Shown in pieces: positions 1 through 64,000 of a DNA stretch of 64,000 nucleotides. Location: contig CM046297.1 in NCBI GenBank assembly GCA_025267735.1, forward strand, positions 24,578,011-24,642,010, in the 5' to 3' direction. The DNA comes from Mactra quadrangularis. Lineage: Eukaryota; Mollusca; Bivalvia; Venerida; Mactridae. The position numbers and the translations under genes are program-made. Numbering within the stretch: the first letter of the stretch is position 1; each line of letters begins with the position of its first letter. A model generated the notes under the pieces. That model had not been told where the DNA came from and ran no database searches. It worked only from the letters and a program-made list of their open reading frames with translations.

Positions 1-1305
1 TGTCCCAGGACACGCGCACATAGGTTTTATCGCAGTTTTTCATTGATATAATGTTTATTAGAGGCACACAGCTCTTCGGGCAAAAGTGGGGTTTTTTTAC
101 AATTTCTCGCAGGTACGGACCTGTTGAAAATGTCAAATTTTGATGAAAATTTTCATTCTCCATTTTTTGGCTCAAAATGTCCCAGGACACGCGCACATAG
201 GTTTTATCGCAATCTTTCATTGATGTAAGGCCCAAAAACATGTATAACAGGGGTAGACAACTCTTCGGACAAAAGTACATAAAATCCACTATTATGGAAA
301 AAAGCAGCAAACCAGAAAATCTGGTCTACCGCTTTCAGATTTGATTTTAGAACCCAAGTTATGCATGTTTTATTGACCGACTTGACCCCCGAACAAACTG
401 GTGCATCATGTGACAAGGTTTGCGGCGATCGATATTTTGCCTAAAAAATGAGTTGTTTCACAGGTCGGGACCTGTTGAAAATGTCAAATTTTGATGAAAA
501 TTTTCATTCTCCATTTTTTGGCTCAAAATGTCCCAGGACACGCGCACATAGGTTTTATCGCAGTTTTTCATTGATATAATGTTTATTAGAGGCACACAGC
601 TCTTCGGGCAAAAGTGGGTTTTTTTTACAATTTCTCGCAGTTACGGACCTGTTGAAAATGTCAAATTTTGATGAAAATTTTCATTCTCCATTTTTTGGCT
701 CAAAATGTCCCAGGACACGCGCACATAGGTTTTATCGCAGTTTTTCATTGATATAATGTTTATTAGAGGCACACAGCTCTTCGGGCAAAAGTGGGTTGTT
801 TTTACAATTTCTCGCAGGTACGGACCTGTTGAAAATGTCAAATTTTGATGAAAATTTTCATTCTCCATTTTTTGGCTCAAAATGTCCCAGGACACGCGCA
901 CATAGGTTTTATCGCAGTTTTTCATTGATATAATGTTTATTAGAGGCACACAGCTCTTCGGGCAAAAGTGGGTTTTTTTTACAATTTCTCGCAGGTACGG
1001 ACCTGTTGAAAATGTCAAATTTTGATGAAAATTTTCATTCTCCATTTTTTGGCTCAAAATGTCCCAGGACACGCGCACATAGGTTTTATCGCAGTTTTTC
1101 ATTGATATAATGTTTATTAGAGGCACACAGCTCTTCGGGCAAAAGTGGGGTTTTTTTACAATTTCTCGCAGGTACGGACCTGTTGAAAATGTCAAATTTT
1201 GATGAAAATTTTCATTCTCCATTTTTTGGCTCAAAATGTCCCAGGACACGCGCACATAGGTTTATCGCAATCTTTCATTGATGTAAGGCCCAAAAACATG
1301 TATAC
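1..1305. repeat. 177-bp satellite array, continues left of the window
   Basis: The motif TGTCCCAGGACACGCGCACA recurs at 1, 178, 529, 706, 883, 1060 and 1237, so the spacing is exactly 177 bp except for one 351-bp interval (178 to 529). Units from 529 on differ only by scattered substitutions and the length is conserved. The second half of the 351-bp interval is a diverged monomer. Its sequence (about 204-245) reappears at the right edge (1262-1305). Because 177 is 59 x 3, the minus strand stays open for 204 codons (641-1255) as a 59-residue repeat. I regard this as a consequence of unit length, not a proven gene. Confidence 0.95.
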
Positions 1306-1869
1306 AGCTACATGTATCTTTAATATACATGATTATAAATCCATTATAACCTTTTGCCATGATCCTGTTGTTAATACTGGTTAAAAGCTTAAGTCTTGGT
1401 GCAAGTTTCCTAAGCATATCCCTAGCTAGTGCTTTGTGCTCTGGAACTCTTCTTACACCAAAAGGAAAATGTATGTGATTTCAAGTTATTGGTACCTGGG
1501 GGCATTTAGCACAAGCTAGCAACATGCATTGGAAATTTACCCTTAACATTAAAGCCACTCTAAGGACAGTGAATACATCATTTGTCTGCTGCAATATGAC
1601 CAAAACAAATGTTGAAAAAGTGACTTTTAAGTACTACAAAAATGTGATTTTATGTATAGCTCTATTAAAGATCTGTTTAATATTAATTGTACCATAATAC
1701 TACTGTATATGTTCATTATCTATAGTCTCTTCTACATTTGAACACCTCTTGATTTTAGCAAATATCTCTGTAAAGCTGCCTTGATTTTTGTATTACACCA
1801 TGAATTTAGAGGCACTTAGTCTTTAATATTAAGTCTTTATATGACAACTCCGACTGAAGGTGAAGTTAA
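1306..1869. other. no recognisable feature
   Basis: AT-rich sequence to the left of the first recognised exon, probably intronic or intergenic. No exon with good splice signals and no recognised repeat was seen. Confidence 0.5.
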
Positions 1870-2025
1870 CAAATATATGATTCTTTAGGCAATGAGTGAT
1901 GTTTCGTTTTTAGTCCATAAATTTTGAAACATCACTCATTGCCTTAAAGATTGCATATTTGTTTATATTAGATTAGATTATTCGCAGCGAATGGCCGAGG
2001 AGTTCCGAATGTATCATTACGGAAC
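1870..2025. mobile_element. hairpin MITE with 23-bp arms
   Basis: Arms 1883-1905 (CTTTAGGCAATGAGTGATGT...) and 1926-1949 are near-perfect inverted repeats around a 20-nt loop. The sequence to 2016 (GCGAATGGCCGAGGAGTTCC) is the reverse complement of 5409-5440. A related copy at 5405-5960 is the one interrupted by the TRIM element, so this copy is a paralogous empty site. Confidence 0.7.
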
Positions 2026-2266
2026 ATTCTGTAAGGTTTAGTGTAATTGAACATGCTACTGATTTTGGAATAAACAATACACATTTTACTCATGAGATAA
2101 AGAATTAAAGAGCCATATGTTGATTTATTTATCCACATATGATTCATAATATTCTTGCTCAATATTTTATTGTAGAAAATTACTTGCAGTTTGCATGCAA
2201 AGTTTCTTCTATATAATTTCTATAATTTTGTCAAGAAATTATATGTGTATATCTATATCATTTCAG

Positions 2267-2400
2267 GTTCAGTTTGTCAACCATACGTTGCTGTGACAGA
2301 GTTACTAGAATACTGGATTAAACAGAGTAAACTAAATGATACTAATATAATGGTTAGATGTCTGTTTGATGTTATGTTTGAAAATAGACAAACTGATCTG
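2267..2400 (+). CDS. unidentified protein, internal exon (first one visible)
   Basis: Acceptor TTTCAG ends at 2266 and donor GTAAAT starts at 2401. The exon is 134 nt, entered in phase 1 and left in phase 0. It encodes 44 complete residues beginning SVCQPYVAVTELLEYWIKQS and ending NRQTDL, a mostly helical-looking stretch. I do not recognise the family. Upstream exons were not found and probably lie left of the window beyond the satellite. It is linked to the next three exons by compatible phases, same strand and spacing of about 0.5-1 kb; this linkage is an inference without transcript evidence. Confidence 0.7.
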
Positions 2401-3195
2401 GTAAATTTTGTTTTATTATAAGTTCTATTTATTTATATATGGTTGTTAGTTTGATGGAAATACATGTAATTTGGAAGTCTGCTGTATTGAGGTTGTCAGG
2501 ACTGGTGTCCTGGATTGTTTTGATTTCCAAAGGGTTACTTCTCTTTGTAAAATTAGATACTGAAACATTGAAATTCATTATTTTGAATTCTCCATAGCTG
2601 TATGTATGTATGCTAATGCTTGTAACCTATTGATCTATTTTGGACATATCTTTTGGCTGACACAAACTAGTCTGTGAACTCAAAACTGTCCTTCGCTAAA
2701 AAATAAGAAGTCATTGGATGTCAAACCAGTAACTTAGGTCAAGACTTACTTGGATGTGAGATCTTCTTGCTGTGTAAATGTCTTTTCTGTCAGCTTTAGT
2801 TGCCATCATGTGTTCAATCAAGGAATAAGTTGAAAATAATAATACATGGTTTGTAATACCTTGCCATTAAAATTTAGCTTATTTTGTTTAAGAAGAAATA
2901 GACCTTTCCATGGCCTTACTTATTAGCATATTTAACAAAGGTTTACAGTTACATTTTGTCCCACAAACAAGGTGTTAACAAAAGAGCACATGCTTACATT
3001 TGTCGGTAAATGTATTGTTATTCAAATAAAAAGGTCACACTCGAAAAGATCCATTGTTAGCTCCTTGCGAAAGAATGAGCACTGTAACCATAGGGACTGA
3101 CAATAAACAGAGCTAACTAAATGAATAAAATGAATCATTATAATGAAATTTGAGGCATTAAAAGTTTCCTATATTGTATAAATTGTATATTTCAG

Positions 3196-3264
3196 GATTA
3201 TGAAGAGAGATTATTTGATCGAGGAGAAATCAACACTTACTGGGATGAATTTGATTTTATACAG
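3196..3264 (+). CDS. unidentified protein, second visible exon
   Basis: A 69-nt, phase 0-0 exon between TTTCAG (ending 3195) and GTAATA (starting 3265). It encodes 23 acidic and aromatic residues, DYEERLFDRGEINTYWDEFD followed by FIQ. Clean splice sites and absence of stops in a short AT-rich exon support it. No known motif is recognised. Confidence 0.75.
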
Positions 3265-3708
3265 GTAATAAAAGTCTGTATATTACCAATGAAACATCCG
3301 AGCTTAGTTTAGTTAAAAGTAAAATAACAAGTCTATTATAAACAATTAATTATTGACAATTTTATTAATTTACTAAACAACTTATGGAAACGTAAAATAG
3401 ATATAACTAAAGGGTTAACAATTTATTGAACCAATAGAAAAAAATAAACATCTGAATTGTATCAACATTCACAATCGTGGTGTTTTTTTCTGTGGAAAGA
3501 ATAAAAACCAGCCTGATGAGAAAACTTGGCCATAATGAGATTCGGAACCAATAAAAAAAGCCCGATTCTCATAATAACGGAGGTATTTCATAAAGGCCGT
3601 GTTTTTTTCCATAATAGCCAAGTATTTGGTTATAATGCCATATCAGCCCTGAATTTTAAGCCCAATTTTGTTCAGTATATTAATAAATCATTTGTTTCCA
3701 TTTTTCAG

Positions 3709-3756
3709 AGGTTAGATAAGACTATTGATGATAACAAAGAAATTTTGATGAGCAAG
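3709..3756 (+). CDS. unidentified protein, third visible exon (48 nt)
   Basis: A small phase 0-0 exon encoding RLDKTIDDNKEILMSK, between TTTTTCAG (ending 3708) and GTAAGT (starting 3757). Both splice sites are strong. It joins in frame to the exons on either side. Confidence 0.7.
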
Positions 3757-4030
3757 GTAAGTTGTCAGGTATGTGCAAATAACTGTAAGAAATATATATT
3801 TGGCCATATTCAAAATATATAAGTTAAAAGTAAAAGTGCGGTGTAAAGTCTGCTTCCATATACATGAGCAGCCGACTTTACAATCATGTACAATAACTCC
3901 TGATCACTGTAATCACCCTCAGGCAGGCGATCCCTCACAGTACCCATTTACACCTGGGTGGAGTGGAACAACTGTAGGTAAATTTCTTGCTCAAGGAAAT
4001 TAGCAGTGCCCCTAGTGGGGATCGAACTGT

Positions 4031-4100
4031 GGGTTGCTCGCAAGACTGTAGCAAAGTACATTCTTATGAGAGCGTAATTATTAGTCTTGCGGTCAAGCCT
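4031..4100. mobile_element. AGGGTTGC hairpin MITE, copy 1 (diverged)
   Basis: GGGTTGCTCGCAAGACTGTAG and its inverted counterpart near 4083-4100 form a foldback of about 70 nt. The same family is present at 51700-51771 and 54448-54519. It abuts a tRNA-like fragment (about 3960-4030, 'CAGTGCCCCTAGTGGGGATC'), a relative of which occurs at 54185-54290. Confidence 0.55.
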
Positions 4101-4423
4101 CAAAATGATCATTCATACATGTATATCATGTTATTATTGCAGCTTCTAACCTGACAGTTATGTATTAAATTTTATGTCTGGATTTATGTGACAGTTCATT
4201 ATTTAGCTGAATCAATACAAAGGGTGATAACTGTTGTTAACTGAGTGAAATAAGAAGCTATCTTCAGCTGCTATTTTCTTATGTATAATAGAAGACTATC
4301 ACTATTAGATTTTAAAATTTGAAACTAACGTTTGAGAGTAAAGTTTTTGTGGGGTTTGTCTGACAAAGCAACATACAGGTAGTATTGTTAGATTTTATTC
4401 AACCGTTATTAGTGCATAATTAA

Positions 4424-4529
4424 CCCTGCTGATTTAAATATTTAACATTTGTTTGATCTTTCCATGCATAGGTACATATAACTATTTTATTGATTGTGAG
4501 AACTGTAGTGACTATTTATATCAGCAGGG
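4424..4529. mobile_element. 106-bp piggyBac-type MITE
   Basis: The termini CCCTGCTGATTTAAATA and TATTTATATCAGCAGGG are inverted repeats matching at 16 of 17 positions. They are flanked on both sides by TTAA (4420-4423 and 4530-4533), the invariant piggyBac target duplication. There is no coding capacity. It lies in the intron between the third and fourth visible exons of the unidentified gene. Family assignment rests on TTAA plus CCC termini. Confidence 0.8.
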
Positions 4530-4811
4530 TTAATGTATTTGCCTCTTAAACTTCAATAAAATTTATCAATACATGTTTTTGTGTCAACAATACCTTTTAC
4601 TTGTACCAAGCTTCACATTTACATAAAGTGAAATTTGCAGTTCACCCTAGTCATGTATATTACACTTTATAACAGTTTCTTCTGGGTTCTCACTAAATTC
4701 TGTGGGGTTGTGAAACTTTTACACTATTTTGTGTTTTATTGGAAATATTGCCATTTTGATTGATTATAGACGTGCTGTCCAACTTGCCTAAATTTTGTTT
4801 ACTATTTTCAG

Positions 4812-5105
4812 ATTACTCAGGATACTGAAGTTGACCAACAGAAAAAGGACTGGGACAATAACTGTGATAGAAATGAAGTGCCAACCTTGAGAACAATGTT
4901 CCTGGATACACACAATTATCAAGAATATGTTCTTATGATACTTAAACATTCAATTGCACACAAATATAAACATATGATGTTGAATTTAGGATATAATATA
5001 GAAGACAAGTGTTTCAAGCTTTTGAAGGATGGACAAGATTGGAAATCTGCTGAAAGTCATTATATTTTACCTTCTGTTTTAGTGCAACAAATGAAGAAAA
5101 CATAA
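4812..5105 (+). CDS. unidentified protein, C-terminal exon with stop
   Basis: Acceptor TTTTCAG ends at 4811. The exon is open in phase 0 for 97 codons to the TAA at 5103-5105. The protein starts ITQDTEVDQQKKDWDNNCDR and ends SVLVQQMKKT. It is charged, without a signal peptide or membrane segment. Together with the three preceding exons, 180 residues of the C-terminal part are visible. A consensus AATAAA at 5336-5341 gives a 3'UTR of about 0.25 kb. I cannot assign a function; a homology search with the joined exons would probably settle the family. Confidence 0.8.
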   Translation: MTQDTEVDQQKKDWDNNCDRNEVPTLRTMFLDTHNYQEYVLMILKHSIAHKYKHMMLNLGYNIEDKCFKLLKDGQDWKSAESHYILPSVLVQQMKKT

Positions 5106-5335
5106 TAGCTACTATGAGTTAAACTTGTCGATTCTTTGTATGTTGATTCGTGTATTGCTGATTAATTAGCTGGATTGATATTTCTCATCATTTTTTTTTA
5201 TTTCATTTCAACTTCAAGTCAGAAAGGGAACAAATAAGTATGTTAAAGAATTGGGATACAATGTAACAAAGTTAAGAGAATATAATGCACAATGTTCTAT
5301 AGAGACCTCAAAAGGTCTAAAAACTTCGATTCACC

Positions 5336-5341
5336 AATAAA
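5336..5341 (+). terminator. poly(A) signal AATAAA of the unidentified gene
   Basis: Consensus hexamer 230 nt after the stop codon at 5105, on the same strand. It is the first AATAAA downstream. Confidence 0.5.
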
Positions 5342-5525
5342 AACACTGCAAAACGATTCACAAGTTTATTTTGACATCTTTTTTTCTCAGTACAGCATAG
5401 GGGTAAGGTGCATTCGGAACATCCTCAGCCATTCGCTACACGAATAACCTCGGACGTATTTAGGCGCCATTTTTAAACTATGTAAACAAATACACGATCG
5501 TTTAGGCGATGACTGAAGTTCCGTT

Positions 5526-5669
5526 TGTCACGGCACTTACCTGTTCACATTATGGGTAGAAGGATATGTAAGCGGCCGGATAGCTCAGTCGGGAGAGCAC
5601 TCGCCCTGTAAGCGAGAGGTCCTGGGTTCGAGTCCCGGTCAGGCTGCATGTTTTTCTTACCCTGTGACA
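5526..5669 (+). repeat. 5' LTR of the TRIM (144 bp)
   Basis: Starts TGTCACGGCACTTACCTG and ends TTACCCTGTGACA, with 6-bp inverted termini TGTCAC/GTGACA. It contains a full-length tRNA-like module at 5574-5646. No TATA box or poly(A) hexamer is evident, which fits Pol III rather than Pol II transcription; that is inference. Confidence 0.93.
5574..5646 (+). tRNA. tRNA-Thr(UGU)-like module inside the 5' LTR
   Basis: It folds as a 73-nt cloverleaf. The acceptor arms GGCCGGA/TCAGGCT pair at 6 of 7 positions. The D arm is GCTC...GAGC, the anticodon arm CTCGC-CCTGTAA-GCGAG has anticodon TGT, the variable loop is AGGTC, and the T arm is CTGGG-TTCGAGT-CCCGG. The A box is 5581-5592 and a perfect B box, GGTTCGAGTCC, is 5625-5635. 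Position 33 is C instead of the near-invariant T, so it is probably a tRNA-derived promoter and not a translating tRNA. It lies wholly within a retrotransposon LTR. Confidence 0.75.
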
Positions 5670-5671
5670 TT

Positions 5672-5689
5672 TGGCGCCCAACGTGGGAC
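5672..5689 (+). promoter_or_regulatory. primer-binding site for tRNA-Lys
   Basis: TGGCGCCCAACGTGGGAC begins two bases after the LTR end. It is complementary to the 3' end of animal tRNA-Lys(CUU), whose expected site is TGGCGCCCAACGTGGGGC, at 17 of 18 positions. It defines this repeat pair as an LTR retrotransposon primed by tRNA-Lys. Confidence 0.9.
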
Positions 5690-5794
5690 GTGACAATTAC
5701 TTGGTCAGTTGAGAAACGCTTGTAAAAAAATAATGCTCCTTAAACGGCCTGGAATTCTGAAATTCGAGACGAATTTCCGGTTCGTGGGGGAGTA

Positions 5795-5931
5795 TGTCAT
5801 GGCACTTACCTTTCACATTATGGGTAGAAGGATATGTAAGCGGCCGGATAGCTCAGTCGGGAGAGCACTCGCCCTGTAAGCGAGAGGTCCTGGGTTCGAG
5901 TCCCGGTCGATGTTTTTCTTACCCTGTGACA
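5795..5931 (+). repeat. 3' LTR of the TRIM (137 bp)
   Basis: Same as the 5' LTR apart from one substitution, a 1-nt deletion near 5812 and a net loss of 6 nt in the 3' half of the tRNA-like acceptor stem (about 5909). A box 5849-5860 and B box 5893-5903 are intact, so the promoter elements survive although the cloverleaf is broken. Confidence 0.93.
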
Positions 5932-5960
5932 CGTTTTTAATCCGTAAATTTAAAATTACA

Positions 5961-7956
5961 CAGTTCAATGATACCGATTAACAATATTTGCTTCAATTTA
6001 AAATAAATAAACATGTTTAGACAAAGATCTGTGTGTAGACTACAAGAACTATTTTGCGTAACCGTTACGTGCTTCGCCTCGCGTAGGTAGTAAAATCACC
6101 AAAATCCGGTGAAGACCCCCAACGAATCCTTCCGAGATTATTCATTTATGAAAGGTCGAGGGTGTTTTCCGAAAGGGGTATGGTGGTAAAAGATATGCTT
6201 GATTTATGTCAATAATAAGTTCTGGTATTTAATTGAGCGACTACTATAATAATGATAAATATTCAAACTCCCCGCAGCGGTTATCTCCCTTTATCAAATC
6301 AATAACCACTGCCACCACAAGTAAAATTCGTCCCTCAGAGAGCCGAAAAACTTTTTTCATCTTTACTTTTACAATTCAATATTTTCAATAATTTAAGTCT
6401 TCTCTTAGTAAAATATGATGTTCAAAGTATATAAAGATAAAAAAATAGTTTAATTATCAATTTGTAGAAATAACAAAGTGTGACATAAGCACTGTGAGAG
6501 GTTAGGGCAATCTATAAATAGATAGCATTACTAGCGTCACGTGGTTTACGTGGCGGCAGTGATTAAGTAGCAAAGCATGACGTAAGCACTGTGAGGAGTT
6601 TGTATAATATTATGATCATGATTACCTCCCCTGAATTATCTCTCAAACACACAATGGCTGTGTTATCTGCCACGATGTTATCTATCATAATGCATTTGCA
6701 ACCAGCTAGACGTCCTATCTGGCAATCATGGTTTGATTCCTTCTATTAAATTTGCCAATAATGTTGATTTCTTTCCGTATAGGTAGATTGTGTTACTACT
6801 TTGAAATGGACAAACTAGTTCAATGTACTGGTAAAAGCAGTGTTCACAGTAAGTGATAAGATGAGCCAATTACATACACTTTTGGTATACTGTATAGTAT
6901 GTTTTGATGAACTGTGTAGACTCCAAACATAGAACAAAACTTGCCATTCTATGATGAATAAGTAAACATTCTGATCCAGTCTATCTTGTCATCCGAATGT
7001 TTAAATCTACTGGATTATATGTATGAATTCCTTTCTACATGTATATTACTTATATATCATATGTGTAACATGAATATTATAATGACACTGGCTATGGTGC
7101 AATATACTAGTGTATTTTTGGTCATTCTGATCCAGTTTATCTTGTGGTCCCAATGTTTGTATCTTCTGTATTACTTTTTGTATGCATATTTTGAATATTG
7201 GATCAATATAACAACACTGGCTTTGATGCAATATACTACAGAAACAATAGTTGATCTATTTAACACTTTAACACAAGTCAAAAGGATAATAAACATAACT
7301 ATGATAAGATATTTGAAAATGTATATAATATCGTATATAATTCTACAATATTTTTAATTGAATGGCTAAAAAATGATGTTATTGATAATGCTTCTGCCTT
7401 TTTACTTATGATGATTTTACCGTAAGTTTTTTTTGTGGAAAGCGCCACAGAACTGTCTCCAAGATAACCAATGTGACAAATAATAGTAGAACATCCCAGT
7501 TTTGCTGACCAGAGCTAATGCTAAGTGCTAAAACTACTTATTGTGTAGTCTGTCAGATACCCTAATAGACCAACGTCCAATACTGTTCTTGGTACACTTG
7601 CCTGTTGAGTCGGAGATTCGAACCCTTTTCATACCATAGTACAAGTATTTTTTCCAAATTTCTTACAAAAATCAACGACATTCACAAAAAACGAAAATTG
7701 GAAGAAATAATTTCGTGTTTAGATGCATTTGATTTTTTAATGGAGTCCCCCTAGAAATTCGCCAATAGTTTTCATTCGCAAAATGCCGGTATAAAATTAA
7801 TATTAAATACATTTTAATACTTTGAATAAAACTTATATCAGTAGCCCCCGGCGCCCCAGATAAAATTATTGTAGCACTGTCACGGTGCAAAATATTTCTT
7901 AGTCTTACTAAGTAAAACATGAAAAACTATATAAAATCGTTTTATTTTCCTACAAG
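5961..7956. other. intergenic/first-intron region with no confident gene
   Basis: The 5' exon of the ASPDH-like gene should lie here and encode the glycine-rich nucleotide loop, but I could not find it. At 6474-6500 and 6572-6600 a roughly 30-bp direct repeat (TAAGCACTGTGAG core) flanks about 70 bp; the second copy includes a CRE-like TGACGTAA. The rest is unremarkable AT-rich sequence. Confidence 0.4.
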
Positions 7957-8092
7957 GTCAATATTTAGTGACTCAGATAGAGTCACGTGGTGATGTAGAA
8001 CTTGCCTTTGTTTGGAATAGAACACGTTCTGCTGTGGAAGGAAAAGTCAGAGGTGATCTTATACTAGATGATTTAAACAAATTTACTGAAAG
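7957..8092 (+). CDS. ASPDH: L-aspartate dehydrogenase-like protein, N-terminal-domain exon
   Basis: Acceptor TACAAG ends at 7956 and donor GTAGGT starts at 8093. The exon is 136 nt, entered in phase 1 and left in phase 2. It encodes QYLVTQIESRGDVELAFVWN followed by RTRSAVEGKV and LDDLNKFTE. This matches the Rossmann segment of the ASPDH family, where the glycine-rich loop is followed by a helix and a strand ending FVWNR. The split first codon (xGT) would restore the last glycine of the loop. The family oxidises L-aspartate with NAD(P) in bacteria; the animal role is uncertain. The preceding exon is missing from what I could read. Confidence 0.8.
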
Positions 8093-9048
8093 GTAGGTAC
8101 ACTAACAGGAGAATTAATCAAAACATTTGTGGCTCAATCTTTGTATATCTTTTGAAAATCATATCATATTTTTTATTTGGTCGGGACGTAAGTCCTGAAC
8201 AAATATATACAACATAATTCAGACCCTTTCTTCTTTGAAAATTTACCGAATCCAGAAGTAGTCCCTCAGTATATATGTATAGAACTCCTGAAATACACCT
8301 GTTTATCGGTCTATACTGAAGCGTATGTATAATAGCTTATGAGTTAAGCGTCTCAGTAGAGCTCTTAACGTCGTATTATGAAATAGAATGGTATCAACTA
8401 TTCAGACACGACCCGTTGTTTGTGCCAGTTGTCTGTAGAGATGTTATCATCTTATGTAATAGAATGGTTCTATAGGAAAAGTTTAAAGATCGTAGTAAAT
8501 GACTTTGAATGATGACTGAATAATGGACTTCATTTATTTTACGTACAGATCCCGTAGAGTAAATGTGCATGAATAATAACTTATAAGCGGCAGTTATTGA
8601 ATTGTTTTAAGAATAACCCCTTTGACTTTCGGTATTTGTGTGAAAAAAATCAGTAGTGAGTTCGCCTGTCCGGTTTACCAGTTGTATTTATAGGCCGATT
8701 GTATAAAGTGTTATGAACCGGAATGTGCTGGTCTACCTATCAAACTAATATTATTGAAGTGTTCTTTGTGAGCGAATGTTTTGTTGGAGTGGAGCCGGAA
8801 ATTGAATTCTTTTCAATCCTGAACAAATTCGGTGCCTTCAGCGTTTTGATTTTATTATCATTCTTACTTTGAACTGCAAAATTATGAAACTCACTTCTGA
8901 TATTTTCTTTTCGTAATAATTTTGTGAAAAGATGCACAGTTCGCCTTGCCACTACTTGTACAAAAAGAAAGTTAGACATAAACCATCAATACAATTCAAG
9001 AAGATCAGTTACCTGATTAGCAAGGTTGTATATTTATGTCTATTTTAG

Positions 9049-9133
9049 ATCAGCCGATTTGATTGTAGAAGTAGCACAACTATGTATTACAAGAGATTAC
9101 GGAGACAAATTTCTCACATATGCCGACTATATG
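9049..9133 (+). CDS. ASPDH: L-aspartate dehydrogenase-like protein, second exon
   Basis: Acceptor TATTTTAG ends at 9048. The incoming phase 2 completes AGA from the previous exon, and 28 further codons end in phase 0 at donor GTATTG. It encodes SADLIVEVAQLCITRDYGDK then FLTYADYM, equivalent to the family's DLVVEVAHP...FL.HANLL segment just before the VGSP motif. Exact phase agreement with 7957-8092 strongly supports the join. The exon for the following VGSP and catalytic region was not found between here and 10050. Confidence 0.8.
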
Positions 9134-9301
9134 GTATTGCTTTTTTCATATACGTTTATTATTATTTGACAACATATAACATGCACTTCATTAGTTTCCG
9201 TATCGATTTACGATTAGTTCGTATACATTCGTCAAGTTTCGTTGCTTCAATGAGTGACACTATAAGGTATGGATGAAAAAATAACGATTGTATTATTAAA
9301 C

Positions 9302-9372
9302 GGTTTGTAGTGCAGAGGTAAAGTACTGATTTATCAATCTAAATACCCCGGGTTCGATTCCTGCACAGGTTG
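9302..9372 (+). repeat. degenerate tRNA-like fragment
   Basis: GTAGTGCAGAGGTAAAGTA followed by a B-box-like GGGTTCGATTCCTGCAC spaced as in a tRNA. The anticodon arm is poor, so it is most likely a SINE head remnant. Confidence 0.35.
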
Positions 9373-9689
9373 TTATTTTTTGTAATCTGGCAAACACTAG
9401 TAACACAGTAACAACACAATGACTTACTTATTACTTTTGACCTAATTCATTATATACATGTATCACTTTACAACGTTTTGTTTTTTATCTACAAAATGAA
9501 TAGAGATCTTGAAATTTTGTTCATGGAAAAAAATAAATTATTCAGTCTACGCAAGATATTTGATATTAAGTTTATGGAAACAAACGTTATTTTACCTTTA
9601 AAAAACGAATGAATTGTCAATGTAAAGAAAGAAATATTAATTAAGTGTATGAGTAAGTAATAAATAGGCATCACACCACCAAAAATAGG

Positions 9690-10049
9690 GTTACACCCAA
9701 GAAAAATTTAGTGGTGTTACACCCAAGAAAAATTTAGTGGTGTTACACCCGAGAAAAATTTAGTGGTGTTACACCCGAGAAAAATTTAGTGGTGTTACAC
9801 CCGAGAAAAATTTAGTGGTGTTACACCCGAGAAAAATTTAGTGGTGTTACACCCGAGAAAAATTTAGTGGTGTTACACCCGAGAAAAATTTAGTGGTGTT
9901 ACACCCGAGAAAAATTTAGTGGTGTTACACCCGAGAAAAATTTAGTGGTGTTACACCCGACAAAAATTTAGTGGTGTTACACCCGACAAAAATTTAGTGG
10001 TGTTACACCCGACAAAAATTTAGTGGTGTTACACCCGACAAAAATTTAG
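9690..10049. repeat. 26-bp minisatellite with ordered variants
   Basis: The unit GTGGTGTTACACCC-rAs-AAAAATTTA has a strict 26-bp period (9711, 9737 ... 10023), about 13 copies. Variants run in order: CCCAAG at the left, then a block of CCCGAG, then CCCGAC at the right. The last unit ends in the TTTAG used as acceptor by the possible micro-exon. Confidence 0.95.
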
Positions 10050-10073
10050 ATGAAGCTGTTGTTTTATATGATG
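10050..10073 (+). CDS. ASPDH: possible ASPDH micro-exon (weak)
   Basis: 24 nt between AAATTTAG and donor GTATGT. Read in phase 1 it gives (D)EAVVLYDG, resembling the ASPDH motif TVLYEGPVRGLC. Its acceptor is formed by the last unit of the 26-bp minisatellite. No adjoining exon was found on either side, so chance resemblance is possible. Confidence 0.3.
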
Positions 10074-10194
10074 GTATGTTGCAATGTTTATGCTCTTCTT
10101 AAATTGATACATATGTATACTGATTTGCGTTAGTGAATAATTGTCATCTTAACTTCGTATTTAACATCTGTGTTGCGACTCACTAGTTGCGAAT

Positions 10195-10415
10195 ACTATA
10201 GTAATGGTACTTAGTGGGGTCGATAACTGCAACAATCTTTCACTTGGTGATACAAGCACCAAATTTGGCACAGATGACCTGCATGGTCTACAATTCACAA
10301 AAAGCACGATTTCCACTTCAAAATTCAAGATGGCCGTCGTTTCTGCGCATGCGCCTGGAAATCAGTATCCCGAAGCGACTAAACTTCTTATTACCGTTAT
10401 GAATGTATTATAGGA
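10195..10415 (+). repeat. unclassified interspersed-looking segment
   Basis: A short segment of mixed composition, less AT-rich than its surroundings, including GGCCGTCGTTTCTGCGCATG. It is open in two frames for about 65 codons but has no splice support. It looks like a repeat; not verified, since no second copy is in the window. Confidence 0.3.
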
Positions 10416-12210
10416 TGATACATTATAGTGTTTTTGAATTCTACAAATGTTAACCAAGTTAAGACATTGATTTACATCATGTGATATACTTCCAAGGTCA
10501 AGGTCATGGTAATGGTAACATACATCAGAAAGTTGTTTCAAACATTTTGAATCATTTTAATGGTCATGTAGGGTTGGAGATGCAAATAGAAAATAGTTAT
10601 TATTTAAATTAACTTTCAAGATAGAATCTTTGACAAATATTTATAGACATAAATTAACATTTACCGTGACCTTGACCTTGATCCAAGGAGGATATTAATA
10701 CCCCGTAAATACTATTTAAATAATCAAACAATTAGTTTATTTATTACTTTATCGTTGAAATATGAATACATGTGTTGGATAGCCTTTATCAAGTGTTTAC
10801 TATGTTTATGCTTAATGTTGTCCACATGTTGTGTATGTATAAAGTGGTTTTATCATGCACACATGTCTAGAAGTCAACAATTTAAGGTCAAGATCGTAGA
10901 GATAGTTTAAATATTGTGGTAATAATTATATGAACGCAAACATAGATGGTTTAGTCTGTGATTATTTCATTATTTGCACATACAAGCGCACAAACGAGTT
11001 CATTTAAAACCGAGTCGATAGCATTTGAAGCGCTCATGACATTCCCTCTTGTCACCACATTTAGTTAACTGATGAAAACTTTTGGCAATCGGTGAAAGGT
11101 TGGCCAATAGCTCTTGTTTTACTAGAGCCAGTCGACTGGTTTTGATCTTGATAACCATCGATTGACCAAAAATACACGCAGCGTGGAAGACAGAACTTTT
11201 GACTTGTTCATAGAAAGACGCCCTTGTATGAGAAATTGCATTATAGGATATTCGCTCTTGGACAGAAAAGTCAAGCCTAGTGTCGCAACATTGTCTATAA
11301 GACTGTTCTAATCGCGCATGATTATGACAAATTTCTAGAGTGTTTTGAAATCTTGATCATGTCTGCTAAATGTTGACTTAGCTTTCTCAAATACCTACAT
11401 GAAATGACTACAAGTAAAATCGTGAAAGAACAACATTCTATTAGATTTTTCTGAGCCGTCATTTTGTGTATTGGTAACCTCCTAATTGACTACCACAGAC
11501 CAAACTCAATCCAAGGTTTATAAAATCTGCACCTTTTTAGTGATAGAAACACGTTTATTTAACAGCATCAGTCACACATGCTTTATTATAATAAAGTTTT
11601 GCCTGTTGCTTTATAGTATAAAGTGGCTTGACTATGATTCTTCGTGATTACAAGGATTCATTTTATTTATAGAAATAAGTGGATGCATTCTCACATTTTG
11701 TCACAACAACAACATTACAAAAAACACATGGTAAGTATTTTGTCGGATCAGAACCCAATGTAGTTCGGTCTTGTTGTCACTACCACGTACGATTTTCTGC
11801 CAATTTGGTCGTAAATTTGTTTTGAGTGCTTCTCTATGGCGCCCACGTTTGTCTCTAACTGACCCTCGTAAACATCAAAACTAATTACATGTGTATGTCC
11901 TGTTATATTTCGAGACATATGCATGCACCTATGGAATTAAATATTTAAAAACATATTATCCAAAGGACCTTAATGCTTTCTGAGAATCAAAATATACGAG
12001 CAAGAATCCATAAATAACCGTTGCATCGGAAATTTGCTGATAGTCAGGGACTATGACTGAAGGCCAGCTGATATGTTTGACCTGTATAGTTTGCTAGTGT
12101 CAGTTTGTGTGGCTACGAATGACTAATCTGTTAGGCTATTCGTTTTCTAGCATATTCAAATTTGCAAATAGTAATCATTTGATGAAGGAAGTTTTGTGAT
12201 ACTTCGCACT
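10416..12210. other. no recognisable gene
   Basis: AT-rich DNA. Only short fragments with GTGACCTTGACCTTG-like text near 10660-10690 are notable. The remaining ASPDH exons, if the gene is intact, should be at or beyond here, but none was recognised. Confidence 0.4.
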
Positions 12211-12214
12211 CTTG

Positions 12215-12595
12215 CATTCAAAAATGTCCTTTTCGTAAAATAGTGTACTTTTGAGCGCCTTTTCGACGGTAAATGTCCTTTTTTGCCTCGTATTGAAGTC
12301 TTTTCGCCCGCATTAAGTCCTTTTCATACTCTATTTAATGCATGAACGGATGCAGAAAGGTCCTTTTCGTATATTAGTGACGTTTTTGCGCCTTTTCGTC
12401 TGTAAAAGTCCTTTTTGCGTCGAATATAAAGGTTTTTTTGCCGGATTTAAGTCCTTTTCATACCCTATCCAGAGTTTGAAAAGACGATAAAATGTCCTTT
12501 TCGTATATTAGTGTCCTTTTTGCGCCTTTTCGCCGGTAAATGTCCTTTTTGCGCCTTTTCGCCCAAAAAGTCCTTTTCGTATATTAGTGTAAACC
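12215..12595. repeat. diverged TCCTTTT-rich tandem repeat
   Basis: TGTCCTTTTCGTATATTAGTG and GCGCCTTTTCG recur in the same order in at least three modules about 125-135 bp apart (12225, 12360, 12495). It is an old tandem array with much drift. Confidence 0.6.
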
Positions 12596-12951
12596 TCAAA
12601 ACATTAGTCAAGCGTTTGTCGAGCTTGATGAAAAAGGTGGTGACAGCAAAACAATTTTTCCTTGTTTAATTGATGTTTTTTCGTTTATTGGTAAGTATTT
12701 AAATGAAAAATAGATAATTGTTGTTCTGTATCAATTTATGTTGTATATTCAAGGCGTTAACTGTCAGAGGTTGCTACGATAATGCCAGTTTCTCTCAGGA
12801 ACATGGGATACATTATTGATCACCTACATACTGACTTGATAATGTTCATTTTTATCATCAACTCTAAATTTTGTCATTTCATTATTCTGTATAAGAAACT
12901 CTCCCTGTGACATCAGGGTTTGTTGAAGCCTTTTCTGAAATGTTTTTGTTT

Positions 12952-13085
12952 ATTCATTGGTCCGAACTGAGATTCGAACCCACAACCTCTTGATTCGTAA
13001 GTGGACACTCTACCACGTCGCCATGATAAATGCTAGGTTGAAGGCAAGGGAGTACAAGTGCTGTATTATACCTCTGCTACACACA
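12952..13085 (-). mobile_element. tRNA-derived SINE type D fragment, copy 1
   Basis: Reverse complement gives a tRNA-like head: GGCGACGTGGTAGAGTGTCC ... GGTTGTGGGTTCGAATCTCA, with A- and B-box-like parts. Related copies are at 13218-13330 and 32608-32745. Head-side fragments in the other orientation occur near 13720-13750 and 13925-13975. Confidence 0.6.
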
Positions 13086-13217
13086 CCCCCTCTTTAACAG
13101 AAATCGTCCTCAAATTTTTAGAGCTTAATTGTCTGTGGGACTATCTATGGGTGCAATTACACAATTTCTAGTGGGTTATTTATGTTCGGTGCCAAATGTA
13201 TCAGGTCTGTCGAAAAT

Positions 13218-13330
13218 CCATTGGTCCGATCTGAGATTCGAACCCACACCTCTTGAGTAGTAAGGGGACACTCTACTATATTGCCATAAAAGCTAGCTTA
13301 AAGGCAAGAGAGTACAGTGCCATATTATAC
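13218..13330 (-). mobile_element. SINE type D fragment, copy 2
   Basis: Same head as 12952-13085 (TTCGAACCCACACCTCTTGA on the + strand), 266 bp away in the same orientation. Confidence 0.55.
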
Positions 13331-15330
13331 CTTCACATGTTAGTCTTATAAATACATGTACAAATTTTGATTATTGTTGGTTTGTACAATGAGAATATTA
13401 TAAGCAATGTATAGTTGAATAATTTTCTCAATGCATTAACCTGTGTCTTTATTATTCTAAATCAATGTTCAATTGTCCTAGGCTTTGAGGAAGTAGAAAA
13501 GTTATTTCATTGTGTGGTTTCTCTTTGGTTAAAGGCAGGTCAATATGTAACATTGTAATTTACATGACAATGTACCTACGTTTTTGATGTCTTTTTCCTT
13601 TGAATTTAAGCATCGAGTTCACATAGTTGTTGAGCCAGATGTGGTAAACACATGAACACTAGGTTTGTTGGGCTCTTGATATTTGTTCCAATGACTGATA
13701 GACTCGGAAGAATTCACTCCCTTGCTTTCAAGCTTGCTTTTATGGTAACATTGTTTAGGGTATGCTTACTACTTGTAAGAATGTGAATTCCCAGGCCACA
13801 AATAATCATCATTTCAAATGGCACTCTACATTTAAGTAACCCACTAGGATTGCGGTATTTCAAACTAGGATTGTTTCACAGACATTCCAACTTCATGAAT
13901 TTGTGGTGTAAAACACACTTCTACTTCCTTGTCTTCAATCTTTTATGGCAATGTAGTAGTGTCCACTTACAACTTAAAATATATATGTGAATGTTATTAT
14001 CATCTTATGGTTAAATAGTTTCTCAACTTTATTGGAGTTGCTTCCCTTTACTCATGGATTTTGATAATTATTACAGGGTTATATTGGAGTTGTTTCCCTT
14101 TGTTCATGGATTTTTAGATTTTCACTACTGGATTATATTGAAACACAAATTGAAAATAAGATGAAAATGGTAGCAGGTGATTCATCAATTTGATGTTTTT
14201 TAGTTGATGAGTAGCCAACCGGGGGATTGTGTTTATGAACAATCTGTCTTACACTTGGATTGTACTTTTTGTTTTAATCCATTTAAAAAGTTGAACTGTG
14301 CCAATGGGCTAGTTGTTGGAATATGAAACTTCATATGCATATTTAAGCAAAAGGAAGTAGACCCCTTTAAAGGGGAAAACAGTGTAAACTGTAAAGTAGT
14401 GAAATTAGTAAGAAACAATAATTGTTTTATTTTTAATATTTTTTATCACCTTCAAAAAAGTTATGATCAAAAGAACATTTTTGTCTTTTTAAAAAAAAAA
14501 CTCTTGTAGTTACATTTATGTCCAAGAGAATTACTCATGGCAAAAAATCTGCAAATAGTTGTTTGAATACAAAATATTAGGGATAGAGGAATTATGCTAC
14601 AGAAAAACAGAAAAATTTCATACATTTTGGTGAGGGAAATATGGCTGAAATTTGGCCAAAAATGACCCGAAACAATTCATGTGATTTTGAACTATGCTCC
14701 TGGTTTAATTCCAAATCCAAGCATGTCATAATGTAATCTCTTAAATAAATACTTCACTATTAAGTTATTAATATATGATATACTTAATAAAGTAAGAAAT
14801 TGTCAAAGGGTTACTGAGTACATTTTTACTGGTTAAGAAAATTCTGGAAAAAAAGTTAGTAGGTTAAGCAAGTCATAGTAAATGAGTAAAGAAAAGTCGA
14901 TGAACGGCTTGTGTGACAAATAAATAAGACAATCCTCTACTGATTTCTTTTCTCTGTGTAGTTCATGTCATGTGACTGTACTGCTTCATCTTTAAGATGA
15001 AAAAGTCCTTGTGTGAAATCTATTAAATCGCAAAAACTTTTCTTCGCATTCGCTCTACTTTAAGGCTTACCCAGTATGCTGAAGATATTTATAAGTATTA
15101 TCCTACACTGCACAGATGTGTCACAAATGAGGCCGTATAAATTTGACTGTTAGAGTGTCATCTGAAATTCAAAAACACGGGTCTTTGGCACACTAGACTA
15201 TGCACAGGATATTAAATCTAGTGTCCAGTAGGAGTTGTCAGTCTCAAGCTTTACCCATGCTGGTAATCCCCTGAATCCTTAAAATATAATTTTAATGTCT
15301 TTTTTCTTCCATGTACCAATAAGGTACATA
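13331..15330. other. no gene recognised; SINE D scraps and a short duplication
   Basis: Two near-copies of a 30-bp string (TTGGAGTTGCTTCCCTTTACT at 14034 and TTGGAGTTGTTTCCCTTTGT at 14083). Otherwise AT-rich DNA without convincing exons. Confidence 0.4.
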
Positions 15331-15440
15331 TCATTATTATGTATGGAGAATTGGTCTGCCTTGTGGATGGGTGTGTGAGTACTTATTATAAACCAAGGTC
15401 CAGGAAAGCTAGATATGGTGAGGTGACCTCAATGAAACGA
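15330..15440 (+). mobile_element. SINE type B, 5'-truncated fragment
   Basis: Only the central and tail part is present: GCCTTGTGGATGGG, GTGAGTACTTATTATA, GGTCCAGGAAAGCTAG. Confidence 0.6.
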
Positions 15441-15546
15441 CCATAATGTGAGTTGACAGAGTGTTGACAGTGTCAGGCTTACATTTTATTTTGATACTTT
15501 TTATATTGTTCAGTCATTAACCTTTTCCTGTCACAACAATGGTCAA

Positions 15547-15672
15547 TTGAATGTCTCAAGAAAAATTCCTGGAATTGCAATTAAAAACTTGAATGTCTCA
15601 AGAAAAATTCCTGGAATTGCATTAAAAACTTGAATGTCTCAAGAAAAATTCCTGGAATTGCAATTAAAAACT
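15547..15672. repeat. three tandem copies of a 42-bp unit
   Basis: TTGAATGTCTCAAGAAAAAT units start at 15547, 15589 and 15630 and are nearly identical. Confidence 0.9.
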
Positions 15673-16159
15673 TTTTTATTAAAATTAAAAAGTAATCTGG
15701 CGAGTGTTATTTGACGTGGGAGTTGACACTGGGATGAAAATCCTACAGTTAAATTTCTATTGTCTGACATTTTGTACTCACTGAATTATTACTACAGCCT
15801 ATGGAACAACCAACTGCAGTTAAAGAATAACAAATCCGCTTCAAGGGATTAGTTTTAAAACTTTCATTTCTTTGGTATCCTGTTGCTACATGTAGCAAAT
15901 GGGGTTTTGTGTTTAGCCATTTCCAGTCTGTAGGAGGTTCATGCTGAATAGAACACTGTGCTTGGAATTCCTTGAGCTTGGAAACTTAGTATGATTATGT
16001 GTATTCTACTAATCCCTAGCTAAAAATTCCTTGGAATTACATGAAACTCTGCCATAGACATAATGAAAACCATGGAGCTTTTACACAGTCATGTTATGTT
16101 GCTACCTTGCTTTAAGCTGTGGAGTTTAAGAATCTTGGAATTACATCATCCAGGATGGA

Positions 16160-16865
16160 GCCATCTCAATCTGGTTAAAACCGGATCTCAATCTATCTGC
16201 TCATATACTCACTTATTTTAGATCTTGCTACTTCATATGACTGGTCAGCCACCCGGCTAGCTCAGTTGGTAGCATGCAAGTCTACTGATCGAGGGGTTGT
16301 GGGTTCAATTCCCGAGCTGGGTATATTTTCGTGGAGCTTGGCCATGAAATTATTTCTACGGCCATTCTCCTTCCTAACAATGATTTTCATTATGTAGGGC
16401 AGTTGTCAGTCACTGAAGAAAGTATGTGCTTAGTAGTTGGTTAACAGCTAAATCCAGAGATTTAGCCTTTTCAGGAGGAGTGAGTAGGTTGACTGACCAC
16501 TGTTATATGACCTATTCAATGAGTTGCTACGGTCTTAAACCCAACAAAAAACAAAAACAAATATCACGGGTCATGATCATCTAATCTTTATTATTATAAT
16601 ATCATTTCGTTCAATAACTTGTTTACATCATCTATGTCATACAATTTGGAAAGAGCTGCCCAATCACTGTGAATCACACCTCTGTCTTAAAACAGAAATT
16701 ATGAAATCAAAATGCTATTAATTGTGTTTCATCCAGATGAAAGCCACACATTGATTGGTCAACCCAGAGGTCATCTTGACATGACCCCCTGAGCGATAAC
16801 AAAAGATCCTGTATGACAAGGATCTATAGGATACATGTTTACAGAAATTCGAGCCATCTACATTT
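16160..16865 (+). mobile_element. repeat family E, copy 1, split by a SINE
   Basis: The left piece 16160-16247 (AAACCGGATCT...) and right piece 16560-16865 (TTGTTTACATCATCTATGTC ... GATTGGTCAACCCAGAGGTC) match one family seen also at 37110-37490, 50055-50410 and 52628-52935. SINE A1 separates them. No termini are recognised, so the class is unknown. Confidence 0.7.
16248..16559 (+). mobile_element. SINE type A, copy 1 (tRNA-Lys-derived)
   Basis: The head CCCGGCTAGCTCAGTTGGTA ... GGTTGTGGGTTCAATTCCCG resembles tRNA-Lys with A and B boxes. The body ends ACAAAAACAAA after a shortened form of the tail. It is inserted in repeat family E. Confidence 0.85.
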
Positions 16866-17585
16866 AAAAAAAATTGGTCCTAAGTGACTGGTAAATTTTG
16901 GGTTTTCATTGTAGTCAAATAAAGAAGGAAAAAATACCCGATATTATTTCAAAATGGTGCCTGTTTGTTTCAGACATTCTGAAAAGTGTTTTGACATTAC
17001 TGGACAATCGATCCAGTGATCTAGGAAGAATCACTGGGCCTAATCAGGTTTCACTGGACTGGAAGAAATCATCAAAATGTCAATACCTCATGACTTATCA
17101 TTACTGTTTTCTGGTTGCTTATCAGTCATTATTATAACTTTTAACTGAAGACAAGCAGTAAAATTAGTTTAATACATACCAAGAAATAAGATAAAATAGC
17201 CTATAGCTGTCCTTATTTTAATTTGAAAAAAGAAATTTAACTGGACATTCGGACTGGCTAAAACAGACTATTACATGGACCAACTGGAATTTCACTGGTC
17301 ATGTCTGTCGGTCCGGCACTTTTTGGAATGTCTGGTTTTGATTTATGTTTTGTACAATACAATATAGTTTTGATTTTCTACCATGCTCTAGTTTGACTGA
17401 GGAAATCTTTCTCATTATTCTGTAATTTGCTATTGCCTTGATTAACGTCACATTTGAATGACTCCCATAAGATCATTAAATGACATTGATTAGCTGTGAA
17501 TTCTGATTAATTTACTGGACTTTTAATCTTTTTTTCACATTGTTATACCCTATAGTTGAGCAAAGCTCTCTTGAAGTTGGAAACA

Positions 17586-18420
17586 CATGTGCAAATTCTC
17601 TCATTCCTGAGATTTCGAAACATGTGTGCAAATTCTCTAATTCCTGAGGTTTTGAAACCTGGGTGCAAATTCTCTTATTCCTGAGGTTTTGAAACATGGG
17701 TGCAAATTCTCTTATTCCTGAGGTTTTGAAACATGGGTGCAAATTCTCTTATTCCTGAGGTTTTGAAACATGGGTGCAACTTCTCTTATTCCTGAGGTTT
17801 CAAAACATGGGTGCAAATTCTCTTATTCCTGAGGTTTTTGAAACATGGGTGCAAATTCTCTTATTCCTGAGGTTTCGAAACATGGGTGCAAATTCTCTTA
17901 TTCCTGAGGTTTTCGAAACATGGGTGCAAATTATCTTATTTCTGATGTTTCGAAACATGGGTGCAAATTCTCTTATTCCTGAGGTTTTTGAAACATGGGT
18001 GCAAATTCTCTTATTCCTGAGGTTTTTGAAACATGGGTGCAAATTCTCTTATTCCTGAGGTTTCAAAACATGGGTGCAAATTCTCTTATTCCTGAGGTTT
18101 TTGAAACATGGGTGCAAATTCTCTTATTCCTGAGGTTTTGAAACATGGGTGCAAATTCTCTTATTCCTGAGGTTTTGAAACATGGGTGCAAATTCTCTTA
18201 TTCCTGAGGTTTTTGAAACATGGGTGCAAATTCTCTTATTCCTGAGGTTTTGAAACATGGGTGCAACTTCTCTTATTCCTGAGGTTTTGAAACATGGGTG
18301 CAACTTCTCTTATTCCTGAGGTTTTTGAAACATGGGTGCAAATTCTCTTATTCCTGAGGTTTTGAAACATGGGTGCAACTTCTCTTATTCCTGAGGTTTT
18401 GAAACATGGGTGCAACATCT
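17586..18420. repeat. about 37-bp minisatellite, roughly 22 copies
   Basis: The unit GCAAATTCTCTTATTCCTGA-GGTTTTGAAACATGGGT varies from 36 to 38 bp through T-run length. Both strands show spurious frames of about 80-97 codons with repeats such as HVSKTSGIREFAPMF. These are by-products of the array. Confidence 0.95.
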
Positions 18421-20070
18421 CTATTTTAAGTTTTTTTAATTTAGAAACCCGTTGGGATTCATAAAAAATTGTATTTTTAACATGAGACATGAAATTTTTC
18501 TTTTCTTTATAATAAGATAGCCCCTTCAACTCCAGTGACCCGCTGTTACATATTTTAATGGGAAAGGGGCCCCACTATAAAAAATTTCATTTTCAGGCAA
18601 CCATCCTTTAGCAAAACTCACTAAATGCTGTATAAAACACTATTTTCAACTCCTGTGACAGCCATTTTGAATGGAGGGGTTCCAGAAAGGTAAAAGAATG
18701 GGATTGACTAGTAAAGGGTTAAAGATGCTGTCTTTATACTCTGTACTCCAAAAGTTTCTTCACAGTACAATTAATTGAATTCTAAATTAACTAAAGTGTA
18801 CTTTGATGAACTATTGTATCATGGTTTATTGTATTCATTATTTATGCAGTGGAGAGATATTTTATTGGTATTTTACAGTTGTTTGGTGCAGCAAAAATGA
18901 TCTATCAGCACCCAAAACTCATTCTCGTACCCAGAGGCGATCAAGATTCTTGCTTACCTCTGGGTACAAGAATGCAAAACTATGGTCTATGTATCTCAAT
19001 AAACCAATATCAAGTTTAAGATATTTTTGTTATTTTATATTTATATATGCTGTTTAAAAAAGCAAAATTAAAAAATATTTAACTGTAAAATGCTTTTACG
19101 CATTTTTAGACTTTAAGCGATTTTGCCAAAAGGCTTAAGTTATACCACTAATCGAAAACCAGTTTAACATAGCGGAATGTTACATGTGTCTCTGATTTAC
19201 TACACAGTCAATTTCTAGGCGATTAAAGTAGTTCTGTCATATGACTCAATCGTCAATGTTTTTATCAGTGACAGGTATTAAGCATGTGGAAGGGGCGGAG
19301 TCAAATCTTGTTTATACATTAAGAAATATACATCGTGATCAGAGTCTGTATTGTATCATATTTATATCATATTTAACTACTCTAATGAACCTACAGAATT
19401 TATATACAAAATGTACTGGGGTAAACTGTACTTTAAGATTTTGTATGGCAAGAAGAGGAAAATAAAATCCTTATAATATTTGCCAGTAATACAGGGTAGA
19501 ATAAAAACTTCGCCAGCATATTTTGCCCTTCTTAATTCGTACTTGAATCTAATGTGTTAGGAGTAAACATTAGTATGGATTTGTTAGGTTTAAATGTGCA
19601 CGAAAGTCTTTCAGTATTTCAATACTTTGATTAACTTCATTAAGTACCATGTAATTATGAATGTGTGAAGGAACTTTTGGAGGGCAGTATATACGACTGT
19701 TAAAAAATACTTTTCTGTCATCATTATGATTATCTCAACATCAACTCCATCAATATATCTAGCTTCTTTTGTGAATTCTAACTTAATAACATAGGGGTTG
19801 CTGACGCTAAGAATGAATAAAATCCAGTTAACGCAAGTCTCAATTGATCTAAAACGGAATTTTTTACCATATTATCTCTCTGCTATCTTCATTGATTACC
19901 CTGTACAAGATTCCTTAATTGGTAATTACAATCTCTAATTGGTAGAAAAACTGGATACAAAATAAATTTTTTCATTGATCGTTATATTTGAAAAAAATAC
20001 GTTTTTTTTTGTTTTTTCGAGGAATGAACGATTCCAATGCTTTCATGAGAATGAGTTTGTGCAAAGTGTA
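18421..20070. other. no gene recognised
   Basis: Holds one short foldback at 18923-18975 (TCTCGTACCCAGAGG / CCTCTGGGTACAAGA). Otherwise AT-rich sequence. Confidence 0.4.
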
Positions 20071-20072
20071 AA

Positions 20073-20154
20073 TCAAGGGCTGAACGAAACACTATTGTAA
20101 CTCCTTTTATTTTTTTCAAATGGAGTTAGAATAGTGTTTTGATCAGCCCTCGAT
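20073..20154. mobile_element. palindromic hairpin MITE, copy 1
   Basis: The arm containing GGGCTGAACGAAACACTATT and the arm at 20118-20154 (ATAGTGTTTTGATCAGCCC) are inverted repeats. A second copy is at 41759-41832. Confidence 0.7.
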
Positions 20155-21107
20155 ATCATTCCAATGTGAAGGAAATCGGTCAATTCTCAATAGTCATGAT
20201 TCAGCAAAATCATGAAGTCTACCATTGCCTCTGCCATTATTGTGACATGTTTATTTTCCCAATGGTTTTTATTGTCAGGATTGTCTGTATTTCATGCCCG
20301 CATGAAAATAGTTTTGTTTGTCACAGTGTTGTATAATTTCTGGCAAAGAATATAAGATTTAAACTTAATGCTTCAGTATTTCTAAGTTTATTTGACTAAG
20401 GTCTACTGTACTACATTTATTGTTTGTAAGAACTTTTATTTGTTTGTGATGTTGCCTACTTGATAAGCTTGATAGGTTATACCCCTCAAAATGCCAAACG
20501 ACTATGATAAGCATCTTTGGGAATTTAAAGTGGGAAAGGAAGGGGGTTCAGAGCCCCGCCTGAACTCAGGTGATCAAATAATAGCTGATTTATGGCCACA
20601 ATGAATTGTTGTGCATGATTTCATTAAGGTGCATTATGAAGAAAAAACTGGGGTGTAATATAAAAAACTCCAAAAATTTGAGTGTAATTGGAAAAAAAAA
20701 ATGATACGGGTGTAATTTGAAAACCCCCTGACTGGATATGTTATAAGAAAAATCTTAGACCCCATCCCTACTGTTAAATATTTCATGATTGGTCTTAGTC
20801 TCATGTAAGACACCAAAGAAGTTATGACCAGAAGAAAACCGTTGCAGATCTGAAAATCAGATATCAAAATGTATACAAATTAACAACAAAATTAAAGAAA
20901 ACAATATGCTCTCAAATTTGTTGTACTTTACAAATATTGTCAAGTTTTCATACATTACAGATAGTCACAGTCTGCTGGTAGTATTAAAACTTAATTAGGA
21001 CAGTGAAATAGTTTTAAAACATGATTCTAGAATTTAAAAGAATTTAGAAATACTAAATGTCAACTGTGAATGGCTCATACATAAACTCTACTAAATTAAA
21101 TATATTT

Positions 21108-21390
21108 TATGGATAGCGAGTATAGATATACGAAAGAGATGATTTTGATTTCGAATCTAGTGTCCCTAAGGGGATACTGGGTCGAATCCCACCCAGGGGG
21201 GGGGTTATACCCTTCAATGAAAAGTTGACAATAATGTCAAAAATGAGGTATATGCAGAAGTTTCTTGCCTTTTGGAAGGGTAGGTGAGTACTGGTTATAG
21301 ACAAGGGTCAGGAAAGCTAGGTTAGGTGGGCTGGACACCGTCATATGACCTGTTTAATGTGTTGCTAAGGCATTAAACCCAACAAAAAAA
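21108..21390 (+). mobile_element. SINE type B core with a type A tail
   Basis: It has the type B centre (GTGAGTACTGGTTATAGACA, CAGGAAAGCTAGGTTAGGTG) after a degenerate tRNA head, but ends ATGACCTGTTTAATG ... TTAAACCCAACAAAAAAA, which is the type A tail. Confidence 0.75.
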
Positions 21391-21680
21391 ATCAGCTGAG
21401 TTAATGCATGCACCATTGACAGTTAAATGAAATCTTAACAATACAACAGCCACCCTTGATACAGTGTTACAAGTATCTTGATCTTTCTTTCAGTAGTAGG
21501 GCTGCGGGTACTCGGTTACATGTGTATTCTCGATCTCGACCAGAAAATGGAGTATGATTACATGTATTCATCATGTCCAAAATTGTCGGATGGCAATTTT
21601 TTTTATTAATTGAAAAAAACATTTTCAGCGTTATTACCACTGAAAACGAGTCACACTACTAATGAAAACTTTAATTTATG

Positions 21681-22067
21681 TAGGGACTGCAGTATAATGC
21701 AATACGCTGTCATCGTATCGCAATACGTACCACAATATATTGCAGGGTTTGAAATTCATGGTTCTTCAGCTGTATTTAACAGAAAACTCACAAATCTTAT
21801 ATGCAGCTACTAATAAAATGTAGCCTCTTTAAGTATTAACGGTCATTTAAGACTGTCCCAATTGCTTAAATTCTTGCAACTTCAGATTAGATGGAATGAA
21901 CGATGGAAAAACTGACGTTTCACTACTTGTATTTTGCGAAGGGAAGAATTTTCCAATGAAAAACAAAATATCGCCAAATACCGGTACATTAAAATCGTAC
22001 CACGGTACGTATTGTTGCAGCTGCGTATTGCAATATACCGGTATACCGGTATATCATGACAGCCCTA
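21681..22067. mobile_element. hAT-like MITE, family 1, copy 1
   Basis: Starts TAGGGACTGCAGTATA and ends TATCATGACAGCCCTA. The interior (TGGAAAAACTGACGTTTC, GCCAAATACCGGTACATTAA) matches 63505-64000. Terminal and subterminal GATATA/ATACCGG blocks are typical of the family. No clear target duplication remains. Confidence 0.65.
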
Positions 22068-22430
22068 ATAGCTTATATGCTATTTTTGTTGTATCAATTA
22101 TCATTGTGTGTGATAAGTGATAAACAAAACATAAAGCAAAACTAAAAAGCATTTCAAAATAAATGGTATGTAATTTTTTTATAAAACCTAATGTAGTAGG
22201 CTTTCAAAAGTGAAAATGTCTCCAAGCTTTTGATGGGTACTGTAATACTATGTAAGTAGAGTATGATAGATCTTTGATCTGTAAAACAGCAGACATATGT
22301 ACATGTTATTTTGATGGTTGATCACATTAAAATGAAAAAGCTATAATTGATAGATTATCCTTCTTTTTAATGGATTTTACTAAATTAACACATTTTAGCT
22401 AGACTATTTGGAGAATCATGGGGCTATCCT

Positions 22431-22690
22431 TCTCAGTCATTCATCGGCATTGGCGTTGGCGTAACACTTCTTGGTTAAGTTTTTAGGTGCAACATTTCTA
22501 TATGTTTTATATCTTTGCAACTACTGGAGGAATTCACTTGAAACTTTGTACTTGTTTTCAGGATAACAGTTGGAGGTCAAATACTGAATTGTATAAGTTT
22601 TGCTTAAACTTGACTGAATTATGGCCCTTTTATTCTTAAAAGTTCTGAGTAGGAAGTTTTGCATGTAAATTTTTTAACTTCAAGCAATAA
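22431..22690 (+). mobile_element. fragment of a GC-minisatellite/AT-unit element (S)
   Basis: CATCGGCATTGGCGTTGGCG followed by TAACACTTCTTGGTTAAGTT and AT-rich sequence resembles the 5' part of the element at 46764. Its 3' end is absent. Confidence 0.45.
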
Positions 22691-23949
22691 AAGTATTTAA
22701 TTTATATTTCACTTATCCCAATTCGTATGATTTGGCTTATCTCAATTGGATTGCATACAAATTATTCATTTTGTTTTCACAAGCACCTCACAAAGTTGAG
22801 TGCACTGTCTTTGCACTGCTCTTGTTATTGGGTTATGTATACTCAGGCCAATTCACCTAAAAAGCTTTCAGGGACATTTTCAATTAACCGAATAATAGTG
22901 ACAGTCCTTATAAAAACTGAAAATGACAATCATAAGTCATTAAAATTACCCAATAAAAAAACTTTCCATTTTATGTATAATACACAAGTTTACATAAAAT
23001 AACCTAAAGCAATCATGATTTCTATTGTACAAATAATCAGGGCTGAATAAATTCTGTTAGTCTATAGTTTGCCTGAAGTTTGGTGTTTAATTCGTAAACC
23101 TAATATTGATTCCATGGGTCCTAGATTTCAAGTTAGGATGGGGGGTTGTGAGACAGTTTAAAGATTTTCAGTCTGGTTAATCTTGCTGCATTGTTTATGA
23201 CTAAGACAGAATTTTTTGGTTACATGAATATTTGATACCTTAGATTGCTTTGAGAATTTCTAATAAAGTTTTGCTTGTGTTTCCAGGTTTTCGGTAAATT
23301 CAATATTATCATGGAAGGCACTAAAACACTAAAAACTTGAAAGTTCTTGGCACTGATTTTTGTTGTTCCAACTTCCAAGTGATCCAGATTTTTTAGTTTT
23401 TTTGTTTGTTTTTGTTTGCTTCCATTTTGGTAGAAGTTTTCAGGACTGGTTTTGTAAGTTCAGCATTTTAAGGACCTCTAAAAGGGTTCTTTTCTTATAA
23501 TAAAGCTTTTTAAAATTAGGGAATTCAGTATTTTGAACGTTTTGATTATTTCACCCCTACTTTTTTGTTACATTGTTTTAAATATTTTGAAGGGCTAATC
23601 AAATCTGTATAGATCGCCTGAATCGACGGGACATAGTAAAATTTGATTTGGGCTAGTAAAAATTACACATAGTCAGGCTCGTTGGTAATTTTTTTTATTT
23701 TATTTAACATGATAATAAGTCAGGCTAGTGCTTGAGAATGTTTAAAGCAATGATTTTTTTTTGACCATATAATCACCAGCCATACTTATTCACACTGGGT
23801 GGCTATACAATTGAAATCTCCCATTTTCTTTCTTTTCCATATTTGAATAATTAATGCTTATTTTGGAATTGCTTAGGTGACTGTTTCTATTTTTTTCATG
23901 CTAAAAGGGATATTGTCGAAGGCTTCTTAGAGGGTACTGTTTGTAATTA
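22691..23949. other. no gene recognised
   Basis: AT-rich DNA upstream of the hyccin exons. It may hold the hyccin promoter or a 5' non-coding exon, neither of which I can point to. Confidence 0.35.
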
Positions 23950-24352
23950 CAGGGCTTTTTCAGGGGTTTTTGGGAAAAAGGCCCCAGCCCAAATTGGGAA
24001 TTTTTTACGCCAATTTGGGAAAAAATTATTGACAAATCAACCCAATATAGAACTTTCATCATTATTTTTTCTGTATTAAATCTTTATGTGTCTTACTTTG
24101 GTGTCTCTGAAAGTGTTGCAGTGCTCTAAAAGAGTTTGTTCTGACAGTTCAATGAGGCATTCAAATCAAATTCTCATGGATTTATTATTTTTACATGATG
24201 AAATCTTGTGGTTTCTTTTGTGGCATCTGGTTCAAAGGGAATTATTGAACAAGATTGGGATTTTTTTTCTTGAAATTAGGAAAAATGGTCATTATTTGGC
24301 ATTGGGAACGGGGCCCATATTCGGCCCCATGAGATAGGCTGAAAAGGCCCTG
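23950..24352. mobile_element. TIR element CAGGGC...GCCCTG
   Basis: Termini CAGGGCTTTTTCAG and CTGAAAAGGCCCTG are inverted, with internal inverted AAATTGGG blocks. Both flanks share AATTA, suggesting a decayed hAT-type target duplication. Confidence 0.55.
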
Positions 24353-24703
24353 AATTATTATAGTACATGTACCAGTGATATATTTTGCTTTTACATTTAA
24401 GTTTATTAAAACTGGCAATGCCATCAATGGCCTTGGAAAAAATGCTGATCTTGGCAAAATTGTTCTAACTATATACCACAGTAAAGTCGCAGTACATGAT
24501 TATATCTCATTTCATGAGCTGTTCAACAGTGTTTCTGATGTAAAAACATCGAGTTTCAGGTACAAAACAGTCATGCTAAGACCTTGAAATATTGTTTGAA
24601 CTCGATAGAAAAGCTGAAGACCTCGACAAAAAATCGCCACTTCGTGCTATTTAGTCACATAATGTACATATTGATGTATTTATTTCTGTTTATCTGCTTA
24701 CAG

Positions 24704-24766
24704 AATGTGTGATACAATGACACCATGACTTCCAAGGTGATAAGGGAATGGCTTGCAGAGTATAAG
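24704..24766 (+). CDS. FAM126: hyccin, first coding exon (CDS from 24725)
   Basis: Acceptor CTTACAG ends at 24703, so a 5' non-coding exon must exist upstream. Start ATG 24725-24727 lies in the strong context CACCATGA. The exon codes MTSKVIREWLAEYK and ends in phase 0 at donor GTAAAT (24767). This corresponds to the family's N-terminal VVEEWLSEFK. Hyccin binds TTC7 and stabilises the phosphatidylinositol 4-kinase alpha complex that makes PI4P at the plasma membrane. A seven-codon upstream frame (24706-24729) ends in a TGA overlapping the start as ATGA, which could dampen translation. Vertebrates have two paralogues (A and B); here I give only the family. Confidence 0.85.
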
Positions 24767-25601
24767 GTAAATAAAGTACAATGTTACAAAGGTTCATGTA
24801 TTATATGATAGGGTTGCAAAGTTTCACTTGAATGTTGATTTCATGCCATGCTATGAGGGACTTTGGTCAGTTATTTCCCCTTGCATACTGTTCAAATAGG
24901 TAAGTCCAATTAGTTGGATTACTCAGATTTTACCCTTACTTTTCAATGTCAGTTTGCCGAAATTAATCTTAAATCATTTTTTTGTAAATCATTTAATTTA
25001 ATTAACTAGAAAGATATTAGGTGAAATATTTTGTTACCCTTACATAGGACTTCAATGATAAAATCTGAGGATTCCAACTGTAAGGACCTACTTACCAATT
25101 GGATTGCTTCTGATTTTATCAGGGGAAGATAACTGACAAAAGTCCCTAATTCAAGTTTATTTCTTTTGATTGATTTTTTATTCGATTCATTTAATAGTAT
25201 ACTTTATTCAAAATATAGTTATACATTCATATGAGGTAAAAACTACCAGGGAAAGCCCTATATACATTGTATTTTAATTCTGGATTAAGTATGTTTTTAT
25301 GATGTACGCAAATGTTGGTTTTCTTAATTAAATGTTTTTTCGTTTAATGGCTTCGTTTAAAAGATCAAAACATACCCTCCTGCACAGGCTATACATAACA
25401 TTGTTTTGCTATGGCCTAATTAAGGTTTGCCTTTAATTTGATGTTCACTTCGATACACTTATCCATTTTGTATATCATAAAATATCACAGCTTAGATGAA
25501 ATGACGTGATCATCCTCTGAAGTTATCTTAATTAGGTATAAGGTCAGTTTACGGGCAGCTGATAATTAATTCTTTTTAATAATGAAAAAATAGTTCTATA
25601 C

Positions 25602-25869
25602 ATAGGCGGATCTAGTGGGGGGTCAGGGGGGTCTGGACCCCTCCTGGAATTTCCAAAATGTACATGTCCATTAGTGTATTTCTTGACTGTTAGTCATTTT
25701 TAAGTGTTTTGATGCAATTTTTCTCTGTGCTTAACATAGATTTAATGATTATGTAGTTTTTATTATTATGTGTATAATGTGGTTGTGGTTCAAAAGTTTG
25801 GACCCCTCTCCCCTAGAAAAAGTTTGGACCCCCCCCCCCCCCCGAAAAAAAATTCTGGATCTGCCCCTG
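25602..25869 (+). mobile_element. G-run MITE (GGCGGATC termini), copy 1
   Basis: Inverted ends AGGCGGATCTAG / CTGGATCTGCCCCT with long G and C runs next to them. The interior GTGTATAATGTGGTTGTGGTTC is conserved in copies at 35002, 49627 and 50624. Confidence 0.8.
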
Positions 25870-26394
25870 CTATATACTGGTCAAAGAGAGGGTCAGAACA
25901 CACACTTCTGAATCACAAGTGTATAGGTTATTTGTGACCACCAAATGATGTACATGGGTTTTGCCAATGATTTTAGATTTTTTGCACCCTTATAATGTCA
26001 ACCTTGATAATATGGAGAAAAGGGAATGTTTGTAAAAATGAATCAGAATGACCAACACTCAACCAATGCTAATTGATTTCAAGCTATGTTTAAAAAGTAC
26101 CAGTAGAAAAAAATCTATTATACATTTTGTATTTTGCGTAGGTGTTGCTGTTGGTCATTCAATTCACACAATGATTACATTGTAACAGATATCAGTTTCT
26201 ACTGAAAAACTGTAATTACAGCCCTAATGAAAATGTTCGTAATGACCTAAGGTCTGTACTTCTGTACAGTTGATTCCAGCAAAAGCCCATAAAGTACAGA
26301 ATGCATTTGTTTTGTTGGGTTAAGTGGCACATCAAAACAAAAAGGTTATATCGTGCTGAAACGGTTAGATAACTCTGTTATTTATATTTTTCAG

Positions 26395-26499
26395 GTACTC
26401 TCTAAAGAGGAGTTACATACGTACGCTGCTTCAATATGTCATAATGGTGATCTCATTATAAGTTTACATTTATTGTTTGATGAATTCCCCGAACCAGAG
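26395..26499 (+). CDS. FAM126: hyccin, exon 2
   Basis: A 105-nt phase 0-0 exon between TTTTTCAG and GTAAGT. It encodes VLSKEELHTYAASICHNGDL then IISLHLLFDEFPEPE, matching the family segment with [26 protein letters not shown]. It forms the first helices of the hyccin fold that packs against TTC7. A type B SINE starts only 43 nt after the donor. Confidence 0.88.
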
Positions 26500-26542
26500 G
26501 TAAGTGTAACTTATACAATTGAAGCTCTCTTGAACATCACAG

Positions 26543-26795
26543 CCTGGGTAGGTGGCGCAGTTGATAGCATGCCTGGATTTTGAAACCCACCCATGGAGGT
26601 TATACTCTTCCATGAAAATTTGACAAAAATGTCAATTTTCCTCCATTAATAAGGTATATGGAGAAGTTTCTGGCCTTGTGGAAGTGTTGGTGAGTACTGG
26701 TTATAGACAAAGGTCCAGGAGAGCTAGGTTAGATGCGCTGGACGCTGTAAAATGATCTAAAAATTTGTGTTGACACAGCATTAAACCCAGTATAA
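26543..26795 (+). mobile_element. SINE type B, copy 2, in hyccin intron 2
   Basis: The head CCTGGGTAGGTGGCGCAGTT lacks part of the B box. The body has AATTTTCCTCCATTAATAAG and GTGAGTACTGGTTATAGACA, and the tail is TTGACACAGCATTAAACCCAG. Confidence 0.85.
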
Positions 26796-29180
26796 ACTTG
26801 AACAACACCCACTGGGAGGGACTAAAAGGTGTTGCTGTTCAGTGGATATTGCTCTAAAGAGGTTGAATTCAATAAAAATTACACCTTCGGGAAATATCAA
26901 ATATCTGTTGTTAAGCAGAGGATTTGTTCTGTAGAAGGCTGCTCTGCAGAGGTTATAGAGTATATGAAGCTTTGAATGAGGCTCATTGGACTTCAGGCTT
27001 GACTTTAAATCTTGTGACGTAGGTTCCATTTAATCAGCATCTCTGAATTGAGTGCATAAGAGCTGAAAGCTTCTGATTCAAGTTAATCCTTTAGTTGTTA
27101 GGTTACAGTTTTTGATGAGGGAGATGTGTGAAAATTAAATTATTTGTTCAAAGGCAACTTTCCGTAAGCAAAATTCACTTGATCCAGTTAAAAAGACTCA
27201 TTTCAAGTCCTATGGAGGTTATTTTTACCAGGCATTTTGGTTAAACACATAAAAATACACAGGGTGGACCATTTTAGGATTAAAATCACAGTAATATTTT
27301 TTTCAGTGATAAATGGTTATACTTTAAACTCGGCTACGCACCATGGCTCATGGCTTATTCTGAGAATCAGTAGAACCGTCTGTCACGCATGACTGTCATT
27401 GGTTGTGAAACTGAATGATTAATCTTTACTTTAGAAAATGTACTTTCATATATTTTTGTTTAATAAATTTCAATCATTTTCTATGTTTCTCAATCAGTCA
27501 AATCTTGCATCCCAAGTAACAATGTCTTTGATTGGTTCTTTTAAACAGTAAGCTCAATTCTGATTGGTCCAATTTGTAATTACCCATAAATCTCCTCTGT
27601 CCAGTAATTAATAAGACAAGGACTGAGGAGAAGAAGAATAATATTACTCTCCATAGACGTCCTTCAAACTTTATGAATATTTTCTCTAATTATAAAAAAT
27701 TGAAAATCGTAAAATTTAATTTCATGATGTAAGTCGATACGACATTCGGTCGTAACCACTGGAATCTTGAGTAATAATGCAAAACTTTGTCGTATGATTA
27801 TATAAATTGTAATATGAGGTAAATTAAAGTCAATTTTTGTACTCATCTCACATCAGTAACCATGTTTTATTATTTTAGAAGATGAGTTGTTTTAATTATG
27901 CTTCCATAGCAACCAGCGGTATCCAAGGACACCTGAATTAGTTTTAATGATTCTGCGTGCTTTGTTCGCTGTGATGTGTGCTGGAAATAATCTGCTTATG
28001 ATTATGAATTACTACGAACTGTCAACTGATACACGTACATGTATACATTGGCTTTTTTTATCACAACACGGCACATCACGCACACAAAATCTGATTAAAA
28101 AACAAGTACTTCCAAGGGATGTATAATGTATACTTTGTCTAATTAAACTTTTGCTTCATTATACTTAAGACTTAACCCTGAGCAGTTGTATATTGCGGGT
28201 TTAGCGAAAAACTGTCCTAACTCATTATAAGAAGAGAGTGAGTTACAACCTTTTTGCGCTAAACCCGCGATATTGAGTTAATTGCTTATTCTTGAATCAT
28301 GATTTTGTTATTATGTAGAGGGAGTTCCGTTTTTTATCTATCTGGTTGAATGACATTTGATGACATTTTATCTAGATCTACAAGTCATTAGGATTGAAAG
28401 AAGGTTAATTACTTTTTATAATCATGTTTCTTGCTTCAGCAAGATCCGTGACTCTAGGGTGAATATCTGTCGTCATGAGGCAACCTGTCGTTGTTGTCGT
28501 GTCAAAACCTTATTACTTCAATTCCTAAAAATTTGAAGGTAAAGTTACGAGGTTTGGACTAGACAACAACTCTATGTCATTTTAATGACCAAGGCAGTTC
28601 AAGCCTTATACTTTCTTGAGCACAAGCACAATTTGTAATGTAATATTATCAACTAGCCTGATTATGGTATATGAAATCAGTAATTTTCACTCTCCCAATG
28701 CAATTTTCACTCTACCTAGGTTTTAGGCTTGTTGGTTAAGATGATGAGTGCAAGGTTGGGATAGTTAACTTTAATGAGAAACGATAAGAGCTGTATATAT
28801 GTGAACAGTAATAAAATATTGGTGAAGCCACGTTAAATATAGAGTACAAATGCCTTTGTTAGATATGATTTGTAGCCACGCCTACATAGACCCTTATTAG
28901 ACTAGTGACTGTTGTTGTACTTAAAGTGTTTAAACAAAACTGTTTAATGTCATTTTCAGGGATGTGGAATTCCTAGTTTCTCCACAGGTTAGAGGTCAAA
29001 ATGCACTTGTCCATAAGTTTGATATTCAAAAGGACATATCGAAAAATTAATATTATTAATAATAATAACTAATTGGCAATATTATTCAGTGAAGTTCACA
29101 TACCTGGTATGTACGAGTCGGACATATTGTGCATTGGAATTCCACACCCCTGATTTGATTTTTATTTTCTTTCATTTCAG
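26796..29180. other. hyccin intron 2, remainder
   Basis: Contains the single-copy foldback at 28189-28273. No other recognised element or exon. Confidence 0.5.
28189..28273. repeat. single-copy foldback around TTGCGGGTTTAGCG
   Basis: TATTGCGGGTTTAGCG and CGCTAAACCCGCGATA are inverted. The pairing continues inward (CTAACTCA/TGAGTTA) giving arms of about 35 nt and a loop of about 15 nt. Confidence 0.7.
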
Positions 29181-29315
29181 ATCCTAGATCCAATCTGTAA
29201 TCAGCTGTTTGAATTTTATCGTTCAGATGAGAAGGAACTACAAAGATTTTCATTGGAATTAATACCTTGTTTAGTTTGGTTATATTTAGCTTTTGTCAGC
29301 AAGGGAGAGAAAGCT
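29181..29315 (+). CDS. FAM126: hyccin, exon 3
   Basis: A 135-nt phase 0-0 exon between TTTCAG (ending 29180) and GTATGT. It encodes [20 protein letters not shown], then QRFSLELIPCLVWLYLAFVS and KGEKA. This is the most conserved hyccin block (family: [20 protein letters not shown]...FTLQFLPELIWCYL) and secures the identification. It is the third helix pair of the all-helical domain. The following intron is 25,032 bp and filled with repeats. Confidence 0.95.
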
Positions 29316-29369
29316 GTATGTATATTTCTGTTTTTTGTTTATATGTGTAAAATGTGTAAAACTCATTTT

Positions 29370-29682
29370 TTTGTTGGGTTTATCACCATAGCAACACATT
29401 GTATAGGTCATATAATGGCGGTCATTCAACCTACTCACTGTTCCTGGGAAGGCTAAATCTCTGGATTTAGTTGTTAATCCACTACTAGGCGCATACTTTC
29501 ATCATTGACTGACAACTGCCCTACATGATTAAGAACCATGGATAGGAGGGAGAATGGTCATAGAAATAATTTCACTACCAAGGTTCACGAAAGTATCCCC
29601 CCTTCTTCCAGGAATCAAACCCTCGACCGCTTGATCAGTAGACTTGCCTGCTACCAACTGAGCTAGCAGAGGGGCTATGTAA
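29370..29682 (-). mobile_element. SINE type A, copy 2, in hyccin intron 3
   Basis: Reversed head (GCTACCAACTGAGCTAGC near 29652) and tail at 29370. The flanks TGTAAAACTCATTTTTT and TGTAAAAATCCTTTTTT are an imperfect 17-bp target duplication. Confidence 0.85.
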
Positions 29683-30421
29683 AAATCCTTTTTTCATTGT
29701 AGTGAAAATATTAATTCAAAATGACGTCACTTTAAAAGAGATTTAACATCATCTAAGCATTATTATATTATTATTATATACCACATTTGTATAGCGCTCT
29801 TTTCATATTGAATATATGTTCAAAAGCTCTTAAAGAAAAAACAGTGGTCAATATTGTTAAAGATTATGAGCTCAGAAAGCTCACTCAGTGAAAAAAATTG
29901 ACCTTTTTCCAAAGTCAACGAATATCCTGTTTTTTTTTCAACCTGTTAACCTTTGTCATTACTTTATTATTCTTATTTATCAATACTGAAAACTTATTTT
30001 ATCTTATCTTAAAATGTCATGTATTTGTAGTTATTAAAGTTACAAAAATTATTTTGGTTTGATAATGATAGGTAAACGCTTAAAACAAGCAATAACTTGA
30101 CATTTTTAACATTTGTGCATGATTGTTTTACCAATTTAGTTATTACAGTAAAATTCTCAAAAGTATCAAATTTTGATTAAAAAACTTTACTACTTAACAT
30201 TCGGTGAAGGTCATTACAGCTGTTATGATTGTTTATGTTTTATATTAAAGTTTCTTCTTCATAGGTTTCAACTTAAATATCAACTTTTCTAAAACTTTCA
30301 AAACTTTATAGAAATATTTGGAAGCAGTAAAGCAATGTTCTAATGATGACTGTTTTAGTGTAATTTTAAAATACAACTGTATAATATGATGATTTTTTGC
30401 ATAAAAACCTTCCCCATTTGT
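29683..30421. other. intron DNA between two SINEs
   Basis: AT-rich, with a short ATT microsatellite near 29758-29785. No other feature seen. Confidence 0.5.
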
Positions 30422-30748
30422 TTGTTTTTGTTTTTGTTGGGTTTAATGCAGTAGCATCATATTGTATAGGTGTAGAAGGCGGTCAGTCAACCTACTCACT
30501 GTTCCTGGAAAGGCTAAATTATATAAAATATCTCTGGATTTAACTGTTAACCAACCACTAAGTGCATACTTTCATTGATCAGTGACTGACAACTGCCCTA
30601 CATAATAAGAATCATTGGTAGGAGGGAGAATGACCGTAGAAATCATTTCATGACCAAGCTCCACGAAAGTATGCCCCGCCCGGGAGTTGAATCCGCAACC
30701 TCTCGATCAGTAGACTTGCATACTACCAATTGAGGTAGCAGGACGGCT
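30422..30748 (-). mobile_element. SINE type A, copy 3
   Basis: Exact 12-bp target duplication TTCCCCATTTGT at 30410-30421 and 30749-30760. The head GAGGTTGCGGATTCAACTCC is read on the minus strand. Confidence 0.92.
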
Positions 30749-30760
30749 TTCCCCATTTGT

Positions 30761-31897
30761 AGTGGTATAGATGATTTTAGGGCATCTTTAGTTTCTTCTT
30801 TTAAAATTTCTCAAAAATAATAGGTCAGTTTGCCATAATATTTAATAAATTCATGTTCTTAATACAAATACTGTCAATTAAATTACAGGTAATTTTGAAT
30901 ATTTACCAAAAAAATCAACCAAATCTGAGAGCATGTGTCTTTAACCATCAATGATAAAAAATCTATTTTCAAACAAAAGTCAAAGAAATTTGATATTTAA
31001 TATGAAAAGAAAATTAAAATCATGCATGTAATAATTTCAAACATAAAATTCATTTTTTAAAATTTTTCAAGAAATTGAATCCAACGGAATGATGGGGAAA
31101 AAATAATCAAGGTTTTCAATAACGCAATTTTATTGCCATATATACACAAAGCTCTGTGTTATTTACTTGAGGGGAATATAATCTTCATGATGGGTAATGG
31201 GGGAAATTAGCAAATTTTATTGTCTGCCAACTATGTTTTATTATTGAATAATTTACGTTTTCTAATTTAGGAAAGTGACTATTCACTGCCTCGACATTCT
31301 TCATGCAGATTGCTGTTTCCCTTTGAAAACATTGATTTTTGCTGCTGTTTTGTTTGTATAAGTTTTGTGCAGCAATTATTTTACTTTTATAGTCAAGGTC
31401 TGCTATAAAGAATTTTTCAATTATTTCCAATATCATGTGATTTTTTGACGATTTTTTAAGCCCCAAATGTTTACCTTGAGGAGAAAAAGATCCTTCCTTA
31501 TATTATGACCATTCTACTATTAAGGCCTAATAATTATTTTGATGGTCTATATAGCTGGATTTGAAGAGAAAAGTCCAACTTTTTTTTACCATCCCAGATT
31601 TTGACGGTCTTGATTGCAGTCTTTATGACAATCTTTCATTAGAACCGGACATATGGTCATGCAGAATGCATTTTTTTACTGGACAGGTAGAGAGTTAACT
31701 GGACCAAAATAATAATAGCAACATGCTAAAATGCACAATTCATTTTAATGACTTGGCATGATACATGTATATCCTAAATTTTAATTAAATAAACAATGAA
31801 ACTACAAATAACAATTTTTATTGAATGTGGAAAATGATATCGTCGTACCACTCACAATCTAAAAGTCACTGGACTGCTGACAATTTCTGTGGACTTG
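30761..31897. other. intron DNA, no feature recognised
   Basis: The 93-codon minus-strand frame at 31185-31466 has no family resemblance or splice support and is not called. Confidence 0.45.
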
Positions 31898-32447
31898 TTT
31901 ATTAATTTATTTATTGGAGTTAACGCCATGTCAACACAATTTTAGGTCATTTTACGGCATCCAGCGCACCTAACCTAGCTTTCCTAGACCATTGTCTATA
32001 ACCAGTACTCACCTACCCTTCCACAAGGCCGGAAACTTCTCCATATTATCGGCTAGAATGCACTTTACCGGTACGCGCCTACTGCGCATGCGTCATGTTG
32101 CATTTTTCATTGAGTTGGTACTGACGGTGACGGTTAAAAGCGGGGGTTCGGGGGCGGCAGCCCCTGATAAAAGACAGAAAATATCATGAAATTAAAATAA
32201 AATCGCTTACCTTTCTATTCAAACAGGGTTAGGGTTAGGGTAAGGGTTATATTTCTACTTCCGGTGAATTACTACGTAACGGTAAAGTGCAGTAGCCCCA
32301 TATTATCTAATCAATGGAGGAAAATTGACATTTTTGTCAAATTTTCATGGAAGGGTTTAACCTCCCCTGGTGGGATTCGAACCCGCACCCCCTCGGACAC
32401 AAGTATCCAAATCCCGGCGTGCTACCAACTGCGCTATCGACCCGGTT
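31898..32447 (-). mobile_element. SINE type B, copy 3, interrupted
   Basis: A 15-bp target duplication ATTTCTGTGGACTTG lies at 31883-31897 and 32448-32462. The head is at the right (GGTCGATAGCGCAGTTGGTA on the minus strand). A 247-bp TIR element splits the body at 32051-32297. Confidence 0.93.
32051..32297. mobile_element. 247-bp Mutator-like MITE with telomere-like repeats
   Basis: Termini GGCTAGAATGCACTTTACCG and CGGTAAAGTGCAGTAGCC are inverted. The target duplication is exactly 10 bp, CCATATTATC, at 32041-32050 and 32298-32307. This length suggests a Mutator-like transposase. The interior has GGGTTAGGGTTAGGGTAAGG at 32226-32245 and a GC-rich block near 32150. There is no coding capacity. 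Confidence 0.88.
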
Positions 32448-32607
32448 ATTTCTGTGGACTTGGTCCTCAGTCCACTGGCTGAGTCAAAGACTGCCTGATT
32501 GTGCAGCTTTTCTGTAGTATATGGTGACTGTGGAACAGAGTCTTATACGGGTACATGTTGGTGTGATTTTGTTGTAAGGTTCTCCTCTTATTGTAACCCG
32601 ATAAAAA

Positions 32608-32745
32608 TCCATGGTCCAACCTGAGATTCAAATCCAGGACCTCTCAAGTCATAAGTGGACACTCTACCACGTCGCCATAAAAGCTAGCTTGAAGGCAAGG
32701 TAGTACAAATGCTGTATTATATCTCTGCTACATTATTACATTTTG
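32608..32745 (-). mobile_element. SINE type D fragment, copy 3
   Basis: TGGACACTCTACCACGTCGC and GCTAGCTTGAAGGCAAGG match 12952-13085 in the same orientation. Confidence 0.6.
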
Positions 32746-32782
32746 TATTATTAAGTTTCATGTTGATGTATGTTCACTGTCA

Positions 32783-33005
32783 GCCGCGGCCGTGGCGTAG
32801 TGGTTAGCATTTCTGACTTAAAATCCAGAGATCGCGGGTTCGAAACCCAGTCGCGGGAGGTCATACGCTGTACATGAGTTGTTGGCGTCGTTGTGGGGTA
32901 AGTTAGTACTGGTGATAGATAAGTGTCCAGGAAACCTATAGTAGGAAGAGCTGGCCGTCATGTATATGACCTATATATGTGTTGAATGTGACTTTAAAAA
33001 AAGAG
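32783..33005 (+). mobile_element. SINE type C
   Basis: A distinct tRNA-like head (GGCCGTGGCGTAGTGGTTAG ... GCGGGTTCGAAACCC) is joined to a body containing AGTACTGGTGATAGATAAG and TCCAGGAAACCTATAG, cognate to the type B centre. Confidence 0.8.
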
Positions 33006-33833
33006 AAAAAAAATGTTCACTGACTATGATGCAGCTATTACCGTTGGTCATCAGGTCACTGCAGGTTTCAACATTAAACCCTTCGTCATCAGGTCACTGC
33101 TGGGCTCAACATTTAAGGTAGTTCTATTGCCCCTAACAATCTATATTTGGGTGCAGGCAACTTGTTAATGGTGGTTGATAATAATAATATCTATTTGGCA
33201 TTGTGTATGCATAGTAAAATTACAAAGAAACACAAATATCACAGACATCATGTTGTAATTAACTATGTCAAGCACACCAACACCAGGGATAACACAAAAA
33301 AGGGCAAGCCCTTATTTCCATTGTTAAAGTTTGGTTTGGACATTTCAAATATATAGCTGGTTGTCTAACTGGTTAAACTACTTTAATAATTAGCATATAG
33401 CCCTGCCATTGTTATTTCACTAACTAGCTTCGCCTATTTGCAGCTGACACATTGGCTCAGCAGAATTATACCACTTTCCGACACCTGTTAGTAGCTTGTT
33501 ATTTCTAATCAATTTCTGAACTATTTTTTTGCTGTTTAATATTCATATTATCCCACCCACTCAGTTAATTACGGACACACAAATTAGGGTTTGTTTTGTT
33601 ATTACCAATAGTCCACCTGCAGGCTTGAGTTTTTATTCTCAGTGTTGGTATTTTCCATTTTGGTTCCAAGAGTGTTGCAAATTAGCTCTAAAAGTTGCTA
33701 ATTTGTTAGTCATACAGTTGAAGCAAAGAATAAACATAGCCTTATATGGACAAAGTTTTGTAAGAAAATTTCCCTGACGAAATTGTTCAAGAAGTAATAC
33801 TTAAAGGTACATTTACATGTTGTTGTATGTGGA
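33006..33833. other. intron DNA, no feature recognised
   Basis: Contains two near-copies of about 35 bp around TCATCAGGTCACTGC (33049, 33086). Nothing else was identified. Confidence 0.45.
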
Positions 33834-34120
33834 GTCGTGGTACATTTCGTAGCACACCTGGATTTAGAATCTCGGGTCCTAAAGGGGGTAGGGGTTCGAA
33901 ATCTACCCAGGGAACTTATGCCCTTCCATGAAAAATTTGGCAATAATGTCAATTTTCCTCTATTAATAAGGTATATGGAAAAGTGTCTGGCCTTGTGGAA
34001 AGGTAGGTGAGTACTGGTTATAGACAAGGGTCCAGAAAAGCTAGGTTATGTGGGCTGGACGCTGTAAAATGATCAAAATTGTGTTGACATGGTGTTAAAC
34101 CCAGTAAAAATAAAATAAAT
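33834..34120 (+). mobile_element. SINE type B, copy 4
   Basis: The body is intact (AGGTATATGGAAAAGTG, GTGAGTACTGGTTATAGACA, GGTGTTAAACCCAG). The tRNA head has lost its A box. Confidence 0.85.
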
Positions 34121-34154
34121 AAACATACATGATTGCAGAGTATCATAAAACAGT

Positions 34155-34540
34155 GAGCACGTTCCGCAAGGCGATTGCTTGATAGCGCTTTGTAGCGATT
34201 TGCTACGGAGCGGTTTGCTACGATCGAGCAAATAGAATCGCTAGCTAGCGAAACATAGTAAGTTTTTTTCTTGCTAGCTGTATCATTCGGAACGTTTCTG
34301 CCTTTTTCAAAATGGCTGCCCCCTGTGGGAATGTGTTTCTTTTTCAAGAATACTGATATATATTTCATTTAATGCATGTATTTTGAATATTTTTCATTTG
34401 TTGCAATTCTGAACTTTTTGTTTTAGAAAGTCGCCATCTTGGATTTGCTAGTTTGAAGCAAACCCTTTCGTAGACCTCTTGTGCTACAATAAATCGCTTT
34501 CAAAAAGCGCTAGCTAGCGATCGCCTTGTGGAACGTGCCC
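34155..34540. mobile_element. long-TIR MITE, GAGCACGTTCC...GGAACGTGCCC
   Basis: Inverted arms of about 50 bp: GCACGTTCCGCAAGGCGATT and its partner GATCGCCTTGTGGAACGTGC. They are rich in repeated GCGATT/TAGCGA words. Flanked by AGT on both sides (34152-34154, 34541-34543), a possible 3-bp target duplication as in Harbinger-type elements. Confidence 0.75.
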
Positions 34541-35001
34541 AGTATTGCATTGCCAAATGGTTATGACATTGAACTGGTAAGCATTATATAGCCAGCACTG
34601 TGTTAGTTCAATCCAATCCAAAACCTACCCATTGATACCTTAAGCAAGAAACTTTATTCTACTTGATTCCAAATATGATAAGTACAATCTAGAGCTGTCA
34701 TTGATTCCAACCATTTCAATGTACCGTAGATATTTTTTTCCATTTAATAATCAATATGCATTTTGAAATATCCATAATTAAGCCTACATAGGTAAACAAA
34801 TAAAAGTGTCAAAATTTCAATTGAGAGCGGAAACATGTGCACTGCCAATAAACGAACAATAGACTGGTCTAAAACATTGATGGCACTCCCATTGACCCTA
34901 TTTCACGTATGGTACTTTCTTGCATTTCTTACATTAAAAATATACATTAAAAATATACATCTATTATGAGTTTATGGCAACATAAATGGTCTGTATAGTC
35001 A

Positions 35002-35275
35002 GAGGCGGATCCAGGAGGGCCCAAACTTTTCTAGGGGGGGGGGGGGTCCAAAATTTTGAACCACAGCCACATTATGCACATTTTCAGAATAATGCAACAT
35101 ATTAAAAATAATAACTACATAACCATTAAATCTATGCTAAGCACTGAGAAAAATTGCTTCATGCTAACCAAAAATAACTTACAGTCAAGAAAACCACTAA
35201 TGGACAGGTACATTTTGGAAATTCTAGGGGGGTCCGGCCCCCCCCCCCTGACCCCCCGGCTAGATTCACCTATGA
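35002..35275 (-). mobile_element. G-run MITE, copy 2
   Basis: Opposite orientation to 25602-25869. The interior CAGCCACATTATGCAC is conserved, with a run of 14 G near 35034-35047. Confidence 0.8.
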
Positions 35276-37109
35276 TAGTTCTGCAGTGAATGTATTAAAC
35301 GCCCAGATTTATTTTTACATTAATCTATGTTTTGTAGCCTGTTTGTGATACGAAAAAGAAAAATTGCTGAAATTCATTTTATATATATTTCCTGTACATG
35401 AAGTCTATTCATACTTAACTTTGTATTCAATTAAAACCTTACATCTCTTTAAAGATCAGATTACACTGGAACAAAGTGTCACTTTGATTTGAGTTTTGTT
35501 TGATCTACCATTTACTTTTATAAAAAAAACCTTTCAATGAGATTTTCGATTGTCTTTCAATAAATGATGATTTTATAGGTGTTCAAGTCAACAGGGATTT
35601 AATTCAAGTAAAAAAGGTAACGGAAAAAGTCTTTTGTTCTGAGATACTAATCACTCTTTATAAGGGATTTAATGATGATTGATTATAATCGATAGTTGAT
35701 CGTTTCAGTAAATGTGGGAGACAATCAATTATGAAGTTTAATAATCGATTATCGCTAATGTCAAAATTCATTTTATTGACAATGAGACATACCAGTTTTA
35801 AATAATTAATATTTCTGAAGTAAAAACATTTCATGGGGATAAAACTCTTCATAATTAAACCCTGATGGGTACATTTTTACTACTACTTTGTTACTGTAAA
35901 TCATTGAGATCTGTGTCGATATTTTTGGTCTGCAACATGGAATTGGCAACTATTGGACAATATTTAGCTCCATTTCTATACTACATTGGTACGAAAAAAA
36001 TGTCCAAAAATTGATTTTATTATTAAAAATGAACTACCACCAAACCACTAATTATAGGTTAATAAGGCATGATTTAGTATTCTATTATATGAAACAAAGT
36101 CACTTAAACTTAAACCATTGCAACTTAAGGTCATATATTTTGGGAAATCCTGAATGAAAACCTTGAGTAAATGTTTTGATTAAATAATCAATGATTGATC
36201 GAAAAAGGTCATCCGATTATTTCCGATGATCAATTATGATTTTTTTTCTGATTTTGAAACCCTACTCTTAATATGAAAATATCTTGTTTTCTTTGAAATT
36301 TTTTTGAATTTTTTTTTCTCCATTGATTTTTTTCAAAATGTCAGGAAACCTAATACTTTCATTGTAGTGATCTTCACCTTCAACTGTTAATGTCTTACAA
36401 ACATGCTAAATATCAAACTATAACATGCAATGTTCAAGTATTGAAAAAAATAATTGATAATAATTTATTGAGTGAAACGTATCAGGTTTCATCTATACCT
36501 AAGTTCTTTCGTGTCTCCATAGAATTAATATATTTCAACATTTAAATGTCCACATTCCATTAAACTTTGAAAGCTAATAGCACAGTCAGTCTTAAAATGT
36601 GCCGCTGGTTTCAACAGAATTGCCCATAAACCTAGCAGATAGGTGATTTATTTTCCAGCATCCACCTGCTCTCGGTATTCTAGTTGCCATGGATACTGTT
36701 TGTGGAAATTGATTGCATTGCATGACAGTGCAGATTGTCATTCCAGTAATTTAAGTTCTTCAGAGTTCTTTGTTTAATTAGTGTATAATATGGGATTTTA
36801 AAAGATTGGTTTGAGGAGGAGAGAAAAAAAGCAATTATTAAACTCTTTGTAGCTGATTTCATATTCTACTCATATTCAAATAAATGAGTAAGTTCTCAAT
36901 ATATTGTTTCTCTATGATTATGTTATTTACAAAAAAGTCTTACAATAAAAAGCACAGAATTTCCTTAATTGAAATTTCTAGTCATTTCCTATATAGTAAA
37001 TTCTAAGAATTGTAATGACATCACTAGGTATATATTTTCTCAGAAACGTTAGTGAGCCTTTTGTCTTATAAAATCTTACAATAAAAATCATTTTAAGTCC
37101 ATTTTATGC
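35276..37109. other. intron DNA, no feature recognised
   Basis: AT-rich sequence. No repeat with a partner in this window and no exon candidates. Confidence 0.45.
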
Positions 37110-37490
37110 CAATCTGATTTAAACCGGATCTAAAATTTCCGCTCGCCTACTCACTAATTTAGATCTGGCTGTTCCATTATGAGGGTCGTGTTCAGGTAAC
37201 CTTTTCTCATTATAATATTCATTACACAATCATTATATTTAGTAACTTAATTACATCGTCTGTGTCACGCAATTTGAAATGAGCGGACGAATCACAGCCT
37301 GTGAATAAAAAGACTGTTGAATTAGCTCACAAACCTTGGTCTAAAAGTAGAAATTACAAAATCAAAATGCTATTAATAGTGTTTGGTATAGATGAAAGCT
37401 AAGCATTGATTGGTCGACTCAAGGGTCATCTCGACGTGACAGACCTAGTGAAGCTTAGAGATCCTGTGCAACAGTGCTTTATGGGAAATC
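37110..37490 (+). mobile_element. repeat family E, copy 2
   Basis: Uninterrupted relative of 16160-16865: AAACCGGATCTAAAATTTCC, GCATTGATTGGTCGACTCA and GGGTCATCTCGACGTGAC in the same order. Confidence 0.7.
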
Positions 37491-37825
37491 TGTTTATGGA
37501 GATTGATTTAATGCATTTGTATTGGGAATTTTAACAAAGCCACATGCATTTTCACTATTTGAGCGTATGAGCATGTGCGGGCTCATTTGATGTGCTTATT
37601 AATCAATTTCTTCGGGCATCGAAGCTTATGTCTAGTATATCATATAATATTTTACATCAAAACATCAACAACTTAATTATTTCTTAAGTCAAATATTCCA
37701 CTTATATCAAGTTTATTTGGAATTGTTAGAACAAAAAAATATTGTTTCCTGTTTTTCAATCATGAGAATTTTGTGAACAGTTCCCCTGAGGATTGTATTT
37801 AAACTTGCACAATTTTTTTGTCAGC

Positions 37826-40800
37826 CTTTTTATACGCCCGTTTTGAAAAAACGGTCGTATTATGTTATGCTGTTGTCCGTCTGTCCGTCTGTCCGTCTGT
37901 CCGTCTGTCCGTCTGTCTGTCTGTCCGTCTGTCCGTCTGTCCGTCTGTCCGTCCGTGGACAATTGCTTGTCCGGATGATAACTCAAGAAAGGATGAACCT
38001 AGGTTCCTCAAATTTTATGTGTTGATAGCCCTTGGGTGGAGGAGGTTCCCTATTGATTTTGAGACCCCAGGGTTAAAGGTCAAGGTCACTGGGACTTAAA
38101 ATAGGTAAAACTTGTCCGGACAATATCTGAACCACCAATGTACCTAAGTTCACCAAATTTAATGTAAGAGTAGCCCATGTGTCAAAGATGTTCCCTATCG
38201 GTTTTGGGGCCCCTGCGTCAAAGGTCAAGGTCACAGTGGCATCATATGGGAAAAAAACTTGTCCTGACAATAACTTAATAACCAATCTACCTAGGATCAC
38301 CAAATTTTATGTGAGAGAAGCCCATGTGTCAAGGATGTTCCCAATCGGTTTTGGGGCCCCTGGGTCAAAGGTCAAGGTCACAGGGACATCAAATTGAAAA
38401 ACCTTGTCCGGACCATAACTCAACAACGCCTGTACCTAGGTTCACCAAATTTTATGTAAGAGTAGCCCATGTGTCAAAGATGCGCCCTATAGGTTTATGG
38501 GGTCCCAGGTTCAAAGGTCAAGGTCACAGGGGCATTATATGGAAAAACTTTGTCCGGACAATAAATGAAACACCAATGTACCTAGGTTCACCAAATTTCA
38601 TGTGAGAGTAGCCCATGTGTCAAGGATATGCACTATTGATTTTGGGGCCCCTGGGTCAAAGGTCAAGGTCACAGTGGCATCAAATTGAAAAACATTGTCC
38701 GGGTAATAACTCACTAATGACTGTACCTAGGTTCACCAAATTTCATGTGAGAGTAGCCCATGTGTCAAGGATGTACCTTATCAGTTTTGGGAAAACAGGG
38801 TTAAGTTTAAATCTTAAACCAGAAGATATCAAATTACCAAGCTGTGACTTCAAATGTTCTATCAATATGTTTATAAAGTCAAAACGGCAAACAATGAAAC
38901 ACTTGTCCAGACAATAACTGAACCACCAATGTACCTAGGTTCTCCAAATTTTATGTGAGGGTAGCCCTTGGGTAAAGGTTATGCCCTATTGGTTTTGGGG
39001 TTCCTGGGTCAAAGGTCAAGGTCACAGAGGCATCATATTGAAAATCCTTGTTTGGACAATAACTCATCAACTACTGTACCTAGGTTCACAAAATTTTATG
39101 TGAAGGTAGCCCTTGTGTCAAGGATGTTCCCAATAGGTTTTTGGGACCCAGACCCAAAGGTCAAGGTCACAGAGGGATCATATGGAAAAACCTTGTCCAG
39201 ACAATAACTGAACAACCAATGTACCTAGGTTCACTAAATTTGGCGTGAAAGTAGCCCATGTGTCAAGGTTATGCCCTATTGGTTTTGGGGCACCTTGGTC
39301 AAAGGTCAAGGTCACAGGGGCATCATATTGAAAAACATTGTCTGGATAATTACTCAACAATGATTGTACCAAAGTTCACCAAATTTCATGTGAGATTAGC
39401 CCATGTGTCAAGGATGTACCTTATCAGTTTTGGGAAAACCAGAGTTAAGTTTAAATCTTAAACCAGAAGATATCAAATTACCAAGCTGTGACTTCAAATG
39501 TTCTATCAATATGTTTATAAAGTCAAAACGGCAAACAATGAAACACTTGTCCAGACAATAACTGAACCACCAATGTACCTTGGTTCTCCAAATTTTATGT
39601 GAGGGTAGCCCTTGGGTAAAGGTTATGCCCTATTGGTTTTGGGGCTCCTGGGTCAAAGGTCAAGGTCACAGGGGCATCATATTGAAAATCCTTGTTTGGG
39701 CAATAACTCATCAACTACTCTACCTAGATTCACAAAATTTTATGTGAGGGTAGCCCTTTTGTCAAGGATGTTCCCAATAGGTTTTTGGGCCCCAGACCCA
39801 AAGGTCAAGGTCACGGAGGCATCATATGGAAAAACCTTGTCCAGACAATAACTGAACAACCAATGTACCTAGGTTCACTAAATTTTATATGAAAGTAGCC
39901 CATGTTTCAAGGTTATGCCCTATTGGTTTTGGGGCGCCTTTGTCAAAGGTCAAGGTCACAGGGGCATCACATTGAAAAACATTGTCTGGGTAATTACTCA
40001 ACAATGACTGTACCTCAGTTCACCTAATTTCATGTGACAGTAGACCATTTGTCAAGGATGTGCCTTATCAGTTTTGGGGAAACAGGGTCAAGTATAAACC
40101 TTCAACCAGAAGATATCAAATTACCAAGCAGTGACTTCATATGTTCTATCAATATGTTTATAAAGTCAAAATGGCAAACAATGAAACTTTTGTCCAGGCA
40201 ATAACTGAACCACCAATTTACCTAGGTTCATTAAAGTCTATGTGAGGGTAGCCCTTGTGTCAAGGATATGCCCTTTTGGTTTTGGGGCTCCTGGGTCAAA
40301 GGTCAAGGTCACAGAGGCATCATATTGAAAAACCTTGTTTGGACAATAACTCAACAAGGACTGTACCTAGGTTCATAAAATTTTATGTGAATGTAGCCCT
40401 TGTGTTAAGGATGTTCCCAATAGGTTTTGGGGCCCCAGACCCAAAGGTCAAGGTCACAGAGGCATCATATGGAAAAACCTTGTCCAGACAATAACTGAAC
40501 AACCAATGTACCTAGGTTCACTAAATTTTTTTAGGAGAGTAGCCCATGTGTCATGGTTATGTCCTATTGGTTTTAGGGCCCCTGGGTCAAAGGTCAAGGT
40601 CACAGGGGCATCATATTGAAAAACATTGTATGTGTAGTAAATCAACAATGACTGCACTTAAGTTCACCAAATTTCATGTAAGTGTAGCCCATGTGTCAAG
40701 GATGTTCCCTATTGATTTTGGGGCCCCTGGGTCAAGTTTAAACCATCATCCAGAAGATATCAAATTACCAAGCAGAGACTTCAAATGTTCAATCAATATG

Positions 40801-41625
40801 TTAACAAAGTCAAAATGGCAGACCATGGAAATAATGCTATATTTAATAAGTAAAATGAATTTAGTTCACCAAATTTTATGTGAGGGTAGCCCATGTGTTA
40901 AGGATGTTCCCAATTGGTTTCGGGTCAAAACTGGGTCTAAGATCTAGGTCACAGGGGCATCATATGGACAATCCTTGTTCGGACAATAACTAAACAATGA
41001 TTGTACCTAGGTTAACCAAATTTTATGTGGATCAGCCTATTTGTCAAGATGTAATGTGTTGATAGCTCTTTGGTATTTGATGTTCTCTTTTGATTTGGAA
41101 ACCCCAGGGACAAAAGTCAAGGTCACAGGGACTTAATTCATATTGAAACATTTTCCGGACAGTAACTCAATAATAATTGTACCTACATTGTAGGTTTTCC
41201 AAATCTTATTTAAGGGTAGCCTTAATGTCTAGCATATGCCCCTTTGGTTTTAGGTCCCTGTGTTAAAGGTTAAAGTCAAAAGAAAAATCATGCGGAAAAA
41301 CCTTGTCGAACAACCAACTTTACCTAAGATCACCAAATTTTATGTATCAATACTCTTTGGGTCAAGGGCGAGAACTTTTGGTTCTGAGGCCCCAGGGTCA
41401 AAGTCACTGGAAGTTTGTACGGGGAAAACTTTGTGTCGGTGATAAATCAACCATGGCTGTACCTAGGTTCTCAAAATCTTTGCTTTGGATAGCCCTCCTG
41501 TTAAGAATGGGACCTATTCTGAGATCCTGGGGTCATTGGTCAAGGTCACAGGGACTTTACATGAGATAGAACACAGCATGGACTGCACACGGGCGTATAA
41601 TGCCCCGCCCAGCGGAGCTCTTGTT
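37826..41625 (+). mobile_element. Helentron-like non-autonomous element P, 3.8 kb
   Basis: Subterminal inverted repeats TATACGCCCG (37831-37840) and CGGGCGTATA (41590-41599). A 5' hairpin CGTTTTGAAAAAACG at 37839-37853 is followed by a CCGTCTGT minisatellite (37876-37955). The core is about 25 units of roughly 145 bp sharing AAAGGTCAAGGTCAC and GTACCTAGGTTCACC. The 3' end is a hairpin, GCCCCGC-CCA-GCGGAGC (41602-41618), then TCTTGTT. Short frames with repeated GQRSRSQGHHIE are array by-products. Assignment to Helitron/Helentron relatives (such as bivalve pearl-type elements) is inferred from architecture. Confidence 0.75.
38821..40840 (+). repeat. 644-bp higher-order repeat inside element P
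   Basis: The marker AGAAGATATCAAATTACCAA recurs at 38821, 39465, 40108 and 40752, so spacing is 644, 643 and 644 bp. Each higher-order unit has several basic units plus one variant segment with the marker. Confidence 0.9.
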
Positions 41626-41758
41626 TTTTATTCTTATGAAAATGATAGAAAACAAAACTTAAAACTACATTGCTGACACAGTTGATATGATTGTTTTTTT
41701 CTATTCATATCTAGGTGAAGTTCAATTTATAAGCTTTAGTATTGGTTACCATCAAATC

Positions 41759-41832
41759 AAGCACTGAACAAAACACTTTAGTAATTCCATTTTAAAATAA
41801 AGGGAGTTACTATAGTGTTTCACTCAGCCTCC
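41759..41832. mobile_element. palindromic hairpin MITE, copy 2
   Basis: AAGCACTGAACAAAACACTT and AGTGTTTCACTCAGCCTCC are inverted. Same family as 20073-20154. Only about 130 bp right of element P. Confidence 0.65.
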
Positions 41833-41889
41833 AAAATGAAATACTGTCAGTTCGCTTTGTACAAATCTATTTTTTAGAAAATTATTACT

Positions 41890-42130
41890 AGTTTTAACAC
41901 CATGTCAGCACAATTTAGTTTATATTACAGCATCCAGGGTATCTAACCTAGCTTTCTTGGATATTTGTCTGTAATCAGTACTTACCTCTAACTCTATTAT
42001 ACCTTATGAATGGAAGAAATTGACATTATTGTCAAATTTTCAAGGAAGGGTGTAACTGCCCCAGATGGGATTTAAACTCATACGCCCTTCGGGACACTAG
42101 ATTTGAAGCCCGTTGCACTACCAACTGCAT
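41890..42130 (-). mobile_element. SINE type B, copy 5
   Basis: Reversed body with AACACCATGTCAGCACAATT (tail) and TTGACATTATTGTCAAATTTT. The head region near 42115 is partly degraded. Confidence 0.8.
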
Positions 42131-43602
42131 TCAAATCAAACTAACTTACATAATATATAGTTTTTTAATTTTTTTTCGTGGAACTTAGGCTGATAGCATG
42201 GAAGAGTCCCTCACCCACCCACCCCCCCCCGAAAAAAAGGTTTTTTATAAACATTTATAAAGTAAAGGTCTATAACTCATCATGAAATAAGATATAGGCG
42301 CTCATTTGAATGCACTTATTAAATCATGTGTGAAAACAAAGAATTGAAACTGCACGAAACACTATACACTGTATCAAAAGTACCGTTCAACTGTAAAATA
42401 TCATCGTCATGGGGATTTTCATATTTCTACGTGAAAATGATTATTTACTATGCAACTTTAAACATCAGATGCAGTGCATTTTGAAAAGTCATTTTCCTAA
42501 TGATTTCATAAATTTCAGATTTTTTTTATTCAGTTACCTAGGCAACATGAGAGTTATTGAAGTAAATATGTAAATCACATGAGAACTACACCTTGCCTGC
42601 ATAGAATCGTCATTTACGAGCAAGAATATATAAATTATTGAGATATCTCGAGATATCTCGGATACGAGGCTGATTTATCAGCGGACACTGTCAGCTTATT
42701 TAATGAGAAATTTCAGAATTGAGAAAAAATCAATCTATGAGAAGGAAGTAGCCTTCATCTTTTCTTTGATGTCATCAAAAGTCGTTAAAATTACTCGTTA
42801 ATATTGTACTAATTGTTAGGAAAAAGGCTGGTGTAATTCCTCCACATAATAAATTTTTGTCATAAGTTGATCTAGTAGCACATTTACTGCTTGCTAAGTT
42901 TTTTTTTATTATTACTACTTTGAATGTAATATATATGATTACTTGAAGGATTTTTTTTATATAAAATCCAAGAAATTGTAACAATTAATGGACATTTTCT
43001 ATACTGTCAGGATGGACTGTTTCTTAAAAGAATTTGACTATGTGCGATAAAGAGTCTAAATAAAGTAAATAGCCAGCTGGGTTCCACACTAACAATGTCC
43101 TGGGATTCCCAGGATCCCCAAAACTTAGAAGGCATTCCAGTGATTCTCAGCTAGGGATCCTGCCAGTAACCCTAAAAAATTGCCATGAAATGTTTACCAC
43201 AATTAGTGACTGCAAATCTCTATTTAAAAGTTTTGACTATTATTGGAAGTATCTCTAATATAAACTAGGAATCCTTGAGTAACTGATTAGAGATTCCTTT
43301 GGGATCCCTTGCACATGTCAAACTCTAGTATTCAGACATTGTCACAAAAAGTTATTTAAAAGACTATACAATAACATCCTATCATGGAAATTTTGTAGTT
43401 GAAACTATTCACGATTGAATATTGCTTTCATTATATACTTCATACTCCTTAAAAAAGTTCATACCCATTGATTTTTAACCTATAGGGGGTATCATTACCA
43501 TCAAATTGAAATGTGAGTGCAAATACTACTATCTTAGATGGACCTCGACAGGTTCACAATGTATGTCAAATGACCTTGCTGAGATAGCTTCTTTATGATC
43601 AA
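42131..43602. other. intron DNA
   Basis: Contains a small palindrome GAGATATCTCGAGATATCTC near 42639. No repeat family or exon was recognised. Confidence 0.45.
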
Positions 43603-43836
43603 CCTGGGTCGGTAGCACAGTTTTGGATTTTGAATGTAGTGTCTTGAAGGGGGTACAGGTCCCATCCGTGAGGTTATACCTTCCATGAAAATTTGACAAT
43701 AATGCATATGGAGGAAGTTTTCGGGCTAGTGGAAGGGTAGGTGAGTACTGGTTATAGACAAGGGTCCAGGAAACCTAGGTTAGGTGCTCTGGACCCCATA
43801 AAATAGCCTTAAGTTGAAGCCGTGTTAAAGCCAGTT
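43603..43836 (+). mobile_element. SINE type B, copy 6
   Basis: CCTGGGTCGGTAGCACAG head, GGTGAGTACTGGTTATAGAC centre and a diverged tail (GCCGTGTTAAAGCCAG). Confidence 0.82.
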
Positions 43837-46763
43837 TAAAATTTCTTATGAACAGATTTTTCTATACATAAGACTGATGGCCAGGTCCTTATTATTTAGA
43901 ATTCGTCAAATTCTGAGAGTCACAGGTGGTCTGTGTTTTTTTTCTATCTTTAATATTTTTCTGTGTGCCATTTAAATAATTCTGAAGGGTGGGTGTTACC
44001 ATTTTATCAACTAATCATGAAGTTTACAAATCTTCTTAAAGTATTACATAGATTTTTTTCTCTGGAAGATTCAGTTCTTAGAATTTTAGTTTTTAGAATT
44101 AAATAGTGGGCAAGGTTATTATCTAGTAAATATTTCCAAGAATTATTTATATTATTAACTTCCTTTTGAATAGAACAGAACTGAATATTTAATTCCTTGT
44201 ATAATATTCTAAGGTTGCCATGGATATGGTTCTACAATCTTACTCTATATAAGTCCATAATCTATTACGGTAATACAGTAATGTGTCCAGTTTCAATGAA
44301 AGTGTTTGATATATATTCAAAAGAACACTATATAATAATGTAAAAATGTTTTCCAAGGTAATGTGACAGTGTTTATTTTACAAGCTGTTTTTGGACCGAA
44401 GTGCGGCTCAGTTCCCCTTATCAAAAAGTATGCAAGCATTATTAAGTGTCTACTGCCGAGAGCTGAAATTTTGCCCTTGAGAACTCTTTGACTGAAATTG
44501 TGCTTCAGTATTAATAAAAAACCCAGATGTATATCCCTAATTTCATTATTTAACGCTGTTTCCCGGGATTGGCCAATTTTCCTTTCTGTAGAAGGGATCC
44601 ACCAAATTACCGTTTCTATAGAAGGGATCAGCCAAATTTCCCCTTCTATATCGGGGATCAGCCAAATTTCCACTAAAATGAAAAAAACATTTAATAAAAG
44701 CAGTAACTAGAAAGTAACCTTATTTTGAACTCAAACAAGAAAAATGTATTTTTGTAATTGGTTTTATCTTGGCTGTATTTTTTCAACAAACATGTAGATA
44801 AAAACATATTATCTAGTATATAATGCCCATCCCCTACAGAACTGATAATTTACATGAATAGTTAATCATCAAAACTAAATTTTATGCTTTGATACATCAG
44901 GCACTAAACTAATTTTTATTGTCAAAATGAAAATATGTGTACAATAGATGATAGGATTTTATCTTAATTGCATGTATGCTTTAAAGCAATTATGTGTAAA
45001 AAACATAGTTTGTACTGGATTCACCATAAAAATATAGTTTGAACTAGGTTCAACATGAGAAACTGGTTGAAAACAGCATCGTTTCACTTAGTTGTCTCTG
45101 GTACAAAGTTTTTTGGCAAAAAAAACATCAACTCGAGTTCCAAAACAAATCACAGACTTAGTGCAAAATGGTCGTTACTCAAGTTAAAAAAAGAGTAAGT
45201 TTCAACTATATTTCAGTAAGCCCGCAAAATCTATTATAAGAACAAAATTAATGGCTTGATATATTTTCATACTGAACATTTCTGTTGTACTGGATCTGAT
45301 GGGTTTGTTTGTATAAATTTTTGTCTTATTTTCAATTTTGATTTTCATATATTTGGCAGTTTTAAGCATAAAAGGGAAACAACTTTTAAAATACTTCATA
45401 CAGAGTTACATGTATGTCCCTTTACAGTATGGTTGATATAATCATTTATTCTTAAATAAGAATACAAAGTTTTAATTAAATAGCTTGGATAGTGTTAAAT
45501 ATATAAGACTTTTAAAAATCTTTAACCTCCCAAGCAACTCTGACGCCAATTCCAACACAAAAGTGATACCATAATTTTTCATTTTCTTTAAAAAGTAATG
45601 CTTATTGTAAATTTTAAAATTAATGTGACATAATCTGTTAGTTATAGATTTGAACCCTTTAAATCAACATTGGTTTTTATATACAATGACAAACTATATG
45701 ATCTCCTAGTTATATCTACAGTCATGACGTTCACAGCATGACGTTCACAGCTTACTGTTGAGATTGGCAATTAGTGATGTTATAGGGCAACTAAACGGCT
45801 TGTACTTTTATGGCATTTTTCAGTATTTGGGAAGTGTACAGGGTTTACTTATTGTTATTTGACGAGTCTTCCCATTTTTTCCTGTATATCAAGTAAAAAC
45901 CAATTGAGCAAAATTTGATGTGGAATATTTCGATTAATAAGACTGTGCCAGAATGTTTTCAAGGGGTAACAATTATTACCAAGAAGGGGTCACAAACACT
46001 AATAACATGGTTGTTTTTAATTAAATTTTGAATAATTTTCCTTTTTTTTAATTTTCTTCCTAAGTTTTGAAGAGTAGTGGGATTGATCATTTTGGTATAA
46101 GAAGAGCTAAAACCCAACATTGTGCACTTGACCATATTTGATCTGCCTTTGTTATATTTTCATCAACATGTATATATCAAGGTTGCCATGGCAACCATAT
46201 AATAAATCTGATACTTTTATAATGATTATTTCCACCCTGATAGAAAGCTGATAATTACACTAGATTAAAAAAAAAGGTTGTCTTGTTAGAACTTAGGCCA
46301 ATGAAAGTAAAATATTAGGGTCTCATGTCTGCCCATCCGCTTTTTTTGAAAGCCTGGCCCCAGACACTTCTTTTTATTTGGATTCTAGTGAAAAACTTTT
46401 AATTACTTTTAGATCTTTAATTTTTTTTAAAGCACAAAGATGGCTGGTTTTTGATACATGATAGGCCAAAAAGTATTATCAAGTCTGCTTTAAATATCTT
46501 TTCTTATTCGTGGGGCCATCCTTTATTTAGAAAAAATGTTTGCATTTTCCTGACTGACCTTCCAATCGCAAATTGTAGCGAGTTGAAATTGACGCAAAAT
46601 ATTAATGTCTGAACTAATGACGCTCAAATCAGCATTGAAACGGCCAAATAGATTGGTATTATTGATGAAAAGATTCACCATAAAAAAGTTCAATACTATT
46701 TGCCTATCCCACAATAACACCCTTGTTCTATCTACAGTTAAATATAGTACTGTGTTGTTTTTT
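43837..46763. other. intron DNA with one short tandem repeat
   Basis: Three imperfect units of about 31 bp (AGAAGGGATCAGCCAAATTT core) lie at 44577-44672. Otherwise AT-rich without recognised elements. Confidence 0.45.
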
Positions 46764-47824
46764 AGCTCGACTTTACGAAGTAATGTAGAGCTCTCCTACT
46801 CGCCCCGGCGTCGGCGTCCGCGTCCGCGTCCGCGTCCACACTTCTGATTAAAGTTTTTGTGCAGTAAAATACTTTCTTCTATATCTTTGTTATTTCTTAA
46901 GATATTAACTTCAAACTTTAAATATATGTTCCTTACTATCAACCACATCTCATGTGACAAGGTCCATAACTCCAAACACATTTTTTCAAGAATTATCTCC
47001 CCTTGAACTGATTGAAGTTTTTGTGCACAGATTAAAGTTTTTGTGCAGTAAAATACTTTCTTCTGTATCTTTGTTATTTCTTAAGATATTAACTTCAAAC
47101 TTTAAATATATGTTCCTTTCTATCAACCACATCTCATGTGACATGGTCCATAACTCCGAATGCATTTTTTTTCAGAATTATCTCCCCTTGAACTTAGAGT
47201 TTTCTTTAAAAAATGTTTGTTTTTACTGCAACTGTTTTATTTCTTTAGGTATTGATTTCAAACTTTAAATATATGTTCCTTATTATCAACCACATCTCAT
47301 GTGACAAGGTTCATAACTCCGTATACATTATTTTCAAAGTTATCCCCCTTGAACTTATAGTTTTCTTTAATAAATATTTGTTTTTTCTGCAACTGTTTTA
47401 TTTCTTTAGGTATTGACTTTAAATATATGTTCCTTATTATCAACCACATCTCATGTGACAAGGTTCATAACTCCAAATATATTTTTTTCAGAATTATCTC
47501 CCCTTGAAATTAGAGTTTTCTTTAAAAAATGTTTGTTTTTACTGCAACTGTTTTATTTCTTCAGGTATTGACTTCAAACTTTAGATATATGTTCCTTATT
47601 ATCAACCACATCTCATGTGACAAGATTCATAACTCCTTATACATTTTTTCAGAGTTATCCCCCTTGAACTTATAGTTTTCTATTTATTTCTTTTTTTTTT
47701 TTTTGAATTTGTTAAGTTTATATTTTCAAATTTTAAAATATGTATGTTCCTTATCATCAACCACATCTCCTGTGACAAACACTTACTAAGTCGAGCATGC
47801 TGTCTCCTCTGACAGCTCTTGTTA
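46764..47824 (+). mobile_element. Helentron-like non-autonomous element Q, 1.06 kb
   Basis: Subterminal inverted repeats GCTCGACTT (46765-46773) and AAGTCGAGC (47788-47796). A GC-rich minisatellite GGCGTCCGCGTCCGCGTCC lies near 46808-46836. Five AT-rich units of about 170-200 bp share ATATATGTTCCTT and ATCAACCACATCTCATGTGA. The 3' hairpin GCTGTC-TCCTCT-GACAGC is followed by TCTTGTT. Layout and 3' tail match element P though the sequences differ. Confidence 0.75.
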
Positions 47825-48375
47825 TACTGCATAATAAGTTATTTATGCAACTAAAATTTTGAGAAAAAAAGGAAAGTGATTTTTTCATTTGCAAGTAGAT
47901 ATAAAATGAACTTGAAAAATTTTCAAGTCCATTTTTTTTGTTAAATTTGAGCCCTGTTAAATACAAGTCTTTATCAGATTCAAATTAAAGATAACTTATA
48001 ATAATGTACATAAAGGCCACATTGTTTTTCTCTAGACTTTTGGAGTAGGAATGTAACTATTATTTTTGTATTGCCTTTTATGGTCGTGTTCTCAGATTGA
48101 AATTTTGTCATCAAAAATGTACCAGAAAATAAATCAATTTTTTGTCCACATATTGGGTAAAGTTGCTAGCACCTTTAGACAGAAGTGTTGGTTCTGGTTA
48201 GGTGTATAATGTTATATGTGATAACAGACTAGAAATATCATAGAAATATAATGTGAAATAAGGCATCCATGTTTTAGGGAAATATGTAAAACCTTTGTTA
48301 TTTAATTTCGGTGCATCAAAGCTTGTGCCTATGTTTTATTCAACTGTAATATATAGACAATATACAAGTTCTGGT
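47825..48375. other. intron DNA, no feature recognised
   Basis: AT-rich filler between element Q and SINE A4. Confidence 0.45.
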
Positions 48376-48690
48376 CCGCCCAGCTGGCTCAGTGGGTAGC
48401 ATGCAAGTCTACTGATTGAGGGGTTGTGAGTTTGATTCCTGGGCGGGGCATATACTTTTGTGGAGCTTGGTCATTAAATAATTTCTACGGCCATTCTCCC
48501 TCCTACCAATGATTCTTAATTATGTAGGACAGTTGTCAGTCATTGACAAATTATGTGCTTAGTAGTTGCTTAAAAGCTAAATCCAGAGACTTAGCATTTC
48601 CAGGGAGTAGGTTGACTGACTGCTGTTATATGACCTATACAATGTGTTGATGCGGCGTTAAACCCAACAAAAACAAAACAAAAAACAAAC
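48376..48690 (+). mobile_element. SINE type A, copy 4
   Basis: CCGCCCAGCTGGCTCAGTGG head, GGGTTGTGAGTTTGATTCCT B box, and tail GCGGCGTTAAACCCAACAA followed by an A-rich end. Confidence 0.88.
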
Positions 48691-49626
48691 AGTATAGACA
48701 TTTGTATGTTATTTCTTTGGTAAAATTATCTGTAATATAAGATGCAGTTGATAGATATGCATTTCTCAATAGATAGGTTAAAGGGTCATTTTCAAAACTC
48801 AACTTTAAGATAAAAATGCCAATATTTGGAACTATTATTGAATAGTAAGAAGACTTTTAATGTGACAATAGTCAAGCATATTGGGTCTAAACGCTGTTTC
48901 CTTCTGCATTTTTTTGTAATTTTAAGTTAATCAATGTGTCTTTTTATCAGTCGCAAAAGTCAAATCAATTTAACAACTTATTTCTCCTGAGAAAACAATC
49001 AAGTACCTACTCTACAGCCTTGGAACATAATTCTCCTTTCTTTGACTCAAGTCAATTTTGATTAGCTGTGTTTGATTTATGATCAGTGTAATTTGAAAAT
49101 AGTTCTGTGATTACAGCTAATTTGGGGAAATTTTGCGTGTCTTTTAAGAATGTAAACTTGCTTCCCTTCAAGCCATATGACAATTCACAATTTAAAATGC
49201 CTCAATCTTTTTCGAAGACAAGTTAAAGGTAATTAAAATGCTATAAAACAGTTTCTGTTAGTTTTAGTCACTAGATATGTTTACTAAGTAATTTAAAGAA
49301 TTTGGCATTGGAGTTGTTAAAATTCAGTGTTTGAGTGAATTATAAAACCTTCGTAGATCAACTACACATATAACAAAAAAAATAAAATCAACATAATCAT
49401 ACCGGTAATAACTTTAAGATATAATTTGGTTATTTGTACATTATTAATTATTAAAATGTTGTAATTGTTTTTTATCTTTTTTAATGGAATAATTATTAGA
49501 AATACATGTATAAATATTGCCTGTGTAGGATGAAGTGAGACATTGTGTTCATAGAATATTGTTTAGATTTGTCTCAAGTTTTCTAAAATGAGCTATTAAA
49601 CAAAATCCTATCACATGTACTTCTTC
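48691..49626. other. intron DNA, no feature recognised
   Basis: AT-rich sequence without identified repeats. Confidence 0.45.
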
Positions 49627-49895
49627 AGGGGCGGATCCAGGATTTTTTTCTAGGGGGGGGGTCCAAACTTTTCTAGGGGGGGGGTCTGAACTTTTCTAGG
49701 GGGTCCAAACCTCGAACCACAACCACATTATACACATTTTGCAGTAAAAATGCAACATATTGATAATAAAAACTATGTAACCATTAAATCTATGTTAAGC
49801 ACTAAAAACAATTGCTTCATGCTACTTAAAAATGACTTACAGGCAAGAAATACACTAATGGACAGGTACATTTTCCAAATTCTAGGGGTTCTAAG
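49627..49895 (-). mobile_element. G-run MITE, copy 3
   Basis: GGGGCGGATCCAGGATTTTT terminus and conserved interior (AACCACATTATACACATTTT). The right terminus is eroded. Confidence 0.8.
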
Positions 49896-50054
49896 TCTAA
49901 AACTGAAAAATATTTCTTGTGACTTGAACATAGTTTGAATTATTCTTCTGTTAACCAAGGAACATACTAGTACCAATTTTTTTTACTTTTTTGGAAATGA
50001 CCAGCTATTAAAAACAATGATTTCTTTCTTGTATTATCACCCAGTGTGAAAATA

Positions 50055-50410
50055 GCCAATCTGATTTAACTCCCCTACTTGCTAATTCAAGATCTGGCTA
50101 TTTTGTTATGAGGGTCAGGTGACCTTTTCTCACTATGTCAAGGAACTTGTTTACATCGTCTACATCATGCAATTTGAAAAGAGCCATCCAATCACAGCCT
50201 GTGAATACACAAGTAACACCACCATCAAATTAGCTTGCACACCTCTGTCTTGAAATAGAAATTACGAAAACAAGATGCTGTAAGTAGTGTTTCGTCTAGA
50301 TGAAAGCTATGCATTGAATGGTCGACACAAAGGTCATCTCAACATGACCCTCGTAGCTACCATAAGAGATCCTATATGACAGTCATCTATAGGATACTTG
50401 TTTACAGAAG
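50055..50410 (+). mobile_element. repeat family E, copy 3
   Basis: TTAACTCCCCTACTTGCTAA, ATCGTCTACATCATGCAATT and AAAGGTCATCTCAACATGAC in the family order. Confidence 0.7.
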
Positions 50411-50623
50411 TTTGAAAACAGCAAAATAGTTACCACCAGGACAGTTTTGAATTTTATTACTGTGATTGGTAATCTATTGATATGAACACAAAATGTGAAA
50501 CTTAATAGAATAAACAGATTTACAAAAGTTTTGCTAAATTGATAAAATGTTCAAAAAGTATACTCTATTCTGTATAATTTACATCAATGCAGAAGTAATA
50601 AGGAAAAATATTGGGCATTTTAC

Positions 50624-50920
50624 ATAGGTAGATCTAATTGGGGGGTGGGGTCAGGGAGGTCCCGACCCCCCCCCAAAATGTACCTGTCTATTAGTGTATT
50701 TCTTGACTGTAAGTCATTTTTAAGTAGCATTAAGCATTTTTTCTCGGTGCGAAACGTAGATTTAAAGATAATGTAGTTTTTATTATGAATATGTTGCATT
50801 ATTCTCTAAAATGTGTATAATGTGGTTGTGGTTCAAAAATTTGGACCCCCCCCCCCCCCGAAAAAGTTTGTACCCCCCCCCCCCCCCCCCAAAAAAAAAT
50901 AATTCCTGCATCCGCCCCTG
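50624..50920 (+). mobile_element. G-run MITE, copy 4
   Basis: Same orientation as copy 1. Two C runs (50846-50858, 50874-50890) lie next to the end GCATCCGCCCCTG. Confidence 0.8.
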
Positions 50921-51300
50921 TTTTAAAATGAAGATTTTGCATTTGACTTAAGAAGATTTGTGTCGTTATATTGTGTCGTAAGATTTTTTATATACCTGAC
51001 TCATTAATTTATGATACCTTAATTTGATGTCTACTCCGGAACTTGTCACATGCTAGACAGTCTTTAATAAAGTTATAAGTAGATCTTAGACTTTACCTAG
51101 TTTGTTAAAACTTTCACAAAATTACAATAAATTTTAAAAATTTCCCTGCATAGACAAATTGGTTGTTTATTGCGGGAGAAAATCTTTGAAGTAATTTAAA
51201 CATTTATTGTTTGATGGCTGTCTTAATATTGACTTTGGTAATTATCACGATGCAGAATATTGATCTTAAAATGAAGTTATAATAACCCATTGTCATAAAA

Positions 51301-51457
51301 TGTATGATTTGTCTCCCTTGCTTTAATTTGTTGTTATGTAATACATGTACTTGGAAAATTGCTTAGGCCTTATGTTCAATGTATGATTTGTCTCCCTTGC
51401 TTTAATTTGTTGTTATGTAATACATGTACTTGGAAGATTGCTTAGGCCTTAATAAAT
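51301..51457. repeat. tandem duplication, 79-bp period
   Basis: TGTATGATTTGTCTCCCTTG starts at 51301 and 51380. The copies differ by about one base over the shared part. Confidence 0.9.
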
Positions 51458-51699
51458 CCTATTTCTAGGGCAACCTGACCTTACCATGTAAATGTTTAGA
51501 GGTCAAGTTACCCCCTATCATGCACATTTTGTAGACTTTTAGAGCTTTTTACCTTCAGCAATATTGACAAGAAGAATATTCATGAAAATCACGATAGGCT
51601 CTGTTATAAACACTTGGAACCTACACTACATAACTTTTTTTCGAGCTGTTGCCCCAAAAAACAAAAGTTCTTATGCGCTCAGTGCAAAACTGCAGCACG

Positions 51700-51771
51700 A
51701 GGGTTGCCTACAAGAATGTAGTAAGTACATTGTGTAAAAGAGCAAGTTACTACAGTCTTGCAGTCAACCCT
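51700..51771. mobile_element. AGGGTTGC hairpin MITE, copy 2
   Basis: AGGGTTGCCTACAAGAATGT and its inverted partner ACTACAGTCTTGCAGTCAAC form a 72-nt foldback. Confidence 0.7.
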
Positions 51772-52627
51772 AGAGCTGCAGTATTATTACTGTTAGTCCT
51801 TGTGCATCCTACCTAATGTTTCTGTTCAGGTTTAAATCTGGATAAAACCCACAGCAATATGACAAAACAAATGTTGAAACGCAATGTAAAGTGCTATTCA
51901 TTACATTGCTTTGCATTTGGACAAAATCTTCAGTACTTAAAATAATTCTGCATGAAGACTGCATTACTATACACAAATTATTTAAAAAGTACAAGAAATA
52001 ACCAAAAGTTGAATATTGTTTTCAAATTAACATGAAAGTAAATCTCTTACAAATATACATCAACATGATAACAAATCGTGGGCTTAAATCAAAATGGTCT
52101 TAACTTGCTCTTTTTTTAATTTCAGTTACGACTGTTTTGCGTTATGACTGTTTTGCATTAAGGCTGCGAAATGATCAAACTTCAATATAACACAAAACTA
52201 TTGTTTTAATCAATGACTTTGTTGATAGCATTAAGGCTAATTAACTATTTCATGTAATTCTCCTAACTGAAGAGTCTCTCCCCCCTCCTCCCCCCCCCCG
52301 ACAAGCTGGGTACTCGAGTATTGAACACTTTTAATGGGCTTTTCTTTCCTTAGTTCCGATCAGTTAATTACTATTTTTAATTACACAAAGTTGCTGGTTT
52401 TTCCTGACGGCAGGCAATTTTCTAGATGAGCTCATTCCTCTTATTCCTGCCTTTTGGCTGTGAAGGTAAATTTTCCTTGTCTTCACTTAATGATTCGTGT
52501 TTAGACAACTTAGGTAGGGATTTTTTAGTCAATTAACTGTATTTACCATATTTATACTAATCAACGCATCTTGATTAGATTGTTTTGATTGTTGGTGACA
52601 ACATAAAACTTGTCGTCTATATTGTTC

Positions 52628-52935
52628 ACAATCTTAGTAGATCCCGATCTAAAATTCTCTGCTCACATTTTTGCTCATTTTGTATCTGAAAAGCTTGCAG
52701 TAAAGGTGATCATGTCATTGTTGACCTTTGCTTTTATAATATTTATGACACATCTTGCAATGTAATGACCAATCACAGCCTGAGAATAACACTCTCTGTC
52801 AAAATAGCTTGGATACCCTTTGATCTGTAAATAGTCTGGATAAATCTATGCTTTGATTGGTCAACATAAAGGTCATCTGAACATTACCCCCTGTGGGATG
52901 TCAGGAGATTCTTATGTAATGGCAGCTGTAATACT
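52628..52935 (+). mobile_element. repeat family E, copy 4 (most diverged)
   Basis: GATCCCGATCTAAAATTCTC, CCAATCACAGCCTGAGAATA and GATTGGTCAACATAAAGGTC match the family in order. Confidence 0.6.
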
Positions 52936-52998
52936 CTGCTATTAGAACCTAAAAATCCATGATCTAAAAATGAAATGGAACCTTTTTACACTCAAATT

Positions 52999-53308
52999 GT
53001 AGCCACCCGGCTAGCTCAGTTGATAGCACACAGGTCTACTGATCGAGGAGTCATGGGTTTAATTCCCAGGCGGGGGCATTCTTTTGTGGAGCTTGGTCAT
53101 GAAATTATTTCTAGCACAATTCTCCCTCCTACCAATGATTTGTAATTATGTAGGGCAGTTGTCAGTCACTGACGAAAGTATATGCTTAGTAGTTGGTTAA
53201 CAGCTAAATCCAGAGATTTATCCTTTCCAGGAACAGCAAGTAGGTTGACTGACCGCTGTTATATAACGAATACAATGTGTTGCTACGGCGTTAAACCCAA
53301 CAAAAAAT
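52999..53308 (+). mobile_element. SINE type A, copy 5
   Basis: A 9-bp target duplication ACTCAAATT is at 52990-52998 and 53309-53317. Head CCCGGCTAGCTCAGTTGATA and tail TGCTACGGCGTTAAACCCA. Confidence 0.92.
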
Positions 53309-53910
53309 ACTCAAATTTATCATCTCATCATCAAAAATGGCGTGATTTCACAATATCTAAGGCGTCTTTTATTACAGAATTCTACTGTAAAAACAATTAT
53401 CAACTATTGCAGTATCCTTAATAAGTGAACAAAATCACCAACACCATAGACTTAATAATGAATACATATTGTTGATTTATATCATAAAAAATGTTGTTAT
53501 TGTGTGTATGTTTTGTATCATTATAGAAAAACATGTCCTCATTAAATACTGTATCATAATTATGATATACTGCTATTTTACTGACCTGTTCTACTGTTTA
53601 GGCTGTTTACCTGAGGAAGGTCTGATAACAATCTCCGTAAACAAAATTGATATCTTACAGACTGCTGTTATTGGATCTCCTAACATCACATTGAGGGTCA
53701 TGACGTTTAGATGACCTTTTGTGTTGACTATTTTTTTCATGCTTATGCACATTCACTGACTTAACAGCTAATACCCATGCACATTCAGCTGCTGAAATCT
53801 ATCAATCTCCTTACAGAGTCTTTTACTCTGCTTAGTGCATCTGAGAAATTAACACAACTAAATTATACTACCCTTACAGGGGATTTACATCAGTGTGGAA
53901 TGAAGTAATT

Positions 53911-54170
53911 GGTAGCGCGCCAGGATCTCATGTCCCTAAGGGGGTACAGGTTTGACACCCACCCGTGGAGGTTATTCGTTCCTTGATAATTTGACAATAA
54001 TGTCAATTTTCATCCGTTAATAAGATATATATGGAGAAGTTTCCTGCCTTGTGGAAGAGTAGGTGAGTACTGGTTATAGACAAGGGTCCAGGAAAGCTAG
54101 GTTAGGTGTGCTGGACGCCGTAAAATGGTCTAAAATTGTGTTGACACGGCGTTAACCCCCCCCCCCAAAA
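53911..54170 (+). mobile_element. SINE type B, copy 7 (5'-truncated)
   Basis: An 11-bp target duplication ATGAAGTAATT is at 53900-53910 and 54171-54181. It starts at GGTAGCGCGC inside the tRNA head, so 5' truncation occurred at insertion. The tail is TTGACACGGCGTTAACCCC. Confidence 0.92.
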
Positions 54171-54347
54171 ATGAAGTAATTAAAATTAATTTCTTGCTCA
54201 AGGAAATTAGCAGTGCCCCCTGGTGGGGATCAAATCCAAGACAAGTTCATTCTTGAGTGGGTGCCTCACCACTGGACTGCTGCTCCCATTACACTTGTGA
54301 TACATATATGTGTATAATTTAAATTGATATATGATGTCTATTTTCAG

Positions 54348-54392
54348 AAATGTGGTGGAGTTGAAGCTTTCCTGTTGTCAGTTTACAATCTA
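54348..54392 (+). CDS. FAM126: hyccin, exon 4
   Basis: A 45-nt phase 0-0 exon between TTTTCAG (ending 54347) and GTAAGT. It encodes KCGGVEAFLLSVYNL, matching the family segment SGCIEALLLGVYNLE. It joins in frame to exon 3 across the 25-kb intron. The next expected exon (family: EIVDKQGHTKVLSF) was not found up to 64000, so the rest of the gene probably lies to the right. Confidence 0.9.
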
Positions 54393-54447
54393 GTAAGTCT
54401 TTGAATTCTTAACTTTTGTTTTCAGTTTAGCAATGACCACTATATCC

Positions 54448-54519
54448 AGGGTTGCTCCCAAGAGTGTAGTAAGTGCATTGTGTTAAAAAGCTTGTTACTA
54501 CAGTCTTGCGGGCAACCCT
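54448..54519. mobile_element. AGGGTTGC hairpin MITE, copy 3
   Basis: AGGGTTGCTCCCAAGAGTGT and ACTACAGTCTTGCGGGCAAC form a 72-nt near-perfect foldback. It lies 55 nt after the exon 4 donor. Confidence 0.78.
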
Positions 54520-54703
54520 TGATATGGATTCAATTTGACAAATTTATAGTTTGTATTTTATGTGGCTTTGGTTACATTTAGGTGTTACTTGTGGTAGTGT
54601 CAGTGACTTGACTTTGTTCATTGCATTTAGGCAGGGGTGTTGAATTTCAAGTTTTTTCTACTTGTTCACACTTGTTCATGAGATAAGTTTGAAAGATAAA
54701 TTT

Positions 54704-55370
54704 TTTAGCCGGATTTTTTAACGAAAAAAATCCTGCTAATAGTTTAGCAAAACACGGGTGGGTGGTCAGTCGGGCGGGTGGTCAGGTGGGCGGGTGTCTG
54801 GTGTCGTTAACAATTGCTTTAAAAGTTTTTCTTTTCCATATATTTCTGCCATTCATTGTCAGATCTTTATGAAACTTCATACAATGATAACATACCATGT
54901 GATGAACAGAATTAGAAAGTAATTACAACTATACCTGGCTTTATTATGGATTATTTCCCTTTGTAATTTTTGTGTTAAAGTTTTTAAATCCAGCTTCAAT
55001 GTGGTTTCCACATTACATTTCTTGTCAAAAATATAGTTTGTAATAGAATATAAAAATATCCTACCTAGATTTAAAATTGTCTTTCATCCTTATAACCTTA
55101 TGTTGTATCAATTATTAAAAACTACAAAATACAAGACAATATTTAACTTAGAAAATCTCTTGAGTACTCTGGAGGAATGTGAAATCTGTTTTTTTTGTTG
55201 GAAGTTTTTTTGTTGCTGTTTGATTTATTTGTAAAATTTCATAACAGCTAGTGCTTTGATATTTTCTTTAAAATTGTCTTCATTAATCTTGTTCAAGTCT
55301 TTGATCACTCTTAAATCTTTATAAGTGCATTTTATTTCAAGATTTTGTTTTATAAATGTGAAAAAGATAT
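54704..55370 (+). mobile_element. 5' part of a P/Q-like element (R)
   Basis: AGCCGGATTTTTTAACGAAA with a 5' hairpin GGATTTTTT/AAAAAATCC, then a GGGTGGGTGGTC minisatellite (54758-54800), then TCGTTAACAATTGCTTTAAA and AT-rich DNA. No 3' hairpin or TCTTGTT tail was found, so it is truncated. Confidence 0.5.
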
Positions 55371-55375
55371 TTGAA

Positions 55376-55668
55376 TATGTGGGTGGGAATTAGAATATGT
55401 GGGTGAGGATTACAATATGTGGGTAGAGTTTGGAATATGTGGGCATGGATTAGAATATGTGGGTGGGGATAAAATATGTGGGTGGTGATTAGAATATGTG
55501 GGCATGGATTATAATATGTGGGTGGGGATAAAAATATGTGGGTGGTGATTAGAATATGTGGGCATGGATTATAATATGTGGGTGGGGATAAAAATATGTG
55601 GGTGGTGATTAGAATATGTGGTAGGGGATAAAAATATGTGGGCAGAGTTTAGAATATGTAGGTGGAAA
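55376..55668. repeat. about 20-bp minisatellite
   Basis: GGTGGGGATTAGAATATGTG-like units, roughly 14 copies. Two subtypes alternate (GGTGGGGATAAAAATATGTG and GGCATGGATTATAATATGTG), giving a larger period near 60 bp in the middle. Confidence 0.9.
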
Positions 55669-58295
55669 TTAAAGTAGTTTTTGTGTCTAAAGAACAAATA
55701 CCAGTTTCTTTCATGGCACTATCATTTTATGGATCATCACCTAGCCATCATAAAACTTCAGGTTTTTCCATTTGACAGTTGACATGATCTTGTGGGACAC
55801 ATAAGAAAGTCCATGTACTATGACGTATTGGATTAAGTCAGCAATTCAACGATTTGTTATGTTACAAATTTCTTGGTTTAAATTCACTTATAGTTCAAAA
55901 GCAGCTCTCCAGTGGGAGATTCAGAAATCAATGCTGGTCACTTGGGGTAAATTTTTAAAGCTTTTAGAAACAGTCTTAAACAAGATGTTTGATGTAAATA
56001 AACTGAATCTATTAGACACTTTAAGAGAAGGAGAACTTCTCTGTGTGACAAGTTTTGCAGTGGTTGCAAGTTTTTTGCTTCACTTGTAAAATTTATAATT
56101 TCCTGATTCAAAATCGGAAGGAAATTTGTCAGATTTGTATTAGATTTTCTTATTTTAGAACTCTGTAATAAATGCTTTTCTTTGTATGTTGTTTTGCATT
56201 CATTTTGTCATCTATTTGAAAGTAACTTTTGTTGCTAAGAAGAAATGTTACTGTAAGACCTTTGTCTGCTATTGTGATGGAATTTTAAAAAGAATGCATG
56301 TACAGGCTTCAATGTTTATTTTCACTTTAAGGGGAAAGGTGGCACGGCCCTTTTATAGGCAAAATAATTATGACAAAATTTATTCTTTTCCCTTCATTAT
56401 CAATATTGTCGGTAACATTCACTTAGAGATTAATATATTGAAAGCTTTTCTTTCTGGAAAAAAACTTAATAAAACCCTTTTATGATAGCCTACTAGAAGG
56501 CATATAAGACATCCAATTGTTTCTCCCAACCCAAGCATCTTTTTATATGCAAAACATATTTTGCAATCCTCTATGACCGAAAAGATGGAAAAAGGATTAT
56601 GCAGCTATGTCTTCAGTTTTCAAAGCAATATATTGTTGTACAGTTCCCGATACTGTGTTAGCGTATGGCAATATACCGTGATATGCTTCTTGTATATCGT
56701 GACAGCTCTAGTGAAAATTTAGTGGAGCATTCGGTAGATAGTCTATTTTAATGAGATTGGTATAATTACTTGATTCTTTTAAATTCATGCTGATATTTAA
56801 TCCAAAGATTGTATGTTTGTTTCTCACATGTATTTTGTAATTACTAAAGTCACTCAAGGCTGCAGAATGTAAAGTGATGAATTTCTTTAATTTGTCCAAG
56901 TTGACAGAAACAGATCTCTGGTTGGTATCTGGATTTATATTTTCTTCCTCTGGACTGGTTACCTTTTAATTTTTGTACAATGGACTGGTACCCTGTGTAT
57001 TTATTTAATGAGCACTCTGTATTAAATTAATGAGAAAACCAGTCTGAAATTAACCAGTCACATGACTAATTAATGAGATCTCTGGAATTTTTGGTTTCCC
57101 TTTTAGAATTCTTGTGTTGTGGATATCATGTGACCTGTGTGTTGAGGGCAAGGTTAAATGATTGTAAGATTATTGTACAGTGATTGTATGGTAGTCTGGA
57201 GAAAGGCAAAGACAGACTCAGAAGACATTCTTTAAGTTGAATATTCAATATGCTTACATGCTTTGTTTTTAGGAACCCCTAATGTGACATTTTGAAATAC
57301 GTTTTTTATTTTCACTATTATTTTCTTTTTACGAAACATTTCTTTATAAGCAGCTGTTCTGAGTAATAAAACTATTTACAAATGTATACATATAAGGTAA
57401 ATTACTAAAAAATGATATATTTTTACCCAAGTTCAATTAGGGGCCAGTTTCGCCATTATATTACTTTCTTTTTGACAGATTTAAACAGCCATACATAGCT
57501 TATGCTTTGTTCTTTGTAATGACACCAACATCATCTGGATATGTAAAAAAATAATGTATATCTAGTATTTTGCTGAACTCTTACATGAAGGAAGATCTCG
57601 GATTGTTCTTATTTCAGCATGATTTTTCGCTCAAGGATTTAATCATTTATTTATCTCCATGGCTTACTGTTCAATTATTTAATGGTTTAATTAGACCCTG
57701 ATATATATATCTTGACTTCTAAGACTCTGTGTGTGGAAATCTTTAAATCTACGAGTATGCTGTCAGTGTTTGAATACACTATTGCCATCATTGTTGACTT
57801 CAAAACGCTTTTTAAGTTTTCTTTTTGCTTTGACTTAGATAAGTTCATTGGTTTCTTGCAAAGGTATTTTTCTGAGCTTTGAGACCATTGAACTACTGAA
57901 TCAAGGGCTTTATTTAAATGTCATGATGATGCTTGATTTTAATTATGAAGGTTTTTGATGATAGATATTTAAAACACAGCTGATTAGGTGTTGGTTTTTG
58001 TAAGCAAAATTTACTGGGGATTTTACCACATTGCTCAAGAGCTGAAAGTTCAAGTCCTTGCTATTCTTGGGGGAGGGGTCAGTTGTTTTTGTATAAATAT
58101 ATATAAAAGAGCACAGAAAATAACATTAAATAAACAGAGTATTGGTTCATTTTTGGAATAAGATCTTCCTTTATTTCAACTAGCAAAATCAAAATATGAT
58201 ATTGTCTCTCATGGCTATACCACCCTTGAAAATTAGTTTTCTGAGCTCACTCATTGAAATAAAAATTTAAAAACCAAAGTAGACATGTTTTAAAA
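55669..58295. other. hyccin intron 4, no exon recognised
   Basis: Open frames at 55820-56089 and 56186-56485 lack splice support and known motifs. A right-end fragment of hAT-like family 1 is at about 56640-56712 (TATATCGTGACAGCTCTA). Confidence 0.4.
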
Positions 58296-58580
58296 CCTGG
58301 GTCGATGGCACAGTTAGTTGCAAGCCGGGATTTGGAATCTCGTGTCTCGAAGTGGGTACAGGTTCCAATCCCACCTGGGGAGGTTATACCTTTCCATGAA
58401 AATTTGACAATAATGTCAATTTCCCTCCATTTATAAGATATATGGAGAAGTTTCCAGCCTAGTGGTAGGGTTGGTGAGTACTGGTTATAGACAAAAGTCC
58501 AGGAAAGCCACATGTAGGTTAAGTGGGCTGGACATGGTAAAATGACCTAAATTGTGTTGACACAGCTTTAAACCCAATAG
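58296..58580 (+). mobile_element. SINE type B, copy 8
   Basis: CCTGGGTCGATGGCACAGTT head, GGTTCCAATCCCACC B box, intact centre and tail TTGACACAGCTTTAAACCCA. Confidence 0.88.
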
Positions 58581-61500
58581 AAAATATAGACAAGTTTTCT
58601 GTATATCCTTATTTCATATAGAGGAAATAAAATATCAGTCTCAAAATGCTTATTATTCTTGTCTATGTCTAGAATTCTCCAGTAAAATTTCTACATAAGT
58701 AAGTCATGAAGCGATCAAAAAGCATCACTTATCATGCTTGCAGCTAAAATCTGACGTTTTATCATACCTTATTTTGTGCAGTAAAATATTATATTTTATA
58801 AATAAATAATTTTGTTCTGGTAAAACAGTTTTCTCTCAACATATATATATTTTTATGAGACTTTAGATTTATGTCTCATGGTATAAGATTTTTACGAAGC
58901 TGCAAAAGTGACATTGGTACTACTTTTTTTCGACATTTCATTTTTTCCAACCAATTAAGATTTTTCTTTTTATGAAATATTAAACTAATTCATATATTAA
59001 ATCATTGGGATCCAGGACCCTTGTGTTTGTTGTCAGTTGTGCTAAGTACTACTAAGCTAACCTGCAGGGGAAGGGGGGGGGCTCATATACAGAAATTTAT
59101 CGAAAAATGATAAAAACCCATAAATAGATTTATGGGTAAATCAAATTAGTTATTGATTTTTCAACTGTTTCCCATCGCTAGTATGAAAGGTGCAGTATTA
59201 AACTTACATTAGGAGTAGAGAAGTTTCGGAAACTTGAAAATGTACAAAAACGAGGCAGAGTAAAAACACCAGTTTTCATTACTGGAGGCCTATTTAGCCA
59301 GCATTATTGAGTAAAACTAAATTAAAATGTGCTTGTAATTACTTTTCTTCAGACATCCAAAATCATTTAACCATGTTTCCATGGAGACCGTTTGTTGATG
59401 ACATTTGAAATTTCGCTTTTTTGATCGGAACAACAAATTGATTGATTTTAAATTGGAGGGCTTGCTTTTAGAAGTGTTTGTTTTGGAAAAGATGCCATGC
59501 AGTAGTGTTACTGTGTCATTTAGACCATCTCTTTATTGTTATATATTTGTTTCATCATTTTGTTCAAGGATACTGTGGTCTATTCAATTGAATGTTTTTT
59601 ACTATTTTGTTTCTTATCTTTGTATTGTTTAGTAGGAGTGTAACGGTTAACCGATATACCGGTTAATATTGCAATACAAATTCTTAGGGTTTTTAACCAG
59701 TTTAATTTTCCTTGAACTGGTTTTTACAGTTATGTGTCGTACTGTTTGTTTTTATCATAATGTGAAAGTTAAATGTTGAATAAATGTTAAAATGAGAGAA
59801 AAAATGTTTTCGAAATTCGTTTAAAAAACAAGCATTTTTTTCTAACTTATAGATCATTTTACACTGGTAATTCAAACATTTGAATAAGAGAGCATTTGAA
59901 GTACTCATATGTGTGTTATGCTGATCTAATTAGAACGAGGTACATGTACAAGCATTAATTCATGCTTTGCATGTCTATGCAAAAACCGGTATGTATTGCA
60001 ATATATTGCGATACGGGTTTTGCATATTGCAATATATTTGCAAAACAAAAAATAGCCTTGCAAATTTTTGCGAGTTGAATTTATTTCAGCTCGCAAAATG
60101 AGAAAATCACTCTCATTTTTTCTCAAATTTTAATAGCAAGCATATTTACTATTCATATTTGCAATAAAAAAATAGCACTATATCTAGCTATGGATAGAAC
60201 AAGGGCGTTATTTTGGGATAGACAAAAAATATCCGTTTCAACACTGATTTGAGCCTCGTTAGTTATGACAGTAATATTATTGCATCAATTTCAACTTGCG
60301 AAAATTTGCGAATTAGAAGATAAGTTACTTGCATTTTTCAAAATCCTCTCGCGTTTTGCGAGTATACCAGCTTAAATTTGAGCCTTGGACAAAGACTTAA
60401 ACATTCCTTGTGGAATGCTGTAAAAATGTAAGTTTTTGATGCTTTATGCTAATGCGTATTGTGGACTATATAAATTAAAGTAGCAATTATCCCTATATTT
60501 GCGCTTGCGCGGCCTAATGTATACATCTGTAGTAATGAGGAATTGCCACAGTCCGGTACTAAACATGAGGAAACCCCATGTAATACTTGCCAGTTTTAAA
60601 CCAACTAAAATTGGAATATACTTTAAGTTCAATTACAACAGTACAATGTTGTTTTAACAATAGTTAGTACGCTATGAACTCGAAGCCTGGGGCTTGATAG
60701 AACCACAATAAGTCTTCAGAAACTTTGTTTATTATGTTTGGAAACCATGAATGTTGGGAAGAAATTTCTAATAAAATTGTTAGTACCAGAGTTACTGATG
60801 GCCAATTCTAAGAAAATTCACTAAATTCAATTGTTGTTTATGTTGTTTCATAGTTAAATCTGCTTGTTTCTAAGCACAGCAACTGTATAATTGTATTGAA
60901 ATTGTAAATAGAAATTGTAAGTTTTTGCTTCAGTATTGCTTCAGTATTGTGTTGATTTCTGTGTCAACATCAATGCTGGTTCTGATTTATTTTGTAGATA
61001 AAAAAACAACACTGTTCATGACTGTTGCTATTTAGATTACATTTGAAAAGGTATAAGGTAGTCCATTTTTAGTCACTTCTCACTATTCAGAGGAGTTCGC
61101 TAATTTATACAAATTTATCTAAATTAGTTAGGTTGTGAACCATTAGTTCCTACAACTTAGATTAATCACTTTTGAGTGCACTTCCTGGTTCCCCAGTACT
61201 AAGCTAGTAAGATAAAGTTTCTTAAGGAAGTTAGGTGGAAGTTTTTGGATGGGATTCAAACCAATGACAAGCCTGGCTATTCAATGATTACCAGTTCAAT
61301 GTTGTTACCACTTGACCATGCCCACTCTATGCGTAGTTGTTCCTGCATGCAGAAAATCTCATCTACCATACAGCAAACATTCAGTTAGAAGAAAATAAAC
61401 ATTGGTTATAAACAAAGGACAACTTGCTCCAGAAAATAGTTGGCTAAAACCCGAGCCAATCGCTATTACAGCTACTGTATAACTACAGATTTTAAGTCCC

Positions 61501-61674
61501 CACTAAAACCCAAGCCAACTGTTACTACAACTCTAACCACTATTGTTGGGTCGAAAGCTATTCCCCCGCAGTCATATTGCGGTGCAGGAAAAGCCGAGAG
61601 GTAGAATACCCAGCCCCTTTCCCCTGTCTATCTCAAAACTCCCCCTGGGATGAGAGGGACAGGTTACTAATGAA
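58581..61674. other. intron DNA, no feature recognised
   Basis: Scattered GATATA/ACCGGT blocks near 59640-59670 and 59985-60030 look like remnants of hAT-type MITEs but lack matching termini. No exon candidates. Confidence 0.4.
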
Positions 61675-62399
61675 TAGGGCTGCAACGATTCGATTCGATA
61701 CATCGAAACTCGATTGCAAGGGCGCCGATTCGATTTCGATTCGGGACCCGCGAGTTTCGATTCGATACTGACTTTTAACATTTTTACATAAGTTATAACG
61801 ATAAAAGCAAAGGCTCACCTAAAAGACAAAGTACATTGACAGTGAAACTGGGGTTAACTTTGTGACATTTCTCTAAAGTTTCCATTACGATTTAAGTAGC
61901 ATGGAAACTCTGTTCCAAATATTTATTTACAGTATATGCCCCAACGCTATGCAAATTGGGTCGGTGTGATTGAATTTTACCGGTCAAGTTTTGATGTTAG
62001 TTAATTCAAATTTCAATATATTTGCCTTCAAAGCGTGGGTTTATGTTAAATGTATATCAAGAACTGCATCTTTCTACAATTTATGCTCCATGCTGTTTAT
62101 ACTTTTTTAGTCGAAATTACAATTATAATACATTTTCGTGAACTTTACATTCGTACCGAAACCATTTCATACTTGAAAAAAGCAAATATTAATTTAGCAG
62201 ATTTTCGAGTTTCGTGTTATCAAATTTCAGTAACACTTTTAGTTAGTCCATATTATTTAGTTTTAAGCTCAAATTAATGTATAAATGCATATTTGAAGTA
62301 AATTATATTAATAAATGAATCGAATCGAAAAAAATCGAATCGAAAGAAAAAGTATTGAATCGTATCGAATCGACTTTCCTGTGAATCGTTGCAGCACTA
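61675..62399. mobile_element. hAT-type MITE, 725 bp, complete
   Basis: Termini TAGGGCTGCAACGATTC and GAATCGTTGCAGCACTA are inverted. The 8-bp target duplication CTAATGAA is exact at 61667-61674 and 62400-62407. Subterminal ATTCGAT/ATCGAAT clusters occur at both ends. No transposase frame. Confidence 0.92.
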
Positions 62400-62439
62400 C
62401 TAATGAATGGTGCATTAACAATGTTAACCTCCCAATTGA

Positions 62440-62753
62440 GCAGCCCGGCTAGCTCAGTTGGTAGCACGCAAGTCTACTGATTAAGGGATAGTGGGTTCGA
62501 TTCCTGGGCGGGGCATACTTGCATGGAGCTTGGTCATGAAACGGCCTTCTCCATCCTACCAATGATTTTTATTATGTAGTTCAGATGTCAACTGACCACT
62601 GACGAAAGTATGCTCTTAGTAGTTGGTTAACAGCTAAATCCAGAGATTTAGCCTTCCCAGGAGCAGTGTGTAGGTTGACTGACCACCGTTATATGACCTA
62701 TACAATGTTTTGCTACAACTTTAAACCCAACCAAAAAAAACCGCAAAAAAGAT
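62440..62753 (+). mobile_element. SINE type A, copy 6
   Basis: An 11-bp target duplication CTCCCAATTGA is at 62429-62439 and 62754-62764. The head is GCAGCCCGGCTAGCTCAGTT with B box GGGTTCGATTCCTGG. It lies 32 bp right of the hAT-type MITE. Confidence 0.93.
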
Positions 62754-62764
62754 CTCCCAATTGA

Positions 62765-63504
62765 CAATATGTCGCCATCATAGTAGAAGAGTGCAGTAAC
62801 CTTGAGCATAATTTATTGTTCACCAAAAAATGACAGACAGGATTTGAGATCAAGTGCCTATGCTCTAAATATTATCTATTGTGACTTATTCCAGTATCTC
62901 ATTTACCATCTACGTATTGTAGCATGCTATGTACATAAGTAGTCTGAGGTTCATTAAATATACATGATGGTTAAGGCAGTGATTACTTCAAAGGGAAACT
63001 TTTTACACCAGCTTGACTGTACTATCTCTTCCATGATAATATTGTATCCTTTGTTTATCGCTACCATTATCCTCCATCTACAATATCGGAATTTATTTAT
63101 CAAAGTTATTGACGGTGACCTTGTCGATTCTGTTTGACCTTGAGGATTTCGAAATGAGGCTCCGGTTGCCAATTTTCTGACTAGTGTATAATGACACGTA
63201 TGTATAAGTTTGACTGATTTCAAAGTCTGTTTTATGTTTAACTTTGTAGACCACACTGAAGTTAGACCTAAATCGGTAATGTTTGCACTACCAAACTAGG
63301 GTAAAATGTTTCTGTACTTTTGCTTGCGTGCATTATTGATGGCACTGAAGTTTTTTCTCCAGGACTGTTTTGAGTGAGTTTTTGTGCAATTAAATTTTTC
63401 ACAGGCAATTGCTTGATTTTTGGTTTTATATTAATTGGTTAAATTATCAGCTAGCTTGAGTTTATAATTAAAAAATTTCAACTGGCAGGACCGAATGTCC
63501 AATG
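62765..63504. other. intron DNA, no feature recognised
   Basis: No repeat or exon recognised. Confidence 0.45.
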
Positions 63505-64000
63505 TAGGGCTGTCATGATAGGTCAGAAGCGTATTGCGATATACTGCAATACACCTGCAATGTATCACGATACATACCCCGATATATTGTGGGTTTTTAG
63601 ATTCATTGTTTTTAACAGAAACATTGCAATTCTTACATGCAGCTACTGATAGAATATACATGATTGTAGCCTCTATAAGTGATTGTGATAAATTATGTGT
63701 TTTGCATATAAAAAAATGCTTAAGTTGAAGAAAATAATAACCCCTTTAGCTGCAGAACATCCTAGCAATCAAGCTCCTAGACGTCATGCTTGGTTCACAA
63801 ATTCATGTCCTGAGTATTTGATTCTATGACATGTTTTGCAACAGTTCCGTTCAATCAATCTAACGTGCCCCAATCGTTTAAATTCTTGTAACTTAAGCTT
63901 AGATTGAATGAACAATGGAAAAACTGACGTTTCGCTACTTTCGCAAAGAGAATACTTTTTCCAATGAAAAAAAGTGTCGCCAAATACCGGTACATTAAAT
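63505..64000. mobile_element. hAT-like MITE, family 1, copy 2, cut by the window end
   Basis: Starts TAGGGCTGTCATGATA. The interior matches 21681-22067 in order up to GCCAAATACCGGTACATTAA. The right terminus should lie about 75 bp beyond the window. Confidence 0.75.

Follow-up and report, generated by a model that had tools for sequence, protein, structure and literature searches.

The window analysed here, a stretch of 64,000 nucleotides from the bivalve Mactra quadrangularis, carries at positions 5526..5931 of the + strand an element of 406 bp with two LTRs, which is very likely a TRIM of the Helenus kind with a tRNA-derived promoter of Pol III type in its LTRs. The original prediction had presented this arrangement as one for which it knew of no described metazoan family. 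The design was already described as Helenus in 2024: the available parts of the paper by Kojima (PMC10886601) report it from six animal phyla, and the window element is a further example of it. We describe below the anatomy of the element, its family in the host genome and the signals retained in its LTRs, and we weigh the ways in which its RNA may be made.

Structure of the element in the window

The two LTRs, one of 144 bp at 5526..5669 (TGTCA...TGACA) and one of 137 bp at 5795..5931, enclose an internal part of 125 bp (5670..5794), all on the + strand, and every part of the predicted 406-bp element with TGTCA/TGACA LTRs was present by inspection of the sequence and by blastn. The borders of the 5' LTR recur in other genome copies. 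The element is flanked by a target site duplication, CGTT, with its left copy at 5522..5525 and its right copy at 5932..5935; a 4-base match at the same spacing is found at 453 of 63580 window positions. By blastn, the 5' and 3' LTRs of the window copy show 94.4% identity; LTR position 6 is substituted, and the remaining differences are a 1-bp indel and one deletion. This deletion, located in the 3' LTR and with one changed base beside it, takes away the 3' acceptor strand of the tRNA-like module described in the next section. None of the stop-to-stop frames that reach 90 aa extends into the internal part.

The predicted tRNA-Lys primer-binding site lies at 5672..5689 (+), beginning two bases past the 5' LTR, and it agrees at 17 of 18 positions with the site for tRNA-Lys1,2, whose letters are published in the available parts of PMC1084362 and PMC8775094; the runner-up in the window, taking both strands together, reaches 13/18. 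We also considered the tRNA in the element's own LTR as its primer and rejected it, as the best local match of the complement of the primer-binding site within the LTR is 5 bases, a value equalled by 498 of 500 shuffles. The purine tract that had been claimed for the element was recognised by eye as GGGGGAG at 5786..5792 (+), followed by TA and located two bases 5' of the 3' LTR; it is present, but it is short.

Elsewhere in the window, we observed an exon of hyccin (FAM126) at 29178..29291 (+), identified by a match to Pfam and to a solved structure, and weak matches to the human hyccin sequence at 26389..26502 and 54354..54392 (+; E 2.7 and 2.1, respectively); the TRIM is upstream of all of them. 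The window also contains tandem arrays at 37966..40735 (units of 145 bp, with many diverged copies), at 461..1286 (units of 177 bp, 98% matches) and at 17589..18422 (units of 37 bp, ~22 copies).

A tRNA-like module in the LTRs

The 5' LTR contains, at about 5574..5647 (+), a tRNA-like module that ARAGORN reads as Thr(TGT) and that scores 58.2 bits with the Rfam tRNA model, while the module of the 3' LTR (5847..5908, +), which is without the 3' acceptor strand, scores 45.5 bits, the cut-off being 29. The A box, TAGCTCAGTCGG, and the B box, GGTTCGAGTCC, of the 5' LTR are located at 5581..5592 and 5625..5635, and those of the 3' LTR at 5849 and 5893; all four, on the + strand, are full matches to the consensus patterns applied for these boxes. 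Past each module there is a T5 run resembling a Pol III terminator, at 5651..5655 in the 5' LTR and at 5913..5917 in the 3' LTR (both +). A foldable tRNA with A and B boxes had been predicted for the LTR: the boxes are indeed found in both LTRs, but a complete tRNA outline is confined to the 5' LTR of the window copy, and it is only there that ARAGORN, run with the bacterial code setting, called a tRNA-Thr(TGT) in the window. The anticodon loop of this module, CCUGUAA, has a C at the place of U33, and its acceptor stem contains one G-A mismatch. Judged as a functional tRNA-Thr, the window element is without U33, without a fully paired acceptor stem and without complete copies in both LTRs. We rejected the fold energy of the module as evidence for a tRNA, since the stretch 5572..5648 folds no better than its shuffles (z -0.54); for the whole LTRs the corresponding values were z -2.71 (5' LTR) and z -1.85 (3' LTR).

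A dispersed SINE-like repeat of ~305 bp, with a tRNA-like head, occurs six times in the window, at 16247..16561, 29367..29677 (-), 30417..30748 (-), 48376..48685, 53000..53307 and 62434..62741, in copies that are 77-87% alike. An example of its head, at 62450, reads TAGCTCAGTTGG...GGTTCGATTCC. This repeat was tried as a source of the module and discarded, the longest stretch common to the two being at most 14 bases.

The family in the host genome

The whole element was searched against the host genome (979 Mb in 447 contigs), yielding at least 51 matches from the 40 candidates that were scored among 2067 first-look candidates; because only these 40 were scored, 51 is a lower bound. The family sample used hereafter consists of 39 loci, 35 of them with a single, simple two-LTR copy each and the other four (L009, L033, L034 and L037) with tandem arrangements. 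The other genome copies have the same LTR borders, the same internal part and 4-bp duplications, and the family is dispersed and multi-copy, with solo LTRs and tandem arrays.

Exact 4-bp duplications flank 30 of the 35 two-LTR copies and are missing from five (L010, L016, L020, L028 and L044). As a control, the left flank of one copy was compared with the right flank of another, giving 19 matches in 1190 comparisons, a number that still includes copies with common flanks; some copies have their flanks in common through segmental duplication. The sample represents 28 distinct insertion sites, 24 of which show the duplication in at least one member. The 30 exact duplications support the reading of the element as a multi-copy TRIM that transposes in the manner of an LTR element and carries tRNA-derived sequence in its LTRs. 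In six of the 35 copies the two LTRs are identical over 144 bp, at five distinct sites (two of the copies share one), and some of the insertions are therefore recent.

A 17-mer taken from the LTR end has 451 exact occurrences in the host genome. We sampled 20 LTR ends, a set picked by the LTR end and hence blind to module-only copies, and 12 of them had no internal part in the fetched stretch; among these 12, seven had both borders, three of the seven with a 4-bp duplication. One of these three, the solo LTR L125, and the two-LTR copy L031 probably descend from the same ancestral insertion, because their six-base flanks are identical. We also noted a diverged branch of the TRIM (L112, L123 and L129), with an LTR ~79% identical to that of the window and with the same right flank in all three. 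In the array L034 (C7:33994700-33997300), three units pass directly from internal position ~80 to position 44 of the LTR, which lies immediately ahead of the module. We considered this junction as a fossil of an RNA start and rejected it, since by eye the two places share 8 of 9 bases, which suggests short-homology recombination as its explanation.

Pol III signals across LTR copies

Signals were counted in the 88 complete LTRs of the 39 loci. Of these LTRs, 74 retain the A box and 78 the B box, and a run of at least four T is found shortly past the B box in 77. More specifically, 72 LTRs have a T5 at the same offset and five have a run of 4 or 5 T at or adjoining that offset; the remaining LTRs have either no such run (five) or no B box from which to measure (six). 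Neither AATAAA nor ATTAAA was found in any of the 88 LTRs. The 3' acceptor strand, missing from the 3' LTR of the window copy, is retained in nearly all other LTRs of the set.

A B box could be located in 82 LTRs, and 67 of these have the loop CCTGTAA. At the place of U33, 70 of the 71 readable loops have C and one has T, a further 11 loops being unreadable by pattern. Across the 39 loci, ARAGORN called 91 tRNAs: Thr(TGT) in 85 cases, and Tyr, Ile or no assigned type in the other six. Given the almost invariable C at the place of U33, the module probably functions as a promoter and not as a working, decoding tRNA-Thr.

To measure conservation, 104 distinct LTR sequences were compared with the LTR of the window; the rates leave aside the 16 CpG positions and a further four where the window copy departs from many of the others. 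Per site and copy, the rate of non-CpG differences was 0.029 for the boxes, versus 0.043 for the remainder of the module and 0.032 for the LTR beyond it. The gap between the boxes and the rest of the module was reached by 230 of 5000 site shuffles, a comparison in which kinship among the copies is ignored, so that conservation of the sequences gives at best weak support to selection on the boxes. In the same 104 sequences, CpG sites showed 0.097 differences per site and copy, versus 0.03-0.04 elsewhere; such a raised rate is expected if the copies are methylated.

A candidate Ty3/gypsy partner

We located 122 occurrences of the 17-base primer pattern in the host genome. Among 30 of these places that were examined, 26 belong to the TRIM family (L086 and L087 lying in one array) and four do not, namely L085, L092, L095 and L098. 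L092 and L095, 96% similar over 2.7 kb, constitute one family. L092 possesses gag, a zinc knuckle, RT, RNase H and integrase in Ty3/gypsy order; its LTRs, of ~1.19 kb, are identical over 1189 aligned bases, and by eye its target site duplication is GTAT, of 4 bp. L092 contains, unchanged, the stretch of 20 bases with which the internal part of the TRIM begins; its primer site lies six bases past the LTR, versus two in the TRIM (by eye).

The original prediction had suggested looking for an autonomous element that shares the primer site and the LTR ends of the TRIM. The primer site is indeed common to the TRIM and the Ty3/gypsy element L092, but a blastn comparison of the TRIM LTR with the 3-kb L092 locus returned nothing at E 1e-3. 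By its sequence, L092 fits the Gypsy partner proposed for animal Helenus, and we regard it as a candidate for that role. L085 and L098 have the same Lys-type primer site outside the TRIM family and are partly alike around it.

Comparison with Helenus and other TRIMs

In the available text of Kojima 2024 (PMC10886601), Helenus, or TRIMp3, designates TRIMs of 311-1263 bp with a tRNA-derived sequence in their LTRs, present in fungi, in animals and in a plant, with 51 families in pteriomorph bivalves. Conserved A and B boxes in the LTR and a polypurine tract are described, together with a primer-binding site that in animals corresponds to a tRNA 3' end, Lys being among the primers in bivalves. Animal Helenus elements have 4-bp target site duplications and are accompanied by Gypsy elements with similar primer sites; solo LTRs are reported, as are tandem arrays in a zebrafish family. 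The same text views the tRNA of Helenus as a promoter, unlikely to be a working tRNA.

The window element has two LTRs, a size typical of a TRIM, a tRNA sequence with both boxes in its LTRs, the primer-binding site of Lys1,2 type, a purine tract, although a short one, and 4-bp duplications, while its family is dispersed in many copies with solo LTRs, in a host that has a Gypsy element with the same primer-binding site. We find no difference in kind from Helenus as presented in the available parts of PMC10886601, the comparison being one of descriptions rather than of consensus letters. A literature search by name, judged by its listing, found no second paper on Helenus or TRIMp3 elements; the word also occurs once in a paper on a Papilio genome (PMC10058580).

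The original prediction had compared the element with Cassandra, and this comparison is the same one drawn in the literature, as far as the available parts of PMC10886601 go. Cassandra is a plant TRIM with 5S rRNA in its LTR (available parts of PMC7215508) and resembles the window element in having a promoter derived from a Pol III gene inside the LTR of an element without proteins, and in forming tandem arrays. It differs in carrying 5S rRNA rather than tRNA, in being found in plants and in its primer-binding site, TGGTATCAGAGC. Ajax, from the accessible portion of Kojima 2024 (PMC10886601), is likewise an animal TRIM with a sequence derived from a Pol III gene in its LTR, but this sequence is a partial 5S rRNA, the hosts are nemerteans and the duplications are of 5 bp. 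We also considered biv-TRIM (Satovic et al. 2019), an animal TRIM with tandem arrays and solo terminal repeats, as the closest family. It was rejected, as its primer letters and its conserved internal segment, taken from the available text of PMC6934838, are absent from the window element by eye; in that text no canonical primer-binding site was found for biv-TRIM, the terminal repeats are other than those described here, and Pol III is never mentioned. Pattern searches of viral contigs and of genome contigs gave no match, and of 128 matching records in a phage collection 20 were listed, with tRNA genes underlying the match in 18.

Possible routes to the genomic RNA

A T5 run usually halts Pol III in animals. 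As the T5 run of the 5' LTR precedes the primer site, a genomic RNA of this element needs either read-through or another polymerase. The lack of a poly(A) signal and the retention of the boxes favour Pol III, and the early T5 stop in the 5' LTR disfavours efficient production of genomic RNA. We lean slightly towards Pol III read-through as the route to the genomic RNA.

On the read-through route, Pol III would start ~10-20 bases upstream of the A box of the 5' LTR, and most transcripts would end at the T5 run past the 5' module, giving a tRNA-like RNA of ~85 nt. A minority would pass this stop and end only at the T5 run in the 3' LTR; the resulting RNA, ~350 nt long, would have a copy of the module at either end, serving as R, plus ~14 bases of U5 and ~40 of U3. 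Minus-strand synthesis would then be primed by tRNA-Lys, reverse transcriptase and integrase would be supplied in trans by a Ty3/gypsy element, and the module would act as a promoter, probably with no decoding role. The terminal repeat predicted in this way for the RNA of the window element, ~85-95 nt, compares with 18 bp in the RNA of Cassandra (available parts of PMC10886601). The terminator problem, that is, a stop before the primer site, is the subject of no statement in the available parts of the Helenus paper (PMC10886601), and a literature search listed no paper whose title addresses it.

It is possible, though in our view rather less probable, that Pol II makes the transposition RNA from the LTR, with the module a passenger or acting at some other step and the Pol III product a short side RNA ending at the T5 of the same LTR. 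The location of the T5 a few bases past the 5' module, and the T run of four or more in 77 of 88 LTRs, are consistent with this, as is the conservation of the boxes, which exceeds that of the remaining module by little and that of the surrounding LTR not at all. However, the 88 LTRs are devoid of AATAAA and ATTAAA, the A and B boxes are retained in 74 and 78 of them, and the plant counterpart, Cassandra, is transcribed from its Pol III promoter, as stated in the available text of PMC10886601; these three observations argue for Pol III.

An improbable reading takes the module for a functional tRNA-Thr(UGU) gene that the element has spread or captured. The ARAGORN call in the window and the 85 Thr(TGT) calls out of 91 point in that direction, a T run follows the module as it follows a tRNA gene, and seven bivalve Helenus families can encode tRNA-Thr in the account of Kojima 2024 (available parts of PMC10886601), but the C at the place of U33, found in the window copy and in 70 of 71 readable loops, and the G-A mismatch in the acceptor stem argue against it. 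The 3' LTR of the window copy, moreover, has lost an acceptor strand that nearly all other LTRs keep, and among 12 human tRNAs the nearest to the module is Lys-TTT with 53/73, Thr-TGT and Lys-CTT reaching 49. Finally, a tRNA-derived SINE lying by chance between or inside repeats, with a fortuitous LTR-like outline, could be brought to mind by the six copies of the ~305 bp tRNA-headed repeat in the window. This reading is almost certainly wrong: between that repeat and the module no common stretch exceeds 14 bases, the other copies in the genome have the same LTR borders and internal part together with 4-bp duplications, and the 30 of 35 duplications located at the LTR borders refute it.

Returning to Pol III read-through, we propose a more specific version of it, which we consider doubtful: the LTR may be a two-product switch, in which a full Pol III gene, stop included, precedes the primer site, so that every LTR, solo LTRs included, would emit the short tRNA-like RNA, while read-through alone would give the transposable RNA. 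If so, leaky Pol III termination would set the copy rate of the element, and the short RNA could affect the partner, as a decoy or as a source of tRNA fragments.

In summary, the duplications, the identical LTR pairs and the arrays provide, in one genome, an independent confirmation that TRIMs of the Helenus kind with a tRNA promoter moved recently. The terminator-like run before the primer site raises a testable question on how the genomic RNA of such elements is made. Elements of this kind can, in addition, inflate tRNA-Thr gene counts, as indicated by the predominance of Thr(TGT) among the tRNA calls in the 39 loci of this host.
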